64,000 nt of DNA from a methane-oxidizing endosymbiont of Gigantopelta aegis (GTDB lineage Bacteria > Pseudomonadota > Gammaproteobacteria > Methylococcales > Methylomonadaceae). The stretch covers positions 319,003-383,002 of the forward strand of contig NZ_JAEHGD010000001.1 of the NCBI RefSeq assembly GCF_016097405.1, given 5' to 3'. Made by a program: the position numbers and the translations under genes. Of this stretch, positions 1 to 64,000 are shown piece after piece. Under the pieces are notes generated by a model. That model ran no database searches. It was not told where the DNA came from and saw only the letters and a list, made by a program, of their open reading frames with translations. Within the stretch, counting starts at the first letter, position 1. Every line of letters starts with the position of its first letter.

Positions 1-126
1 GGCGATGGCTTGTGTTTTGCAGGGGGTTGGCTCAGGCTATCCTTCATACCTGCACTATTAGCTATTCTTATCGGTAAAGCGCTGCGTTATTGGTTGGTAG
101 CCTATTCTGTTTCCCAATTTGTATAG
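1..126 (+). CDS. C-terminal end of a YqaA/DedA-type membrane protein (partial)
   Basis: Only the last 41 codons and a TAG stop are in the window, and the start lies upstream. The peptide contains a Gly-Asp-Gly segment, then AGGWLRLSF and a hydrophobic helix ending in IGKALRYW. This is the usual ending of small YqaA-type members of the DedA/SNARE-associated membrane protein family, where a GDP-like motif precedes the last membrane helix and a GK-RY signature. The family's substrate is not established for this subgroup; relatives act in lipid flipping or membrane homeostasis. The stop is 29 bases before the GTG of efpL. Assignment rests on a short tail, so it is moderate. Confidence 0.5.
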   Translation, partial: GDGLCFAGGWLRLSFIPALLAILIGKALRYWLVAYSVSQFV

Positions 127-155
127 ACTAAAAAGTAGATAATGGAGAGTAAATA

Positions 156-722
156 GTGCCTAAAGCAAGCGAATTAAAACAAGGGACAGCGGTCGAGATC
201 AATGGCGAACCGTATACAGTGAGAGCTATCGAAGTCAGAAACCCAACATCACGGGGAGCCTCAACCTTATATAAAATCCGGTTTGCGCATATGAAAACTG
301 GCCAAAAACTCGATGAAACCTTTAAAGGCGATGATTTTCTGAAGGAAGCTGATTGTGTTCGTGTTATGGTGCAATTTTCTTATCAGGAAGGCGATACCTA
401 TTACTTCATGAGTCAGGAAACTTACGAGCAATACAGTTTAAATGCCGATGATCTTGAAGGGCAGGTTCTTTATATTACAGAAGGACTAGAAGGTATTATT
501 ATGTTGTTACTCGATGATGTGGCATTAGGTATTGAATTGCCAACGTCCATTGTGATGGAAGTTATTGAGACCCCACCGGCCATGAAAGGTGCCAGTGCAA
601 CCAATCGGACCAAGCCCGCCAAATTGACGACAGGACTTGAAATTCAAGTGCCTGAATACATTGAAAGTGGGGAAATGATCAAGGTTAATTCAGATACCGG
701 AAAATTCATGTCACGTGCCTGA
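156..722 (+). CDS. efpL: Elongation factor P-like protein EfpL (YeiP)
   Basis: The 188-residue protein has the three beta-barrel layout of EF-P. The domain I loop reads NPTSRGAS with Arg33 at the tip, where canonical EF-P has a modified lysine. This marks the EfpL/YeiP subfamily, which relieves ribosome stalling at polyproline and some other motifs without post-translational modification (family knowledge). The C-terminal OB domain is complete and ends in TGKFMSRA. The start is GTG, with GGAG at 143-146 about nine bases upstream; no in-frame ATG would give a full domain I. It is followed by a convergent GTPase gene with a 20-base gap. Confidence 0.93.
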   Translation: MPKASELKQGTAVEINGEPYTVRAIEVRNPTSRGASTLYKIRFAHMKTGQKLDETFKGDDFLKEADCVRVMVQFSYQEGDTYYFMSQETYEQYSLNADDLEGQVLYITEGLEGIIMLLLDDVALGIELPTSIVMEVIETPPAMKGASATNRTKPAKLTTGLEIQVPEYIESGEMIKVNSDTGKFMSRA

Positions 723-742
723 ATATCATCACGCAGCTTATA

Positions 743-1660
743 TCAACGGAAGCTACGTTTTTTTTTGCGGGCGGCTTTTTTAGCTGCTTTAGCGGCACGG
801 AGACGCTCGAGTTCAGCCTGTTCTTCGTTGACTATTTCGGGGCTTTCCCAGCTGATTTGGCCTAATTTTCCGCTACGAATTTCCTGTAACAGAATTTTAC
901 CGGTTTTATCCATGTCGATTTGTTTACCGGTTTTCAGGCAGCCTCTTTTTTGACCAATGAGAGACATCAATTCAACTTCTGTTTCAGGTAAGTCGTCAAT
1001 TTGAAAGCGTTGTTTTAAACATTCCGGATACCGTGACAATAAATAGTCTGCGGCAAAAAAAGCCACATCATCATAATGCATGGCGGTATCTTTGATAGCG
1101 CCGGTAATCGCTAGGCGATAGCCACTATTGATATTCTCGACATTAGGCCATAACACCCCGGGGGTATCGGACAAAATAACATTTTGTCCTAAATTGATAC
1201 GTTGCTGACGTTGCGTGACGGCAGGCTCATTTCCGGTTTTTGCGATAGTTTTGCCGGCCAGAATATTGATCAGGGTAGATTTTCCAACATTGGGGATGCC
1301 CATGATCATGGTTCGAATCACGCGATTGGCAGCGACTTTGTCGGCGAGCATTTTTCGGCATAAGTCAATAATCTGTTTGATTTTTTCAGGCTGATCGGTG
1401 CGAGTGGCCAAGGTCTTGACACCCTGTTCCTGCTCCAGAAAGGTTTGCCAGCGTTCGGTCAATGCCGGATCAGCCAAATCACTTTTATTTAATATTCGAA
1501 TACACGGTGTCTCCTGTCGCAAATCGGAAAGCACCGGGTTTTGGCTGCTATACGGAATACGCGCATCGAGCACTTCAATGATTAAATCAATATGCGGCAA
1601 AGCCTCTTTAATTTCTTTGCTCGCCTTATGCATATGTCCAGGATACCAGTTTATTTTCAT
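743..1660 (-). CDS. Ribosome biogenesis GTPase, YlqF/RbgA type
   Basis: The 305-residue protein shows the circularly permuted GTPase order of the YlqF/YawG family. The G4 motif NKSD (residues 58-61) comes first, then the P-loop GIPNVGKST (121-129), then G3 DTPG (165-168). The N-terminus NWYPGHMHKA is the family signature. In Bacillus the homologue RbgA drives late maturation of the 50S subunit; the role is inferred to be the same here. The C-terminus ends in a very basic lysine/arginine-rich tail, as expected for a ribosome-binding protein. The gene is read toward efpL. The 174 bases upstream separate it from the divergent rubredoxin gene and must hold both promoters. Confidence 0.92.
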   Translation of the reverse strand: MKINWYPGHMHKASKEIKEALPHIDLIIEVLDARIPYSSQNPVLSDLRQETPCIRILNKSDLADPALTERWQTFLEQEQGVKTLATRTDQPEKIKQIIDLCRKMLADKVAANRVIRTMIMGIPNVGKSTLINILAGKTIAKTGNEPAVTQRQQRINLGQNVILSDTPGVLWPNVENINSGYRLAITGAIKDTAMHYDDVAFFAADYLLSRYPECLKQRFQIDDLPETEVELMSLIGQKRGCLKTGKQIDMDKTGKILLQEIRSGKLGQISWESPEIVNEEQAELERLRAAKAAKKAARKKKRSFR

Positions 1661-1834
1661 TGGCTTGATCGTACGATAAAACAGCTATTTTAGCGTATAC
1701 TCTTCAAACAAGCTGAAATGATTATGGTGCTGAACATGCGGCACAGCAAATTTTGAGAATTATTTTAGGGTTTTTTCCAAAGCATGGATTAGGTTAGAAT
1801 CTAGGCTCTTTTACATCAATCACGAGGAATCAAA

Positions 1835-1999
1835 ATGGCACGATATAAATGTAAAACCTGTGGTCATATTTATGATGAAGAAAAAGGTGATCCAAAATCA
1901 GGTATTGCTCCGGGTACAAAATGGGAAGATTTGCCAGACGATTGGGAATGCCCGGCTTGCGGCGCAGCAAAAGTGATGTTTACGAAAATGCGCGATTAG
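1835..1999 (+). CDS. Rubredoxin
   Basis: A 54-residue protein with both rubredoxin iron knuckles: CKTCG at residues 6-10 and CPACG at 39-43, plus the conserved core residues Tyr4, Tyr13, Trp30 and Trp37 and the signature [11 protein letters not shown]. It binds one iron through four cysteines and carries single electrons in the cytoplasm. Redox partners are not identifiable from the neighbourhood. The ATG is preceded by GAGG at 1824-1827. A TAGAAT box at about 1795-1800 could be the -10 element of its own promoter. The stop is 35 bases from the convergent rarA stop, so the gene is probably monocistronic. Confidence 0.96.
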
Positions 2000-2034
2000 C
2001 TAAGAATAGCTGAAATTCGGCACAAGGATGTGCA

Positions 2035-3363
2035 TCAGCTGCGTTGTTTTTTATCTAAAAGGCTTAATGCATCCAGTTTTTGTTTAATCTTGATTTCCAA
2101 TCCACGTTCCACTGGGAAATAATAGCGCTGATCTTTCAAAGCTTCGGGTAAATAGCGCTCACCTGCCGCGTAAGCATCGGGTTCATTATGCGCATAACGG
2201 TAATTTTCGCCGTGCCCCAATGATTTCATCAGTTTTGTCGGTGCATTTTTTAAATGGACCGGAACATCCAGCGAACCACTGTTTTTTGCATCTACCATTG
2301 CTGCCTTAAACGCCACATAAACAGCATTGCTCTTAGGCGCACAAGCCAAATAAACAACGGCCTGCGCCAGCGCCAATTCGCCTTCAGGCGAACCTAAACG
2401 CTCGAAAGCGGCACAGGCATTGGTCGTAATTTCCAACGCTCTGGGGTCGGCATTGCCAATATCTTCAGACGCCATTCTAACCAAACGTCTTGCGACATAC
2501 AAAGGATCGCAACCCGCTTCAATCATGCGGCAAAACCAATATAACGCGCCATCCGGATTAGTTCCTCGAACCGATTTATGCAGTGCGGAAATCTGGTCAT
2601 AAAACATATCGCCACGTTTATCAAATCGATTTAACTGTCCTTGCAAGACTTCATCTAGGACATTATGGCTGATCACCACGTCGGCCTCATCGCTGCTTTC
2701 ACTTAAATCCACACAAAGCTGCAGAATATTCAGACAACGCCTGGCATCACCATCGGCAGCGCGGGCGATCAGATGAATCAACTCTTCATTGATGTGAATG
2801 TTTTGCCTTCCAAATCCTTTTTCAGGATGATTTAAGGCATTATGAATCAAATTGACCAGGTCTTTACTCTCGAGACTGCGCAAGACATAAACACGTAAAC
2901 GTGACAGCAGGGCGTTATTTAGCTCAAAAGACGGATTTTCAGTCGTTGCGCCAAACAATGTGATGGCGCCATCTTCAATCGGAGATAACAAGGAATCCTG
3001 CTGATTCTTGGAAAAGCGATGAATTTCATCAATAAATAAAATTGTGTCTATGGCTTGTGCATATTTCAGGTTTTTAGCCTCTTCAACCGCTGCACGTATT
3101 TCTTTAACACCCGCGAGAACGGCGGATAACTCGACCATGCGAGCATTCGATGTTTTTGCGATCATGCGTGCTAGAGTTGTTTTACCAACACCAGGCGGCC
3201 CCCAGAACACTAAAGAGTGCAGAGAGCCATTGTCGATAGCGCGACGTAAAGGTTTTCCACTGGCCAAAAGATGTTGTTGTCCACAAAACTCATCCAGTGA
3301 ATCGGGACGCATGCGTGAAGCCAGGGGGGCAAAGTCATTGCTATTGTCGAACAGATCATTCAT
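2035..3363 (-). CDS. rarA: Replication-associated recombination protein A (RarA/MgsA)
   Basis: The 442-residue AAA+ ATPase has Walker A GPPGVGKT at residues 55-62, Walker B LFIDEIHRF near 107-115, a sensor region TTENPSFELN and the C-terminal MgsA tetramerisation domain with the KNAPTKLMK motif. Its length matches the family. RarA (eukaryotic homologue WRNIP1) acts at stalled replication forks and interacts with SSB. The N-terminus MNDLFDNSNDFAPLASRMRP is normal for the family, which supports the ATG chosen. It is divergent from accA across 216 bases that contain a structured element, and convergent with rubredoxin. No operon partner is seen. Confidence 0.95.
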   Translation of the reverse strand: MNDLFDNSNDFAPLASRMRPDSLDEFCGQQHLLASGKPLRRAIDNGSLHSLVFWGPPGVGKTTLARMIAKTSNARMVELSAVLAGVKEIRAAVEEAKNLKYAQAIDTILFIDEIHRFSKNQQDSLLSPIEDGAITLFGATTENPSFELNNALLSRLRVYVLRSLESKDLVNLIHNALNHPEKGFGRQNIHINEELIHLIARAADGDARRCLNILQLCVDLSESSDEADVVISHNVLDEVLQGQLNRFDKRGDMFYDQISALHKSVRGTNPDGALYWFCRMIEAGCDPLYVARRLVRMASEDIGNADPRALEITTNACAAFERLGSPEGELALAQAVVYLACAPKSNAVYVAFKAAMVDAKNSGSLDVPVHLKNAPTKLMKSLGHGENYRYAHNEPDAYAAGERYLPEALKDQRYYFPVERGLEIKIKQKLDALSLLDKKQRS

Positions 3364-3430
3364 AAGCTGAATTATATCGAAAAAAACAGAGCTACACGTT
3401 TATATGGCATAATATTGCATTCAATAACGG

Positions 3431-3540
3431 CTTGGAGACCGTTGCTGGTTTTAATTGAAAGAGCAGGTTTAGGCCTGCGGTTATACGATAGCAGACCGTC
3501 TCCAAATAAATATTTTTTAGAAAAAAGTACGCTTTTTCTA
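3431..3540 (+). ncRNA. Candidate structured RNA or leader upstream of accA
   Basis: An 8-bp stem pairs TTGGAGAC (3432-3439) with GTCTCCAA (3498-3505). Inside it GCT (3444-3446) can pair with AGC (3490-3492), and GCAGG (3463-3467) pairs with CCTGC (3474-3478) around a six-base loop. A T-run TTTTTT follows at 3513-3518. A second hairpin, AGAAAAA / TTTTTCT, lies at about 3519-3539. The element sits in the gap between divergent rarA and accA, so it could be an accA leader with a terminator-like fold or a small independent RNA. No known RNA family was recognised, and strand is assumed from accA. Confidence 0.35.
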
Positions 3541-3579
3541 TAAAATTATGCGCTTAACCTTATTGCCTGAAGACATGTC

Positions 3580-4554
3580 ATGGACTTAAAATTTTTAGAT
3601 TTTGAACAACCGATTGCCGAACTCGAAGCCAAGATAGAAGAGCTCAGAAAAGTTGAAATCGATAATGAAATCAATATTTCCGATACCTTGCAGGAACTGG
3701 AAAAAAAGTGTGAGATGCTTACCGAGAGCATTTTTCAGAATCTGACGGACTGGCAAATTTCTCAGTTATCTCGCCATCCTGGACGACCTTATACACTGGA
3801 TTATATCGATTTGATATTTACTGATTTTCATGAGTTACATGGCGATCGGGCATTTGCCGATGATCCGGCCATAGTCTGTGGTTTGGCGCGCCTCGAAGGG
3901 CAACCGGTTATGGTCATAGGGCATCAGAAAGGGCGTGATACCAAAGAAAAAATCTATCGTAATTTTGGTATGCCACGGCCTGAAGGTTATCGCAAAGCCT
4001 TACGCATGATGAAAATGGCCGAGCGCTTTAAACTTCCACTCATTTGTTTGATTGATACACCGGGTGCCTATCCTGGCATTGGCGCTGAAGAGCGTGGGCA
4101 GAGTGAAGCTATTGCACGTAATCTGTTTGAAATGGCCCGTTTGAAAACACCGATTATCTGTGTCGTTATCGGCGAAGGCGGCTCGGGGGGCGCTTTGGCG
4201 ATTGGTGTGGGTGATCGCTTGATTATGCTAGAATACAGCACCTATGCCGTTATCTCACCTGAAGGTTGCGCTTCCATTTTATGGAAAAGTGCAGATAAGG
4301 CGCAATTAGCCGCCGAAGCTATGGCAATTACCTCGGATCGGATTCGGGAGCAGGGCTTTTTGGACGAAGTGGTCAGAGAGCCTTTAGGCGGCGGGCATCG
4401 TGATTTTCAGAAAACAGCGATGAATTTGCGCGAAACCTTGCTGCGTCATTTGGATGAATTAAAACAACAAGCCGAAGATATGGAGCAATTACTGGAAACC
4501 CGCTACCAGCGTATTATGCGGCTGGGGTCTTATATTGACGAATCGGTCAAATAG
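3580..4554 (+). CDS. accA: Acetyl-CoA carboxylase carboxyltransferase subunit alpha
   Basis: The 324-residue protein is full length for AccA. It begins [12 protein letters not shown], has the helical N-terminal region to about residue 60, then the crotonase-like carboxyltransferase core with [10 protein letters not shown], the oxyanion-hole glycines in [15 protein letters not shown] and the signature [11 protein letters not shown]. With AccD it transfers carboxyl from carboxybiotin to acetyl-CoA, the first committed step of fatty acid synthesis. The supply of biotin is encoded near the other end of this window (bioBFHCD). The gene is followed by a 16-bp hairpin before tilS. A structured leader lies upstream. 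Confidence 0.97.
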
Positions 4555-4629
4555 CTCCCGTTCTACATGTTGAGTGGGTGGAAGCGGCAGCTTAAAAATC
4601 TATCATTCATACCCATCCTGTCTGTAAAT

Positions 4630-4664
4630 GTACAATAAAGCCGACTCTGTCGGTTTTATTGTAC
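4630..4664 (+). terminator. Hairpin terminator between accA and tilS
   Basis: GTACAATAAAGCCGAC (4630-4645) pairs with GTCGGTTTTATTGTAC (4649-4664) around a TCT loop. This is a 16-bp stem with one G-T wobble; the T-rich part is inside the descending arm. It ends ten bases before the tilS start, so it may terminate accA transcripts or partly read through into tilS. There is no long T-tract after the stem, which lowers certainty that it is a classical intrinsic terminator. Confidence 0.65.
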
Positions 4665-4673
4665 TTACCTTCC

Positions 4674-5978
4674 ATGCTAAACATTGACAGTATTGATCAT
4701 CTGATTCCAAATTCGGTTGCAACGATTTATATCGGTTATAGCGGCGGCATGGATTCGCATGTCCTGTTGCATCTGGTTTCTCAATCACAATTTAAATCAC
4801 GATTGTGTGCGATTTATATTCACCACGGCCTGCAACAACAAGCCGATGATTGGGAGCAGCATTGTCGACAACAAGCGCATAACCTCGGCGTTGATTTTCG
4901 TGCATTGCGTGTCGATGCCACACCCAGCCACCGGCAAAGCCCAGAAGAAGCTGCACGAGATGCACGTTTCGCCGCATTTGAACGCCTGCTGAATAAGGGC
5001 GATGTCTTAATGTTGGCACAACACCGGGAAGACCAGCTGGAAACGGTGTTATTACAGCTATTCCGCGGTGCTGGACTGCAAGGTTTGGCCGGTATGCCGG
5101 AGCGTATGCTCTTGGGGCAAGGGGAGGTGCTCCGGCCATTTCTCAATATTCCCGTTCAACGTCTGCGTACTTATGCCATTGACTATCAGTTGCACTGGAT
5201 CGAGGACCCTAGCAATCAATGTACCGATTTTGACCGGAATTTTTTGCGTCAAGACATTATCCCTAAATTAAAACAGCGTTGGCCAGGTTTGGACAAAACT
5301 GTCGCCCGTTCAGCCCGGCATTGCGCCGTTGCCGCCGAACTGTTGCAGGCGGAAACGGCGAAACAGTTTCACAGGCTGTATGATAAAACACAAGCCAGGC
5401 TGGATATTGAACAATTAAGCCGGTTGCCAGAACAGCAGCAAATGCTGGTTATTCGCTATTGGTTCAAGCAGAATGGCTTGCACTATCCCAGTCAGAAACA
5501 ACTGCATAAAATTCTGACCGATATTATTCGAGCGAGGGCAGATGCTAATCCGCAAATGACAATACAGAAACATTGTGTGCGGCGTTATCGTCAGGGCTTG
5601 TATCTACTTGAAGATAAGCAGGTTGAGCGTCAAAAAATATGGACGTGGCCCGCTTCTCAATCAGACTTGGCATTAGACAATACCGCACAATTAAAACGTG
5701 TGACCGCCGATTGCGGTATTCCAATCGCCGCTTGGGAGGCGGCGAAGATTACCGTGGCTTATCGACAGGGCAGCGAGAAAATTGCATTGCCGAATCGTAA
5801 GGGCCGCCATACATTGAAAAAATTATTTCAGGAATATGCGATTCCCCCTTGGGTCAGGGAAAATATGCCGTTGATTTATTTAGACGGTCAATTGGCGGCC
5901 GTAGGCGATTTATGGATAAGCGCAGATTTTTTCGGCCAATACGAGCAAGGGTGTTATCAGATCAAGTACAAACTATAA
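4674..5978 (+). CDS. tilS: tRNA(Ile)-lysidine synthetase TilS
   Basis: The PP-loop ATP-binding motif SGGMDS is at residues 23-28 of a 434-residue protein. It is followed by the N-type synthetase domain with HHGLQQQADDWEQHC and HREDQLETVLLQLFRGAGLQGLAGM, the TilS substrate-binding domain, and the C-terminal TilS_C domain. The enzyme converts C34 of the CAU anticodon of tRNA-Ile2 to lysidine, so AUA is read as isoleucine, and it is essential. I chose the ATG at 4674; an in-frame TTG at 4659 lies inside the upstream hairpin and adds five residues not typical of the family. It is convergent with smpB, two bases apart. Confidence 0.95.
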   Translation: MLNIDSIDHLIPNSVATIYIGYSGGMDSHVLLHLVSQSQFKSRLCAIYIHHGLQQQADDWEQHCRQQAHNLGVDFRALRVDATPSHRQSPEEAARDARFAAFERLLNKGDVLMLAQHREDQLETVLLQLFRGAGLQGLAGMPERMLLGQGEVLRPFLNIPVQRLRTYAIDYQLHWIEDPSNQCTDFDRNFLRQDIIPKLKQRWPGLDKTVARSARHCAVAAELLQAETAKQFHRLYDKTQARLDIEQLSRLPEQQQMLVIRYWFKQNGLHYPSQKQLHKILTDIIRARADANPQMTIQKHCVRRYRQGLYLLEDKQVERQKIWTWPASQSDLALDNTAQLKRVTADCGIPIAAWEAAKITVAYRQGSEKIALPNRKGRHTLKKLFQEYAIPPWVRENMPLIYLDGQLAAVGDLWISADFFGQYEQGCYQIKYKL

Positions 5979-5980
5979 TT

Positions 5981-6463
5981 TTAGCCGTGTTTCATGATGC
6001 GGGCCTTATCGCGTTGCCAGTCGCGGTCTTTAGCCGCAGCACGTTTATCATGCAGTTTTTTACCTTTGGCCAGGCCAATTTTGAGCTTGGCACGCCCCCG
6101 AACCCAATACATCGATAAAGGAACCAGGGTATAACCCTTACGTTCCACGGCGCCAATCAGTCTATTCAGTTCCTGCCGATGCAATAATAATTTTTTAGGT
6201 CGTAAAGCTTCCGGCACAATATGCGTCGATGCGGAAAGCAGAGGCGAAATATGCGCGCCATGCAACCAGGCCTCACCATTTTTAATCTGAATAAAGCTTT
6301 CTTTAAGCTGAACCCGGCCTTCACGCAGGCTCTTAACTTCCCAGCCTTGCAGTACTAAACCGGCTTCATACTGATCTTCGATGAAATATTCATGGGTCGC
6401 CTGGCGATTGACGGCGATGCTGTTATCCTGCAATTTATTTTTTTTTGATTTTTTCTTGGCCAT
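5981..6463 (-). CDS. smpB: SsrA-binding protein SmpB
   Basis: A 160-residue basic protein with the SmpB beta-barrel motifs: the N-terminal [28 protein letters not shown] block and the C-terminal [23 protein letters not shown] tail that enters the ribosomal decoding centre. It delivers tmRNA to stalled ribosomes for trans-translation. The start gives [12 protein letters not shown], a common lysine-rich leader for the family. No ssrA (tmRNA) gene was seen in the window. The gene is divergent from the sodium symporter with about 100 bases between the two starts. Confidence 0.96.
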
Positions 6464-6560
6464 ACGGTTTTACAAGATTTAACCTGACTTCATGCTGATA
6501 ATTTGTTATTTTACTCGATTTAAGAATAATTTTTCGATTAAAACCAGGACGGACACAAAC

Positions 6561-7919
6561 ATGTCAGTAAGCAAAAAATCCATTCATGGGGAATGGTCTT
6601 CGCGTTTCACTTTCATTCTTGCCGCAACCGGTTCTGCGGTGGGCTTGGGTAATATCTGGAAGTTCCCTTATATCACCGGGGAAAATGGTGGTGGCGCATT
6701 TGTACTGGTTTATCTGCTCTGCGTGTTGGCTATCGGTATTCCAATCATGATTGCTGAAATTATGATGGGGCGACGCGGTCGCCAGTCGCCGATAAATACC
6801 ATGCAATTTCTGGCTGAAGAGGCGAGTGCGGATAAACGTTGGCATTTTTTAGGTTGGATGGGGGTTTTAGCCGGCTTTTTGATTCTTTCATACTATAGTG
6901 TCATTGCCGGTTGGGCATTATCGTATGTGCTCAAGGCCTTTCTTGGGAGCTTTTCCGGTGGCGATAGTGAGCACATAAAAAGTTTGTTTGACCAGTTTAT
7001 TGCCAGCCCGTGGCAATTGATTTTCTGGCATACGGTTTTTATGGTTGCAACCATGGTTATCGTAGCGCGTGGTGTCAGTGGTGGTCTGGAAAAAGCGGTT
7101 CGATTCCTGATGCCGGCGCTGTTCGTTATTTTGTTGCTGCTGGTCGGTTATGCCATGACAACCGGGTTTTATGAACAAGGCCTGGAATTTATGTTTGATC
7201 CGGATTTTAGCAAAATTGATGGTGATGCCATCCTGACGGCAATGGGACATGCTTTCTTTACCCTAAGCTTAGGGATGGGAGCAATCATGGTTTATGGCTC
7301 GTATTTACCGAAACATGTTTCGGTTGCACAAACCGCGTTATATATTGCCGGGGCCGATACGATTGTCGCCTTACTCGCTGGCATGGCCATTTTTCCAATT
7401 GTGTTTGCCAATGGGTTAGAGCCGGGTTCTGGCCCAGGCTTGATTTTTCAAACACTGCCGATTGCGTTTGGTAATATGACGGCGGGCTGGTTGTTTGGCG
7501 TGATGTTTTTTGTGTTATTAGTATTCGCTGCATTGTCGTCTTCAATTTCCTTGATTGAACCTGCCGTCGCCTGGTTAGTTGAAAATAAAGATATGTCGCG
7601 CAGAACCGCGAGTATCTGGTCGGGTATTGTCACGTGGCTGGTCGGCGTTGCGGTAGCCTTTTCATTTAATATCTGGTCGGAGATTACCGTTTTTGACAAG
7701 AGTGTTTTTGATCTTTTGGACTATTTAACCGCAAATTTGATGTTGCCGATCGGTGGTTTCTGCATCGCTGTTTTTTCAGGATGGGTAATGAAAAAAGAAC
7801 ACAGCCAGGAGGAATTGGAATTATTCGGCTTGACTTATGATTTATGGCACTACCTGGTCAAATTTATAGCCCCTGCGGCTGTGTTTATTGTCTTTCTGCA
7901 TGTTTTAGGGGTATTCTGA
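6561..7919 (+). CDS. Sodium-dependent transporter, NSS/SNF family
   Basis: The protein of 452 residues starts MSVSKKSIHGEWSSRFTFILAATGSAVGLGNIWKFPYI. GSAVGLGNIWKFPY is the first-helix signature of the neurotransmitter:sodium symporter (LeuT-fold) family, with the unwound TM1 that binds sodium and substrate. About eleven to twelve hydrophobic helices follow. Substrate is likely an amino acid or similar solute but cannot be read from sequence. I prefer ATG 6561, preceded by AGGA at 6546-6549, over an upstream ATG at 6492 that adds a hydrophobic, basic stretch not found in the family. ratA begins two bases after the stop, suggesting co-transcription. Confidence 0.9.
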   Translation: MSVSKKSIHGEWSSRFTFILAATGSAVGLGNIWKFPYITGENGGGAFVLVYLLCVLAIGIPIMIAEIMMGRRGRQSPINTMQFLAEEASADKRWHFLGWMGVLAGFLILSYYSVIAGWALSYVLKAFLGSFSGGDSEHIKSLFDQFIASPWQLIFWHTVFMVATMVIVARGVSGGLEKAVRFLMPALFVILLLLVGYAMTTGFYEQGLEFMFDPDFSKIDGDAILTAMGHAFFTLSLGMGAIMVYGSYLPKHVSVAQTALYIAGADTIVALLAGMAIFPIVFANGLEPGSGPGLIFQTLPIAFGNMTAGWLFGVMFFVLLVFAALSSSISLIEPAVAWLVENKDMSRRTASIWSGIVTWLVGVAVAFSFNIWSEITVFDKSVFDLLDYLTANLMLPIGGFCIAVFSGWVMKKEHSQEELELFGLTYDLWHYLVKFIAPAAVFIVFLHVLGVF

Positions 7920-7921
7920 AT

Positions 7922-8362
7922 ATGGCAGAGGTTCATAAAAGTGCCCTGGTCAAGTTTTCCGCGCAACAAATGTTCGACTTAGTTGCCGATATTGAAGCGT
8001 ATTCGGAGTTTTTACCATGGTGCAGCGGCAGTCGCGTTCTTCGGCGCGACGGCGATATTGTCGATGGCGAAATTGAAATTTCCAAGGCAGGGTTCAATAA
8101 AACCTTTGCGACGCGAAATCGCAATGTTCCCTATGAAAAGATTTACATGCATTTATTGAACGGACCTTTTTCTTCACTGGAAGGCGAATGGACTTTTTTA
8201 CCTTTACGCGAAGACGCCAGCAAAATATCACTGGATTTAAATTTCGAAATCTCTGGCAGTTTGGCTAATCTGGCTTTTGGCCCGGTATTCAATCAAATTT
8301 GCAATACGATGGTCAGTTCGTTTATTCAGCGCGCAAAAGATGTCTATGGCTCCCGTGCTTGA
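7922..8362 (+). CDS. ratA: RatA-family START/polyketide cyclase-like protein
   Basis: A 146-residue protein of the coenzyme Q-binding COQ10/RatA family in the SRPBCC (START-like) superfamily. Diagnostic blocks are the N-terminal VADIEAYSEFLPWCSGSRVL and the C-terminal [26 protein letters not shown]. coli RatA was reported to inhibit 70S ribosome association, whereas eukaryotic and other bacterial relatives bind ubiquinone; either role is possible here. It directly follows the NSS transporter and overlaps rnfH, the standard ratA-ratB arrangement. The tmRNA partner smpB lying just upstream is also the common gammaproteobacterial synteny smpB-ratA-ratB-bamE. Confidence 0.93.
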   Translation: MAEVHKSALVKFSAQQMFDLVADIEAYSEFLPWCSGSRVLRRDGDIVDGEIEISKAGFNKTFATRNRNVPYEKIYMHLLNGPFSSLEGEWTFLPLREDASKISLDLNFEISGSLANLAFGPVFNQICNTMVSSFIQRAKDVYGSRA

Positions 8363-8648
8363 GGTTGAAGTGGCCTATGCCAAGCCGCAGACGCAAGCGC
8401 TGATCGCCGTCACATTAACTGCCGAAGCAACAGTAGAGCAGGCCATTATAGCGTCCGGTATTTTAGAACGCTTCCCAGAAATTGATCTGAATACGACTAA
8501 AGTGGGTGTTTTTGGCAAAATCTGTCGGTTATCAGATTCTGTGAAAACGGGCGACCGGATTGAAATTTATCGGCCATTATCACAAAATCCGATGGAGGCA
8601 CGACGACAACGTGCGATGACCGATAAAGTTAGATCAGGACGGGCTTGA
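8346..8648 (+). CDS. rnfH: RnfH/RatB family protein (UPF0125)
   Basis: The 100-residue protein has the ubiquitin-like beta-grasp sequence of the RnfH family: [18 protein letters not shown] at the start, [25 protein letters not shown] in the middle, and a basic tail [12 protein letters not shown]. The molecular function is not established. The start is uncertain: ATG at 8346 gives the usual MAPVLEVEV length, and ATG at 8340 adds two residues. It overlaps the end of ratA by about 17 bases in another frame, indicating translational coupling. The 3' end overlaps bamE on the opposite strand by 15 bases. Confidence 0.9.
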
Positions 8649-9137
8649 TTTGTCGCCGGATTTTTCAGATGGGGCTTGTTGCTCGTGAACTTGAAGCTCC
8701 GGCTCGTCGCTGAACCAGCCAGTTATGATTTCCCATAAGGTCTTCTCCAGGTCACGCTTAGGTACATCAATGGTGGTTTCTTTAGATTCAAATTTGACCG
8801 GTTTTGAGCTAGGTCTGAAATCACCTTGTAAACTACTGAGTTTTTCGTCTTTGAAAAACAGGGTTAAGCGTTTCTGAACCCGCGCCTGGCCACCAGGTTG
8901 TTTGGAATAAATATAGTCCCAGCGGTTTTTATGCAGGGCATCCACTAACATGGGCGAGCCCATAATATAGAGAACCTGGCGCTTGTTCATATTGGGACGC
9001 AATTGGTCCACCATGTCTTGATTGACAATATTGCCTTGTTCAATATCCAGAGTATAAACACCCGGCAGATTTTCCAAAAGTGTTGAGCAGCCAGGCAAGG
9101 CTAAGAAAAGCAGCAAGACAAAAACGGATTTTTTCAT
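8634..9137 (-). CDS. bamE: Outer membrane protein assembly factor BamE
   Basis: A 167-residue lipoprotein with signal peptide [17 protein letters not shown], where LPGC is the lipobox. The mature SmpA/OmlA domain follows with [19 protein letters not shown] and the [23 protein letters not shown] block typical of BamE. It is part of the BAM complex that folds beta-barrel proteins into the outer membrane. The C-terminal 45 residues form a polar extension beyond the core domain. I start at the Met that begins the signal peptide; an in-frame ATG five codons upstream is less likely. It is divergent from fur, the conserved gammaproteobacterial arrangement. Confidence 0.95.
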
Positions 9138-9294
9138 AGTGCAGTTAAGCAAAACTATCGATTTAAAGCTCTAATAATACCGTATGTGATACAAATATCC
9201 TACAAAACCACGCCATCGTGCTGCGATTAAGATTAAAAATCGTTACAATGCAGCATATGTTTAAATACAGCCATCGTTTTAAGGAGAATAAGCT

Positions 9295-9717
9295 TTGGAA
9301 AAACAGGATTTAAGAGATGCAGGCCTGAAAGTCACTTTACCAAGAGTCAAGATACTTGAAATTCTGGAGAAACAATCTGCTGAGGATCGTCATTTAACTG
9401 CGGAAAAAGTCTATAAAATTTTATTGAGTGAAGATGAAGAAATCGGCCTGGCAACAGTGTACCGTGTATTGACGCAGTTTGAAGCCGCAGGCTTGGTTAC
9501 GCGGCACCATTTTGAAGGCGGCAATTCTGTTTTCGAATTGAATAAAGGCACCCATCATGATCATATTGTCTGTATGAAATGCGGTCGGGTAGATGAATTT
9601 ACCGATGATGTGATTGAACAGCGGCAAAAAGCGATTGCCAAACAACTGCACTATGAATTGACCGATCATAGTCTGTATTTGTACGGAATTTGTCAGCAGT
9701 GTCAGAAAACGGGCTGA
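9295..9717 (+). CDS. fur: Ferric uptake regulator Fur
   Basis: The 140-residue protein begins LRDAGLKVTLPRVKILEIL. The winged-helix DNA-binding domain contains GLATVYRVLTQFEAAGLV, then the metal and dimerisation domain has HHDHIVCMKCGRVDEF with the first CxxC, and a second CxxC in CQQCQ near the end. Fur with Fe(II) represses iron-uptake genes. The start is TTG at 9295, strongly supported by AAGGAG at 9281-9286 with an eight-base spacer. No other start fits. No obvious Fur box was found in the 157 bases shared with bamE, so autoregulation is not evident. Confidence 0.96.
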   Translation: MEKQDLRDAGLKVTLPRVKILEILEKQSAEDRHLTAEKVYKILLSEDEEIGLATVYRVLTQFEAAGLVTRHHFEGGNSVFELNKGTHHDHIVCMKCGRVDEFTDDVIEQRQKAIAKQLHYELTDHSLYLYGICQQCQKTG

Positions 9718-9748
9718 TGCCTTCGAAATAGTATGGCAAAAATGGTGA

Positions 9749-10076
9749 ATGGTGAGCAATACTCTGGAAAGAATAAAAAAGACTTGCCAAGGAAGAAAAA
9801 ATTAAGATTTCTGAGCATGGCTATGATGAACTGACAAACGATGATCTTACTGCGCGTGAGATTATCGAGGGCGTTCTGTATTCCATATTGTTAGAAGATT
9901 ATCCTGGCTATCCGAAAGGCCCTTGTGTACTCGTATTACAGAGCGCTAGAAATGGTGATCCTGTTCATGTGGTTTGGGGAATACCAAAAAATCACGTTCA
10001 CCCAGCAATACTGGTAACTGCATATAGACCAGATCCAGAATTATGGGATGAAGAATTTATGAGGCGAAAGCAATGA
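9749..10076 (+). pseudogene. DUF4258 family gene interrupted by a frameshift in an A6 run
   Basis: Starting at ATG 9749 the reading frame gives MVSNTLERIKK, then leaves frame at the run of six A (9775-9780). The next frame reads KRLAKEEKIKISEHGYDEL and continues through EDYPGYPKGPCVLVL, HVVWGIPK and LVTAYRPDPELWDEEF to the TGA at 10074-10076. One A fewer would give a continuous protein of about 107 residues that fits the DUF4258 family well. That family often behaves as the toxin-like partner of small two-gene modules. A TTG at 9888 could start a 62-residue fragment, but it would lack the N-terminal half. The companion gene overlaps the stop by four bases. It may be truly broken, phase variable or a sequencing error. 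Confidence 0.75.
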
Positions 10077-10291
10077 ATAAAATCAAACGAAAGAAGAAAC
10101 TTATCCATGAAGGCAAATATGTAGCTGAAGTAGATGTGCAAGTTGTGGTAGATGATACAGAGTGGACTCCCTATCTTAGCTTGGAAGATGCTTATAAATT
10201 GGATGATATTCGTGATGCTTTGAAAAGAGGCGATATCAAAGAGGCATCAAAACAAGCAAGAGTATATGAATTACATCCTGTGGCAGTATAA
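10073..10291 (+). CDS. Small partner protein of the DUF4258 gene (antitoxin-like)
   Basis: A 72-residue protein starting MNKIKRKKKLIHEGKYVAEVDVQ, with the segment WTPYLSLEDAYKLDDIRDALKRGD and ending VYELHPVAV. I recognise this as the small protein regularly encoded just after DUF4258 genes; it has no firm functional name. Its ATG overlaps the TGA of the upstream gene (ATGA), indicating coupled translation. The pairing, the sizes and the charge pattern are those of toxin-antitoxin modules, but activity has not been shown for this family as far as I know. If the upstream gene is dead, this one may survive as an orphan. Confidence 0.7.
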   Translation: MNKIKRKKKLIHEGKYVAEVDVQVVVDDTEWTPYLSLEDAYKLDDIRDALKRGDIKEASKQARVYELHPVAV

Positions 10292-10307
10292 AAACCAACA
10301 AGTCGTT

Positions 10308-10350
10308 TCACCTGACTGCAGTTCTGCTGGAGATCCACCGCAGCAGGTGA
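10308..10350. other. Imperfect palindrome upstream of lolC
   Basis: TCACCTG (10308-10314) pairs with CAGGTGA (10344-10350), and after one bulged A, CTGC (10316-10319) pairs with GCAG (10340-10343). The 20-base loop contains its own TGG-AGAT-CCA mini hairpin. No T-run follows, so it is a weak terminator candidate. It may be an intergenic repeat unit or a protein-binding site between the DUF4258 module and lolC. Confidence 0.4.
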
Positions 10351-10401
10351 GCTTAAACGTTTTCGCTATACTTTATTTAAGCTCTTTTTGCCGGACACCC
10401 C

Positions 10402-11649
10402 ATGTTTAAACCGCTTATTTTTTATATTGGCTTACGATATACCCGTGCAAAAAAGCGCACGCAATTCATTTCATTTATTACCCTAACATCTATCTTAGGC
10501 ATTGCCTTGGGCGTGACAGCCCTGATTACGGTATTGTCGGTCATGAACGGCTTTCAGGATGAATTGCGCCAGCGTATTTTAGGGATGACAGCACACGCGA
10601 CCATTACCGGCCGCAATGGTCAATTGCAGGACTGGTCTTTGTTAAAACAAAAACTCAAAAACACACCGCATATACAAGGTATGGCGCCTTTTGTGCGTGG
10701 CCAGGTCATGCTTAATTTTGACCGCCGCGTCAGTGGGTCTGTATTACGTGGCATCTTGCCAGATCAGGAACCACAGGTATCTGATGTCGGCAATAAAATG
10801 AAACTGGGGAATTTATCCAGCCTGACGGCGGGTTCATTCAACATCGTTTTGGGTAAAGAACTGGCAAATTACCTCGGCGTAATGCCTGGCGATAAGGTAA
10901 CTGTCATCAGTCCACAGGTTAATTCCACACCGGCCGGTATCATTCCGCGTCTTCGTCGCTTCACTGTTAGCGGTGTATTTGAAGTCGGCATGTATGAATA
11001 TGACCGTAATATGGCATTGGTACATATGCAAGATGCCGCTAAACTGTTTCGCTTAAGGGAGAATGTTTCAGGATTGAGACTCAAGCTAGATGATCTTTTT
11101 AATGCGCCGGTTATTAGCAAACAACTGGCCAATCAACTTTACCCCGAATATCGTGTCAGCGACTGGACGCGTGCACACAGCAACTTCTTTCGAGCTATAC
11201 AGACCGAAAAACGAGTGATGTTCATTATTTTATTACTGATTGTTGCCGTTGCAGCCTTTAATATTGTTTCAACCTTGGTCATGGTTGTTACCGATAAACG
11301 GGGCGATATTGCCATTTTAAAAACTCAGGGCTTGTCTAATCCTGCGGTGATGGGGATTTTTATTGTGCTCGGCTGTGTTATCGGCATTATCGGCACTTTA
11401 CTGGGAACTGCTGGCGGCGTATTGCTGGCTTTGAATGTGGAAACCATTGTTCCCGCCATTGAACAGCTATTTGGCGTACATTTTATGTCGGCTGAGGTTT
11501 ACTACATCAGTGAAGTCCCGTCTAAGCTGGACTGGAATGATGTCTATCAGATTGCGGGTGTTGCGTTTTTACTTACACTAATCGCAACGCTTTATCCTGC
11601 CTGGCAAGCATCCCGAATCAACCCGGCCGAGGTATTACGTTATGAGTAA
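10402..11649 (+). CDS. lolC: Lipoprotein-releasing ABC transporter permease LolC/LolE family
   Basis: The 415-residue protein starts [40 protein letters not shown], the standard LolC/E first helix and MacB-like fold. It has a large periplasmic domain to about residue 265, then three C-terminal helices with the motif [18 protein letters not shown]. With LolD it extracts mature lipoproteins from the inner membrane and hands them to LolA. The gene is followed by lolD with an 8-base overlap. No second permease gene (lolE) follows; the next gene is unrelated. So either this is a single LolF-type permease working as a homodimer or lolE is elsewhere. Confidence 0.93.
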
Positions 11650-12319
11650 GATTATTTTACAAAGCCGAAATTTGCGTAAAACCTATCAGCAAGGTGATTT
11701 GCATGTTGAAGTATTAAAAGGCATTGATTTAGCCATTCAAAGTGGTGAACGGGTTGCCATCATGGGTGCTTCCGGTTCCGGAAAAAGCACATTGCTACAT
11801 TTATTAGGTGGCTTAGAGCAACCGACAGCGGGTGAAGTTATTTTGGATGGCCAGAATCTCAACACAATCAATTCCAGGCAATTGAGCCGATTACGCAACC
11901 GCTCACTGGGTTTTATTTATCAATTTCATCACTTACTGGCTGAATTTACGTTGCTGGAAAATGTCGCGATGCCTTTATTGATTGGCGATAAGTCGGTCAA
12001 ATTGGCACAAAACCAAGCCACTGAACTACTCAAACGGGTGGGTTTAGGACACAGAATACAGCACAAACCGGCGGAATTATCCGGCGGTGAACGACAACGG
12101 GCCGCCGTTGCCCGAGCGCTGATTAACACGCCGCATTGCGTGTTGGCCGACGAGCCGACTGGCAATCTGGACAGTAAAACTGCCGAACACATCTATCAAC
12201 TGATGCTTGAATTAAATCAGGAACTCAATGTCAGCTTTCTAATCGTCACTCATGATCAGGAATTGGCCGCTAAAATGGATAAAACATTACACATGGAAGA
12301 TGGCGTAATTTGTGATTGA
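11642..12319 (+). CDS. lolD: Lipoprotein-releasing system ATP-binding protein LolD
   Basis: A 225-residue ABC ATPase with Walker [20 protein letters not shown]-loop [11 protein letters not shown], signature [16 protein letters not shown], Walker [13 protein letters not shown] and switch His in VTHDQE. The [17 protein letters not shown] block is typical of LolD. It powers LolC for lipoprotein release. The ATG lies inside the last codons of lolC (8-base overlap), so the two are translationally coupled. A gap of 30 bases separates it from the next gene, so co-transcription beyond lolD is possible. Confidence 0.95.
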
Positions 12320-12349
12320 TTTTCACAATGAGAAAAGGGGGCGATAAAG

Positions 12350-13978
12350 ATGAGAGCCAGTTTTATTATCACTAGTCTTCTCCTGTTGATCGCTGGCTTT
12401 TATCGTTATTATTTCTACCATATTACTCCGTGGTATCTGTTTTTTGCGTTACCATTCATTCTCTTAGGCCTATACGATATCATCCAGACTCAACACAGCA
12501 TTCTACGAAATTATCCGATCATAGGGCATGTCCGCTGGCTGATGGAAAAAATCCGGCCGATGATGCAACAATATTTTGTCGAATCAGATCTCGATGGTGC
12601 CCCCATCAATCGCGTATTTCGCTCGGTGGTTTATCAACGCTCAAAAAAGCAAGTGGATACCATTCCTTATGGTACCAAATTTGATGTTTATCGCGTGGGT
12701 TATGAATGGATTGGGCATTCCATGGCGGCCGAAGAGCCTGCAAAAATCAATGATGATATTCGCATATGGATTGGCGGGAAAGCATGTCAAAAGCCCTACC
12801 ACGCTAGTGTGCTGAATATTTCAGCCATGAGCTTTGGTGCCTTGAGTAGCCATGCTGTCATGGCGTTGAACAAGGGTGCAAAAAAAGGCCATTTTGCCCA
12901 TAACACGGGAGAAGGGGGTATCAGTTCGTACCATCTAAGTGCCGGGGGGGATTTAATCTGGCAATTGGGTACCGCTTATTTTGGTTGCCGTCGCAGCGAC
13001 GGTCAATTTGACCCCGAACAATTTTCTCGACAAGCTCGCTTGTCGGTTGTCAAAATGATTGAAATAAAATTATCTCAAGGGGCAAAACCTGGCCATGGCG
13101 GTGTATTACCAGCCTGTAAAAACACCCCAGAAATTGCCGCTATCCGTGGTGTTAAAGCTTATACGGAAATTATTTCACCAGCTACACATTCCGCTTTTTC
13201 GACGCCGCTAGAGCTAATGGCCTTTATTGAGCAGCTCAGAACCTTATCCGAAGGAAAACCCATTGGTATTAAATTATGCATCGGCCAACGACATGAGTTT
13301 ATTGCGCTGTGTAAAGCCATGCACGAAACCGGAATTTTGCCTGATTTCATTACCGTAGATGGTGCCGAAGGAGGTACTGGTGCGGCACCATTGGAATATG
13401 CCAATTCCATTGGTATGCCGTTAATGGACGCCTTGAGTTTTGTTGATGATTGCTTGACCGGGTTTGATTTACGCAAAGATATTCGTATCATCGCATCAGG
13501 GAAGGTCTTTACAGCATTCCATATTATCAAAAGAATCAGTCTTGGTGCTGATTTATGCCATAGCGCTCGTGGCATGATGTTAGCGTTAGGCTGTATTCAA
13601 TCGTTGCAATGCAATACCGGAAAGTGTCCGACGGGCGTAACATCACAACACCCTTCTTTAGTCAAAGGCTTGGCGATTGACGACAAAGCGAGGCGGGTAG
13701 CGAATTTTCATTATGAAACGGTGAAAGCCGTTGCCGAGATTCTGGGTGCGGCGGGGGTCGAAAATATCGAATCTTTAAATCGCCAGCATGTTTTTCGGCG
13801 TGTTAGCACTGCACGCATTAAATCCTATCAGCAGATTTATCCACCTTTACCACCTGGTAGTCTGTTAGAGCCACCTTATCCTAAAGATTATGCGGAAGAT
13901 ATGGCTAAGGCCCGTATGGATCGTTTTAGGTGGGATGGATGCGACTGCAAAGAGAAGTTACCAAGAGCGCTAGTGTAA
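12350..13978 (+). CDS. FMN-binding glutamate synthase family protein
   Basis: The 542-residue protein has two N-terminal hydrophobic segments (about residues 5-45), then a glutamate synthase FMN/ferredoxin-type TIM barrel. Key motifs are NISAMSFGALSSHAVMALNKGAKKG, HNTGEGGISSYHL, GAKPGHGGVLPA, TVDGAEGGTGAAPLEYANSIG, and the cysteine cluster CNTGKCPTGV that in GltB relatives binds a 3Fe-4S centre. It lacks the amidotransferase domain of true GltB. It is a widespread membrane-anchored stand-alone homologue with unknown substrate. It follows lolD by 30 bases. The cysteine cluster and FMN loops are intact, so it should be a redox enzyme. Confidence 0.85.
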   Translation: MRASFIITSLLLLIAGFYRYYFYHITPWYLFFALPFILLGLYDIIQTQHSILRNYPIIGHVRWLMEKIRPMMQQYFVESDLDGAPINRVFRSVVYQRSKKQVDTIPYGTKFDVYRVGYEWIGHSMAAEEPAKINDDIRIWIGGKACQKPYHASVLNISAMSFGALSSHAVMALNKGAKKGHFAHNTGEGGISSYHLSAGGDLIWQLGTAYFGCRRSDGQFDPEQFSRQARLSVVKMIEIKLSQGAKPGHGGVLPACKNTPEIAAIRGVKAYTEIISPATHSAFSTPLELMAFIEQLRTLSEGKPIGIKLCIGQRHEFIALCKAMHETGILPDFITVDGAEGGTGAAPLEYANSIGMPLMDALSFVDDCLTGFDLRKDIRIIASGKVFTAFHIIKRISLGADLCHSARGMMLALGCIQSLQCNTGKCPTGVTSQHPSLVKGLAIDDKARRVANFHYETVKAVAEILGAAGVENIESLNRQHVFRRVSTARIKSYQQIYPPLPPGSLLEPPYPKDYAEDMAKARMDRFRWDGCDCKEKLPRALV

Positions 13979-14133
13979 CTTGTCAAAAACGAACGTGAAA
14001 CAGCTTAACCTAAGCAGAATATCTAAAACATCAGAGCACGTAACATCAGTTAATCAAGATGAATGTCTGAGACCATTGTAAGGTTTCCCTATTTTCAGCG
14101 ACTACTCAGCATAGTCAATTTTCAGGAGGCGTC

Positions 14134-14169
14134 ATGTTAGAGGTGATAATGAGGAGCGCTTGGTTATGA
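14134..14169 (+). CDS. Possible 11-residue leader peptide overlapping the next gene
   Basis: ATG at 14134 follows a perfect Shine-Dalgarno AGGAGG (14124-14129) by four bases. It encodes MLEVIMRSAWL and ends at TGA 14167-14169, which overlaps the ATG (14166) of the VTT-oxidoreductase gene as ATGA. The best ribosome site in the region therefore belongs to this tiny frame, which suggests translational coupling. The downstream gene also has its own GAGGAG at 14151-14156, so the leader may be incidental. About 155 bases upstream of it (from 13979) show no other feature I can support. Confidence 0.35.
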   Translation: MLEVIMRSAWL

Positions 14170-16316
14170 AAGCCGGGAAAGTTTTACTGACCAGTGGCGT
14201 AATTATTGCCGTTGCCACTTTTTTTTATTTTGATTTACAGCATTATTTAAGCCTTGACATGCTGAAATCTCAAAAACAACAGATTTTACAATCTGTCAGC
14301 CTACATCCTTATTTGACTGCGCTGGCGTATTTTTTTATTTATATTATCGCGACCGGCTTGTCTTTGCCCGGTGCGACCATTTTAACCCTGGCAGGCGGTA
14401 TGATTTTTGGTTTGCTTTGGGGTACACTGCTGGTTTCATTTGCCTCGACTATCGGTGCAACGCTGGCTTTCTTAATCGCCCGTTATTTACTTCGGGATTG
14501 GGTTGAAGCGCGCTTTGGCAAACGCATGGCGTCAATCAATGATGGCTTGAAAAAAGATGGTGCATTTTATTTATTAAGTCTGCGTTTGATTCCGGTTTTT
14601 CCTTTTTTCATGATCAACCTAGTCATGGGCATTACCGAAATTCCATTATGGACCTATTACTGGGTCAGTCAGTTGGGCATGTTGCCGGCTACACTGGTAT
14701 ACGTTAACGCCGGAACACAACTGGCCGAAATTCAGAGCTTGTCGGATATTGCCTCTCCTGGCCTGTTATTGTCATTGGTATTGGTCGGTCTGTTTCCACT
14801 CATCGCAAAATTTGTGCTTTTTAAGCTTAAACATTATCGGCTTTATAGCCGTTTCTCAAAACCTGAGTCATTTGATAATAATCTGCTTGTGATTGGCGCC
14901 GGTTCAGGTGGTCTGGTGACAGCCTATATTGCCGCTGCAGTCAAGGCTAAGGTAACGCTGGTCGAAAAACATAAAATGGGCGGCGATTGTTTGAATACCG
15001 GTTGTGTGCCATCGAAGGCCTTGATTCGGTCAGCCAAATTCCTGGCACAGAGTAAACGCAGTCAAGAATTTGGTATCCGTCATGCGAAGCTTGAGTATGA
15101 CTTTGCCGATATCATGCAGCGCGTGCATCAGGTGATTAAACAGATTGAGCCGCATGACTCGGTTGCGCGTTATCGTGAACTAGGCGTTAATGTCGTGCAA
15201 GGTGAGGCTCGCATTAAAACACCCTGGGAAGTCGAAATTATCACGCCGAAAGGGGTTAAAGCGGTCACCACAAAAAATATCGTGATTGCGACCGGTGCCC
15301 AGCCATTTGTGCCACCTATTCCTGGCATTGAACAAGTTAAACGACTGACCTCAGATACGCTTTGGCAACTGACAGAATTGCCTAAAACCTTGTTGGTGTT
15401 GGGTGGTGGTCCGATTGGCTGCGAATTGAGTCAGAGTTTTCAACGGCTGGGTAGCCAAGTTATTCAGGTTGAAATGGCCTCTCGTTTATTGATTCGAGAA
15501 GATGAGGATGTTTCAGAACAGGTCTTAAAGCGGTTTATACAAGAGGGTGTGGATGTGCGTTTATCGCATACCGCCAAAGCCTTCAAGCTTGAACAGGGGC
15601 AGCAGATTATGCTGGCCGAACATCAAGGTAAAACGGTTGAAATCGTGTTTGATCAGGTTTTAGTCGCAATTGGGCGCAAGGCCAATGTCAAAGGGTTTGG
15701 TCTGGATAACCTGGAGATTGAATTGTCGCCCCAGCAAACCATCCAAACCAATCTATTTCAGCAAACCAATTATCCCAATATCTATGCCGTGGGCGATGTT
15801 GCAGGTCCATATCAGTTTACCCACACCGCCGCACATCAAGCCTGGTATGCGGCAGTTAATGCCTTGTTTGGAAAATTCTGGAGATTTAAAACCGACTACT
15901 CGGTGATTCCGTGGTCAACCTTTATCGACCCCGAAGTAGCTCGCGTCGGATTGAATGAGCAAGATGCTCGCCAGCAAAATATTGCCTATGAGGTCACGCG
16001 TTATGATATTAGCGATCTGGATCGTGCCATTGCAGATAATTCGGCAGAAGGTTTTATTAAAGTGTTAACCCCGCCGGGCAAGGATAAAATCCTAGGGGTC
16101 ACCATTGTCAGTGAACATGCGGGGGATTTATTGGCCGAGTTCGTTTTAGCGATGAAACATGGCCTTGGACTCAATGCGATTTTATCCACTATTCATATTT
16201 ATCCAACGCTGGCTGAGGCGAATAAATATGTCGCCGGTAATTGGAAACGGCAGCATGTTTCATCGCGGCTTTTACACTGGCTACAGAGCTATCACCGCTG
16301 GATGAGGAAATCCTGA
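14166..16316 (+). CDS. VTT-domain membrane protein fused to a mercuric-reductase-like oxidoreductase
   Basis: The 716-residue protein has an N-terminal VTT/TVP38 (SNARE-associated) membrane domain to about residue 230, including LSLPGATILTLAGGMIFG and SLRLIPVFPFFMINLVMG. A class I pyridine nucleotide-disulphide oxidoreductase follows: FAD motif GAGSGGL near 242, redox pair CLNTGC (about 275-280), NAD(P)H Rossmann motif GGGPIGCEL, FAD motif YAVGDVAG, and the dimerisation domain with HIYPTLAEANKY. The fusion occurs in other proteobacteria and is annotated as mercuric reductase or dihydrolipoamide dehydrogenase-like; its substrate is unknown. There is no MerA-type heavy metal domain and no C-terminal CC. 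ATG 14166 fits the ribosome site better than TTG 14160. Confidence 0.88.
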   Translation: MKAGKVLLTSGVIIAVATFFYFDLQHYLSLDMLKSQKQQILQSVSLHPYLTALAYFFIYIIATGLSLPGATILTLAGGMIFGLLWGTLLVSFASTIGATLAFLIARYLLRDWVEARFGKRMASINDGLKKDGAFYLLSLRLIPVFPFFMINLVMGITEIPLWTYYWVSQLGMLPATLVYVNAGTQLAEIQSLSDIASPGLLLSLVLVGLFPLIAKFVLFKLKHYRLYSRFSKPESFDNNLLVIGAGSGGLVTAYIAAAVKAKVTLVEKHKMGGDCLNTGCVPSKALIRSAKFLAQSKRSQEFGIRHAKLEYDFADIMQRVHQVIKQIEPHDSVARYRELGVNVVQGEARIKTPWEVEIITPKGVKAVTTKNIVIATGAQPFVPPIPGIEQVKRLTSDTLWQLTELPKTLLVLGGGPIGCELSQSFQRLGSQVIQVEMASRLLIREDEDVSEQVLKRFIQEGVDVRLSHTAKAFKLEQGQQIMLAEHQGKTVEIVFDQVLVAIGRKANVKGFGLDNLEIELSPQQTIQTNLFQQTNYPNIYAVGDVAGPYQFTHTAAHQAWYAAVNALFGKFWRFKTDYSVIPWSTFIDPEVARVGLNEQDARQQNIAYEVTRYDISDLDRAIADNSAEGFIKVLTPPGKDKILGVTIVSEHAGDLLAEFVLAMKHGLGLNAILSTIHIYPTLAEANKYVAGNWKRQHVSSRLLHWLQSYHRWMRKS

Positions 16317-16383
16317 GTGAGTGCAAATAAACACGAATTTTCTTTCGATTTTTAGTGTTTATTCCCGCCCATTCTCGGTTCAT

Positions 16384-16676
16384 AATAACTGATGTTACGC
16401 AGAGACTCTTCCCTCATTCCACATATAGACACTTCAGGCCACTGAGAACACAGAGAATAAAACTGTGCAGCAAGGATAAACAACAGATATTTCAACAGAA
16501 TCGTTGATAACGTCATGAATCCAGACCAGTTAGGGCATTAAACGATACAAACTATAACTCTGTGATCTGAAGTGTCGATAAGAGAGAGACCAGAGATGAT
16601 TTTTTCTTTCACGGTAATGATGAACGGAGAATCAGGGAAATGAAATTAAATAGCCGCTGCGTAACAATCAGTTATT
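16384..16676. repeat. Palindromic repeat family 1, copy A (MITE-like)
   Basis: The element is bounded by near-perfect terminal inverted repeats: AATAACTGATGTTACGCAG (16384-16402) and, on the right, CTGCGTAACAATCAGTTATT (16657-16676). Inside, GACACTTCAG (16428-16437) pairs exactly with CTGAAGTGTC (16567-16576). The interior closely resembles copies at about 54997-55310 and 55471-55699, including the shared words caaggataaacaacagatat and cacggtaatg. It has no coding capacity. It fills most of the 405-base gap between the oxidoreductase and the toxin-antitoxin pair. Confidence 0.85.
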
Positions 16677-16721
16677 AACCCAGCAGCTTCGCATGAAATT
16701 TTCAACTAGGAGCCAAACAAA

Positions 16722-16940
16722 ATGAATATCACATTGCCATTAAAGCAGATGACCACAGAGGAAAAATTACAGATAATGGAAGCCATCTGGGATGATCTGT
16801 GTCAGCATGCCGACAAGTTACCCTCCCCAGAGTGGCACCGCGAGCTACTTGTCGAACGAGAAGAAGCAATCGCCCGTGGAGATGAGCAGTTCGAGGAATG
16901 GGAGGTTGCCAGGAAGAAAATTGAAAAGGATATTCGGTGA
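16722..16940 (+). CDS. Addiction module antitoxin, TIGR02574-type
   Basis: A 72-residue acidic protein. It has the family pattern LKQMTTEEKLQIMEAIWDDL at the start, then SPEWHRELLVEREEAIARGDEQFEEWEVARKKI. This is the small alpha-helical antitoxin class that is paired with ParE/RelE-like toxins. The next gene starts with GTGA overlapping this stop, so the pair is coupled. AGGAG at 16709-16713 precedes the ATG by eight bases. Repeat copy A ends 46 bases upstream, so the promoter must lie within or next to that repeat. The locus is probably mobile; it separates the oxidoreductase from the arsenic genes. Confidence 0.88.
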   Translation: MNITLPLKQMTTEEKLQIMEAIWDDLCQHADKLPSPEWHRELLVEREEAIARGDEQFEEWEVARKKIEKDIR

Positions 16941-17245
16941 AAACAATCCATATTTTGCCAGCAGCACGCCAGGACCTCGTTGATGGCTTTCACTTTTACG
17001 AGATGCAGGCTGACGGCATTGGTCGTTACTTCCTTGATACATTGTATTCAGACATTGAATCTCTGCGCATAAATGCTGGTGTTCACCCATTAAGTATGGG
17101 CAGTTATCACCGATTGTTATCCAAACGCTTTCCGTATTCCATCTACTACCGGATCGAAGAGAATATCGTGTTGATATACGCTATCCTTGACAACCGTAGA
17201 AATCCGGAATGGGTTAAAAAACGAATTGAAAGGGACAGACAATAA
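16937..17245 (+). CDS. ParE/RelE superfamily toxin
   Basis: A 102-residue protein with the ParE/RelE fold pattern: ILPAARQDLVDGFHFYEMQADGIGRYFLDTLYSDIESL at the N-terminus and the C-terminal strand block RFPYSIYYRIEENIVLIYAILDNRRNPEWVKKR. The family blocks either gyrase (ParE) or translation (RelE); the sequence does not settle which. The start is GTG at 16937 overlapping the antitoxin stop by four bases. The 201 bases after it, up to arsM, hold no gene I can support. Confidence 0.9.
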   Translation: MKTIHILPAARQDLVDGFHFYEMQADGIGRYFLDTLYSDIESLRINAGVHPLSMGSYHRLLSKRFPYSIYYRIEENIVLIYAILDNRRNPEWVKKRIERDRQ

Positions 17246-17446
17246 ATGCGATTCAGGATGTTAACAGCCTTGTGATCTTCGAAGGTTCTGAGAATTACAG
17301 ACGACACATTGGATTGCAGTTTCTCTTGAAGATTTACCTGGTTTTTTATTAGCGTTTATAACACAAGACGCTATGCCGTTGGCATGGTTTGTGATTAAAT
17401 CATGTTTTATGTATCAGGGCTTGATGCGTGCTAACGAGGTATTTCA

Positions 17447-18487
17447 ATGACAGACAGTGTAATAACAAAATCGGTTCAAGACTATTATGGCAAGGTGCTT
17501 TCATCCTCAAAAGATTTGAAAACCAGCGCCTGTTGTACGTTAGATACGATGCCTTTGCATCTTCGACGGTTATTAAAGGATTTACATCCTGAAGTCCTGG
17601 AGCGCTTTTATGGCTGTGGTTCTCCTTTGCCTCCAGCATTGGAAGGCTGTACCGTCCTGGATTTAGGCTGTGGCAGTGGACGTGACTGTTTCTTGCTATC
17701 CCGTTTGGTAAGGGAGCAAGGTAAGGTCATTGGCATTGATATGACAGATGAACAATTAGCGGTTGCCCGGCGTCACCTTGATTGGCATCGTGAGCGTTAC
17801 GGTTATCAGTCAGCGAATGTGGAATTTGTGCAAGGACAGATCGAAGAACTGGTTGCGGCAGGTATCGCCGAAAACAGTATGGATGTGGTGGTATCTAATT
17901 GCGTCGTTAACCTTGCGCCTGATAAGGTACGGGTGATGCGGGAAGTGCTGCGCGTCTTAAAACCAGGGGGTGAGCTTTATTTCTCAGATGTGTACGCCGA
18001 CCGCCGCATTCCTGATACACTGAAAACTGACCCGGTTTTGTTAGGCGAATGTTTAGGGGGTGCATTGTATTGGGAAGATTTTCGTCGTCTGATGCACGAT
18101 TTAGGCTGTCCTGACATTCGAATTGTCGCCGAAACTCCTGTTTCATTAGATGACGAAGAAGTGATTGCAAAAATTGGTATGGTTAATTTTCGTTCGGTCA
18201 CGGTTAGAGTCTTTAAAATGCCGTTAGAAGACCGCTGTGAGGATTATGGCCAGATTGCGACCTATCGCGGTACCATTGAACAACACCCGCATGCGTTTGA
18301 TCTGGATAATCATCATCATTTTGAAACCGGTCGTCCGCTTAGAGTCTGTGGCAATACCGCCGATATGTTAAGTAAAAGTCGTTTTGCACAACATTTTGAA
18401 ATCATTGGCGATAAAACCACTCATTTTGGCTTGTTTGACTGCGAGCCTAGCCCTTCAGTAGGCGAGGCCAGCAATACCTGCTGCTAA
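17447..18487 (+). CDS. arsM: Arsenite S-adenosylmethionine methyltransferase ArsM
   Basis: A 346-residue methyltransferase with SAM motif VLDLGCGSGRDCFLLS, acidic loop GIDMTDEQLAVA and post-I region. The arsenite-binding cysteines of the family are present: a cysteine pair at residues 29-30 (SACCTLD), Cys near 152 (SNCVVN) and Cys near 202 (GECLGGAL). The C-terminal ArsM domain ends in NTCC, as in many ArsM proteins. It methylates As(III) using SAM and thiols. GAGG precedes the ATG by about nine bases. It leads a gene run with two glycosyltransferase-family genes and arsS, with gaps of seven bases or less. That context points to arsenosugar formation rather than only volatile methylarsenicals. 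Confidence 0.95.
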   Translation: MTDSVITKSVQDYYGKVLSSSKDLKTSACCTLDTMPLHLRRLLKDLHPEVLERFYGCGSPLPPALEGCTVLDLGCGSGRDCFLLSRLVREQGKVIGIDMTDEQLAVARRHLDWHRERYGYQSANVEFVQGQIEELVAAGIAENSMDVVVSNCVVNLAPDKVRVMREVLRVLKPGGELYFSDVYADRRIPDTLKTDPVLLGECLGGALYWEDFRRLMHDLGCPDIRIVAETPVSLDDEEVIAKIGMVNFRSVTVRVFKMPLEDRCEDYGQIATYRGTIEQHPHAFDLDNHHHFETGRPLRVCGNTADMLSKSRFAQHFEIIGDKTTHFGLFDCEPSPSVGEASNTCC

Positions 18488-18494
18488 GCCATTG

Positions 18495-19163
18495 ATGAAC
18501 CTGAGCATTATTATTCCGGTCGGACCTGGCGATAATGCCTGGCAGACCCTGCTTCCCGAGTTATTAGCCCACAACAGAATTAATGAGATTATTCTGTCGG
18601 CCTGTCAGGAGCCGCCTAAAAATACCTTGCTCCAGGATGTCCGGGTGCAGTGGCTCTCAGGGCAACAGGGCAGGGCGCATCAATTAAATGCTGGCGCCCA
18701 GGCGGCCAAGGGTCAGTTGCTTTGGTTTTTACATGCTGACAGCCAGTTATCTGACGAGGTCTGGCCTCAGATAGCCGCATTTGGCCAACAAAATACCGAT
18801 GCTTTGGCTTATTTTGAGTTATCTTTTGCGAGCGATGGTCCGTGGCTGACCCGCGTTAATGCACAGTTTGCCAATTTGCGTGCGCGTTATTTAGGATTGC
18901 CATTTGGTGATCAAGGATTTGTGTTGAAAAAATCACTCTTTAACGCTTTGAACGGCTTTGATACACGCCTGAAGCGGGGCGAAGATCTGGATTTTGTTGT
19001 GCGCGTCAGACACGCAGGTTACGCCCTGATGCCATTACCTGCTATTTTACAGTCCAGCGCTCGACGCTATCATAGGCAAGGCTGGCTAAAAACCAGCCTG
19101 GAACACATATTTTTAACCCTGTTGATGACATGGCAGGCCAAGCGACGTGTTAAACAATCATGA
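18495..19163 (+). CDS. TIGR04283-family arsenosugar biosynthesis glycosyltransferase
   Basis: A 222-residue GT-A type glycosyltransferase: SIIIPVGPGDNAWQTLLPEL at the start, GRAHQLNAGAQAAKGQLLWFLHADSQL with the DXS-type motif, then LGLPFGDQGFVLKK and RGEDLDFVVRVRHAGY. This arrangement is that of the TIGR04283 family, named for its association with arsM and arsS. The reaction is not proven; transfer of a sugar to the arsenical or synthesis of a precursor is inferred. The start is ATG 18495; a TTG directly before it is less likely. Stop and start overlap the next gene by four bases. Confidence 0.88.
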   Translation: MNLSIIIPVGPGDNAWQTLLPELLAHNRINEIILSACQEPPKNTLLQDVRVQWLSGQQGRAHQLNAGAQAAKGQLLWFLHADSQLSDEVWPQIAAFGQQNTDALAYFELSFASDGPWLTRVNAQFANLRARYLGLPFGDQGFVLKKSLFNALNGFDTRLKRGEDLDFVVRVRHAGYALMPLPAILQSSARRYHRQGWLKTSLEHIFLTLLMTWQAKRRVKQS

Positions 19164-19825
19164 ATAACGGTGTGATTGCAGTGTTTGTAAAAACGCCCGG
19201 TTTATCGCCAGTTAAAACACGTTTAGCCGTACGCATTGGACAATCGCAAGCCGAGCGGTTTTATCGGCTCGCGGTTGATGCCAGCCGTGAAGTCGTAACT
19301 GCGTTTGCCCGGCAATACCCTGTTCGGGCGATGTATGCCGTTGCTGAACACGCTGCCATAGCACACCCCATCTGGCAAGATTTACCCTGTATCTGGCAAG
19401 GTGAGGGGGGCTTGGGTGAACGCATGTCACGGGTGTATCAGCAATTATTGATGCATTATGCGTTTGTTATTCTAGTGGGCTCTGACATTCCACAAATGCG
19501 CGAGACTCATTTTCAACAGGCCGTAGCGGCTTTGCAGGATTATCCGGTGGCTTTAGCGCCGAGTTTAGACGGGGGCTTCTGGTTATTTGCCGGTCGCTGT
19601 CAGTTGCCCGATACGGTTTGGAATCAGGTTTCTTACAGCCAGCCCGATACCGCTAAACAATTTGTCGCACAATTGACGCCTTTAGGCGCAATCAAAATGC
19701 TCAATGTATTACAGGATGTCGATACCTTTGAAGACCTCGAACCTTTGGCACAAACATTGATAGCTTATCCACGACGCACTCCTGCCCAGCAAAGATTATT
19801 AAATTTTTTACAGCACATCATTTAA
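19160..19825 (+). CDS. TIGR04282-family arsenosugar biosynthesis protein (DUF2064)
   Basis: A 221-residue nucleotidyltransferase-like protein: VIAVFVKTPGLSPVKTRLA at the N-terminus, VILVGSDIPQM in the centre and LAPSLDGGFWLFAG, which are the DUF2064/TIGR04282 signatures. The fold resembles MobA/CofC nucleotidyltransferases, so an activated sugar or similar donor could be its product. It overlaps the preceding glycosyltransferase by four bases and is followed by arsS four bases later. The three genes are thus tightly coupled. The gene set recalls cyanobacterial and proteobacterial arsenosugar clusters. Confidence 0.87.
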   Translation: MNNGVIAVFVKTPGLSPVKTRLAVRIGQSQAERFYRLAVDASREVVTAFARQYPVRAMYAVAEHAAIAHPIWQDLPCIWQGEGGLGERMSRVYQQLLMHYAFVILVGSDIPQMRETHFQQAVAALQDYPVALAPSLDGGFWLFAGRCQLPDTVWNQVSYSQPDTAKQFVAQLTPLGAIKMLNVLQDVDTFEDLEPLAQTLIAYPRRTPAQQRLLNFLQHII

Positions 19826-19829
19826 GCCG

Positions 19830-20786
19830 ATGCGTAATACTCAAGCTTTATTACTCGAAACCGATTTTCCAACGATTTTTCGTAGCACATTAAATACTTT
19901 GCAGATGAATCTCGGTTATTTATGCAATCTGAGTTGTCAGCATTGTCATGTCAATGCTGGGCCTAAACGTACCGAATTGATGGATAAGGACACCATGAAA
20001 ACTGCGCTGGCCGTTATTGAGAAATATCAGTTGGAAATATTGGATGTTACCGGTGGTTCACCTGAAATGAATCCGCATTTTAAGTGGCTGGTCAAACAGG
20101 CACGCGCATTGGGCGTCAAAGTCATCGACCGCTGTAATCCAACCATTCTACTGGAGCTAGGCTATGAAGATTTGGTTGATTTTCTGGCTACCGAACAGGT
20201 CGAAATTACCGCGTCATTACCCTGCTATCTGGAAGATAATGTCGATGCGCAGCGTGGTAAAGGCGTGTTTAAAACCTCTATAAACGCATTGAAAAAACTG
20301 AATGAGGCCGGCTACGGAAAAACCGGTTCTGATCTTGTGCTTAACCTGGTTTTTAATCCACAAGGCCCTACTTTACCGCCAGAGCAAACCAGTTTGGAAG
20401 CGGCATATCGTGAGTTCTTACAGCAAAACTTTGGTCTGGAATTCAATCATTTATTCACCATTACTAATATGCCGATTCAACGTTTTGGTGCAGTTTTGTT
20501 GGCAAAAGGTCAGTTTGAAAATTATATGAATGTCTTGAAACACGCATTCAAACCTGAAAATCTGAATCAAGTGATGTGTAAAACCTTGTTAAGTGTCGAT
20601 TGGCAAGGGTTCGTTTATGATTGTGATTTTAATCAAATGTTAGATTTACCGATGGCAGGGAGGCAACGGCATTTGTCGGATTTATTGCATCATGACTTTT
20701 CCGGGCAACGCATTGAAACCGGTGATCATTGTTATGGCTGCACGGCGGGACAAGGCTCAAGCTGTACAGGTGTCCTGCAAAAATAA
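19830..20786 (+). CDS. arsS: Arsenosugar biosynthesis radical SAM protein ArsS
   Basis: A 318-residue radical SAM enzyme with the cluster motif CNLSCQHCHVNAGP (C-x3-C-x2-C) near residues 32-45, the SAM-binding LDVTGGSPEMNPHF, and a C-terminal cysteine region ending HCYGCTAGQGSSCTG. This C-terminal motif belongs to the ArsS family, some members of which contain selenocysteine; here the positions read as Cys. ArsS is known to transfer a deoxyadenosyl group from SAM to dimethylarsinous acid, giving a precursor of arsenosugars. It closes the arsM cluster. About 100 bases separate it from the next gene, which is unrelated. Confidence 0.94.
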   Translation: MRNTQALLLETDFPTIFRSTLNTLQMNLGYLCNLSCQHCHVNAGPKRTELMDKDTMKTALAVIEKYQLEILDVTGGSPEMNPHFKWLVKQARALGVKVIDRCNPTILLELGYEDLVDFLATEQVEITASLPCYLEDNVDAQRGKGVFKTSINALKKLNEAGYGKTGSDLVLNLVFNPQGPTLPPEQTSLEAAYREFLQQNFGLEFNHLFTITNMPIQRFGAVLLAKGQFENYMNVLKHAFKPENLNQVMCKTLLSVDWQGFVYDCDFNQMLDLPMAGRQRHLSDLLHHDFSGQRIETGDHCYGCTAGQGSSCTGVLQK

Positions 20787-20886
20787 TTACCTAATGTTGT
20801 GCGGCCAGCCCATATTTTTTGTAAGCTGGTCGATTTTGAAAGAATAAGGTATAGTCCACATAAAATAATAATTAAACCGGCCTTAC

Positions 20887-21990
20887 ATGTCTTCACCTTC
20901 TGTGGAATATTCATCTGCTACGTATTGCAAAAAATTTATCCGGCGTTTTCTGCCCAATGAACAGGCGGTTATATTAGCCATTATCCTGATTGTCAGCACC
21001 TTATTGATCTATTGGTTGTCGAATCTGCTGATGCCGGTTATTTTTTCGATCATCCTGGCCTATTTGTTGGAAGGCTTGGTACAAAAGATTGAACACAAAG
21101 GGATTCCGCGTTTAATTTCAGTTTATATTGTTTTTTCGACCTTTATGGGCGTTTTAGGCTATATTCTGTTTGTCTTGATGCCAATGGTGACTCAACAGGC
21201 CATGCAGTTGGTACAAAATATTCCACAAATTATTAAACGCGCCCAAGCGGAGGTGATGCGTTTACCTGAGTTATACCCACAATTTGTCACTGAAGACAGG
21301 ATCCGTGACATCATGTTTAAAGTTCAGCAAGAGCTGTTAAATTATGGCCAGGATTTGATTTCTAGTTCGGCGGAATCGGTCGTAACCATGGTTTCCGCTA
21401 TTGTTTATTTGTTTTTAGTCCCGTTAATGGTATTTTTCTTCTTAAAAGACAAAGAAATATTATTGAACTGGTTTATTCGTTTCTTACCGCGTGACCGGCA
21501 TTTAACCGTTAAAGTGTGGCGCGAAGTCGATATGCAAATCGGCAATTATGTACGAGGGAAATTTCTGGAGGTGTTCATTCTCTGGTTTGCCAGTTATGTG
21601 GCATTTTCCAGTTTGCATTTGAACTATGCCATGTTATTAGCTGTTTTTATGGGGCTTTCGGTTATTATTCCCTATGTTGGTGCTACACTCGTAACCTTCC
21701 CGGTGTTAATTGTCGCCGCCGTACAATGGGGTGTCAGTTCAGACCCCTTTATGTATGTGGTGATTGTTTACGGCATCATCCAAGCCATTGATGGGGTTAT
21801 TCTGGTGCCGTTATTATTTTCGGAAGCGGTCAATTTGCACCCCGTTGCCATTATCGTCGCAATCTTGTTTTTTGGAGGGCTGTGGGGCTTCTGGGGGGTG
21901 TTTTTTGCCATTCCTTTGGCCACGCTGGTCAAAGCCGTTATCAATGCCTGGCCGCGCTTGGAAGAACCCGAGTTGTTAAACGAAATGTGA
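20887..21990 (+). CDS. AI-2E family transporter (PerM/YdiK type)
   Basis: The 367-residue membrane protein has paired helices at the start (ILAIILIVSTLLIYWLSNLLMPVIFSIILAYLLEGLV), a periplasmic or cytoplasmic helical section, then four or five C-terminal helices with the GAtLVTFPVL and DGVILVPLLFSE regions of the UPF0118 family. Members include PerM-like permeases, TqsA (autoinducer-2 export) and sodium/proton antiporters; the substrate here is unknown. The gene is monocistronic by spacing. It converges on phoH with an 11-base gap. Confidence 0.88.
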   Translation: MSSPSVEYSSATYCKKFIRRFLPNEQAVILAIILIVSTLLIYWLSNLLMPVIFSIILAYLLEGLVQKIEHKGIPRLISVYIVFSTFMGVLGYILFVLMPMVTQQAMQLVQNIPQIIKRAQAEVMRLPELYPQFVTEDRIRDIMFKVQQELLNYGQDLISSSAESVVTMVSAIVYLFLVPLMVFFFLKDKEILLNWFIRFLPRDRHLTVKVWREVDMQIGNYVRGKFLEVFILWFASYVAFSSLHLNYAMLLAVFMGLSVIIPYVGATLVTFPVLIVAAVQWGVSSDPFMYVVIVYGIIQAIDGVILVPLLFSEAVNLHPVAIIVAILFFGGLWGFWGVFFAIPLATLVKAVINAWPRLEEPELLNEM

Positions 21991-22000
21991 TACGACCTGG

Positions 22001-23416
22001 CTACAAAATGTCGGAAGCATAATCGGCCAGGCGTGAGCGTTCACCTTTGCGCAATGTAATATGGGCACTGTGACTCCAATTTTTAAATCGGTCGACCACA
22101 TACGTCAAACCTGACGTTGTCGCGGTAAGATAAGGTGTGTCGATCTGCGCTAGATTGCCAATACAGATAATTTTACTGCCAGGGCCCGCCCGGGTAATCA
22201 AGGTTTTCATCTGTTTAGGCGTCAGATTCTGTGCTTCGTCAATAATCAGATAACGATTTAAAAAAGTTCGACCCCGCATAAAATTAAGCGAGCGAATCTT
22301 GACCCGGTTCATCATGACATTGTGCGAGGCATCTTTTTCCCAGTCATCATCACCGCTGCGGCTGCCTAACAATTCAAGATTATCCATCAAGGCTCCCATC
22401 CAGGGTGCCATTTTCTCTTCTTCCGTTCCGGGTAAAAAACCGATGTCTTGACCGACGGGAACGGTTTCCCGCGTCATGACAATTTCCTGATAAAGTTTAT
22501 GCTCTAAAGTTAAAGATAAGCCAGCGGCTAATGCTAATAAGGTTTTCCCCGTTCCTGCTGTCCCTAACAAGGTGACGAAATCAATTTCAGGATCGAGTAA
22601 CACATTTAATGCAAAGTTTTGCATCCGGTTTTTTGCGGTAATTCCCCACACACTGTTGTGACGATTGTAATAATCTTTTGCCAATTCCAGCGTGGCATTT
22701 TCGCCATCACATTGACGAACGATCGCTTCAAAATTATTACCCTCTTCAATATAAACAAACATGTTCGGATACCAGTCTTTAACAGAAGGACTGGTTACTT
22801 TGTAGAATGTCCGTCCTTGTTCAATCCAGGAGGTCATGTTTCTCCCCTGTTCGTTCCAGAATTCCTTCTCCAGTTGCGTTGTTCCGGTATAAAGCAAATC
22901 AATATCATCCAGTGTTTGATCGCTATGGTAATCTTCCGCACATAAGCCTAAAGCCGCCGCTTTAATGCGCATATTGATATCTTTGGAAACCAGAATAACG
23001 TTTTGTTCAGGATGTTCCTTGCTGAGCGCCATGACCACGCTGAGAATCGAATTATCGGCAATTTGCCCCGGCATGGAGTCTGGCAGCAGATAGTTAAGCT
23101 GGCGTGTTTGCAGAAACAAACGGCCGTTGCTTTTACCATTACCATTCGGTGCGTGTTCAATACGCGATAAAGGCAAACCATTTTCAATCGTGCTCTGATC
23201 CGCGCCTTTAACCAGTTCATCCAAAAAACGACTGGCCTGACGAACATTACGAGCCACATCGGACAAGCCTTTTTTGGCATGGTCAAGCTCTTCTAGCACC
23301 ACCATCGGAATAAAAATATGATGTTCCTGAAAATGGAATAGGGCGGTTGGATCATGCATCAAGACATTGGTATCTAACACGAACAATTTGCAATGGTGGT
23401 CGGCTTGCTGAGTCAT
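22001..23416 (-). CDS. PhoH-like protein with N-terminal PIN domain
   Basis: A 471-residue protein. An N-terminal PIN nuclease domain (residues about 10-150) has the acidic residues in FVLDTNVLMHD, LEELDHAKKG and LVSKDINMR. A PhoH-type ATPase follows with Walker A GTAGTGKT at 285-292 and Walker B LIIDEAQNLTPKQMKTLITRAG. The combination (PhoH2/YlaK type) is linked to RNA unwinding and cleavage in mycobacteria; the role here is inferred only by family. It lies two bases after the bcp stop and probably shares the gcvR-bcp transcript. Confidence 0.93.
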   Translation of the reverse strand: MTQQADHHCKLFVLDTNVLMHDPTALFHFQEHHIFIPMVVLEELDHAKKGLSDVARNVRQASRFLDELVKGADQSTIENGLPLSRIEHAPNGNGKSNGRLFLQTRQLNYLLPDSMPGQIADNSILSVVMALSKEHPEQNVILVSKDINMRIKAAALGLCAEDYHSDQTLDDIDLLYTGTTQLEKEFWNEQGRNMTSWIEQGRTFYKVTSPSVKDWYPNMFVYIEEGNNFEAIVRQCDGENATLELAKDYYNRHNSVWGITAKNRMQNFALNVLLDPEIDFVTLLGTAGTGKTLLALAAGLSLTLEHKLYQEIVMTRETVPVGQDIGFLPGTEEEKMAPWMGALMDNLELLGSRSGDDDWEKDASHNVMMNRVKIRSLNFMRGRTFLNRYLIIDEAQNLTPKQMKTLITRAGPGSKIICIGNLAQIDTPYLTATTSGLTYVVDRFKNWSHSAHITLRKGERSRLADYASDIL

Positions 23417-23418
23417 GA

Positions 23419-23895
23419 TTATGAGGCGCCCTCAAGTTGCTTCAAGTAGTCCAGAACATCCTGAACATGCGTTTTGACTTTGACCTTACGCCATTCCTGG
23501 CGTAATTTACCCTCTTCGTCGATCAAAAATGTACTGCGTTCGATGCCACGTACTTGTTTGCCATACATATTTTTCATTTTAATGACATCGAATAACTGGC
23601 ACAGCTTTTCATCTTTATCGGCTATCAGATCAAACGGAAAGGCATGTTTACTTTTAAAACCCTCGTGGACTTTGACACTATCGCGAGAAACGCCGAATAT
23701 GACGACATTGTGCTTTACAAACTCATCACAATGATCGCGAAAGTCTTTGCCTTCCTGCGTACAGCCGGGCGTATTGTCACGCGGATAAAAATACAGTAAA
23801 ACCTTTTTGCCACGAAAGTCTGAAAGTTTGATGGTTTTTGCGCCGGTCGCTTCGGCTTCAAAATCGGGTACAGTCTGGTCAATTTCTACAGTCAT
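23419..23895 (-). CDS. bcp: Thioredoxin-dependent peroxiredoxin Bcp/PrxQ
   Basis: A 158-residue peroxiredoxin: DFEAEATGAKTIKLSDFRGKKVLLYFYPRDNTPGCTQE carries the catalytic PxxxTPxC motif with the peroxidatic Cys in PGCTQE. This is the PrxQ/BCP class, which reduces hydroperoxides using thioredoxin. I use the ATG that gives MTVEIDQTVPDF; an upstream Met would overlap gcvR and adds an unrelated stretch. It is seven bases after the gcvR stop. The order gcvR-bcp is conserved in gammaproteobacteria. Confidence 0.95.
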   Translation of the reverse strand: MTVEIDQTVPDFEAEATGAKTIKLSDFRGKKVLLYFYPRDNTPGCTQEGKDFRDHCDEFVKHNVVIFGVSRDSVKVHEGFKSKHAFPFDLIADKDEKLCQLFDVIKMKNMYGKQVRGIERSTFLIDEEGKLRQEWRKVKVKTHVQDVLDYLKQLEGAS

Positions 23896-23902
23896 TTTTA
23901 TT

Positions 23903-24427
23903 TTAATGTTGTTTAACGGGTTCAAAAATAGCATCTAAATTGATATTGTCGCAAAATTCCAATAATTCTTCCCGTAACGATAAAATCCGGGTTTCGGGGC
24001 GAATGACGACAATCATGCGTATGATCAGCATCTGACTGCTGGTATAAGAGGAAATATGACAGAACGAGGTCGCTTCTTCAATATGCACATCATGACTTTC
24101 AATAAACTTGAAAAGGTCTTGCAGGATATCGTCCCGGTAAAGCGATAATGTTTCCAGCACATACGCAATGCCTTCAACCGGCGCGAGTTGTGCTGGGCGA
24201 TGGGTATGAAGCGTAATGTCCGGATTGTGATCAAAATGCGCCAGAAAGCTTTCCAATTTAGCAATATGGTTCCATTCGCCTTCGGCTAACACATAACAGA
24301 AAGGGGTTGTTGAAAGCTGCGAGGTTCGAAATTCGATAATATGGCAGTCACAATTGGTAACGGCTGAAACCAGATCGGTTAAAAATTTTTGTGAGGTTCG
24401 ACAGACTGCAGTAATGGCAAGGCGCAT
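23903..24427 (-). CDS. gcvR: Glycine cleavage system transcriptional repressor GcvR-like, two ACT domains
   Basis: A 174-residue protein with two ACT-like repeats. It opens RLAITAVCRTSQKFLTDLVSAVTNCDCHIIEFRTSQ and has a second domain from about residue 92 to the end. ACT pairs of this kind act as amino-acid sensors; E. coli GcvR binds GcvA and represses the glycine cleavage operon. Here no GcvA partner is in the window, so the regulated target is uncertain. The synteny with bcp supports the name. The gene is divergent from the SPOR protein across about 150 bases. Confidence 0.85.
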   Translation of the reverse strand: MRLAITAVCRTSQKFLTDLVSAVTNCDCHIIEFRTSQLSTTPFCYVLAEGEWNHIAKLESFLAHFDHNPDITLHTHRPAQLAPVEGIAYVLETLSLYRDDILQDLFKFIESHDVHIEEATSFCHISSYTSSQMLIIRMIVVIRPETRILSLREELLEFCDNINLDAIFEPVKQH

Positions 24428-24576
24428 AAAATGATTTTTTCTTTCTATTCTAGCGAATAACTTAAAATAAAAAAAAGTAATTTTTAAATTTAATGTGAAA
24501 TTTTATCTATACTTTACCGAAAGGCATCTCATTACGGCTTCTCTTTAATTTTTTTAGATTTAAAACAATACCAACT

Positions 24577-25923
24577 ATGGCAGAATCATCTGAAAACAAC
24601 AATCAATTAACCAGCAATACCGGCGATGAATTTGATGACATGCTGAATGAAGCCAGCGCTTCTTTGAATGATGAAACGGAAGCTATGGTTGACGATGAAG
24701 ATGCCATTGATAAATTGTTGATGGATAACGCCCTAGAAGATAATAACGCTGATGATGATTTTGCCGAAATCGATAAATTATTTGATGGTGATGATACAGA
24801 ATCAGCCGGTACGCCGCTAAAAGACACCGATATTGTCGATGAATTTGCCGATGATGAATTTTCTGATGATTCAGATGTTCCTGAGGATGACACGCCTGAA
24901 ACACAGCCCGACAACAACGATCAAGAAGACATTATTGCCGATTTTGATATTACCGCTGACGATGATAATTCAGATGAAGACGCTGATAATACGCCTGCCG
25001 CTGAATCGTCAGCCAATGAGTCCGTCTCTGAAACGCCGGCAGAGCAGGGGAGAGATGCTGACGAACAACAGAATATTGCACTTGCAGCACTCACCTCACA
25101 ACTCACTTTGTTGCAGAATGCACAAGACAGTCTTCGCCAACAACTCGATGAAGTCAGCCAAAAAGATGTTAGTGCTGAATTAAAACAGCAGATTGAGACG
25201 CTGGAGTCCGCACAAAAGTCGCTTAAACAAAAAATATCAAAGCTGGAAAGCAACAAGCCAACCTTGGTTTATGCCGCATTAGGCGTTGCCATCGTGGCAT
25301 TATTGGTGAGCGGTGGTTTGGGTATGATGGGAATGTCGGCCAATTCAAAAGTGGACGAATTAACCGAAACGGTCGTTTCAATTGAGGAGCAAGTTGATTT
25401 TTTGATGCAGCAAAATTTAGTTAAAAAGCTGGAAAGCGCCAACAAACGCATGGACAAAACCGGTTCGGATATTGCTTATCTGAAATCACAGTTGAGTGAC
25501 ATTAAAGAAACACTGAAAAAACAGGCGGATGCCAAAGAATTTGAGAAACTGAAATCACAACTGACTGAAATCCAAACGCAAAATTTGCAAATGGGTGAAT
25601 TGGTTGAAGATTTACAGCAGCGGCTGGATAGATTGCAAAGCAGTAGAAAACGTTTGGCTCAAAAAAGCCGTAAACGAATCAAAAAGATTCAAAATTGGGA
25701 AGTCAGTCTGATTGCTTATCGACAAGAATGGTATGCTCGGCGTAAAGCGAAAGAATTCAGCAAGCAGGGTGTGCCTGTTCAAGTCGTAAAGATACGCAAT
25801 AATGGGGAGACCTGGTATCGTTTAAAAGTCGATGGCTTTAAAACCAAATCAGAGGCTTTAGCTTATGCTGATAAGGTGAAAAAAACACTGAATCTGCCTT
25901 CTGTCTGGGTAAAAAAACAATAG
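24577..25923 (+). CDS. Acidic membrane protein with coiled coil and C-terminal SPOR domain
   Basis: The 448-residue protein has an extremely Asp/Glu-rich N-terminal part (about residues 10-165), a coiled-coil heptad stretch (about 165-225), one membrane helix at about 229-251 (TLVYAALGVAIVALLVSGGLG), a second coiled coil, and a SPOR-like end (about 372-448) with QEWYARRKAKEFSKQGVPVQVV and WYRLKVDGFKTKSEALAYA. SPOR domains bind denuded peptidoglycan at the division site, so a septal or cell-pole role is likely. With the acidic part cytoplasmic and SPOR periplasmic, topology resembles DamX/FtsN. The exact protein is not recognised. No operon partner. Confidence 0.8.
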   Translation: MAESSENNNQLTSNTGDEFDDMLNEASASLNDETEAMVDDEDAIDKLLMDNALEDNNADDDFAEIDKLFDGDDTESAGTPLKDTDIVDEFADDEFSDDSDVPEDDTPETQPDNNDQEDIIADFDITADDDNSDEDADNTPAAESSANESVSETPAEQGRDADEQQNIALAALTSQLTLLQNAQDSLRQQLDEVSQKDVSAELKQQIETLESAQKSLKQKISKLESNKPTLVYAALGVAIVALLVSGGLGMMGMSANSKVDELTETVVSIEEQVDFLMQQNLVKKLESANKRMDKTGSDIAYLKSQLSDIKETLKKQADAKEFEKLKSQLTEIQTQNLQMGELVEDLQQRLDRLQSSRKRLAQKSRKRIKKIQNWEVSLIAYRQEWYARRKAKEFSKQGVPVQVVKIRNNGETWYRLKVDGFKTKSEALAYADKVKKTLNLPSVWVKKQ

Positions 25924-26046
25924 GTAACTACTCACCCCTTCAGAAACACTGGGCGTAGGGTATTGATTTTTCAGGCTTGTGCAACAAGGATGTTGCACAG
26001 AGCTACATGGATGTATCTACGCGTCCTTAAAAATCAATACCCTACG
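25924..26046. repeat. Palindromic repeat family 2, copy 1
   Basis: It starts with GTAACTACTCACCCC (25924-25938). A 22-base arm at 25954-25975 pairs with 26025-26046 at 21 of 22 positions. Inside are two hairpins: GTGCAACA-AGGA-TGTTGCAC (25979-25998) and TACAT-GG-ATGTA (26004-26015), giving a Y-shaped fold. Copy 2 lies at 29690-29843 in the opposite orientation. The element fills the gap between the SPOR gene and the convergent unknown gene and may also stop transcription from both sides. Confidence 0.85.
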
Positions 26047-26078
26047 GCCACTAAATGATTACCGTGCGAGTAATAGTT

Positions 26079-27671
26079 TTAAAGATTTCCGCTCTCAAGG
26101 ATGGAAATCTTATAACGCATCAGATAAGGCGTGTATTCGATTAAGGTAAGCAACATGATCGTTTTATCCGCAATTTTTATCTGATCTCCAGGTTTCATTT
26201 TACTATTTTGAATTAATATCTCAGGTTCATCTGTATGCTCATTGAGCAGAATAATATTGATATCGCGTTCATTTTTCGGATTATGGTATGTGTAGCAATT
26301 GTTCAACTCCGATTGAATCATCTGAACCAGAACCCGTTGCATTCCAAGATGAGGTAATGTTTTTTGTTGTCGGCTTATTCCCAATCGTATGGCGTTTCGT
26401 TTATTCGCCAAAATAATAAGCTCACCATTATTAAGCGATAAACTTTTAGCCTCAATCAGGAAAAAGTCTGGATCTGTTGTCGGCTGAAATTTAACCGGTG
26501 TCAGATTGTTTTTGCTGTTGTGAATGTGACTATTTTTAATGCTGATTATTTCAGTTTGCTCAATCAAACCCTCCTCAAAATCCAAAGGTTCAAGCCCAAG
26601 ATCTAAAACGTTATTTTCTACAGTCGCAGAGCTTATCTGTCCAGAACCATGGCTGAGTTGTTGGATACGGAGTATTTTTTGGCGATCTTTCAAATATTGA
26701 AAACAAGGCTCAAAGCCTGCGACCATATTAAAAATAATCGGGGCAGAAGGGCGGTTATCAATAATCAGTTTTTGATAACCGATTAAATACCGAAACAAAC
26801 TTTTTTGCTTTGTTTCTGCGATATCGAGGTGAATTTTATTATTTTCAATGACTTCTTTTAATGCCTGTGTATCAATAAAAATATCCTGAGGTGTAATGCT
26901 TTGATCCAACTTATTTATTTGCCTTGGAAGCCCCTCCAGAGTATCCCAATAAAAATTGATTGCAGTGGGAAGATAAGAAGACAACGCCAGCAAATCACCA
27001 AATTGATTGGCGAAATTAAAAATAACCCGACATTCTTGTTCGCTATGGTATTGAACAGTACAAAGTGCAAACAAAATATTACGTTTAATCACCGCATCAA
27101 TTGTTTTTTGAGGAAGGAAAGCGGGGATTTTGGTGCTAACAGAATCCGTTAAATAGTGCTGGCTAAGTGCATATTTATAAAGTTCAGCGCTGATCGTTCC
27201 TAAAGTATCCGATAAGGGTGAATGAAGGCGATGTCGAAAAAACATATCTTGCCCCGCCATTTGCAAGGCGAAAAAAATTGCGAGTCTTTGTTCATCCGCC
27301 GTTAACGCCTTTTGCGTATGAAGACGATAAAACCCTAAACAAAGATACCGATACAGTTGTAAGCATAAACGCTGGGTTTTACGCTGTTTTGCTCCGTTTT
27401 GTGATTTAGAAATTTCGATAATCTCATCAATAATCCGTAAGATTAGTGGCGTCAACTGCTGCAATAATACTAGGTGATCACGCGCATGGCCTTGGTAATC
27501 TTTTGCTTGTTTCAGTGTTTTATACAGCTGATTGCCGGCCTGGACAGGATTAACCGATTGAATTGAATCTAGTATTTGTTGCAGAATTTTTTGATTGAAT
27601 GATTCTGAGAATGGCTCGGTCATACTGATTTGCAACGCTTCAGACTGCATTCCCCATTGTGTTTTCTTCAA
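26079..27671 (-). CDS. Uncharacterised 530-residue protein in a chemoreceptor operon
   Basis: I do not recognise a named family. The first 370 residues are mainly helical, leucine- and glutamine-rich, without membrane helices or signal peptide. The last 100 residues look beta-rich ([21 protein letters not shown], then [16 protein letters not shown] and [17 protein letters not shown]), reminiscent of PilZ-like or similar small barrels, but no RxxxR PilZ signature is clear. The start overlaps the end of the chemoreceptor gene by 32 bases, which links it to that signalling unit. Later in-frame Met codons at residues 8 and 17 are possible starts. A cytoplasmic signalling or motility-related role is inference only. 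Confidence 0.6.
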
Positions 27672-29100
27672 TTACCTTCTCTAACAACGTATTTATTTCA
27701 AGACTATACTTCTCAAGCCCTTTAAAATCCTCAATAATCTGTTTTTGAATTTCAGGACTTGTTTGCCAAGTGTCTCTGAGATGCTCTAGTGCAGAAATCA
27801 TGTAGCGATGTACCTGTTCATGAGGCTGCTTGATCTTGGCATACGTGGTCAGATGACCATAATGCTGTTGCCCAGCACCGTGATCTAACCATTGTCCGAG
27901 TTCACATTCAGAGTCTGTTACATTGACATAATTTGCCGCCTCGGAGTCAGGCCCGGTTTCAACTGCCCGATAGCCTTGCTGGACATAAATCATTTGATTG
28001 ACTTTAGCCAGTGCAATCTCGGCCACCATTTGGGTGTAATGGACTTTTTGATAGGTTTCTTGTGATATTTCACTGACTTGGTCTATATTGCGCTCAAACT
28101 CACTGATTGCAATTTTTGACTCATCGGTCATGCTAGCCATATTTTCGGTGTCATCCACAATCAACTGAGTGGCTTGAGTAAACTTTTTAATCGTTTCATT
28201 GATGGATTCTGTTGCATTTTTGGTATTTTCGGCCAAAGTGCGTACTTCGTCGGCGACGACAGCAAAACCGCGCCCATGCTCGCCGGCGCGAGCCGCTTCA
28301 ATCGCGGCATTGAGCGCCAATAGATTGGTCTGATCAGCAATTTTGGCAATTAAGGAGGTAACATCGGTAATCGCCTTACTACTTTGGCTTAATTCCAGCG
28401 AAGAATCTTTCATGGTGTCAATTTTCTCGATGATATTGGTTAATTTATTAATCACCGAACTCAAAGAGGCTTTGCTGTCGATAGCAATGCTGGAAGCCTG
28501 GCTGGAAATGGTTTCAACTTGTTGCATCTGATCGGTAATGGTTTTCAAATCGTTTTCGGTACGATCCAGGCTGGAGAGTAAATTTTCTGTTTTCATCTGG
28601 CCTAATTCAGAAAACAACTCATCGCGCATCGTACGACGGTAATTATTTTTCATTTCCTCCAGAGAAATATCAATATTCTTTAAGCCTTTGGCAAACAAGC
28701 CATTCAAGCCTTGTGACTGGGTATGCCGATAAAATTGTTTATTGCGTGCTGCATCAAAACAATTATTTGCCTCACGCATATAAGTTTCGATTTGGTCTAG
28801 TGCTTCGTTCAGGTTCCAGGCTAGGTCTTTTAATTCAGCATCCTCTGGAATACCTGTTACCCGGTATTCCAATCTCCCATGTACAATTTCATTACACATT
28901 TTAAAGAGTGAATGAATCAAGCCTAGCTCTTTCTTGGATTGCCTAAAAAACATAAACTGTACGAACAGAGCAAACAGTAGGCCAATCAAGGGGGGCAACT
29001 CAAAGCCATGCTGATAAAGGCTCCAGGCTGATAAAACAATAATGCTGCCAGTCAGCAATAAGGTGGTATTTTTAGCATTAAAGAGAAAGAATGTATTCAC
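27640..29100 (-). CDS. Methyl-accepting chemotaxis protein with C-terminal CZB domain
   Basis: The 486-residue protein has two N-terminal membrane helices separated by almost no periplasmic loop (about residues 10-52), then the MCP signalling domain with the conserved hairpin tip [27 protein letters not shown]. The end is a chemoreceptor zinc-binding (CZB) domain with [17 protein letters not shown] and PHEQVHRYM, supplying the Cys and His ligands. With no sensory loop it should depend on a partner for input. That partner is probably the PAS protein encoded just upstream, whose gene overlaps this one by 23 bases. CZB domains respond to zinc or hypochlorite in other bacteria. Confidence 0.92.
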
Positions 29101-29596
29101 GGTAGTCTTTTCCTGTCGGTTGAATCACATTGTCAAGAACTTGTCTGCCTGCGGCAATGGCATGACGGCTTCCCGCCTGTTTTTCCGCCATCAACATGTC
29201 ATGATAGAGAGCGTCGATGATTTGCAACTTTTGGGGGTCAGGCTTACGCCGCACAGAAAAAAAGCCGATGATGTTATTTTGCTCGCCATAACTGGGGGTT
29301 ACCGTGGCAAACACCCAATAAAAAGAGCCATCCTTATGCATGTTTTTGACATAACCGAGAAATTCATTACCCGATTTAATCGTTTCCCAAAGTAACGCAA
29401 AAACCGAGCGGGGCATATCGGGGTGGCGTACAATATTATGTTGTTGTCCTAGCAATTCGGCTTCGCTATAGCCTGAAAATTCAATAAAAATCTGGTTGCA
29501 ATAGGTCAGCCGGCCGGACGGGTCGGTTTTGGAAACAATGAAATCCTGTTCCCGCATAATGCGTTCTTTATTTGTGGGTGTGATTTTATTTTTCAT
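29078..29596 (-). CDS. PAS-domain sensor protein, Aer-like
   Basis: A 172-residue soluble protein with one PAS domain of the aerotaxis type: [44 protein letters not shown], then [32 protein letters not shown]. In Aer this sequence class binds FAD and senses redox state. Here the PAS part is a separate protein, and the receptor with membrane anchor and CZB domain is the next gene, so the two probably form a split redox receptor. About 45 residues of helix after the PAS core could be the contact region. The gene is first in a three-gene unit with the chemoreceptor and the unknown gene. Confidence 0.88.
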
Positions 29597-29689
29597 TTAA
29601 TGTTCTCGACACATAAAGAAATCAGCTGTTTTAAAAGGCAATCATGATATTGTGCATTTGAGTATAGTTTATGAATTTAAATTTACAAG

Positions 29690-29843
29690 GTAACTGCTCA
29701 CCCGGTTGTGTTTTAGCCGGAGTAGGCCATTGATTTATCAGGACACGTGAATACATCCATGTAGTTCTGCATAACATCCCTGTTATGCAAGCCTGATAAA
29801 TCAACAACCTACACCTGCTTTTTAGAGGGGGGTGAGTAGTTAC
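29690..29843. repeat. Palindromic repeat family 2, copy 2
   Basis: Bounded by 14-base inverted ends GTAACTGCTCACCC (29690-29703) and GGGTGAGTAGTTAC (29830-29843), 13 of 14 matching. The inner stem pairs TTGATTTATCAGG (29730-29742) with CCTGATAAATCAA (29792-29804). Two hairpins sit inside: TACAT-CC-ATGTA (29752-29763) and GCATAACA-TCCC-TGTTATGC (29769-29788). It is the reverse-oriented relative of copy 1, with changed but still paired stem bases. It occupies most of the 268-base gap before the DUF763 gene. Confidence 0.88.
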
Positions 29844-29864
29844 TTTACAAGATAAGAGACACAG

Positions 29865-30929
29865 ATGAGAACAGGATATAGCCAGTTACCTTTACATGGC
29901 GGCAGGGCACCACGTTGGTTGTTTGAGCGTATGACGCGTCTAGCACGCGAAATTATCTGCCATCTGGTTTATGAATATGGCGCAGAGGGAGCTTTAAAGC
30001 GTCTTTCCGATCCATTCTGGTTTCAAGCCTTTGGTTGTGTATTGGGATTTGACTGGCATTCTAGCGGTTTGACGACCACGACCTGTGGTGCGCTAAAAGA
30101 AGGAATTAAAGATATGCAGCACGAGCTAGGGTTCTTTGCTGCAGGCGGAAAAGGCCGCGTTGCACGCCGCACACCTCAGGAAATTGAGCAAATTTGTATT
30201 CGAATGGGTTACGATGCCAATACGCTAATTCGCGCTAGCCGCTTATCGGCAAAGGTCGATAGTTCGGCAGTTCAGGATGGTTATCAGATTTACCACCATG
30301 CGTTTTTCTTTACCCAATCAGGGCAATGGTGTGTCGTGCAACAAGGGATGAATGAAGACTCCGGCATGGCCAGGCGTTACCATTGGCTGGGAAATGAACG
30401 GACTGATTTTATCAATGAACCACATTTAGCCGTGTGTTGCGATCACCGTGGCAAGGTACTGAATTTTGTTGCCCGGGAAAGTAAAATTTCGCGCGAGCGC
30501 GTTACACAACTGGCCGCACAGCCAGAAAAAGAACTGGAAACGCTATGGCTGAAACAGCCGGAATTGATCATGCCACGCCGTCACTGGGTGCGCCGTGAAG
30601 ACATCAACCCCAAATATTTGCAGCGCATTCTGTTAAAAACCTATGAACACATGCCGCAAGATTTTGAAAGCCTGTTGTCGATTCAAGGTGTCGGTTCAAA
30701 AACCTTACGCGCGTTAGCGTTAACCGCCGAATTGATTTATGGCACGAAAACCAGTGTACGTGATCCAGCACGTTTTTCGTTTGCACATGGCGGTAAAGAC
30801 GGAACACCTTTTCCAGTCGACAAAGAAAGTTATCAACATACGATTGATATTTTGCACTCAGCATTGAATCGAGCGAAGGTCGATCACAGTGAAAAACGAG
30901 AAGCCTTCAAGAGGCTGGCGCGGTTTTAG
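29865..30929 (+). CDS. DUF763 domain-containing protein
   Basis: A 354-residue protein with the DUF763 pattern: RTGYSQLPLHGGRAPRWLFERMTRL at the N-terminus, then FGCVLGFDWHSSGLTTTTCGALKEG, a VDSSAVQDGYQIYHHAFFFTQSGQWCVVQQGMN core and LLSIQGVGSKTLRALAL, which reads like a helix-hairpin-helix. The family is common in archaea and scattered in bacteria; function is unknown, though the HhH motif suggests nucleic acid contact. ATG 29865 gives the standard N-terminus. It is the last intact gene before the dif-like site, 40 bases beyond its stop. Confidence 0.88.
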   Translation: MRTGYSQLPLHGGRAPRWLFERMTRLAREIICHLVYEYGAEGALKRLSDPFWFQAFGCVLGFDWHSSGLTTTTCGALKEGIKDMQHELGFFAAGGKGRVARRTPQEIEQICIRMGYDANTLIRASRLSAKVDSSAVQDGYQIYHHAFFFTQSGQWCVVQQGMNEDSGMARRYHWLGNERTDFINEPHLAVCCDHRGKVLNFVARESKISRERVTQLAAQPEKELETLWLKQPELIMPRRHWVRREDINPKYLQRILLKTYEHMPQDFESLLSIQGVGSKTLRALALTAELIYGTKTSVRDPARFSFAHGGKDGTPFPVDKESYQHTIDILHSALNRAKVDHSEKREAFKRLARF

Positions 30930-30969
30930 AGTTTTACGTAAAGTAGTGAATGATGAATGGTAGATTTCA

Positions 30970-30997
30970 AATTCGCATAATGTATATTATGTTAAAT
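30970..30997. other. dif site (XerC/XerD chromosome dimer resolution site)
   Basis: The 28-base site has left arm AATTCGCATAA (30970-30980), centre TGTATA (30981-30986) and right arm TTATGTTAAAT (30987-30997). Compared with the E. coli dif site, the right arm and centre are identical and the left arm differs at three positions, so 25 of 28 match. The XerD arm on the right is perfect. The site lies in a short non-coding gap between the DUF763 gene and a frameshifted gene. This marks the probable replication terminus. Confidence 0.9.
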
Positions 30998-31012
30998 AAT
31001 GTAATATCAATC

Positions 31013-31394
31013 TTAGCCTTGTCCAGCTAACACATAAATGTTTGTGAAACTCGATCCCGTCGCATTGAGCTGCATAAATTCCGCAGCTTTAATGCCGTTC
31101 TGGTTGACATAGTACAGCACCAGGCTGTGTTCTCCGGTCAGCACCTCCAGAACCTGGAATTTTAGAGTAGGATAGGCTTCAACCTTTGATAAAATACCGT
31201 CTGACCGCATCCTTTCCTTTCACTTCTGCCTGGTCTAGCAATTTTGCCGCGATCGGTGACACCAACACAATATCGTCGGCATAGTGCTGCATAATATTGT
31301 CGATGTCATGAGAATTCCAGGCATGTTCGCATTCTCTGGCAAACTGTTGTGCAAATAAATTATCCATCGTAGTTTTTCCAGCTTGATATCTCAT
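31013..31394 (-). pseudogene. NTF2-like/SnoaL-type protein gene with a frameshift
   Basis: On the minus strand the first part (from 31394 or Met 31367) reads MDNLFAQQFARECEHAWNSHDIDNIMQHYADDIVLVSPIAAKLL and ends at a TGA (31179-31181) just after AVRRYFIKG. The neighbouring frame continues VEAYPTLKFQVLEVLTGEHSLVLYYVNQNG to the stop at 31013. Joined, they make one NTF2-like domain of about 120 residues. A single-base indel around 31182-31190 explains the break. NTF2-like proteins include isomerases and binding proteins; no function is assigned. It lies directly next to dif. Confidence 0.8.
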
Positions 31395-31481
31395 AGGCTA
31401 ATAAGCCTTCCCCGTGCAGTGATTTCATTGATCATTGTGCTTTTTTGATCAAATAATCGATAATGTCAGTTGTTTTGCTAT

Positions 31482-32501
31482 TTATCCATCCGTTTCATGT
31501 CTCCACACCTTCTTACTTCGGGACATTTGATAATAAGCGAATGAGAACAGTAAAAACACAGCTAAACTGCTAATAGCAATATTCATTGTTAAAGGAATTA
31601 AAAGCAGTGAACTTAGCAATTCAATTGCGATTAAAAATAATAAAATGGACACAATGTGTTCATTGCGCATGCGGTTGCAAAGATAAACGCCTAAAGGTGC
31701 CCCAATGACCACAACCGGGATAGCCGCCAGCCAGTACATTTTTACAGTACTATTAAAGCTATCTGTTACGAAATAATGCAACATAAATCCCGCAATGGCA
31801 TTTATTGCCATCAGGATCACGGATGTCGGTGTCGATACTTTCTCGGTAAGCCTGAAAAGTAAAACCATAACTGAAAAACAAATAATATCGATACCGCTGC
31901 CTACTAGCCCTGTCATGGTGCCACCGATAAAGCCGCTAAACACGATTATGCCTTTTTCTGTGCCATAAAGTTTCGGCAGATACTGACTATAATGTCGCTT
32001 TTGCGTATTGAGCAATAACAATGCGAGCGCAAAACTAACAATCATGGCGGTAAACAACATTTTTACTAAAGCGGCAGAAACAAGTTGTGCAATCACAAGC
32101 GATCCGACACATAACCCAGGCAAACCGCCTAAACTCGCCCACAAGATAAAGCGCCAAGCTACATTAATACGCAGCACGATAATTGTTAGGCTAGCCGCTG
32201 TCATACCAATGCTTTGGATGGCAAGAGAAAATACCTTGGCATTTTGAGGATCAATATGCAATGCTTTGGTAAACACGGGAAAAGCAATTGCTCCCCCACC
32301 CTCGCTGGTTGCACCGGCAATGAATGAACCAACCGTCATGGTCAGCGTAATCGGCCAATTTTGCAGCAAAACAGCTTTAGAATCAGGTTGGGTATACAAC
32401 CACCAAGCGATCCATACCAGTAAGGCTAAGATAACATTTATCGCCAGTGTTTTCTGGTAGAGGTTCTGATTGGCGTAAGAGATGTCCGTATTCAATGTCA
32501 C
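31482..32501 (-). CDS. Sulfite exporter TauE/SafE family permease
   Basis: A 339-residue membrane protein with about nine hydrophobic helices and the TauE/SafE pattern: VGSFIAGATSEGGGAIAFPVFTKAL near the first repeat and GFIGGTMTGLVGSGIDIICFSVMVLLF in the second half. The family exports sulfite, sulfonates or related organic anions; substrate not readable here. The longer than usual N-terminal part has an additional helix. Its start overlaps the stop of the truncated hydrolase by four bases, so they once formed or still form a transcript. Confidence 0.87.
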   Translation of the reverse strand: MTLNTDISYANQNLYQKTLAINVILALLVWIAWWLYTQPDSKAVLLQNWPITLTMTVGSFIAGATSEGGGAIAFPVFTKALHIDPQNAKVFSLAIQSIGMTAASLTIIVLRINVAWRFILWASLGGLPGLCVGSLVIAQLVSAALVKMLFTAMIVSFALALLLLNTQKRHYSQYLPKLYGTEKGIIVFSGFIGGTMTGLVGSGIDIICFSVMVLLFRLTEKVSTPTSVILMAINAIAGFMLHYFVTDSFNSTVKMYWLAAIPVVVIGAPLGVYLCNRMRNEHIVSILLFLIAIELLSSLLLIPLTMNIAISSLAVFLLFSFAYYQMSRSKKVWRHETDG

Positions 32502-33229
32502 TCAATCGTTTTGATCCAACGGCAACGCTCTGCAACCGCTTTTGCAATCTTGTCTTTTTTATCGCTGATGCCTTTGGCAATCAAGCCAACGACTCGGTCA
32601 TCACTGTCATAGCCAATATGCGCTTCAGCTGGATTGGCCAGAGAACCTAAGCCAAAAACATCATATATTGGAGCTACATTGATTTGTATATTGGTGACAT
32701 CAATGCATAAGCGAGAATCCAGATACTGCTGAACAAATTCCACTGGAATGGTGTAGCTTAATAAATCGTTCGGATCGCTAAACGCAATAATGGATGTTTG
32801 TTTTAACATTCTGGCCTGATATTTTTCGCCTTCGGGGGTGCAATAAGCTTGCCGCTGGTTATGTATTTTTGGAACCTTGCGCCCTAATTGCAGCATCGGC
32901 AACTGATTAGACATCATATAAATCGGGATGCTTTTCTGTTTTAAGGCTTCAACTAAGCGTATTTGTTTTGGGTTACTAGAATCTTGTGCTAATACGGTCG
33001 CAATACGTTGCAAGCCATCGATAACAATGCGGCTTCCTAGGCTATGGGAAACGAAGGCAAAACTATCCTGATGGAGTGATTCGATATTCAAGAGCTTACA
33101 TTCTTGCTCCACATCATCTGGCAATGATGCCCAATCACCATTGATCATCCAGCAAAAGGATTGAGCAAAGGCGCGTAGAATATCATCGCGTTTTTGCCCT
33201 AGGTAAATAATCGGATCAGGACCTGACGA
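32498..33229 (-). pseudogene. Alpha/beta hydrolase-like gene, 5'-truncated
   Basis: An open frame from a Met at 33148 gives 216 residues containing SHSLGSR, a likely nucleophile elbow, and ending with a possible catalytic His in PAEAHIGY. The same frame stays open upstream of that Met, reading PIIYLGQKRDDILRAFAQSFCW, to a stop at 33230-33232, with no good start or ribosome site. The first half of a normal hydrolase (strands and oxyanion region before the nucleophile) is absent. A junction with unrelated coding-like sequence on the other strand lies at about 33207-33230. I read it as a remnant left by a rearrangement near the terminus. Confidence 0.65.
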
Positions 33230-33338
33230 TTACCTGGTTAACATGATTCGCTTGAAAAATGCCGCCGGAAACCTGTCTGAAGCCGATATTGATGCTATCA
33301 ATCAGCTTTTAATTGCTGTCAAGCCTATCTCAAAGTGA
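33207..33338 (+). pseudogene. C-terminal gene remnant, unassigned
   Basis: After a stop at 33204-33206 the plus strand encodes GSGPDDYLVNMIRLKNAAGN followed by LSEADIDAINQLLIAV and a TGA at 33336-33338. The second part resembles the last helix of class I cytochromes c, but no CXXCH is present because the upstream part is missing. No ribosome site precedes it. It abuts the truncated hydrolase on the other strand, and its end overlaps the end of the methyltransferase gene by nine bases. Confidence 0.4.
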
Positions 33339-34067
33339 TTTGAAGGCAGTGACGCGGGCATTGACTTGATTACGATGGTCTAACCGAATCGACTCAAAGC
33401 CGTATGACTGTAATTGCGCGAGGGCTACCGATTCACGCATGACATGATTTTCGGATTCATCGCTGAATAAATGAATAATCCAGTGTTCTAATAAATCCAG
33501 TCGTTTCAGTTCAGTCAATACCGAAAAATACCCCTGCACTTCGTGTTGAATCAAGCGGGTATGCGCATCAACATCATCGAGCCCGTAACGATCGCCATTC
33601 ACAAACAGCCCGCCCGGCTTTAATACTCGATGAACCTGGTGAATAACTTCTTCCCGGTAACTGTGTTCAAAATTATGCAAGGTGTAGGCACTGGCAACAA
33701 TATCAACGCTATTTTCCTCAGTATTTTTAAGGGTGTGCAATACGTCTGCTAATACAAATTCTAATCTTCCTTCTTGTTGCCATTGCTGCAAGCTTTTACG
33801 GGCTTGGCTTTGCATAGTTTCGGCATTATCGACAGAGGTTATTTTCAAGCGCTCATTGGCCGCTAAAATAGCCAGCGTGGTAATGCCGGTTCCACCGCCT
33901 AGTTCCAACACCGACAAGTCATCATGTTTTTGTGTACAATACTCCCCTACTCTCTGCCCGACTAAATGGCTCATTTCTGCCGCTAACGGACAAATCAGCC
34001 GAAGCATATCGTATTCCTGGCCAATTATGCCGGAAAACATGCTATCAAAAGAGTGTTGTATGGTCAT
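33330..34067 (-). CDS. Class I SAM-dependent methyltransferase
   Basis: A 245-residue protein with SAM motif I VLELGGGTGITTLAIL, acidic motif II ITSVDNAETMQ, motif III EFVLADVLHTL and IVASAYTLHNFEHSYREEVIHQVHRVLKPGG. The fold is a standard small-molecule methyltransferase; substrate unknown. It overlaps the upstream DUF1244 gene by four bases (ATGA), so the two are co-translated. I believe such methyltransferase/DUF1244 pairs recur in gammaproteobacteria, but that is from memory. Its 3' end overlaps a gene remnant on the opposite strand. Confidence 0.85.
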   Translation of the reverse strand: MTIQHSFDSMFSGIIGQEYDMLRLICPLAAEMSHLVGQRVGEYCTQKHDDLSVLELGGGTGITTLAILAANERLKITSVDNAETMQSQARKSLQQWQQEGRLEFVLADVLHTLKNTEENSVDIVASAYTLHNFEHSYREEVIHQVHRVLKPGGLFVNGDRYGLDDVDAHTRLIQHEVQGYFSVLTELKRLDLLEHWIIHLFSDESENHVMRESVALAQLQSYGFESIRLDHRNQVNARVTAFKSL

Positions 34068-34372
34068 GATGAGGTATTTTTCTGTGCTTGTTTTTCCTGA
34101 TAGGCCTTCATCTGTTCTTCAGTTGCCGGCAGTTGAAACTTTTCTTTCCATTCCTTATAAGGCATACCATAAATAATTTCCCTGGCCGCTTCATAATCAA
34201 CTTCAACACCCTGTTGTTTCGCGCCTTCAACATACCATTTAGCCAGGCAATTACGACAAAAATCGGCCAAAATCATCAGTTCAATATTTTGTACTTCAGT
34301 ATGCTTTTGTAAATGTTCAACCAGCTTGCGGAATGCTGCCGCTTCAAATTCAATGGTTTTATTGTCTGACAT
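34064..34372 (-). CDS. DUF1244 domain-containing protein
   Basis: A 102-residue protein starting MSDNKTIEFEAAAFRKLVEHLQKHTEVQNIELMILADFCRNCLAKWY, with YGMPYKEWKEKFQLPATEEQ further on. These are the DUF1244 signatures: CRNCLAKWY and the GMPYxEWK block. The family is a small helical protein of unknown function. A Met four codons upstream (34384) is an alternative start. It overlaps the methyltransferase start by four bases. Divergent from the small hypothetical gene at 34481 with about 110 bases between. Confidence 0.9.
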   Translation of the reverse strand: MSDNKTIEFEAAAFRKLVEHLQKHTEVQNIELMILADFCRNCLAKWYVEGAKQQGVEVDYEAAREIIYGMPYKEWKEKFQLPATEEQMKAYQEKQAQKNTSS

Positions 34373-34480
34373 CGTTTTCTCCATAAAATTACCATTTTAA
34401 CAGAAACCCTTAGCAGGCCATGTACATTCATGCTTGAAGGTTCTACAATTAAGCGATTCTTGTTTTTGTATCGTTGATCA

Positions 34481-34768
34481 ATGGAAGTTTTACCGATTCG
34501 GTCGCCTGTTGTTTCATCACATGTCCCCTCACCGCCCAAAGGTTTTCAAAACTTACGGGAACTCGAAGCGGTTACGGCAGACAAAGATGCGCGTAACCAA
34601 GGCTTTTTGATCGAAGTCGTCGATCTTAGAATGCTGGCGAGCAAACGCGAACAATTTAAAACACAACAAAACCAGCCGCTGGATTTAAAAACCCAGCGTG
34701 CACTAAAAAGCTATCTTGACACCCATTTTCAATCCAGAAACAATGTGCAACTGGATTTATACGTTTAA
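34481..34768 (+). CDS. Small hypothetical protein
   Basis: A 95-residue protein of no family I can name. The first 25 residues are proline- and serine-rich, followed by a charged helical part (LRELEAVTADKDARNQGFLIEVVDLRMLASKREQFKTQ) and a helix TQRALKSYLDTHFQSRNN. No signal peptide or membrane helix. It lies 15 bases before yciB and in the same direction, so it is likely co-transcribed with yciB-yciI-bolA. The absence of stop codons and the good spacing to yciB support that it is real. Confidence 0.6.
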   Translation: MEVLPIRSPVVSSHVPSPPKGFQNLRELEAVTADKDARNQGFLIEVVDLRMLASKREQFKTQQNQPLDLKTQRALKSYLDTHFQSRNNVQLDLYV

Positions 34769-34783
34769 TATAAATATTCTAAT

Positions 34784-35335
34784 ATGAAACAACTGCTTGA
34801 ATTTATCCCCATTATTTTATTTTTTATCGCTTACAAGCTTTACGATATTTATATTGCGACAGCCGTCGTTATCGTCGCTACCATTATCCAGGTCGCAATC
34901 AGCTGGATGCTCTATAAAAAAGTAGAGAAAATGCAGTGGGTTACGCTAGGTTTGATTGTCGTTATGGGCGGTGCGACCATTTATCTGCGCGATGAAAACT
35001 TTATTAAATGGAAATTGACCATTATTGAATGGCTTTTTGGAATTGTCTTTCTGGCCAGCCAATTTATCGGACAGCAACCTCTCGTGCAACGGATGATGGG
35101 TGCTAACCTTGAACTGCCGGATCATATCTGGCGACGTCTGAATATGATTTGGGCGGGTTTCTTTATCACCGTTGGCAGCGTCAATCTCTATGTCATGCAT
35201 GCCTTTGATACCGATGACTGGGTGACATTCAAAACCTTCATTGTTCCAGGCTTTATGTTGGTGTTTATTATTATACAAATGATTTTTCTCTATCGTTATA
35301 TTCCAGATGCTGGCACAGAAATGGAGGAAGATTAA
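34784..35335 (+). CDS. yciB: Inner membrane septation protein YciB (IspZ)
   Basis: A 183-residue protein with five membrane helices and the family motifs [24 protein letters not shown], the [22 protein letters not shown] block and [22 protein letters not shown]. YciB affects cell envelope integrity and septation in enterobacteria. It overlaps yciI by one base (TAATG), and bolA follows, which is the usual yciB-yciI-bolA arrangement. The ATG at 34784 fits the family start MKQLLEF. Confidence 0.95.
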
Positions 35336-35637
35336 TGTTATATGCCATCATTTGCGAAGATGAGGCTGGCAGCCTGGAAAAACGCCTCAAAACACGTCCC
35401 GCTCACTTAGAACGCTTGCTCGCATTACAAGATCAGGGGCGACTGGTTTTGGCCGGCCCCTTCCCCGCTATCGATACTGAAAATCCTGGTGAGGCCGGGT
35501 TTAGCGGCAGCTTGATTGTGGCTGACTTTCCTAGTTTAACAGAAGCAAAAAATTGGGCGGAACACGACCCTTATCGTCAGGCCGGTGTTTATAAAAACGT
35601 AACCGTAAAACCCTTTAAACAAGTATTTCCACAATGA
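35335..35637 (+). CDS. yciI: YciI family protein
   Basis: A 100-residue ferredoxin-like alpha/beta protein. It begins [45 protein letters not shown], with the YciI conserved His in the RPAHLERL helix and Asp in [17 protein letters not shown]. The end is [14 protein letters not shown]. Function is uncertain; structural studies suggest a dimeric enzyme. Start and stop codons overlap the neighbours by one and four bases, indicating translational coupling in the yciB-yciI-bolA unit. Confidence 0.94.
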
Positions 35638-35912
35638 CAGCAGAACATATAAAACAAAAACTAAATCAAGCATTACAACCCGACACGCTTGAAATTATCG
35701 ATAACAGCGCCGCTCATGCCGGACACGCGGGCACACAAAGTGGCGGCGGACACTATCATGTCACCATCGTTGCCGAAATCTTTAACGGTAAATCACAAGT
35801 TCAGCGCCATCAATTAATTTATAAAGCCTTGGGCGATTTGATGAAAAATGAAATTCATGCCTTAGGTATTCATGCTCTAACCCCTTCGGAAAAAACAAAA
35901 GGAACGCAATAA
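35634..35912 (+). CDS. BolA family protein
   Basis: A 92-residue protein with the BolA fold: [15 protein letters not shown]-like segment here as [19 protein letters not shown], then [31 protein letters not shown] and [12 protein letters not shown]. The conserved His in the loop and the second His in RHQ can coordinate an iron-sulphur cluster together with a monothiol glutaredoxin. It is short and basic, closer to the BolA/YrbA class of stress and iron homeostasis proteins. It overlaps yciI by four bases and is followed directly by the parvulin lipoprotein gene. Confidence 0.93.
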
Positions 35913-36965
35913 ATGAAAAAAACGCTCATCCCCGTTATTTTAGTCAGCTCTTCCCTGCTACTTTCAGGCTGTATTGAACAAAAAAATAATACAGATTCTA
36001 CGCAAAATGCATCTGTCGTTAAAAAAGAAGATGCGGTTGCCGTCGTCAATGGTAAATATATCAGTAAACAGGAACTGGACCGCTTAAAACAGCAAATTTC
36101 CCAGCGTATGCAAGGTCAGTCAATTTCTGATCAGCAATTACTCGAAGAATTGATCCGTCGGGAAATTATTGTCCAGCAAGCTGAAAAAGAAGGACTGGAT
36201 AAAACGCCTGAGTTTCAAGCCAAGTTAAATGAAATTAAGACTTCATTACTGACCCAGGCTTATTTACAGGATTACCTGAAAAAACATCCGGTAACCGACG
36301 AGGAATTGAAAGCCGAATACGATGCGATGATTGGCCAGCAAGGCGGCACAGAGTTTAAAGCGCGTCATATTCTGGTCAAAAGCAAAGACGAAGCCGATAA
36401 AATCATCGCTGAACTGAATAAAGGCGCCGATTTTGCCAAATTGGCCAAAGAAAAATCAACCGGACCTTCCGGCCCACAAGGCGGCGACTTAGGTTGGTTT
36501 ACAGCAGACAAAATGGTCAAACCTTTCTCTGATGCTGTAATGGCGCTAGAAGATGGGAAATACACGACTGAGCCGGTAAAAACTCAATTTGGTTGGCATG
36601 TTATTTTGCGTGAACAATCCAGAAAACAGACGCCACCGCCTTTTGAAGCGGTAAAAATGCAACTGCAACCTATGTTGCAACGTAAAAAAATTCAACAGTT
36701 ATTAGAGGATTTGAAAAAACAGGCTAAAGTTGAAATATTGCTGCAAGAACCGGTTAAGCCGAAAAGCATAGAAGAGACAGCCAAAACAGCTGTTGAACAC
36801 GTTGAATCGGCAACCAAAGAAACGGCCGATAACGTAGAGAAAACGGTAGCCGAGTCTGCCGACAAGACTAAAGCAGCGGTGACTGATGCGGTCGAGTCAG
36901 CTAAACAAGGTGCTGAAAAATTAACCGAAAAAGCTACTGATTCGATAAAAGCTGTTACCCAATAA
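35913..36965 (+). CDS. Parvulin-type peptidylprolyl isomerase lipoprotein with LEA-like tail
   Basis: The 350-residue protein starts with a lipoprotein signal ending LLLSGC. A SurA-like N-terminal helical part (residues about 40-130) is followed by a PpiC/rotamase domain (about 145-240: KARHILVKSKDEADKIIAELNKGADFAKLAKEKST, GGDLGWF, QFGWHVI). The last 70 residues are an amphipathic Ala/Lys/Glu/Thr repeat (AKTAVEHVESATKETADNVEKTV...) like late-embryogenesis or apolipoprotein helices. It is probably a periplasmic chaperone anchored in the outer membrane. It begins one base after the bolA stop. A hairpin terminator follows. Confidence 0.88.
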   Translation: MKKTLIPVILVSSSLLLSGCIEQKNNTDSTQNASVVKKEDAVAVVNGKYISKQELDRLKQQISQRMQGQSISDQQLLEELIRREIIVQQAEKEGLDKTPEFQAKLNEIKTSLLTQAYLQDYLKKHPVTDEELKAEYDAMIGQQGGTEFKARHILVKSKDEADKIIAELNKGADFAKLAKEKSTGPSGPQGGDLGWFTADKMVKPFSDAVMALEDGKYTTEPVKTQFGWHVILREQSRKQTPPPFEAVKMQLQPMLQRKKIQQLLEDLKKQAKVEILLQEPVKPKSIEETAKTAVEHVESATKETADNVEKTVAESADKTKAAVTDAVESAKQGAEKLTEKATDSIKAVTQ

Positions 36966-36998
36966 TTTTCCCGCCCTTTAGAATCCACCTATCTGTTT

Positions 36999-37032
36999 AA
37001 GCCTCGTAAGAAGTTCTTACGAGGCTTGATTT
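36999..37032 (+). terminator. Intrinsic terminator after the parvulin gene
   Basis: AAGCCTCGTAAGAA (36999-37012) pairs with TTCTTACGAGGCTT (37014-37027), followed by GATTTT. The stem is about 12 bp with a small AAGTT-type loop. It ends the yciB-yciI-bolA-ppiC unit 34 bases after the last stop. Confidence 0.75.
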
Positions 37033-37101
37033 TAATCCCAATAACCGCCATTATCAGAACAGCTTACAATTTATAAACACTAAACACGCAGGGAGAAAAA
37101 T

Positions 37102-37635
37102 ATGACTGTTCTGCACGAAGACCCTACCGAAGCCATGACTAGCCGTTTGAAAACAAGTGGCATCTTACTGATGATCTTAGGCCTCTTAGGGATATTTGTT
37201 CCACAAATGCTCTCATTATTTGTCGAGGGCTTTCTGGCTGCGATTATGCTAATTGGGGGCGCAGTTTCGGCCTACAATACCTATCATTTTAATCGTACAA
37301 ACTTCACGGATTGGCTAAAGCCACTGATTTTAATTGTCGGTGGGTTTTTATTGCTGGTTTATCCTAGTTCAGGCATTGCGGCAATTATTTTGGTGCTGTC
37401 ATTTTATTTTTTCACCGATGCATTCGCCAGCTTTGCCATGAGCTATGACCGTTACCCGCAGCCCGGTTGGTTTTGGATGACGCTGAATGGTGTCTTGTCC
37501 GCATTATTGGCGGCATTGATTCTGGTCGGCTGGCCCGAAAGTTCGTTGATGTATCTGGGGGTTTTCATTGCCATCAGCCTGATTTTTGATGGACTGGTTT
37601 TATTTATGCTGTCACGCGCAATGCAAATAGATTAA
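37102..37635 (+). CDS. HdeD family acid-resistance membrane protein
   Basis: A 177-residue membrane protein with six hydrophobic helices in three pairs (ILLMILGLLGIFVPQMLSL, GFLAAIMLIGGAVSAYN, WLKPLILIVGGFLLLVYPSSG and so on), matching the DUF308/HdeD family. E. coli HdeD contributes to acid resistance at high cell density. Here it precedes an HlyD-type exporter by 33 bases and reads in the same direction; the pairing of HdeD-like genes with HlyD/ABC exporters is common. GGGAGA is found about seven bases before the ATG. Confidence 0.86.
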   Translation: MTVLHEDPTEAMTSRLKTSGILLMILGLLGIFVPQMLSLFVEGFLAAIMLIGGAVSAYNTYHFNRTNFTDWLKPLILIVGGFLLLVYPSSGIAAIILVLSFYFFTDAFASFAMSYDRYPQPGWFWMTLNGVLSALLAALILVGWPESSLMYLGVFIAISLIFDGLVLFMLSRAMQID

Positions 37636-37668
37636 ACCTGTTTATACTTTTACCCGGAAACTGAAGCC

Positions 37669-38700
37669 ATGTCTAAGTCTCGCTTTATTGTCATTACGGG
37701 TGTTTTGATTGCATTAGCGATAATGTTTTATATTATTTCAACGCAATCATCCACGCAGAATAATGTAATAACCTTATACGGAAATATTGATATTCGTCAG
37801 GTTGAACTCACCTTCCACGACCCGGAGCATATTCAAAAGATGTGGGTTGAAGAAGGCGATAAGGTAACGCAAGGACAATTATTGGCCGAGCAGGATTTAG
37901 ACAGGTTTCAGTACCTACTGGAAAAAGCTCGGGCGCAAGTCGAAGCGCAACAACAAGTTGTACTGCGACTGGTTAATGGCTCACGACCGGAAGAAATACG
38001 ACAAACTCGAAACGATGTTAAAGCACTGGAAGCTCAGGTCGAATTTGACCAAAAAGAATATAACCGGCTCAAAAAACTGCTTAAACGCCATTTGACTTCA
38101 GCCGAATCGGTAGACCGAGCCTATGCACGATTGCGTACCGACCAGAAAAAACTAGCGGCATTAAAAGAACAATATCGCTTAGCCGTCATCGGCCCGCGCA
38201 AAGAAGATATTGCAGAGGCAAAAGCACGCCTGAAAATCTATCAGAACGATCTGAAACTGGCCCAAAAAAATCTCCAGGATGCACATTTATATGCGCCACA
38301 TGCCGGCATTATTCAGGATAGAATTCTGGAACCTGGCGATATGGCTGATTTACGCACACCTGTCTTTACATTAGCACTGACGAATTCGGTTTGGGCACGG
38401 GTCTATGTTTCGGAAACGCGGCTTGGCCAAATCAAATATGGCATGCCGGCCCGGATATTCTCAGACAGTTATCCTGATAAACCCTATATCGGTTGGATTG
38501 GTTTTATTTCACCCACCGCCGAATTCACCCCAAAAACTGTCGAAACGCCGGAGCTTCGTACCAGCTTGGTTTATCAAGTTCGCATTTTCGCCTGTGATGC
38601 TCATGATGAGCTACGCCTAGGCATGCCGGTAACGGTTAAAATCGATACCACTGTCACAACACGCATAAAACAAGCCACGGATTGCCCAGTAGCATCATGA
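37669..38700 (+). CDS. HlyD-family periplasmic adaptor (YhiI-like)
   Basis: A 343-residue membrane fusion protein: one N-terminal helix (FIVITGVLIALAIMFYIIS), a barrel-like lipoyl half, a long alpha hairpin (about residues 85-215), the second lipoyl half LYAPHAGIIQDRILEPGDMAD and a beta-barrel domain. It would connect the inner-membrane ABC exporter encoded next to an outer membrane channel not seen here. Its stop overlaps the ATG of the ATPase gene (ATGA). The set resembles YhiI-RbbA-YhhJ of E. coli. Confidence 0.92.
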   Translation: MSKSRFIVITGVLIALAIMFYIISTQSSTQNNVITLYGNIDIRQVELTFHDPEHIQKMWVEEGDKVTQGQLLAEQDLDRFQYLLEKARAQVEAQQQVVLRLVNGSRPEEIRQTRNDVKALEAQVEFDQKEYNRLKKLLKRHLTSAESVDRAYARLRTDQKKLAALKEQYRLAVIGPRKEDIAEAKARLKIYQNDLKLAQKNLQDAHLYAPHAGIIQDRILEPGDMADLRTPVFTLALTNSVWARVYVSETRLGQIKYGMPARIFSDSYPDKPYIGWIGFISPTAEFTPKTVETPELRTSLVYQVRIFACDAHDELRLGMPVTVKIDTTVTTRIKQATDCPVAS

Positions 38701-40433
38701 CGGCAAACCGGCCGCTACCGCTGGATTTTCAGCATGTCAGCAAAACCTTCAGTATCGAAAAGCGTACGGTTGAGGCGTTAAAGCAACTCAGCCTTACGAT
38801 CGAAGAGAATTCCGTTACCGCCCTGGTTGGGCCCGATGGCGCCGGCAAAACCACCCTGTTAAGGTTGGCAGCAGGATTGTATTTGCCAAATACCGGCCAA
38901 ATTCGTATTTTTGGCTATGACACACGCCAATATAGCGATCAAATCCATGTCATGATCGGTTATATGCCCCAGCGTTTTGGTTTGTATGAAGACTTAACTG
39001 TGGCCGAAAACCTCAACCTTTATGCTGACTTACATCATGTTTCCATGGCGGACCGGCAATATCGGTTTGATGACTTAATGGTCATGACCGGCCTTTCAGC
39101 ATTTACCGACCGCCTGGCAGGAAAACTATCAGGTGGTATGAAGCAGAAACTAGGCCTAGCCTGCACCCTGTTGAGTGAACCCCGTTTATTACTGCTCGAT
39201 GAACCGAGCGTGGGGGTTGACCCAGTTTCAAGGCGTGAATTATGGCGTATTATTCAGCATCAGGTTAAACAGAAAGGCACCACAGTCTTATTGAGTACCG
39301 CCTACATGGATGAAGCTGAACGTTGTGACAAGGTGGTGCTGGTCGATGATGGCGAAATACTGGCGCAGGACACACCGGAACATTTTAAAGCGCATTTGAG
39401 CGGTCATTGCTTTCGATTGCAGCATACCCGCTTGACCCATCGGCAATTACAGAGCCGTCTGCACGCCTTTGAGGATATTATTGACTCGATTATTCAAGGG
39501 GAATCTGTTCGGGTTGTGTGCAGACAAACGAAATTACCTGATTTTCCAGCTGATATCGCTGAACACTTGAAGATCAGCCCTGCCGAGGCTGGCCTTGAAG
39601 ATGCCTTCATCAGTCTGTTACGCAGGCGTCATCCCACCACGCCTCAACCCCCTTTACAACTCAATCATATAAACAGTAAAAATCATGCACTTGATGTGAT
39701 TCGTGTCGAACAGGTCGACCGTTGGTTTGGTCAGTTTCAGGCAGTCAAAAAACTCAATTTCAGTGTAAAACGCGGGGAGATTTTCGGTTTACTGGGGGCA
39801 AATGGCGCAGGGAAAACGACAACATTCAGGATGTTATGCGGCTTGTTGCCCGTGTCTAATGGGCAGCTCAGTGTGGCCGGCGTTGATTTACGGACCGCCG
39901 CCGCTAAAGCACGGGCAAAAATCGGCTATATGTCACAAAAATTTTCGCTTTACGCCAATCTTAGTGTGCAGCAGAATCTGGATTTTTTCAGCAGTGCCTA
40001 TGGATTGAAAAACCAGCGCCGCAAGCAGCGTATTCAGTGGGCTGTCGAACAATTTGACTTAAAAAAAGACCTCAACAGTAATAGTGGCGACCTGCCCTTA
40101 GGCTATAAACAACGTTTAGCAATGGCATGCGCCTTGATGCATGAACCTGAAATTTTATTTCTGGACGAGCCGACCTCGGGCGTCGACCCCTTGGCACGGC
40201 GCGAATTCTGGGCCCGAACCAATCAACTTGCCGCTAATGGCGTCACCGTCTTGGTGACCACACATTTTATGGAAGAAGCCGAATATTGTGACCGCCTGGT
40301 GATTATGGTTCAAGGGGAAGTTCTGATGACAGGTTCGCCTGCTGAAATCAAACAGCAGGCGATCACGGCCGAATGCCCTGAACCCACGATGGAGCAGGCC
40401 TTTATTCACCTGGTGGAGAAAAATCAATCATGA
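38697..40433 (+). CDS. Tandem ABC transporter ATP-binding protein (RbbA/YhiH-like)
   Basis: A 578-residue protein with two complete ABC ATPase domains. First: Walker A GPDGAGKTTLLRL, signature LSGGMKQKLGLACTLL, Walker B LLLLDEPSVGVDP. Second: Walker A GANGAGKTTTFRML, signature-like LPLGYKQRLAMACAL, Walker B ILFLDEPTSGVDP and switch His in TTHFMEEAE. The second signature reads LGYKQ in place of SGG-Q, so one site may be degenerate. It should drive the two permeases that follow. I use ATG 38697 overlapping the HlyD stop, not the upstream in-frame Met, and it overlaps the first permease by four bases. Confidence 0.92.
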   Translation: MTANRPLPLDFQHVSKTFSIEKRTVEALKQLSLTIEENSVTALVGPDGAGKTTLLRLAAGLYLPNTGQIRIFGYDTRQYSDQIHVMIGYMPQRFGLYEDLTVAENLNLYADLHHVSMADRQYRFDDLMVMTGLSAFTDRLAGKLSGGMKQKLGLACTLLSEPRLLLLDEPSVGVDPVSRRELWRIIQHQVKQKGTTVLLSTAYMDEAERCDKVVLVDDGEILAQDTPEHFKAHLSGHCFRLQHTRLTHRQLQSRLHAFEDIIDSIIQGESVRVVCRQTKLPDFPADIAEHLKISPAEAGLEDAFISLLRRRHPTTPQPPLQLNHINSKNHALDVIRVEQVDRWFGQFQAVKKLNFSVKRGEIFGLLGANGAGKTTTFRMLCGLLPVSNGQLSVAGVDLRTAAAKARAKIGYMSQKFSLYANLSVQQNLDFFSSAYGLKNQRRKQRIQWAVEQFDLKKDLNSNSGDLPLGYKQRLAMACALMHEPEILFLDEPTSGVDPLARREFWARTNQLAANGVTVLVTTHFMEEAEYCDRLVIMVQGEVLMTGSPAEIKQQAITAECPEPTMEQAFIHLVEKNQS

Positions 40434-41458
40434 AAATAAGTCGTATGCGCCTTAAAGGATTGGTGTTAAAGGAGTTCCTGCAAATCTGGCGCGACCCCAG
40501 CAGCTTGGCCATCGCCTTCGTGTTACCTGTTTTTTTGTTATTGTTGTTTGGTTACGGTGTCTCACTTGATGCCAAACATGTCCCCATCGGTTGGGTGATA
40601 GAAAAAACGACACCGACAAGCAGCAGTTTTATGGCTGCCTTCGGTCATTCTGAATATTTTGAAAATCATCAGTATTCCAATATGGCAGAAGCTGAACGCG
40701 CGATGCAATATCGTAAAATCAATGCCATCATTCATTTAAGGTCTGATTTTAATCGCCAGGTTTTTAAACAGAACTCGCCAGCGATTCAGGTTATTGTCGA
40801 TGGTATCGACGCCAATACCGCCCGTCTGGTTTCCGGTTATATTCAAGGTACCTGGTTCGAGTGGCTCAATCATTTGGCCATTATCAAAGGAATTCCGCTA
40901 TCTCAAACGGTCGGGATTCAGCAGCGCATCTGGTATAACAGCCAGGTTTTAAGTAAAAACTTTTTAGTCCCTGGCCTAATTGCCGTCATCATGACCTTGA
41001 TCGGCGCATTATTGACGGCGATGGTGATGGCACGTGAATGGGAACGAGGTACATTGGAAGCGATGATTGCAACGCCGGTCAATTTAATCGAGGTTTTATT
41101 GGGTAAACTCATCCCTTATTTTATTTTAGGCATGGGCGGCATGTTACTCTCCATCGGCATGGCAGTATTTTTGTTTGAAGTGCCACTACGCGGCAGCCTA
41201 TGGTTACTGTTATTATGTGGTGTTTTATTTTTACTGGTGGCATTAGGGATGGGCTTATTGATTTCCATTGTCGCCAAAAATCAATTTGTGGCCGGTCAAA
41301 TCGCGATTATTGTCACCTTCTTACCGGCCTTTATTTTATCGGGGTTTATTTTCGATATTGGCAGCATGCCGGAAGTCGTTCAGGGCTTTACCTTCTTGAT
41401 TGCCGCCCGTTATTTTGTCGCCATTTTACAAACCCTGTTTTTAAGCGGCGATGTCTGA
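40430..41458 (+). CDS. ABC-2 type permease (YhhJ-like), C-terminus cut by a 7-bp duplication
   Basis: The 342-residue protein has the ABC-2 permease plan: N-terminal helix, large periplasmic domain, then five or so helices with REWERGTLEAMIATPV. The frame stops at TGA 41456-41458 inside GATGTCTGATGTCT (41450-41463), a direct tandem repeat of the 7-mer GATGTCT. Removing one copy joins LFLSGDV to WGVVLPNMAALLLMALFFFLMT and a TAA at 41556-41558, which is the natural last helix. So the visible protein lacks its final helix. It could be inactive, or the duplication could revert by slippage. Confidence 0.85.
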   Translation: MKISRMRLKGLVLKEFLQIWRDPSSLAIAFVLPVFLLLLFGYGVSLDAKHVPIGWVIEKTTPTSSSFMAAFGHSEYFENHQYSNMAEAERAMQYRKINAIIHLRSDFNRQVFKQNSPAIQVIVDGIDANTARLVSGYIQGTWFEWLNHLAIIKGIPLSQTVGIQQRIWYNSQVLSKNFLVPGLIAVIMTLIGALLTAMVMAREWERGTLEAMIATPVNLIEVLLGKLIPYFILGMGGMLLSIGMAVFLFEVPLRGSLWLLLLCGVLFLLVALGMGLLISIVAKNQFVAGQIAIIVTFLPAFILSGFIFDIGSMPEVVQGFTFLIAARYFVAILQTLFLSGDV

Positions 41459-41558
41459 TGTCTGGGGTGTGGTTTTGCCGAATATGGCGGCATTATTGCT
41501 CATGGCACTGTTCTTTTTCCTGATGACCTTAAAAAAATCTCCCCGGCGCTTGGAGTAA

Positions 41559-42662
41559 ATGATGCTTTTTGCCCTGATTATCAAGGAATTTCTAGCTATC
41601 CTCCGAGACCCTAAAAGCCGCTTTGTATTGATTGGTCCACCGATTATCCAGCTTTTTGTGTTCGGCTATGGCGCAACCTATGATTTAAACCATGTGCCGA
41701 TTGCTATTTATGATGAAGCAAACAGTGTTGAATCCCGGCGGCTGATTGCACGATTTGATGCCTCACCCGCATTTAGCCGGGAAATAACCCTGACTCATCA
41801 GCAGCAAATTGCAGAGGTACTAGACAACAAAGATGTTCTAGCTGTTATTCATATTCACCCCCAATTTGATCGCGATTTGGCACGTGGAAAAACGGCTAAT
41901 ATACAAATTATAATCGATGGCCGCGACTCAAATACGGCTTTAATTGCATTAAATTATATGCAAACCATTCTGGCGAAATACAACTTGGCAATGGCACAGA
42001 GGCACCATACCCCATTGCCAGCAGCTCGCTTACAGATTCGTGCCTGGTTCAATCCTAATCTTAACAGTCAGTGGTTTATCGTTACGGGGATTATCGGTTT
42101 GCTGACACTGGTTGTGACTGTTCTTGTCACAGCTCTATCTGTCGCTCGTGAACGTGAGCAAGGTACCTTTGATCAACTCCTAGTAACGCCGCTGACACCC
42201 TTTCAGATTCTGGTCGGTAAAGCGGTTCCGGGTTTGGTTGTCGGCCTACTTGAAGCCAGTTTTATTATCTTTATGGCGGTTTTCTGGTTCAACATTCCCT
42301 TCGTAGGGCATTTAAGTGCATTATATTTGGGGATTTTTCTGTTTGTTTTTTCGGTTATCGGTATTGGCTTGATGATTTCGTCAATTTGTGTCACTCAGCA
42401 ACAAGGGCTGCTCGGTGCATTCTTGTTCATCGTTCCGGCGGTTATTCTTTCGGGCTTCGCCACCCCGATTGCTAATATGCCGCCACTGGTTCAGGACCTG
42501 ACCCTGATCAACCCGTTACGCTATTTTCTGATTATTGTACGAGGTGTTTTTCTGGAAGGATTACCGGCTGAGGTTTTATTCAATCAATATTGGCCACTGG
42601 CCATCATCGGCTTGTTGACATTGAGTCTTGCGGCTTGGCTATTTCGGCATCGCATGTATTGA
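41559..42662 (+). CDS. ABC-2 type transporter permease
   Basis: A 367-residue permease paralogous to the preceding gene. It has an N-terminal helix (FVLIGPPIIQLFVFGYGATYDL), a periplasmic domain of about 140 residues and a C-terminal set of helices with SVAREREQGTFDQLLVTPL and LGAFLFIVPAVILSGFATPI. It forms the heteromeric exporter with the first permease. This copy is intact and ends in a helix and RHRMY. It begins at the base following the stop of the repaired frame of the previous gene, which shows that the original operon order had no spacer. The end of the operon is marked only by ATTGTG/CACAAT near 42664-42685. Confidence 0.92.
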   Translation: MMLFALIIKEFLAILRDPKSRFVLIGPPIIQLFVFGYGATYDLNHVPIAIYDEANSVESRRLIARFDASPAFSREITLTHQQQIAEVLDNKDVLAVIHIHPQFDRDLARGKTANIQIIIDGRDSNTALIALNYMQTILAKYNLAMAQRHHTPLPAARLQIRAWFNPNLNSQWFIVTGIIGLLTLVVTVLVTALSVAREREQGTFDQLLVTPLTPFQILVGKAVPGLVVGLLEASFIIFMAVFWFNIPFVGHLSALYLGIFLFVFSVIGIGLMISSICVTQQQGLLGAFLFIVPAVILSGFATPIANMPPLVQDLTLINPLRYFLIIVRGVFLEGLPAEVLFNQYWPLAIIGLLTLSLAAWLFRHRMY

Positions 42663-42762
42663 ATTGTGCGATTTATCTCACAATCTATATAAATTCATAT
42701 TGCAAGATATGAGTTTAAGCTTCTATTATTACGATTGATTAAAAAGACTTCTGGAGTCTGTT

Positions 42763-43017
42763 ATGAATATTACACCGACCAATAGTGCTCTTAACTTATT
42801 CAACAGTTCGCAGCAAAAAGCGACTGACGCTGCGCAAACTATCGCTCAGGCTAGTGTTAGCAAAAATGAAGTCGGCGGTAGCAAAGATGTCAAATCCGGC
42901 GATCTCTTTAAACCAGTCACTCAATTAAAAGAAGCCAAACTTGAGGCGCAATCGGCCACTAAAATCCTGCAAACCGATCAGGAAACGCAAAAAGCTATTA
43001 TCGATTTATTTGCCTGA
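42763..43017 (+). CDS. Small hypothetical protein
   Basis: An 84-residue polar protein without signal peptide or membrane helix: MNITPTNSALNLFNSSQQKATDAAQTIAQ at the start and QSATKILQTDQETQKAIIDLFA at the end. The layout (Ser/Asn-rich start, Ala-rich middle and a C-terminal helix with TDQETQKAIIDL) resembles small proteins found near flagellar or motility genes, but I cannot name a family. CTGGAG about nine bases upstream may be its ribosome site. Its end overlaps the opposite-strand sulfatase-modifying-like gene by 12 bases. Confidence 0.5.
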   Translation: MNITPTNSALNLFNSSQQKATDAAQTIAQASVSKNEVGGSKDVKSGDLFKPVTQLKEAKLEAQSATKILQTDQETQKAIIDLFA

Positions 43018-43953
43018 TATAAACGCGCGACGTAGTGTTTTCTTTTGCACCTTAACCAACCTAAAGCCCCAGGTTGACAGTCTCACCCAGGGGCTTTGCC
43101 AATTCCTATAATCCAGGCGGCTGCGCTCAGGTTCCGCATTCCAGCCTCCACCCCGAACAGCAATAAATTCAGGATTATCTTTCAAATTGACACAGCGTTG
43201 CTCTTGCCCCGCATAATCAGGCTTAAATTCCGAACACGTCCACTCCCAAACATTACCGATCATATCGTATAACTGATAAGGATTCGGCAAAAATGTTTTA
43301 ACCGGTGCCGCATATACAAAACCATCATCACAATGGTATGAAACAATCCCTTTAGCATTAAAAAACAATGCATTATTTAAATCAAAAATATTGCTATATC
43401 GACAGGCCAAATCCGGGTTATTCCCCCAAAAATAATCGTTATTTCGCCCTGCCCTTGCCGCATATTCCCATTCGGCTTCGGTGGGCAGGCGGTAATGTTC
43501 ACCAGTTTCTGCATTCAACCAGGTGATATAGGCCTGAATATCATAATAATTGACGCAACTGACAGGTTGTCTGTCATCAATTTCCCCTTGCACCGGCTGC
43601 CGCCAGTTTGCCCAGCTCCACCATCCCCACTGTTGTTTGTTTTCATCATACGACCAGCAACCAGGCTTAAGATAGTCAATTTCGGCATCGGAAATATAGT
43701 TTGTCTGGGCAACAAAACGCTTAAATTCTGCAATTGTGACTTCATGCACTCCCATTTCAAAATATCGCCGGAAGCAAATCCGCTGCCCACTTCTTAACTT
43801 CTGTTCTTGTTCGAGAGAAGCAATCCGCATCTGAAAACATCCCGCCGGAATACGTTGCAGCTTAGGCTTTAGCAGGATATCTAAAGACTTAGCATTCAAT
43901 GATGATGGTGTTAAACTAACAAACAAAATCAGTCCAAAAACAAATGCAATCAT
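43006..43953 (-). CDS. SUMF1/formylglycine-generating-enzyme-like protein
   Basis: A protein of 315 residues with an N-terminal hydrophobic signal (IAFVFGLILFVSLTPSSLNAKS), then the FGE-sulfatase domain: IPAGCFQM, EMGVHEVTIAEFKRFV, VSCVNYYDIQAYITWLNAETGEHYRLPTEAEWEYAARAG, NVWEWTCSEF and VRGGGWNAEPERSRLDYRNW. The family includes formylglycine generators and EgtB/PvdO-like enzymes; the two active cysteines of true FGE are not evident, so a non-FGE periplasmic role is likely. I chose the Met at 43953, preceded by AAGGTGA, over one at 43977 whose ATG overlaps the divergent start. Confidence 0.87.
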   Translation of the reverse strand: MIAFVFGLILFVSLTPSSLNAKSLDILLKPKLQRIPAGCFQMRIASLEQEQKLRSGQRICFRRYFEMGVHEVTIAEFKRFVAQTNYISDAEIDYLKPGCWSYDENKQQWGWWSWANWRQPVQGEIDDRQPVSCVNYYDIQAYITWLNAETGEHYRLPTEAEWEYAARAGRNNDYFWGNNPDLACRYSNIFDLNNALFFNAKGIVSYHCDDGFVYAAPVKTFLPNPYQLYDMIGNVWEWTCSEFKPDYAGQEQRCVNLKDNPEFIAVRGGGWNAEPERSRLDYRNWQSPWVRLSTWGFRLVKVQKKTLRRAFISGK

Positions 43954-43975
43954 AAACGGGATCACCTTAAAGCCC

Positions 43976-45958
43976 ATGAAGCAAACACAAAAAATTGAAT
44001 ATATTACGCACTCTGACTCAGTGATTCCATCAATTCCTGACAATGAGGGTCACTCTTTTTCCAGAGTAAAGGTGTTTTTACTGACCTTTGGTATCAGTTT
44101 ACTGATTGGATTGATGATTAATTTTTCGCGGCCTGCCGTTTATCAAGCCGAAGCGACATTACTGACCTCGGCGCCGACAGCCATTGATCAACAAAGTCTG
44201 GAGGCTGATGTGCAACATGTCGCCATTCAGCGACAAAAACTATTAGGCTTTGAATTACTGAGCGAAACCTTATTACGCTTGAAAAAAATCTCGACTATGG
44301 CCGACATCAGCTTAGCCGATATTCGTCAAATGCTCGATGTCAAACCCATCCCGGAAACGAACCTACTCAGCATGACAGCAACCGGTGATCATCCTGATTT
44401 TTTGCCCACCGTTATCAACACCTGGATCGATGTCTACTTAGAAGCGCGTCAGCATAATACCGCGGATGCCTCACAGCAGACACTGGATAAACTTCGGAAT
44501 GAATTACAGCAATTAGAAAACCAAATCAAAGCTAAACAACAAGCGATCGCCTTGTTTCGAAAACAATATCATATCAATTCCAGTGAACGGGTTGAAAATG
44601 AGCACCTCGCTGGCTTGAATGCTTTAAATAAAGCGTATAACGATGCTAAAGAGGAAGAAGTTAAAACCAAGGCTAAATTAGATGCGATAAAACAAGCCAT
44701 TGCCGAAGGCCGAACCGTCGTTCCGCAACAAGAACAACGTAGTTTAAGTCATTTAGAACGTCGTTATCAGGAACTGAAAGAGAAACTAGCTGAGTTCGAT
44801 AAACGTTACACGCGCGATTATCTCTACTTACAACCGTCCTTGAAATTTATTCCCGAACAAATAAAAAAGTTGGAAAAAGAAATCAGGATCAAGCGGAAAG
44901 TCGGGCAAAACAGTGTGCTGACTGAAGCCTATCAGGCCTATCAAGCTGCCAAGCAAGTGACAAAAAACTTGCAAAAAAAGCTGGCCGAACAACAAAAAAA
45001 GGCCGCCGAATTCACCACCCTATTCGCAAAGTACGAACAGTTAGTCGAAGATTTGAAGGCATTGGAAGAATTATATCGGGATACACAAGTCAGGCTGGTT
45101 AAAATTGAAAGCAGTCAATTTGAAAAATATCCTCAAGTCGATGTTATTGAAAGAGCCAGTTTTAATGATGTGCCAATTGGGCCAGATTATACCTTAGGTA
45201 GCCTAATCGCTTTTGGTGTTGCGTTATTTCTGGCTTTTTTTAGCCTTTGGCTGATTGACTTCCTAACGGTCAAAGACAAAAAACAGGCCGATAAAGGCTT
45301 CCATTTCCCTGTTTCTGTCTGGTTCAATCCCCCACCTGCTGCTGAAAAACTAGAGCCAGTTTCCGATACTGGCCGAGTCGAACAAAAACACGATACGGCA
45401 TCGTTACCCTTTAAAGTACCGGAATATTCACCTTTAAAAAATGATACCCTTGAGTATTTATTTCAACTCAGCAACCCTGACACACAACAGCTCATTTTAT
45501 TATTACTTTCTGGGCTGACACCAGCAGAAATCAGCCAATTGAAGACTGAACAGATTGACTTGGAAACAGGACTGCTGCATCTTCCCTCGCGTACAATACC
45601 GTTGGGAAAACGATTACAGCAGCTATTGGAAAATGCCATCAAGACAAAAACACTGTGGCAAAACCAGACTCATTTAAGCGAAGATGATATTGATGCACTG
45701 CTGTATTGCGCCTTCGTTGATGCCGGTATTGAATCCCAGCAGCAGGCGCCGGCTGCCGTGCTACGGCAAACTTATATTATTTACCTGGTGCGACAAGGCT
45801 TACGTTTAAATCTTCTGGAAACCCTGGCAGGCTCTCTGACGCCTATTGAAATGGCCGCTTTCAGTCGGTTTGCTCCAGAGCAACGCGGTAAACGAGTCGA
45901 TCAGGTCAACCCGATTTATCCGCTATGTGATGAAAAAATATGCTCGCCTGAAGATTAA
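43976..45958 (+). CDS. Wzz/GumC-like protein fused to a degenerate tyrosine-recombinase-like domain
   Basis: A 660-residue protein. Membrane helix 1 is at about 31-50, a periplasmic Wzz-type part with long coiled coils follows (to about 400), and helix 2 at about 408-430. The cytoplasmic tail (about 481-650) reads as a tyrosine recombinase catalytic domain that has lost its residues: box I is SGLTPAEISQLK with Thr for the first Arg, box II has VLRQTYIIYLVRQG (Arg kept, His lost), GH becomes AG, and the tyrosine position is Phe in AAFSRFAP. Wzz/GumC proteins set polysaccharide chain length; here no tyrosine kinase tail is present. The start overlaps the divergent SUMF1-like region. Confidence 0.75.
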   Translation: MKQTQKIEYITHSDSVIPSIPDNEGHSFSRVKVFLLTFGISLLIGLMINFSRPAVYQAEATLLTSAPTAIDQQSLEADVQHVAIQRQKLLGFELLSETLLRLKKISTMADISLADIRQMLDVKPIPETNLLSMTATGDHPDFLPTVINTWIDVYLEARQHNTADASQQTLDKLRNELQQLENQIKAKQQAIALFRKQYHINSSERVENEHLAGLNALNKAYNDAKEEEVKTKAKLDAIKQAIAEGRTVVPQQEQRSLSHLERRYQELKEKLAEFDKRYTRDYLYLQPSLKFIPEQIKKLEKEIRIKRKVGQNSVLTEAYQAYQAAKQVTKNLQKKLAEQQKKAAEFTTLFAKYEQLVEDLKALEELYRDTQVRLVKIESSQFEKYPQVDVIERASFNDVPIGPDYTLGSLIAFGVALFLAFFSLWLIDFLTVKDKKQADKGFHFPVSVWFNPPPAAEKLEPVSDTGRVEQKHDTASLPFKVPEYSPLKNDTLEYLFQLSNPDTQQLILLLLSGLTPAEISQLKTEQIDLETGLLHLPSRTIPLGKRLQQLLENAIKTKTLWQNQTHLSEDDIDALLYCAFVDAGIESQQQAPAAVLRQTYIIYLVRQGLRLNLLETLAGSLTPIEMAAFSRFAPEQRGKRVDQVNPIYPLCDEKICSPED

Positions 45959-45966
45959 GATCAGGA

Positions 45967-46170
45967 CTATGATTCCAGTAATTTCTTGCGTACTGAGCGC
46001 GCTAGAGCATCGACGTAATCATCAATATTTTCATACGATTGGTGCCGTGCAAATTCAACACAGTCCATCACCAATTTTTTCATTTCGGCAATTTCTTCAT
46101 GCGAACGACCACAGCCTTCGCAGTGTGTACCTTCATGGGTACATTCTGAGTTACAAGGTACAAATTTCAT
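45967..46170 (-). CDS. DUF1289-like small cysteine-rich protein
   Basis: A 67-residue protein with four cysteines at the start: CNSECTHEGTHCEGCGRSHEEIAEM. The C-x3-C ... C-x2-C-GR pattern followed by an acidic helix is that of DUF1289 proteins, which probably bind a metal. The second half (YENIDDYVDALARSVRKKLLES) is helical. It overlaps the nitrilase-like gene by four bases and is the last gene of the GNAT-nitrilase-DUF1289 unit. The function is unknown. Confidence 0.75.
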   Translation of the reverse strand: MKFVPCNSECTHEGTHCEGCGRSHEEIAEMKKLVMDCVEFARHQSYENIDDYVDALARSVRKKLLES

Positions 46171-47039
46171 AGCGTCTCCAGTTCTGCATTAAATTGACGT
46201 GGCCAATCATGGTAATTAAAAACCTGGCCGTTTTCTCTGACCTGGATCATTTTTTCAAGATTTAGGTCAGCATATAGCCATTGCGTTTGATTGTACTCCC
46301 CGATGGCGAGTATGCCATCATACGGAAAGCCCTTATCGACCGGCGTATAAACCGCTGCCGCACCGCAGTTTATATCAACCGCCTCTGACCAGGGCGCTTC
46401 CCCGACCAGCGGTGACTGCACGACATAACATTGATTTTCCAGCGCACGGGCTTGGCAACCTATTCTGACGCGGTAATAGCCGGCTTTGGTATCGGTACAA
46501 CTCGGTACTAAAATCAATGCCGCACCCTGCTCTGCCATGTGCCGGGCATAATGTGGGAATTCGCTGTCATAACACACCGCAATCCCCAGTTTGCCAAAGT
46601 CTGTATCAAATAACTTTATGATTTGTCCGGCTTTAATGTGCCATTGCTCATTTTCAAAGCGCGTCATCATCAGCTTTTCCTGAAAATCATAGCCACCGTC
46701 GGGGGTGAATAAATAAGCCCGGTTACGATATTCACCGATTTCATTCAAAACAGGAAATGTCCCCGCCTGAATATAGACGCCATACTGTGTTGCCAGTTGC
46801 CGATACAACGCTAAAAAATCGGCCAATAATCCTTGCATTGCATCGAGCTGTTTAGTCAATGACCGATAAATTGATTCATCAAACAAAGATGCCAGCTCCA
46901 TGCTGTGATATTCGGGAAACACCAACAACTGCGCCTGTTGCTGGGCGGCCTGGCTAACCCATTGCTGGATTTTTTTCTCGTAAGCCGCCCAGCTATCCAG
47001 AAAACTCACATCATATTGTGCAACGGCCAGTTTAAGCAT
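46167..47039 (-). CDS. Carbon-nitrogen hydrolase (nitrilase superfamily)
   Basis: A 290-residue protein with the Glu-Lys-Cys catalytic triad expected for the superfamily: Glu in VFPEYHSMEL, Lys in YDFQEKLMMTRFE and Cys in GIAVCYDSEFP. Length and motifs are of the aliphatic amidase/omega-amidase-like branches; substrate unknown. It overlaps the GNAT gene upstream by eight bases and the DUF1289 gene by four. Co-occurrence of a GNAT acetyltransferase with a nitrilase-type amidase is common and may mean successive modification of one amine substrate. Confidence 0.9.
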   Translation of the reverse strand: MLKLAVAQYDVSFLDSWAAYEKKIQQWVSQAAQQQAQLLVFPEYHSMELASLFDESIYRSLTKQLDAMQGLLADFLALYRQLATQYGVYIQAGTFPVLNEIGEYRNRAYLFTPDGGYDFQEKLMMTRFENEQWHIKAGQIIKLFDTDFGKLGIAVCYDSEFPHYARHMAEQGAALILVPSCTDTKAGYYRVRIGCQARALENQCYVVQSPLVGEAPWSEAVDINCGAAAVYTPVDKGFPYDGILAIGEYNQTQWLYADLNLEKMIQVRENGQVFNYHDWPRQFNAELETL

Positions 47040-47634
47040 ACTCTTCTTTCAACCAGAATGTCATCGATTTCGCCGTTTCCTTATCTTCATCCAGGTCTTT
47101 CCAGCTATAAGTCGTGGTTAATTCAGGATGTTTGACATAGCCACGTTTATTCCAGAAGGCATCCAATGGTACATAATCTTTTGGACGGCGTGGATGATCG
47201 GCTGGCCTCTCCACACAGCAAAAACAAATGTGTTTAAAGCCGCCTAAATCGTCGGCATGCGCTTCGCGTTCTTCAAAAAAACGCACCCCGATACCTAAAC
47301 CGCGATAGCGTTTATCCAGTACCGATTCCCCGCAGTAAAATATTTCATCTGGATTATAGCCATGTTCGATAAAAGGCTTTTTAACCTCATCGGTTTCATA
47401 TTTCATTGGAATCGCAGTCGATGCACCGATAATATCATCGCCTGCAAATGCTAATACGATAACGCTATCAGGACAGTCGATATAGGTTTTCAGGTATTTT
47501 TCTTCATAAGCATAATCGCCATCATAAAGATAAGGAAAGTCTCTGAAAACCTCGATTCGCAAACGGGCTAAATCTGGAATATATTGTCGTAGCGGCTCAC
47601 CGCTCAAACGTTGAATACGAATATCGTTACTCAT
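47032..47634 (-). CDS. GNAT family N-acetyltransferase
   Basis: A 200-residue protein with the GNAT fold: IQRLSGEPLRQYIPDLARLRIEVFRDFPYLYDGD at the start, acetyl-CoA-binding strand and loop GESVLDKRYRGLGIGVRFFEEREAHA (motif A with RGLGIG), and C-terminal strands FCCVERPADHPRRPKDYVPLDAFWNKRGY. Substrate unknown. It is the first gene of a three-gene unit with a nitrilase and a DUF1289 protein. It is separated by 17 bases from the SoxYZ-like gene upstream, so it may also belong to the quinoprotein accessory group. Confidence 0.9.
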   Translation of the reverse strand: MSNDIRIQRLSGEPLRQYIPDLARLRIEVFRDFPYLYDGDYAYEEKYLKTYIDCPDSVIVLAFAGDDIIGASTAIPMKYETDEVKKPFIEHGYNPDEIFYCGESVLDKRYRGLGIGVRFFEEREAHADDLGGFKHICFCCVERPADHPRRPKDYVPLDAFWNKRGYVKHPELTTTYSWKDLDEDKETAKSMTFWLKEEYA

Positions 47635-47651
47635 TTTTCTATCAACCTGTG

Positions 47652-48473
47652 TTATAGATTAATCTCTTGAGTTTTCTCATATTTTTTACCTGATTCGCAG
47701 ACAGCGCGACTGGTCGGCGATTCACAATGCACATCGGTGAACTCAGCTTTTAATTCACCTTGACCTTTCGGTATAAAATAAAAGCGGAAATTTGGATCCT
47801 GACTGATGGCGATATCGGTTTTGGCAATCAAAACCGGCTTACCGTTGTATGTTACTGTCAGCTTGTCCATAAAATGGGGTTTGCGCACGAAACGCGTCAC
47901 CTGATCCATTTGCATGCCGGTAATATTAGGATGGCTGATCAGTAACTGTGCTTCAGCCAAGCCATCTTTAGCTTCGGGTTTTAAACGGAATTTCATTTTT
48001 CCCAAGCGCTTCATTGCCGCGTCCAGATCGGTGCCAATCGGTGCCGAACAGCCACCACTGGCTTTGACGAATTTTTTTGTCATCAACATGTCGCCATTAT
48101 TCATCTCGGCAATGGCCCGTACATAACTATAGGTATTCACCCGTATCCGCATGGCCAGGTCAGCCTTGCCGGTTTCTGGAAAAAAAGTAAATTCACCGAC
48201 AAATGGATAGGGGTTTTTATCGACGAAAACCCACATCTTTTTGATATACCGCTCAGGTGTTTGCGGAATTTTACTGATGATTTTTACTGGAACCAGCGCC
48301 GGATCTTCTGCCCGGTACGGAGCTTCTATTGCCAACAAATCCGATTCTTTAATCACTTTATCGGCAAAATACTGCGGTTTGATTTCGTTTTCCCAGCGCA
48401 ATTCATCCTTTGCCGCCAGAGTGACAAGCGGTAATAACAATAAAAAGATAAAGGTAGGTCGTTTTTTCATCAT
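47652..48473 (-). CDS. Quinoprotein dehydrogenase-associated SoxYZ-like carrier
   Basis: A 273-residue exported protein: signal peptide KKRPTFIFLLLLPLVTLAA, a SoxY-like half with the C-terminal motif KASGGCSAPIG (the Gly-Gly-Cys swinging arm), then a SoxZ-like half with ISHPNITGMQMDQVTRFVRKPHFMDKLTVTYNG. SoxY-SoxZ fusions of this type occur next to PQQ-dependent alcohol dehydrogenases and related genes. The carrier probably holds an intermediate or donates a group to the quinoprotein system; the reaction is not established. Next to it is a metallo-hydrolase of the same accessory system. No quinoprotein gene is in the window. Confidence 0.88.
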   Translation of the reverse strand: MMKKRPTFIFLLLLPLVTLAAKDELRWENEIKPQYFADKVIKESDLLAIEAPYRAEDPALVPVKIISKIPQTPERYIKKMWVFVDKNPYPFVGEFTFFPETGKADLAMRIRVNTYSYVRAIAEMNNGDMLMTKKFVKASGGCSAPIGTDLDAAMKRLGKMKFRLKPEAKDGLAEAQLLISHPNITGMQMDQVTRFVRKPHFMDKLTVTYNGKPVLIAKTDIAISQDPNFRFYFIPKGQGELKAEFTDVHCESPTSRAVCESGKKYEKTQEINL

Positions 48474-48497
48474 GACTCCAGTTAAAAAGAGTAAAAG

Positions 48498-49409
48498 TTA
48501 TTCATCTTCCCATTCCAATTCAGCAAATGCCGACATGACATTACGCTGATGATAGGCATCGAATAATTGCCAATGCGGTTTTTCAGACAAACCGACGGTT
48601 TTGACCGCATCTTCAAGATACTTGCCTTGTTTGATTTGTTCCCGGATTTCAGTCAACAGTATTTGTAAATAACGTTTTTCCGGTTGTATCGCCTGCGGCC
48701 AGTCAGTTGCCAGCGGCCCGTGGCCTGGCACGACAAACCGATAAGTCTGTTTTTCCAGTTTACTGATTTCATTCAGCCAGCCTTTTAAACTGCCATCTAA
48801 GGTCGGAATATGGTCGATAAACAGCAAATCGGCCAGCCAAGCGGTATTGGTTTTTTCATCCCATATGGATAAATCATTATCCGTATGGGCTGTAGGATGC
48901 GCGGTTAACAGTAAATACCTTTGTCCTAAATCGATACGCATCTGTTTATGGATATTGAAATCAGGTGGAACAATATCTTCAGCCCTTAATTCGACATCCC
49001 ACTGCGCTTTAGCCCGGTCGATATCAAACGGCGCGCGTGCCGCCATGGCCCGGGACAGTCTGTAATGGCCAATAAATTTGACACCCGGTTGCTTAAATAC
49101 ACGATTACCATAAATATGATCAGGATGAACATGTGTATTGATGACATAACATACCGGTTTATCGGTCGTGTTCTCGATTGCTTTTTTCAAGGCCTGACCT
49201 TGTAGCGGACTGCCACCGGTGTCGATGACAGCGACACAACGCTGCCCGACAATAAAACCTATATTGGCGATATGGTCGTGGTTATGAGGATTGGGAAATT
49301 CCTGCCTGGCAAAATGCACAAAAATGCCCGGCGCCACCTCTGTTACCGGTAGAGCCGGTTGCGCCAGCAATAGGGCGGGCCATAATAAAAACAGTATAAA
49401 AAGTCTCAT
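48498..49409 (-). CDS. Quinoprotein relay system zinc metallohydrolase
   Basis: An approximately 303-residue secreted metallo-beta-lactamase-fold protein. The signal peptide is MRLFILFLLWPALLLAQPA. Zinc ligands appear in NTHVHPDHIYGN (HxHxDH) plus the later His in PGHGPLATDW. The family (quinoprotein relay system zinc metallohydrolase) is encoded beside PQQ dehydrogenases and SoxYZ-like carriers. The starting Met at 49409 gives a clean signal peptide; another at 49421 is possible. It lies in the order LysR, hydrolase, carrier on the minus strand, close to formate dehydrogenase on the plus strand. Confidence 0.87.
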   Translation of the reverse strand: MRLFILFLLWPALLLAQPALPVTEVAPGIFVHFARQEFPNPHNHDHIANIGFIVGQRCVAVIDTGGSPLQGQALKKAIENTTDKPVCYVINTHVHPDHIYGNRVFKQPGVKFIGHYRLSRAMAARAPFDIDRAKAQWDVELRAEDIVPPDFNIHKQMRIDLGQRYLLLTAHPTAHTDNDLSIWDEKTNTAWLADLLFIDHIPTLDGSLKGWLNEISKLEKQTYRFVVPGHGPLATDWPQAIQPEKRYLQILLTEIREQIKQGKYLEDAVKTVGLSEKPHWQLFDAYHQRNVMSAFAELEWEDE

Positions 49410-49410
49410 C

Positions 49411-50301
49411 TTATTTCTCATCACAACATAAGGCCAAAAAGGCTTTGGCAACCCGAGATTGCATTACCGCATCCGGACGAATGATATTCAATTCCCATAA
49501 AATACCTTGCTCAGAGCCTAGACGTCTAGCGACCAGTCCTTCCAGTTTATGCGCCAAGGCCTGAGCTGAGGCAAAACCGATACCGAGTCCGGCCCGTACA
49601 GATTCCATCACCGCCGTCACCCCCATCACCTCAATGCTGACCGGAGCATTGATATCAGCTTGTCGCAAAGCATCTTCAACCGCCTGCCTGGCACCAGAGC
49701 CTGGTTCACGCCAGATAATCGGGTATTCGGCAAACACGTCCAAGGGGACAATGTCGGCATACCGCTCGGCAAGCGCATGCCGTTCCGGTAATATCAAAAC
49801 AATTTCATCAGTTTTCCATTTTACAAGCTGATAATTTATTGGCAAATCACAGGTTTCGACCGGCCCTTCGACAAACCCCAGATCATAGTCATACATTTTA
49901 TCCAGAATTTCCCGCGTATCACCGGTTTCCATGCTGACATGAACACCTTTATATTGGGTTTGCATCTGCACCAGATATTTTGGCAAAAAATAACTGGTCA
50001 TGGTCATAGTGGCGCCAATACGCAGATTACCGGTATTAACCTGTTTCAAACAGCGGATATATTCTTTAGCCTGTTTAAAATCCTGTTGCATTTTTTCAGC
50101 ATACTCGAGCAAGCCTTGCCCTGCCGGCGTCAATTCCAATTTATGGCCACGCCGTTCATACAAAGCCTCACCGACCGCAGCCTGCAATAATTTCAACTGA
50201 CCTGAAACTGCCGGTTGACCTAAATTCAAATATTGTGCGGCTTTGGTGATGCTTTGCAAGCGTGCAACAATGGCAAAGGTCAACAAATGAGTTGGATTCA
50301 T
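49411..50301 (-). CDS. LysR-type transcriptional regulator of the formate dehydrogenase region
   Basis: A 296-residue LysR regulator: winged helix NPTHLLTFAIVARLQSITKAAQYLNLGQPAVSGQLKLLQ, then an effector-binding domain of two Rossmann-like lobes (LRIGATMTMTSYFLPKYLVQMQ, IWREPGSGARQAVEDAL). It is closest in style to CbbR/FdsR-type regulators. It is divergent from the formate dehydrogenase genes, and a 24-base palindrome lies between the two starts (50341-50364). It probably regulates the dehydrogenase operon and perhaps itself. The next gene on its strand, the metallohydrolase, begins within a few bases of its stop. Confidence 0.9.
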   Translation of the reverse strand: MNPTHLLTFAIVARLQSITKAAQYLNLGQPAVSGQLKLLQAAVGEALYERRGHKLELTPAGQGLLEYAEKMQQDFKQAKEYIRCLKQVNTGNLRIGATMTMTSYFLPKYLVQMQTQYKGVHVSMETGDTREILDKMYDYDLGFVEGPVETCDLPINYQLVKWKTDEIVLILPERHALAERYADIVPLDVFAEYPIIWREPGSGARQAVEDALRQADINAPVSIEVMGVTAVMESVRAGLGIGFASAQALAHKLEGLVARRLGSEQGILWELNIIRPDAVMQSRVAKAFLALCCDEK

Positions 50302-50340
50302 GCAGAATTCCTGATATTTTTACTCTGAAATAGTTCCAGT

Positions 50341-50364
50341 TTTATCATCAAATCTGATGATAAA
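50341..50364. promoter_or_regulatory. Palindromic operator between LysR regulator and formate dehydrogenase
   Basis: Arms TTTATCATCA (50341-50350) and TGATGATAAA (50355-50364) are exact reverse complements around AATC. It contains the T-N11-A-like spacing of LysR sites (TTATCA...TGATAA). A weaker TGATTT/AAATAT stretch follows at about 50375-50390. The position, 40 bases before the LysR start and 93 before the dehydrogenase GTG, suits a divergent LysR target. Confidence 0.8.
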
Positions 50365-50456
50365 CCAACAAATAATGATTTGAAATATATATTACAATTC
50401 GCTAAAGTGGTCAATTGCTAATCGTTGGCAAAGCTTATAACCTGGAGGAGATACGT

Positions 50457-52151
50457 GTGGCGGTCATAAAAATATCACCCGAACAGATAAAAACCAAAAA
50501 ACGTCGTGGCCCTAAAGGCCATGCAGTCGATTTATCTGCTCTGGAGGATGTCAGGAACTTACTCGGCGATGAGTCACGGCAACGGGATTTGTTAATCGAA
50601 CATTTACACAAAATCCAAGATCATTATCACCACATTTCAGCCAAGCATTTAGTCGCTCTAGCTCATGAAATGAATCTTTCTCCGGCTGAAGTCTATGAAG
50701 TGGCCTCTTTTTATCATCATTTCGATGTTGTTCCCGAAGGTCAAGCCGCCCCACCAGAACTCACCGTACGTGTCTGTGAATCATTAAGTTGCAGCATGGC
50801 TGGCGCCGAAGATCTGATCCAATCGCTTGAGGATGGCCTCGATGGGAAAGTGCGGGTGCAGCGCGTACCCTGTGTCGGTCGATGTCAACATGCACCGGTC
50901 GCAGTCGTCGGACAAAATCCAGTCGATCAGGCCACCTGCAACAGTGTTATTGAAACTGTACAAAAAAAGGCCGTGACGGCGCCAGTCAGCGATTATATCA
51001 GTATCGAGCAATACAAGGCCGATCAGGGGTATCAAACCCTGAAGAAACTGATGGAAGGCCAAATTAGCGAAGAATCCATTATCAAAAAAATGGAAGATTC
51101 AGGTTTGCGTGGCCTCGGCGGCGCAGGTTTTCCAGCCGGTCGTAAATGGCGTATCGTCAAAGGCTTTAAAGGCCCTCGCCTGATGGCGGTGAATATTGAT
51201 GAAGGCGAACCGGGTACCTTCAAAGATCGACATTATCTGGAACGTGATCCACACCGTTTTCTGGAAGGCATGCTGATTGCGGCATTAACCGTCGGTTGTG
51301 ACGAAATCTATATCTACTTGCGCGACGAATATGCCGGTTGCCGACAAATTCTGCAACGGGAACTGGCCGCTTTAGCCGCTAACCCGCCTACCGATAAATA
51401 TCGCTTACCGCCTATTCATTTACGTCGTGGTGCCGGTGCTTATATTTGCGGAGAAGAGTCGGCTATGGTCGAATCGATTGAGGGTAAACGCGGTATGCCA
51501 CGCCTGCGTCCACCCTTCCTAGCTGAAGTCGGCTTATTCGGCCGCCCCACGCTAGAACATAATATGGAATCGGTTTATTGGGTACGCGATATTGTCGAAA
51601 AAGGCCCCGACTGGTTTTCCTCCCATGGTCGTAATGGCAGAAAAGGACTACGCTCTTTTTCAGTTTCCGGCCGCGTCAAAAAGCCAGGTGTTCATCTGGC
51701 ACCGGCGGGCATTACCGTGAAAGAACTGATTGATGAATATTGTGGCGGTATGCTGGATGGCCACAGCTTTTACGGCTATTTTCCAGGCGGTGCATCGGGC
51801 GGTATTCTGCCCGCATCAATGGGCGACATTCCGCTGGATTTCGACACATTGAATCCGCATGGCTGTTTTATCGGCTCAGCAGCGGTCATTATCTTTTCCG
51901 ACCAAGATAAAGCGCGCAATCTCGCTCTGAATGCGATGAAGTTTTTTGAAGAAGAATCCTGTGGTCAATGTACCCCTTGTCGCGTCGGCACCGCGAAAGC
52001 CGCTGAATTGATGCAACAAAAAAACTGGAACCAATCCCTGCTTGAAGAACTCTCCAGTGTGATGGTAGATGCCTCTATTTGTGGTCTTGGACAAGCGGCG
52101 CCGAATCCCTTGCGTTGCGTGATCAAATATTTTCCAGAAGAATTGAAATAA
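50457..52151 (+). CDS. fdsB: NAD-dependent formate dehydrogenase, fused gamma and beta subunits (FdsG-FdsB)
   Basis: A 564-residue fusion of NuoE-like and NuoF-like parts. The first 160 residues hold a 2Fe-2S thioredoxin-like domain with CESLSC and CVGRC. The NuoF part has the FMN/NADH loops RGLGGAGFPAGRKW and GAYICGEESAMVESIEG, and a 4Fe-4S motif SCGQCTPCRVG. It moves electrons from FdsA to NAD+. The start is GTG 50457, supported by GGAGGAG (50444-50450) six bases upstream; a longer frame upstream is not expected. It is regulated, by position, by the divergent LysR gene. FdsC/FdhD and FdsD genes do not follow in this operon. Confidence 0.93.
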   Translation: MAVIKISPEQIKTKKRRGPKGHAVDLSALEDVRNLLGDESRQRDLLIEHLHKIQDHYHHISAKHLVALAHEMNLSPAEVYEVASFYHHFDVVPEGQAAPPELTVRVCESLSCSMAGAEDLIQSLEDGLDGKVRVQRVPCVGRCQHAPVAVVGQNPVDQATCNSVIETVQKKAVTAPVSDYISIEQYKADQGYQTLKKLMEGQISEESIIKKMEDSGLRGLGGAGFPAGRKWRIVKGFKGPRLMAVNIDEGEPGTFKDRHYLERDPHRFLEGMLIAALTVGCDEIYIYLRDEYAGCRQILQRELAALAANPPTDKYRLPPIHLRRGAGAYICGEESAMVESIEGKRGMPRLRPPFLAEVGLFGRPTLEHNMESVYWVRDIVEKGPDWFSSHGRNGRKGLRSFSVSGRVKKPGVHLAPAGITVKELIDEYCGGMLDGHSFYGYFPGGASGGILPASMGDIPLDFDTLNPHGCFIGSAAVIIFSDQDKARNLALNAMKFFEEESCGQCTPCRVGTAKAAELMQQKNWNQSLLEELSSVMVDASICGLGQAAPNPLRCVIKYFPEELK

Positions 52152-52170
52152 CACCGAACAGAGAGTAATC

Positions 52171-54945
52171 ATGGCTGCAAATCCTGAATTTATGAACGAA
52201 GCGACCGTCAGCTTTAACCTGGACGGTGAATCGGTAACGGCCTATCCGGGCGAAACCATCCTGCAAACGGCACAACGCCTGGGCAAAGAAATTCCCCATT
52301 TATGTTACAAAGAAGGACTACGCCCGGATGGCAACTGTCGTGCCTGTGTGGTTGAAATCGAAGGCGAAAGAACCCTGGCTCCATCATGCTGCCGCATGCC
52401 AACCGAAGGCATGACTATTCAGACGCAAAGTGAACGTGCCGTAAAATCCCAGAAAATGGTGCTGGAGTTGCTCAAATCTGATATGCCTCAACAAGGAAAG
52501 TCACCCTATAAACGTGATTCCGAACTGGATATCTGGGCTGATAAACTCGATGTGGGTACACCTCGCTTTCCGTCACGCAAACAACCGGAAAGTGATCTGA
52601 GTCATCCAGCTATCGCTGTCAACTTAGATGCCTGTATTCAATGTACCCGTTGCGTCCGCGCCTGTCGCGAAGAGCAAATGAATGATGTCATTGGTTATGC
52701 CAATCGCGGTGCCCATTCTGAAATTGTTTTCGATATGGGCGACCCAATGGGCGCTAGCAGCTGTGTCGCCTGTGGTGAATGTGTTCAGGCTTGTCCAACC
52801 GGAGCTTTGATGCCCGCAGGCGGCGTGGGACTGGAAGTGCCGGAAAAAACCGTAGATTCAACCTGTCCTTATTGCGGTGTTGGTTGTCTGATTCGTTACC
52901 ATGTCAAAGACAATAAAATTCTCTATACCGAAGGCCGCGATGGTGACACCAACCATTTCCGTATGTGTGTCAAAGGCCGCTATGGCTTCAACTACATTCA
53001 TAATCCATTACGCCTGACCAAACCTTTGATTCGTCGCGAAGGCGTAGCTAAAACTACCGAATTACTAGACCCCAATGATTTGGACAAAGTGTTTCGCGAA
53101 GCGAGCTGGGAAGAGGCACTGGAATTTGCCGCTAATGGCCTGAAAAATATCCGCGACAACAAAGGCAAAAAAGCCTTAGCGGGGTTAGGCTCAGCTAAAG
53201 GCAGTAACGAAGAAGCGTATTTATTTCAGAAACTGGTTCGTACCGGTTTTGGTTCAAACAATGTCGACCACTGCACCCGCCTGTGTCATGCTTCATCCGT
53301 TGTTGCCTTGCTTGAATGCTTAGGCTCGGGGGCAGTATCTAATCCCGTTGAGGATGTTAAAAAGGCCGAAGTGATTATCATCATTGGCTCCAACCCGACC
53401 GTCAACCATCCAGTTGCCGCTACGTTTATGAAAAATGCGGCGGCCAATGGCACTAAAATCATTCTGATCGACCCAAACAGAACGGCGATTGCAAAATACG
53501 CTACACACGTCTTGCAATTTCGCCCAGACACCGATGTCGCGCTGTTAAACGGCATCATGCATGTCATTCTGGATGAGAATCTACAAAATGACGACTATAT
53601 CGCCAAGCATACCGAAGACTTCGAAGCCTTACGGATACACTTAAAGCAATACAGCCCAGAAAAAGTAGCACCAATTTGTGGTATTGATCCTGACACCATT
53701 CGCGAAGTCGCACGGCTATATGCTACGTCCAAAGCCTCGATGATTTTATGGGGCATGGGCGTTTCCCAGCATATTCATGGCACCGACAATGCACGCTGCT
53801 TGATTTCTCTGGCTTTGATGACAGGACAAATCGGTCGTCCCGGTACCGGCTTGCATCCTCTGCGTGGACAGAACAATGTACAGGGCGCATCCGATGTCGG
53901 TTTGATTCCAATGGTCTACCCGGATTACGAACCGGTTGACAACCCTGATTATCAAAAGAAATATGAACAGCTTTGGAAGACAACGCTGGATCCAGAGCGC
54001 GGTTTGACTACAGTCGAAATGCTGCACGCTATTTTGAATGGCGAGGTTTTTGGCATGTATATCGAAGGCGAAAACCCAGCCATGTCTGACCCAAACCAGA
54101 ATCATGCGCGCGAAGCGTTGGCAAAACTCGAACACCTGGTGGTGCAGGATATCTTTCTGACGGAAACCGCAGGTTTTGCCGATGTCATTCTGCCCGCATC
54201 CGCCTTCTATGAAAAAACCGGTACATTTTCCAATACCGACCGCCGCGTACAAATGGGGCGCCAAGCTGTGACACCGCCCGGAGACGCCAAACAAGACCTG
54301 TGGATTATTCAGGAAATAGCCAAACGCTTAGGCTGTGACTGGAATTACTCGGGGCCTAAAGATGTTTTCAACGAAATGCGTCAAGCCATGTCCAGTATTG
54401 CTGGCATGACCTGGGAACGGCTGGAGCAGGAAGATTCATTGACCTATCCGCTGGAAAAAGAGGGTGATCCGGGACAACCGATTATTTTTACCGATGGCTT
54501 CCCAACTGCATCGGGCCGAGGAAAATTTGTGCCGGCACCGTATATCCATGCCGATGAGATGCCTGATGATGAATTTCCGTGGATTTTCATTACCGGCCGT
54601 CAACTGGAACATTGGCATACCGGCAGCATGACCCGCCACTCCCCTACTCTCGATGCCATCGAGCCTGATCCGGTCGTGACGGTACATCCTGATGATCTGG
54701 AAAAGATGGGGGTCAAAGCGGGCGAATTGATTACCATTGAATCAAGACGAGGGAAAATTTCTGCCTATGCGCGTGCAGATTTAGGTATTCAACCCGGTTG
54801 TCTGTTTATGGCTTTCTGTTATAACGAAGCCAGCGCTAACCTGATCACCAATGAAGCTTTGGATCCGGCGGCTAAAATCCCGGAATTCAAGTTCTGCGCC
54901 GTAAAAACCCAGCCCGGTGGACAACTACCACCTAGAATAAATTAA
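52171..54945 (+). CDS. fdsA: NAD-dependent formate dehydrogenase, alpha subunit (FdsA)
   Basis: A 924-residue molybdoenzyme. In order: N-terminal 2Fe-2S domain (CYKEGLRPDGNCRACVVE), His/Cys cluster, two 4Fe-4S clusters (CIQCTRCVRAC and CVACGECVQACPTGAL), the 4Fe-4S motif CPYCGVGC of the catalytic domain, and molybdopterin guanine dinucleotide binding. The active-site ligand is read as Cys in CTRLCHASS, not selenocysteine. It oxidises formate to CO2, the last step of methane and methanol oxidation, giving NADH through FdsGB. It begins 19 bases after the beta-subunit stop and is followed by a perfect terminator. Confidence 0.96.
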   Translation: MAANPEFMNEATVSFNLDGESVTAYPGETILQTAQRLGKEIPHLCYKEGLRPDGNCRACVVEIEGERTLAPSCCRMPTEGMTIQTQSERAVKSQKMVLELLKSDMPQQGKSPYKRDSELDIWADKLDVGTPRFPSRKQPESDLSHPAIAVNLDACIQCTRCVRACREEQMNDVIGYANRGAHSEIVFDMGDPMGASSCVACGECVQACPTGALMPAGGVGLEVPEKTVDSTCPYCGVGCLIRYHVKDNKILYTEGRDGDTNHFRMCVKGRYGFNYIHNPLRLTKPLIRREGVAKTTELLDPNDLDKVFREASWEEALEFAANGLKNIRDNKGKKALAGLGSAKGSNEEAYLFQKLVRTGFGSNNVDHCTRLCHASSVVALLECLGSGAVSNPVEDVKKAEVIIIIGSNPTVNHPVAATFMKNAAANGTKIILIDPNRTAIAKYATHVLQFRPDTDVALLNGIMHVILDENLQNDDYIAKHTEDFEALRIHLKQYSPEKVAPICGIDPDTIREVARLYATSKASMILWGMGVSQHIHGTDNARCLISLALMTGQIGRPGTGLHPLRGQNNVQGASDVGLIPMVYPDYEPVDNPDYQKKYEQLWKTTLDPERGLTTVEMLHAILNGEVFGMYIEGENPAMSDPNQNHAREALAKLEHLVVQDIFLTETAGFADVILPASAFYEKTGTFSNTDRRVQMGRQAVTPPGDAKQDLWIIQEIAKRLGCDWNYSGPKDVFNEMRQAMSSIAGMTWERLEQEDSLTYPLEKEGDPGQPIIFTDGFPTASGRGKFVPAPYIHADEMPDDEFPWIFITGRQLEHWHTGSMTRHSPTLDAIEPDPVVTVHPDDLEKMGVKAGELITIESRRGKISAYARADLGIQPGCLFMAFCYNEASANLITNEALDPAAKIPEFKFCAVKTQPGGQLPPRIN

Positions 54946-54953
54946 AAAACCTC

Positions 54954-54990
54954 ATCACGGCAACCTGTTCCAGGTTGCCGTGATTTTATT
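54954..54990 (+). terminator. Strong intrinsic terminator of the formate dehydrogenase operon
   Basis: ATCACGGCAACCTG (54954-54967) pairs perfectly with CAGGTTGCCGTGAT (54971-54984) around TTC, followed by TTTATT. It starts nine bases after the fdsA stop. Repeat copy B begins directly after it. Confidence 0.93.
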
Positions 54991-54996
54991 ATGATC

Positions 54997-55310
54997 TGAT
55001 GTTACGCAGTAACTCTTCCCTCATTCCCATACTCCTGCGTAGGGCCCCATATAGACACAGAGACCACTGAGAACACAGAGAATGAAACCGTGCAGCAAGG
55101 ATAAACAACAGATATTTCAACAGAGTCGTTGATAACATCATGAATCCAGACCATTCAAGGGCATTAAACGATACAAACGATAACTCTGTGCGCTCTGTGG
55201 TCTCTGTGTCGATAAAAGATAGAGACCAGAGATGACTTTTTTCACGGTAATGCTGAACGGCGAATCATGGAAATGAAATTAAAGAGCCACCGCGTAACAT
55301 AAGTTATGAT
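54997..55310. repeat. Palindromic repeat family 1, copy B
   Basis: Left end ATGTTACGCAG (54999-55009) and right end GCGTAACAT (55292-55300) are the same inverted ends as in copy A. A 27-base arm at 55054-55080 pairs with 55184-55210 at 24 of 27 positions. The interior is the same family as copy A. It starts immediately after the fdsA terminator. No coding capacity is seen. Confidence 0.85.
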
Positions 55311-55355
55311 TACTGAAGAAAAAACCATGAATCATTGCTTATCTGGTATCATATA

Positions 55356-55375
55356 ATATATGGTTATACATATAT
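55356..55375. promoter_or_regulatory. Probable ArsR operator palindrome upstream of arsR
   Basis: ATATATG (55356-55362), six bases GTTATA, CATATAT (55369-55375): a palindrome with the same half-sites as the one upstream of arsI (56110-56129). AT-rich inverted repeats of this spacing are typical of ArsR/SmtB-family sites. It lies between repeat copies B and C, about 340 bases before arsR. Confidence 0.6.
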
Positions 55376-55470
55376 TACTATCTAATGTTCCGCCTGGAAT
55401 GACGATTCCTCAGAAACCGCATCCCAATGGGCCGAAAATTTTCGGTCAGTGGTGTTCGAATGGGTCTAAT

Positions 55471-55699
55471 GAATAGACACAGAGAATGGAACCGTGCAGC
55501 CAGGATGAACAACAGATATTTCGACATAACCTCATGAATCCAGATTAGTCAATGGAATTTGAATGATACAAACTATAACTCTGTGTACTCTGTAGTCTCT
55601 GTGTCGATAAAAACAGAAGCCAGAGATGACTTTTTTCACGGTAATGCTGAATGGAGGATCATGGGAATGAAATTGAAGAATCGCTGCGCAACAACAGTT
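55471..55699. repeat. Palindromic repeat family 1, copy C (partly eroded)
   Basis: The segment shares the copy A/B words gaaccgtgcagc, gaacaacagatatttc, aatccaga and acttttttcacggtaatgctgaa. The left stem arm is shortened to GACACAGAG (55476-55484), still pairing with CTCTGTGTC (55597-55605). The right end CTGCGCAACAACAGTTACT matches the copy A end with changes. The left end is not clear; it may reach 55383. It lies just before arsR. Confidence 0.8.
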
Positions 55700-55713
55700 A
55701 CTATTTATTACTT

Positions 55714-56061
55714 ATGACACCTGTACAATTTTTTAAATGTTTATCCGATGATACGCGCTTGCATTGTGTCGCGTTGTTACAAAAAGAAGGCAAACTCTGT
55801 GTTTGCGAATTGACTGCAGCAATGGCTTTGCCCCAGCCTAAAATATCCCGCCACCTGGCATTATTGAGGCAATGCGGTTTGTTACAAGATAGCCGCGAAG
55901 GCCAATGGGTGTTTTATCAAATCAGCGATACTTTACCGGACTGGAGCAAGCCGCTGCTCGACAATGTGCTGAATTCAGTTGAACAAAGCGATGCCTTTAA
56001 AAATGCACAGCAGCGCCTGCATCATATGGCCAACCGTCCTGAGAAACTGCTTTGCGGCTAA
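55714..56061 (+). CDS. arsR: ArsR-family metalloregulator
   Basis: A 115-residue winged-helix protein: PVQFFKCLSDDTRLHCVALLQKEGKLCVCELTAAMALPQPKISRHLALLRQCGLLQDSREGQWVFYQIS. The ELCVCEL-type metal motif is present as KLCVCELT, the As(III)-binding Cys-x-Cys of ArsR. It represses the arsenic genes and is released by arsenite. The start at ATG 55714 gives the normal MTPVQFFK; longer frames read into repeat copy C. The operator candidate is 340 bases upstream, and a second one lies between arsR and arsI. It is followed by arsI-arsC-acr3 on the same strand. Confidence 0.93.
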   Translation: MTPVQFFKCLSDDTRLHCVALLQKEGKLCVCELTAAMALPQPKISRHLALLRQCGLLQDSREGQWVFYQISDTLPDWSKPLLDNVLNSVEQSDAFKNAQQRLHHMANRPEKLLCG

Positions 56062-56109
56062 TTTTTTAACCATTTCCAGCTTCTCGTTTCTACACGAATA
56101 CTGGATGAT

Positions 56110-56129
56110 ATATATGTTTATTCATATAT
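56110..56129. promoter_or_regulatory. Probable ArsR operator palindrome upstream of arsI
   Basis: ATATATG (56110-56116), TTTATT, CATATAT (56123-56129). Same half-sites and spacing as the site at 55356-55375. It lies 24 bases before the arsI ATG and 48 after the arsR stop, so arsI-arsC-acr3 may have its own arsenite-regulated promoter. Confidence 0.6.
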
Positions 56130-56152
56130 AACACTAACCCTATAGGAAAACC

Positions 56153-56605
56153 ATGAAACGCTTACATATCCATCTCGCTGTCGAAGACCTTGAACAAAAT
56201 ATCGAGTTCTACAGCACCCTGTTCGGCTGTCAACCTATCGTCGTTCATGACGATTATGCCAAATGGATGCTTGATGACCCTCGTGTCAATTTCGCCATTT
56301 CAAATCGCAGTCAACAAACTGGACTCGATCATCTCGGTATCCAGGCGGAAAACAAGGCTGAATTGCGGGATATAAAACAACATCTCGATGCCACTCAAGC
56401 ACCGATTGAAGCCCAGCAAGGCGCCGCCTGTTGCTATACCCGTTCTGACAAATACTGGATTACAGACCCACAAGGCATTGCCTGGGAATCTTTCCATTCA
56501 CTTAACGAAATCCCAACGTTTAACGATGCTAAAGCCCGCTCTGATGGCGAAAACCCATATGCCTGTCGTCCACAGGATGAAAAAAAATCATCGTGTTGTG
56601 GCTGA
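56153..56605 (+). CDS. arsI: ArsI C-As lyase (vicinal oxygen chelate family)
   Basis: A 150-residue glyoxalase/VOC protein. Candidate Fe(II) ligands are His7 (HIHLAV), His60 (GLDHLGI) and Glu112 (AWESFHS), and the vicinal cysteines 93-94 in AACCYTRSDKYW are the trivalent organoarsenical binding pair of ArsI. ArsI is a dioxygenase that cleaves the C-As bond of methylarsenite, giving arsenite. It could instead be a cadmium-related CadI homologue, but the CC motif and neighbours favour ArsI. The C-terminal CCG adds two more Cys. Preceded by an ArsR-type palindrome. Confidence 0.87.
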   Translation: MKRLHIHLAVEDLEQNIEFYSTLFGCQPIVVHDDYAKWMLDDPRVNFAISNRSQQTGLDHLGIQAENKAELRDIKQHLDATQAPIEAQQGAACCYTRSDKYWITDPQGIAWESFHSLNEIPTFNDAKARSDGENPYACRPQDEKKSSCCG

Positions 56606-56626
56606 TTCCTTTCTACAATTTTAGAG

Positions 56627-57124
56627 ATGCTATCAATGACTCAAAAACCTTATAATGTTTTAGTGGTATGTACCGGCAATTCCTGTCGCAGTGTGATGAC
56701 CGAAGCCTTGCTGAACCATTATGGCCAAGGGCGTATTAAAGCCTACTCTGCGGGCAGTCATCCTATCGGCAAAATCAATGAAGGTGCCCTGGCTACGTTA
56801 AAAAGACATGGTTTACCGACCGAAGGTTATCAAAGCCAATCCTGGGAAGACTTTGAAGCGATTCCGATGGATATTGTCATTACCGTTTGTGACAACGCCG
56901 CCGGAGAAACCTGCCCCGCTTATTTAGGCCAGGCAGTGCGTGCCCATTGGGGCGTATCCGACCCAGGCCATGTGGAAGGAACGGAAATGGAAAAAATTAC
57001 CGCCTTTGAAAAAACCTTTGCCATTCTCGAGCAACGTGTCAAACACATGATGACATTACCCTTTGAGGAAATGTCCGAGCAGGCCCTGACTGAAAAACAC
57101 AATGACATCGGAAAAATTCAATAG
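56627..57124 (+). CDS. arsC: Arsenate reductase ArsC, thioredoxin/low-molecular-weight phosphatase type
   Basis: A 165-residue protein with the P-loop CTGNSCRS (CX5R, Cys15 to Arg21 from the first Met) and the second pair of thiols in VCDNAAGETCPAY, as in the Bacillus-type ArsC that uses thioredoxin. It reduces arsenate to arsenite. The later SDPGH-type motif here is VSDPGHVEGTE. Starting Met may be 56627 or 56636. It is followed by acr3 ten bases on, so arsenite produced is exported directly. Confidence 0.93.
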   Translation: MLSMTQKPYNVLVVCTGNSCRSVMTEALLNHYGQGRIKAYSAGSHPIGKINEGALATLKRHGLPTEGYQSQSWEDFEAIPMDIVITVCDNAAGETCPAYLGQAVRAHWGVSDPGHVEGTEMEKITAFEKTFAILEQRVKHMMTLPFEEMSEQALTEKHNDIGKIQ

Positions 57125-57134
57125 GCATCCCGCC

Positions 57135-58235
57135 ATGAGTTCACAACATAGCAACATCGCAACAGCTGAGCCTAAGCGTTTGAGTTTGTTTGAGCGTTAT
57201 CTATCCCTCTGGGTCGTATTATGCATGGGCATTGGTATTTTCTTAGGTAAACAATTCCCCGAGATTACAGACGGCCTGCGCAAACTGGAATTTGGCCAGG
57301 ACAGTCATATCAACATACCGATTGCTGTCCTGATCTGGCTAATGATTTATCCGATGATGCTGAAAATTGACCTTTCCAGTGTGTTGGATGTACGTAAACG
57401 ACCGCGCGGAATTTTGATTACCCTGTTTGTCAATTGGCTGATCAAACCCTTTTCAATGGCGCTGATTGCCTGGCTGTTTTTTAAACACCTGTGGTTACCA
57501 TTCATCGGTGCCGAATTGGCCGATCAATATATTGCCGGATGTATTATCCTGGCGGCCGCACCCTGTACAGCAATGGTTTTTGTCTGGTCGTATCTGAGCG
57601 ATGGCGACCCCGCCTACACCCTGGTTCAGGTCTCACTGAATGATTTACTGATGTTAATCTTGTTCGCCCCGATTGTTGCCTTTCTGATCAATGGTGCAAG
57701 TGATCTGACTGTACCTTATGATGTATTGTTTTACAGTGTCATAGCGTTTATTGTTATTCCATTGGCTATGGGCAGCTTAAGTCGGGTTATATTGATCCGT
57801 TTGAAAGGCCTGGACTGGTTTGAAAAACGCTTTATCGCTTTTTTTCATCCGATCACTGTACTGGCTTTATTATTAACGCTGATTTTTATCTTCGCCTTTC
57901 AGGCCGATAATATCACCGGAAAATTTATACACGTCGTCTTGATTGCGATCCCGATTCTGCTTCAAGTCTATTTTAATTCTTCGTTAGCCTATGGTCTGAT
58001 GAAGATATTTAAAGTCCCCTTTAATATCGCAGCTCCCGGTGCTCTGATCGGTGCCAGTAATTTCTTTGAACTAGCCGTAGCGACGGCAATTGCCTTGTAT
58101 GGCCCAGAATCAGGTGCCGCACTGGCAACCGTGGTCGGTGTCCTAGTGGAAGTCCCCGTTATGCTATCGGTCGTTGCTTTTTGTAACCGTACTCGACATT
58201 GGTTTCCTGAACAACCCGTAAATGTTGAAAAATAA
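57135..58235 (+). CDS. acr3: Arsenite efflux transporter Acr3
   Basis: A 366-residue membrane protein of the ACR3/BASS fold with about ten helices. The conserved Cys is in IILAAAPCTAMVFVWSYLSDGDPAYTLVQVSLND, the Acr3 signature. It pumps As(OH)2O- using the proton gradient. I start at ATG 57135; the longer in-frame start at 57102 would overlap arsC. It closes arsR-arsI-arsC-acr3 and is followed by a bidirectional terminator. Confidence 0.95.
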   Translation: MSSQHSNIATAEPKRLSLFERYLSLWVVLCMGIGIFLGKQFPEITDGLRKLEFGQDSHINIPIAVLIWLMIYPMMLKIDLSSVLDVRKRPRGILITLFVNWLIKPFSMALIAWLFFKHLWLPFIGAELADQYIAGCIILAAAPCTAMVFVWSYLSDGDPAYTLVQVSLNDLLMLILFAPIVAFLINGASDLTVPYDVLFYSVIAFIVIPLAMGSLSRVILIRLKGLDWFEKRFIAFFHPITVLALLLTLIFIFAFQADNITGKFIHVVLIAIPILLQVYFNSSLAYGLMKIFKVPFNIAAPGALIGASNFFELAVATAIALYGPESGAALATVVGVLVEVPVMLSVVAFCNRTRHWFPEQPVNVEK

Positions 58236-58284
58236 TGCGCCTAGCCCGATGATATTGAAAATAGAAACAGGTAAAAACGCACAT

Positions 58285-58318
58285 AAAAAAACCATGCCTG
58301 ATTCAGACATGGTTTTTT
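58285..58318. terminator. Bidirectional terminator between acr3 and bacteriohemerythrin
   Basis: AAAAAACCATG (58286-58296) pairs with CATGGTTTTTT (58308-58318), with CTGATTCAG forming the upper part of the stem. A-run and T-run on the two sides serve both convergent genes. Confidence 0.88.
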
Positions 58319-58355
58319 ATGAGACTTTGAGTCTATTCGTTACAAACTCGTGGCA

Positions 58356-58751
58356 TCAGCCTATAGCCGATGAATACGCAAAATCAAATGTTGGGATATG
58401 CTTATCTAGCCAGTCTTTTACCATTTCACCCACTTCTGCAGTCACATCCGCCTCACCGGCATGGAATTTCTTTTGTAAATCAGCGCAAATGCCGACTAAC
58501 GCATCATGTTCTGCTTTATGCGCCGCCAGACCATCGAAGCCTGCTGCTTCCATTTCGCGTTCTTCGTGCGCAAAATGGTCAACGACATATGCGATCAATG
58601 CATCCAATGAGGCACCGATAGTCGCACGATCTGCACCACTTGCCACATCATCATAAAGCTTGTTCAACAACCGAAATATTTCTTTATGCTCTTCATCTGC
58701 AAAGCCTACTTTAGTGCCGTATTGTTCTTCTGTCCACGTCATTAATGGCAT
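58356..58751 (-). CDS. Bacteriohemerythrin
   Basis: A 131-residue hemerythrin-like protein with all diiron ligands: His in DEEHKEIF, His and Glu in HFAHEEREMEAAG, His residues in AAHKAEHDAL, and His/Asp in WLDKHIPTFDFAY. In methanotrophs such proteins were proposed to deliver oxygen to methane monooxygenase; here that is inference. It is alone between the ars operon and the biotin genes. GGAGG precedes the ATG on the minus strand (CCTCC at 58759-58763). Confidence 0.95.
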   Translation of the reverse strand: MPLMTWTEEQYGTKVGFADEEHKEIFRLLNKLYDDVASGADRATIGASLDALIAYVVDHFAHEEREMEAAGFDGLAAHKAEHDALVGICADLQKKFHAGEADVTAEVGEMVKDWLDKHIPTFDFAYSSAIG

Positions 58752-58839
58752 AACGTTCCTCCAGGTTTTTGATTGTTATAATGGAGTGGCCATTATCTCC
58801 GCCAGCAAAAAATACGATTTGATCTGGGTCAATTTTTTA

Positions 58840-59505
58840 TTAAAAACCCTTTAAATAGTGTGCCATTTTTTCGGCATCTATTCTTTCCATATAGGGTATA
58901 ACGCCTAAAAGCGGCGATGCTTTGATAGTCTGCTGAATGTATTGGATATTTTCTTTAGCCAATTGCATTTCCCGATCATTTAAAACCGCAATCCAGCCGA
59001 TACATTCTGCACCTGATGACTGAATCGCCCGCCAGCTCAGCAATGCCTGATTGATACAACCTAAGCGAATGGCGACCACGAGAATGACTGGAATCCCCAA
59101 AGCATGAGCCAACTGACAATTATCCAGCGTTTCCGACAAAGGCGAATACCAGCCTCCTGCGCCTTCAACCAGGATACGGTCAGCCTGTTGTTGAATGCTG
59201 TTAAAGCACTCTTCGATTAAGGATAATTCAACATTTTCTCCACAGCAGGCCAGATGCGGCGATACCGGCTGTTTGAATGCGTACGGATTGATAACAGAAT
59301 AAGGCAACTTAATCGATGCTTGTTGTTGAATCAGTATGGCGTCTTCATTCTGCCATTGTCCCTGTCGCCATTCACAGCCTGCGGCAATCGGCTTCATGCC
59401 GGCCACATTAAAACCCTGTTGTTTAAAATAGGCCATCAGCCCTAGTGTAACCCAGGTTTTTCCGACCCCGGTATCCGTTCCGGTTATAAAATAGCTTGAT
59501 TTCAT
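58840..59505 (-). CDS. bioD: Dethiobiotin synthetase BioD
   Basis: A 221-residue enzyme: YFITGTDTGVGKTWVTLGLMAYFKQQG is the N-terminal P-loop, then KPIAAGCEW, EGAGGWYSPLSETLDNCQLAHALGIPVILV and the adenine-binding region. It closes the ureido ring of biotin with CO2 and ATP, giving dethiobiotin. It is the last gene of bioB-F-H-C-D; its start overlaps the bioC stop by four bases. Confidence 0.95.
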   Translation of the reverse strand: MKSSYFITGTDTGVGKTWVTLGLMAYFKQQGFNVAGMKPIAAGCEWRQGQWQNEDAILIQQQASIKLPYSVINPYAFKQPVSPHLACCGENVELSLIEECFNSIQQQADRILVEGAGGWYSPLSETLDNCQLAHALGIPVILVVAIRLGCINQALLSWRAIQSSGAECIGWIAVLNDREMQLAKENIQYIQQTIKASPLLGVIPYMERIDAEKMAHYLKGF

Positions 59506-60284
59506 AGCTGCGCCTGTACGAAAAAAATTTCATAACTGGCGATAATGTCGCCATTGAATTGTTTAGGATAAGCGGCAATCATCTGATTAATGTGTTTACG
59601 CGTTATCAACCTTTGTGATTGCCGGCCGTTGACATGCTGCGCACCAATCCCTTTCAGCTCTCGCATCAATGCCCAGACATCCCGATATGACAGCGTATAA
59701 AGCCGGCTGTTTAAATGGATTGATGTAAACCCTGTACGTTGCAAGGCCATTTCGATATGATCGGATGGATAAAAATCATTCACATGCACAGCATCATCCA
59801 CATGCTTCCAGGCCGTTTTAAGTTCCTTTAAGGTGGCAGGGCCAAACGTCGCAAAAGCCAGTTTTCCTGATGCTTTCAAACACTGCTGAACACCCTTAAA
59901 GACAGCACTTAAATCGGAACACCATTGCAGAGCCAGGCTGGAATAAATCCAATCGAATTGATTATTGACAAATGGCAAGGCTTCGGCATCCGCACAGATG
60001 TGATGACAACGGGTCAATGCCGGCCTTTGCCGCGCTCGATGCAACATGGGCAAGGCTATATCCAGTGCAAACAGGTTTTCAACGGCAACATGATCTGCCA
60101 GTTTTTCAGTTAAAAAACCGGTACCACAGCCTAAATCCAAAACCGTTTGTTGAGACGTCGGCATCTCGGATTGATGCAATAAATCAACTGCAACCTGTTT
60201 TTGAAGTCGTGCCATGGCATCATAACTTGCGGCAGCGGCTGAAAAGGATTGGCGAATTTTGGATTTGTTATGCGTCATCGACAA
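59502..60284 (-). CDS. bioC: Malonyl-ACP O-methyltransferase BioC
   Basis: A 260-residue SAM methyltransferase: KIRQSFSAAAASYDAMARLQKQVAVDLL at the start, motif I VLDLGCGTGFLTEKLA, LDIALPMLHRARQR, and IYSSLALQWCSDLSAVF, the BioC signature. It methylates malonyl-ACP to allow pimeloyl chain growth. Its first codons overlap bioH by 17 bases; a Met two codons in is an alternative start. Confidence 0.95.
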   Translation of the reverse strand: MSMTHNKSKIRQSFSAAAASYDAMARLQKQVAVDLLHQSEMPTSQQTVLDLGCGTGFLTEKLADHVAVENLFALDIALPMLHRARQRPALTRCHHICADAEALPFVNNQFDWIYSSLALQWCSDLSAVFKGVQQCLKASGKLAFATFGPATLKELKTAWKHVDDAVHVNDFYPSDHIEMALQRTGFTSIHLNSRLYTLSYRDVWALMRELKGIGAQHVNGRQSQRLITRKHINQMIAAYPKQFNGDIIASYEIFFVQAQL

Positions 60285-61074
60285 ATTGAATAATAGCCTG
60301 TTGAATGTGTTCGCTATGGGTTAAAAAAGGCGCATGCCCTGCGCCTGCCAACAAACTTATCTGGCAATCGGGTCGCCTTTGTTTAATCACCTTAGCTAAT
60401 ACTGGCGGAATCAGTTTATCGTGATCGCCAAATATGGCTAGAACAGGCTGTGACAGTGCTGCCAATTCGTCCCTTAAATCACAGGTTTGCAGGATTTTCA
60501 GCCCGCCTTGTAAGGCTTCAACGGTGGGAGGTGGACAGCTTTCGATAGCGGTTTTGAGTTGTCTCAACAAATGCTTACCCTCTGGCAGACCATTGACTTG
60601 CAAGGCCAAAAACCGTACTAAAGTTTGATGGCTATCATGCATCAGATTTTCACTGAAACGCATCAAAACATTGGGATGCACCCCGGGCCAATCGTTTTGT
60701 TCAACAAAACATGGATTTCCCGCTAGTGTTATCACACGGCTGACCCGCTTTGGATAGCGCCAAGCCATATCCAGCGCGATACTTGCGCCTAATGACCATC
60801 CTAATACCATAAACTGCTCAGTCGGAATCGCCTGCAATAGTATATCTGTCACTGTTTCCAACTGATATGGCGCACATAACCCACTTAAACCATGCCCCGG
60901 CAAGTCCAGACAAATGACTCGAAAATGTTGTGCTAGCTGTTCAGCCAAAGTCTGCCAGAGGCCTGAATGCATTGACCAGCCATGTAACATCACTAACGCA
61001 GGCTTAGTTTGACCTAATACAGCCTCGTTTTTGTCCGGCTGCGTTAGGGGATATTCTTTGAGATATATGCTCAT
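60268..61074 (-). CDS. bioH: Pimeloyl-ACP methyl ester esterase BioH
   Basis: A 268-residue alpha/beta hydrolase: VMLHGWSMHSGLWQTLAEQLAQHFRVICLDLPGHGLS at the N-terminus, nucleophile elbow LGWSLGASIALD, catalytic Asp in AIFGDHDKLIPP and His in AGHAPFLTHSE. It removes the methyl ester from pimeloyl-ACP. It lies between bioF and bioC, the standard gammaproteobacterial place. Confidence 0.95.
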   Translation of the reverse strand: MSIYLKEYPLTQPDKNEAVLGQTKPALVMLHGWSMHSGLWQTLAEQLAQHFRVICLDLPGHGLSGLCAPYQLETVTDILLQAIPTEQFMVLGWSLGASIALDMAWRYPKRVSRVITLAGNPCFVEQNDWPGVHPNVLMRFSENLMHDSHQTLVRFLALQVNGLPEGKHLLRQLKTAIESCPPPTVEALQGGLKILQTCDLRDELAALSQPVLAIFGDHDKLIPPVLAKVIKQRRPDCQISLLAGAGHAPFLTHSEHIQQAIIQFVDDA

Positions 61075-61124
61075 AAATAGTTAATGAAAGATGGATGTTG
61101 TGCAGGCCTAGTGCCACACCTGAC

Positions 61125-62285
61125 TCATTGCAGACAATGAGCAAGCGCATCGAGCAAGGTGTCGATGTGTTGCGTCTGATGTAATGCCGATAAGGTAATG
61201 CGTAAACGTGCTTGTCCTTTCGGCACCGTAGGTGGGCGAATGGCGCTGACCCACAAGCCGCGCGCCCATAATTGCTGACTAATCGCCAAAGCCTGCTGGC
61301 TATCGCCAATCAAAAGCGGTTGAATCGCCGTATCAGATGGCATGAGTGACAAACCGATCTGCCGGGCAGACTGTTTAAAATAAGCGATATTCTGCTGTAA
61401 TATCGCCCGTTTATCGGCCCCGATTTCGCCCTGAACAAGACGCAGACTGACTCGGGTTGCCTCACACACGGTTGGCGGCAAGGCGGTTGTATAGATATAA
61501 CTGCGCGCTTTCTGGATCAGAAGCTCGATCAATGCTTCGGAACCGGCTACAAAGGCGCCAAAGCAGCCAAACCCTTTTCCCAATGTCCCCATTAAAATCG
61601 GTACATCTTGTTGTGCCAGTTCAAAATGCTCCACGACACCCGCGCCAGTGCGACCTAAAACGGCCATACCATGCGCGTCATCGATCATCAGCAGACTATT
61701 GCGCGTATTTGTCAAGCCTACCATCTCTGGCAATGGTGCTAAATCGCCATCCATGCTGAACACCCCATCGCTAACCAGCAATACATCACCTGGCGCTTTG
61801 CTCAATTTAGCCTTCAAATCGGCCATATTCCGATGCCGATAACGTTGCAGCCGAGCCTTAGATAATAACGCACCATCCAGTAATGAGGCATGATTCAGGC
61901 GATCTTGCAATACCCAATCGCCACGCTCACACAAGGCCGAAATAACACCCACATTCGCCATGTAGCCGGTGGAGAACAATACGGCTTTTTCACGGCCGGT
62001 AAATGCCGCCAGCTCTTCTTCCAAGGCATGATGTGCATGGCTATGCCCACAAATCAAATGCGCCGAACCACTCCCCAAGGGATATTGACTCACTGCGTGC
62101 TGCAATGCTGCTTTAAGCTGTGGATGTTGCGACAGGCCCAAATAATCATTACTGCAAAAATTCAGGCAGGGTTTACCATCGACGATAAGTTCCACACCAC
62201 TGACAGCCTCGACAATACGCCGCCGCCGATACAAGCCTTGTTGCTGCTGCAATGCCAATTCGGCATTAAAATCGGTCAACATCAA
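61125..62285 (-). CDS. bioF: 8-amino-7-oxononanoate synthase BioF
   Basis: A 386-residue PLP-dependent acyltransferase with FCSNDYLGLSQHP, the SGSAHLICGHSHAHHALEEELAAF block, DDAHGMAVLGRTGAG and PLP Lys in LGKGFGCFGAFV. It condenses pimeloyl-ACP with alanine. It starts eight bases after bioB and ends 50 bases before bioH. Confidence 0.96.
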   Translation of the reverse strand: MMLTDFNAELALQQQQGLYRRRRIVEAVSGVELIVDGKPCLNFCSNDYLGLSQHPQLKAALQHAVSQYPLGSGSAHLICGHSHAHHALEEELAAFTGREKAVLFSTGYMANVGVISALCERGDWVLQDRLNHASLLDGALLSKARLQRYRHRNMADLKAKLSKAPGDVLLVSDGVFSMDGDLAPLPEMVGLTNTRNSLLMIDDAHGMAVLGRTGAGVVEHFELAQQDVPILMGTLGKGFGCFGAFVAGSEALIELLIQKARSYIYTTALPPTVCEATRVSLRLVQGEIGADKRAILQQNIAYFKQSARQIGLSLMPSDTAIQPLLIGDSQQALAISQQLWARGLWVSAIRPPTVPKGQARLRITLSALHQTQHIDTLLDALAHCLQ

Positions 62286-62293
62286 ATTATGCT

Positions 62294-63286
62294 TTAGCTG
62301 GCGTAACTGGAACCACCCTGATGCAAGCCTAAACGTTCAAACAATTGTAAATCCCGATTGGTCATCGGGTTATCGGTGGTCAGCAATTTTTCGCCATAAA
62401 AAATGGAATTGGCACCGGCCAGAAAACACAGTGCCTGCATTTCATCTGTCATTTCATTACGTCCTGCTGACAAGCGCACTCGCGACTCCGGCATCATGAT
62501 GCGCGCCACAGCGACAGTCCTCACAAATTCCAATGGATCCAGCTTTTCAGTCCCGGCCAATGGTGTACCTTCCACTTGTACCAACATGTTAATCGGCACA
62601 CTCTCCGGATGTTTCGGCAAATTCGCCAGTTGTTGCAAGAGTTTGGCACGATCATCATCGCTTTCGCCCATACCGATGATACCGCCACAACAAACATTGA
62701 TGCCAGCGTCACGCACACGCGCCAGCGTATCCAGCCTGTCCTGGTAGGTGCGGGTAGTGATAACCTCAGAATAATACTCTTCCGAAGTATCCAGATTATG
62801 ATTGTAATAATCCAGTCCACCATCTTTAAGGCGCTTGGTTTGCTCATCGGTTAACATACCTAAAGTCACACACGTTTCCATGCCTAAAGCCTTGACCCCT
62901 TGCACCATTTCCACCACCCGTTCGATATCGCGGTCTTTTGGCGCACGCCAGGCCGCTCCCATGCAAAAACGCGATGCGCCTTGTTCCTTCGCACGTTTGG
63001 CTGTTTCCAAAACTTCTTCAATCGGCAACAAGGCTTCCGGTTGTAAATCCGCATCATAGCGTGCGCTCTGTGGACAATAGCCACAATCCTCAGAACAGGA
63101 ACCTGTTTTAATGCTCAGCAAACTGCTGATTTGGATTTCGTTAGGATCAAAATACTGCCGATGTAGGCTTTGCGCCTGAAAGATCAAATCGTTAAACGGC
63201 AGATTAAATAAAGCCTTAATCTCATCGAGTTGCCAATCATGGCGGATAACCGACACATCGGCCGGGAATGAAGGGCGCGCGGACAT
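62294..63286 (-). CDS. bioB: Biotin synthase BioB
   Basis: A 330-residue radical SAM enzyme: [20 protein letters not shown] has the CxxxCxxC cluster, with [15 protein letters not shown] and [11 protein letters not shown] further on, and the 2Fe-2S ligands including the Arg in SAGRNEM. It inserts sulphur into dethiobiotin. I start at the Met giving [10 protein letters not shown], with AGGAGA about ten bases before; an upstream Met at 63337 adds 17 residues absent in the family. It leads the operon. The IS element begins within about 100 bases upstream. Confidence 0.95.
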
Positions 63287-63348
63287 ACGAGCAATCTCCT
63301 GCAAAAAGGTTAAACTAAGAGCAGCAATATTCAACAAATTTTATCGAC

Positions 63349-63357
63349 TTGTCAACC
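63349..63357. promoter_or_regulatory. Possible BirA half-site upstream of bioB
   Basis: TTGTCAACC matches the proteobacterial BirA half-site TTGTAAACC at eight of nine positions. The matching second half at the normal spacing of about 15 bases is not seen. The probable IS end is at about 63375, so the operator may have been interrupted. Confidence 0.35.
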
Positions 63358-63374
63358 TACCCTACATCAAATGG

Positions 63375-64000
63375 CAGGGCAATCGGGTTTAAAAAAGGGT
63401 TGAAATTATAATTTAGATAAGGTATTGGTTTTATCATTTTGATTATAAATGACAGTTACCCCAACGGCCTCAATTATCCACCATTTTTCAACGATTGCTG
63501 ATCCAAGAGTAGATCGGCGAAAGAAGCATCAACTCACTGATATATTTTTCATCACCTTGTGTGCGACTATTTGTGGAGCCGATAACTGGGTGGCCATTGA
63601 AAAATTTGGAAAGGCTAAAGAAAGCTGGTTCACTGAACAGCTTGGTTTAGAAAATGGAATCCCTTCACATGATACGTTGGGTGCTGTTTTTGCCGCCATA
63701 GATACGGAACAATTTAGTCAATGCTTCTCAAACTGGGTGGCCGATCTAGCGGACTTGGTTGAAGAAGATATTATTGCAATGGATGGCAAATGCTTAAGGC
63801 GCAGTATTGATAAAGCCTCAAATAAGTCAGCCATCTATATGGTGAGCGCCTGGTCGCGGAAAAACAGTTTGGTTTTAGGTCAGGCGAAAGTGGATGATAA
63901 ATCCAATGAAATTACGGCCATACCCAAACTTCTGTCGCGTTTGGATATTGCAGGCGCTTTGATTACAATTGATGCAATGGGGTGCCAAAAGAAAATAGCC
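63375..64000 (+). mobile_element. ISAs1-family insertion sequence, left part
   Basis: The transposase starting at 63449 identifies the family. The left end is guessed as CAGGGCAATCGGG at 63375 from its ISAs1-like start; the other end, and therefore the inverted repeats and target duplication, lie outside the window. The stretch 63287-63448 holds the bioB promoter and this end; nothing else was recognised in it. Confidence 0.75.
63449..64000 (+). CDS. ISAs1 family transposase (partial, runs off the window)
   Basis: 184 codons are present, with no stop before the window edge. The N-terminal DDE_Tnp_1-associated part reads IIHHFSTIADPRVDRRKKHQLTDIFFITLCATICGADNW, then WFTEQLGLENGIPSHDTLG, and the first catalytic Asp in IIAMDGKCLRRS with the second in LITIDAMGCQKKIA. 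This is the ISAs1 (H-repeat) group. The frame is intact so far, so the element could be active. It reads away from bioB. Confidence 0.92.
   Translation, partial: MTVTPTASIIHHFSTIADPRVDRRKKHQLTDIFFITLCATICGADNWVAIEKFGKAKESWFTEQLGLENGIPSHDTLGAVFAAIDTEQFSQCFSNWVADLADLVEEDIIAMDGKCLRRSIDKASNKSAIYMVSAWSRKNSLVLGQAKVDDKSNEITAIPKLLSRLDIAGALITIDAMGCQKKIA

Follow-up and report, generated by a model that had tools for sequence, protein, structure and literature searches.

A dif site and its genetic neighborhood

We analyzed a 64,000-nucleotide stretch of DNA from a methane-oxidizing endosymbiont of Gigantopelta aegis (here, the window), which spans positions 319003 to 383002 of a 2.14-Mb contig (C2). The window contains a 28-base element with the same 11-6-11 layout as the dif site of Escherichia coli, flanked on the left by a gene for a DUF763 protein and on the right by a decayed SnoaL-like gene and a gene for a TauE/SafE-family permease (Table 1). 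The element shares 25 of its 28 bases with E. coli dif. All three mismatches fall among the four outermost bases of the XerC arm, so that the inner 24 bases are those of E. coli dif. The E. coli pattern used in the scan is the same 28-mer that is tabulated for Yersinia pestis (PMC2731167). When we rescanned the window, the coordinates, the three-part division, and the 25-base identity in the original prediction were exact, and the center and XerD arm again proved identical to those of E. coli dif.

Table 1 Features at and around the dif site, in window coordinates
Feature	Position	Strand	Evidence or remark
DUF763 protein (PF05559), 354 aa, left neighbor	29865..30929	+	Stop 40 bases before dif
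dif, full 28-base site	30970-30997	+	Reads AATTCGCATAATGTATATTATGTTAAAT
dif XerC-binding arm AATTCGCATAA	30970..30980	+	8/11 identical to E. coli dif
dif central hexamer TGTATA	30981..30986	+	Identical to E. coli dif
dif XerD-binding arm TTATGTTAAAT	30987..30997	+	Identical to E. coli dif
Maximum of window cumulative GC skew, + to - switch	31001	.	Four bases past dif
Decayed SnoaL-like gene with frameshift, in the gap from dif to the TauE gene	31020..31370 (approximate)	-	Translations
TauE/SafE-family permease (PF01925), 339 aa, right neighbor	31482..32501	-	Homologue directly right of dif in genome G004

A close published comparison is the dif of Methylococcus capsulatus Bath, as given in PMC2731167. 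It shares 26 of 28 bases with the site described here, including the entire inner 24, and differs at two of the four outer XerC-arm bases (TATG versus AATT here), while three of those outer bases differ from E. coli. Carnoy and Roten describe the inner parts of both dif arms as the best conserved (PMC2731167).

The DUF763 gene is part of the context and lies outside the dif mechanism. Its best five relatives, among 80 loci kept, came from Methylococcaceae or Methylomonas metagenome assemblies, which points to a probable source in a gammaproteobacterial methanotroph family. On the other side of dif, the N-terminal piece of the SnoaL-like remnant matched SnoaL_2 (E = 5e-8), and its other piece had no family match. 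In G004, no more than about 14 bases separate the end of the TauE frame from dif, which leaves no room for a SnoaL-like gene. Rfam and tRNA scans of the window returned nothing.

Several repeats occur in the window. A pair of 147-base inverted repeats (25924-26070 and 29697-29843; 74% complementary) encloses 3.6 kb of sequence that carries PAS and chemoreceptor genes as well as unknown ones. The right arm of this pair had at least 37 matches in the genome, itself included, on five contigs (40 of 50 candidates scored), and 21 of the 37 were full-length at 93% identity or more, as in a dispersed repeat family. For the repeat region in G004, 34 matches were listed, of which 27 lie on a piece of it about 90 bases long. 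The expectation that repeats here should be read in light of the terminus thus did not carry over to the arm beside dif: as a member of a dispersed family with matches over five contigs, it is not special to the terminus. Elsewhere in the window, a repeat of about 300 bases, mostly intergenic (families D1 to D5), is present in three copies (16389-16678 and 54996-55705); the two at 55 kb are separated by about 400 bases.

Copy number of the site

A single copy of the site was found in the window and in the genome. A scan of both strands of the window at three or fewer mismatches found 30970-30997 as the sole match, and none of 100 dinucleotide shuffles of the window contained a match at that stringency. 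Under a base-composition model, chance would supply 4.5e-7 sites per window and 2e-5 per genome. Relaxing the scan of the window to seven mismatches from a dif consensus returned only dif and its own reverse complement; there is therefore no second dif-like copy that could bound an inserted element in the window. Several equally good copies elsewhere had been named as grounds for doubting a chromosomal dif. The genome we searched comprises 2,931,369 bases in 10 contigs and is 99.97% complete, with some stretches reading N. Within it, the inner 24 bases had one exact match and no other at three or fewer mismatches, and the backwards control had none.

Strand polarity switches at dif

Cumulative GC skew in the window climbs to its maximum just past dif and returns to near zero at the window end. 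In 10,000 shuffles of 500-base blocks, no replicate reached the height of this arch. The original prediction was to be abandoned if the skew switched far from 30.98 kb; the observed peak at 31001 bears the prediction out. For the chromosome as a whole, skew was assessed from sampled stretches of contigs. All nine printed pieces of C2 before dif, made up of five C2 stretches and four window eighths (the last ending about 1 kb beyond dif), were positive, with values from 0.034 to 0.128. Between dif and dnaA, the remaining four window eighths were negative, as were most sampled stretches of C2. The exceptions were positive stretches at 520-540 kb (+0.081), 1,150-1,160 kb (+0.048), and 1,300-1,320 kb (+0.055), the last of which contains dnaA. 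The C-terminal domain of dnaA lies at C2:1,306,936, and every sampled stretch of C2 from there to the contig end was positive. Separately, the region C2:513435-540000 combines an integrase domain at 513 kb, the positive skew at 520-540 kb, and two wrong-way KOPS; it may represent either an acquired island or an inversion confined to this region.

The polarity of KOPS motifs (GGGNAGGG) followed the same pattern. Positional counts came from the first 100 of the 149 places, all on C2. Among these, forward and reverse motifs numbered 19:4 to the left of dif versus 8:34 between dif and dnaA (Fisher P = 8e-7), and from dnaA onward there were 28 forward and 7 reverse. The best single switch point below 1.257 Mb was a tie between the KOPS at 335,823 and 354,460, which flank dif, with 53 of 62 sites consistent. 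The genome-wide total of 149 motifs (90:59 by strand) was hardly above that of the backwards control, which was balanced (131 motifs; 67:64). Because KOPS are G-rich, their bias partly tracks GC skew. The orientation of dif relative to the skew was considered as a further test and dropped as uninformative, since a plus-to-minus switch looks alike from either strand.

The dif site anchors the window. Sequence to the left of 30.97 kb belongs to one chromosome arm and sequence to the right belongs to the other, so strand bias is to be read with opposite sign on either side.

Recombination machinery encoded in the genome

The genome encodes the proteins expected to act at such a site. XerD, at C2:1,935,059, scored 393 bits against an NCBIfam equivalog cutoff of 329.6, and XerC, at C4:105,321, scored 359.8 bits against a cutoff of 335.15. 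An FtsK gamma domain was found on C3 (94.5 bits; Pfam cutoff, 30.6). The corresponding FtsK frame, cut by the end of the locus, aligned to the C-terminal part of the full-length model with 717 bits (cutoff, 1566). The endosymbiont thus resembles E. coli in encoding XerC, XerD, and FtsK-gamma and in having dif at the GC-skew switch. It differs in that a search of the genome for MatP gave no match, although the E. coli control matched, and in that the two arms between dnaA and dif appear unequal.

By analogy with the known system, homologous recombination between sister chromosomes would generate a circular dimer. KOPS pointing to dif from both arms would steer FtsK at the division septum, where it would pair the two copies of dif and activate first XerD and then XerC. 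Strand exchange by XerD and XerC at the TGTATA core would then yield two monomers again, and selection would be expected to maintain a single copy of dif at the strand-polarity switch of the chromosome. Binding of XerC and XerD, dependence on FtsK, and recombination at the dif in the window are predictions carried over from that system.

dif in related genomes

We searched for dif in other species of the genus and in genomes of the family. Within the genus, dif was matched in five of six genomes, this one included; the sixth genome is 85% complete. In the family, 116 of 151 genomes had a match, as did 106 of the 128 good-quality ones (this genome counted), and the backwards control had none. 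At three or fewer mismatches, 35 of the 151 genomes were without a match, 22 of them among the 128 of good quality. The comparison with relatives that the original prediction had proposed came out in its favor. Skew changed from positive to negative across dif in three members of the genus (G001, G002, and G005), and sampling of the whole G005 chromosome likewise placed the switch at dif. In G004, the contig holds only the right side of dif, where skew is negative.

The immediate neighbors of the site were less constant. In the 80 kb surrounding dif in G001 and in G005, and in the surrounding 40 kb of G002, neither the DUF763 nor the TauE-family neighbor was matched at an E value of 1e-15, which indicates that dif recurs across the genus with other immediate neighbors. 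Carnoy and Roten also report dif in differing genetic environments (PMC2731167). A few genes farther away are shared near dif, corresponding to 12.3-14.0 kb of the window in G001 (66% identity) and to 2.0-3.4 kb in G002 (74%). In the close relative G004, the right side of dif is collinear with the window; contig C32 carries the DUF763 homologue, and contig C9 carries dif near its start.

One relative, locus L025, had hinted at an element integrated at dif. This candidate was dropped after the scan and the sequence itself showed no dif there. The L025 contig, which comes from a close relative, runs on for 71 bases after the last matched codon of DUF763, and the last base of dif in the window lies equally far from that codon. 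Its contig number and coordinates coincide with those of C32 of G004, which is presumably the same contig. In the other G004 contig, C9, dif follows after 80 bases, and the opening 50 bases of the contig look, by eye, like the reverse complement of the L025 end. An assembly break at a repeat would explain the coincidence.

Seven relatives (G007, G012, G051, G072, G098, G100, and G140) each carry two dif-like sites. In G098, 9.45 kb separates the two; in G100, they are inverted and lie 2.2 kb from each other. In addition, five dif-like sites begin no more than 20 bases from the start of a contig (G007 C76, G012 C53 and C269, G016 C44, and G072 C42). Integration of elements at dif by Xer could account for such paired and contig-start sites.

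Identity of the site

We conclude that the 28-base element is almost certainly the dif site of this chromosome, serving chromosome dimer resolution. This reading draws on its single copy, the flip of both skew and KOPS, the presence of genes for XerC, XerD, and FtsK-gamma, and its recurrence in relatives. It is an ordinary, normal chromosomal dif and is very probably functional. As such, it is one more addition to a well-described set of dif sites.

Elements that integrate by Xer use nearly identical sites, and of the 116 family genomes in which dif was matched, 7 have a dif-like pair (G098 and G100, for example). On a rival reading, the site would derive from a plasmid or phage, as either a pdif or the att site of a Xer-integrating element, and would not be the chromosome's own dif. 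We consider this highly improbable here. Only one copy was found genome-wide, with no second in the window even at seven mismatches; the site lies on a 2.14-Mb contig, at the switch in skew and KOPS; and none of the genome's six Phage_integrase matches (E values up to 0.001) falls within the window. A chance match, which is no more than a general possibility, has a negligible probability and is already refuted by the 2e-5 sites expected per genome, the absence of matches in 100 window shuffles, the coincidence with the skew maximum, and the recurrence in the family.

The original prediction further held that a chromosomal dif places the replication terminus inside the window. That claim stands as far as the site itself and the switch in skew and KOPS are concerned. 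It does not extend to where the replication forks meet, which dif alone does not locate.

Arm lengths and the meeting of forks

If the ten contigs form one circle in the order assembled, dnaA and dif are separated by 956,960 bases in one direction and 1,974,409 bases in the other. The antipode of the origin would then fall about 509 kb from dif, in the longer of the two arms (957 and about 1,974 kb). As assembled, dif is offset from the antipode of dnaA by 17.4%, versus 2.4% in G005 and 1.1% on the main contig of G001.

What dif marks is the skew switch and the end point for Xer and FtsK; forks need not meet there. Where chromosomes are asymmetric, GC skew reportedly goes with dif and not with the point where forks meet; 113 of 2,027 chromosomes were classed as asymmetric, with skew switching near dif and not opposite the origin (PMC6199493). 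Pseudomonas aeruginosa PAO1-UW is a described case in which replication ends opposite oriC, away from dif (PMC6199493), and a termination site other than dif has also been suggested (PMC3025954). PAO1-UW resembles the endosymbiont, as assembled, in that both skew and KOPS change polarity at dif or close to it even though dif is not opposite the origin. It differs in that its asymmetry arose from a known inversion and its termination was measured (PMC6199493), whereas here we have the sequence of a 10-contig assembly. Given these published precedents, even a real asymmetry in the endosymbiont would be an instance of a pattern already described (PMC6199493, PMC3025954).

A tentative reading, which we consider rather unlikely, is that the replichores are truly imbalanced at 1:2 while skew switches only a few bases from dif and two members of the genus, G001 and G005, have nearly symmetric chromosomes. 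If true, it would offer a natural test between forks being held at dif and skew following dif-linked processes rather than the meeting of forks. The possible asymmetry in this way touches the published question of whether replication ends at dif (PMC6199493, PMC3025954).

The imbalance may instead be the product of misassembly or an error in contig order. Moving the 604-kb contig C3 to the short arm would give arms of about 1.56 and 1.37 Mb, which are nearly balanced. The printed skew was positive in all 13 stretches of C3 and all three of C4, and negative in the small contigs C5 and C6. This uniformity would seem to put C3 and C4 each within a single arm. Both ends of C2 are also positive, which places C3 and C4 in the long arm, provided that C2 is correctly joined. 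Runs of N occur in C2, among them three in the short arm, at 494.9-498.1, 514.2-518.3, and about 900.0-900.3 kb, and may be gaps. A sampled comparison of gene order with G005, a genome in one contig, yielded 142 protein matches, in an order too scrambled to place C3. Rfam gave no match in the seven small contigs (C1 and C10 being N throughout) or in three contig-end stretches, so these searched sequences hold no rRNA. An end of C3 maps to contig C73 of G004, and for the approximately 1.5 kb that follows there, a search of 1.30 Mb of the endosymbiont genome gave no match. The sequence shared between contig ends consisted of one repeat, common to C6 and C9.
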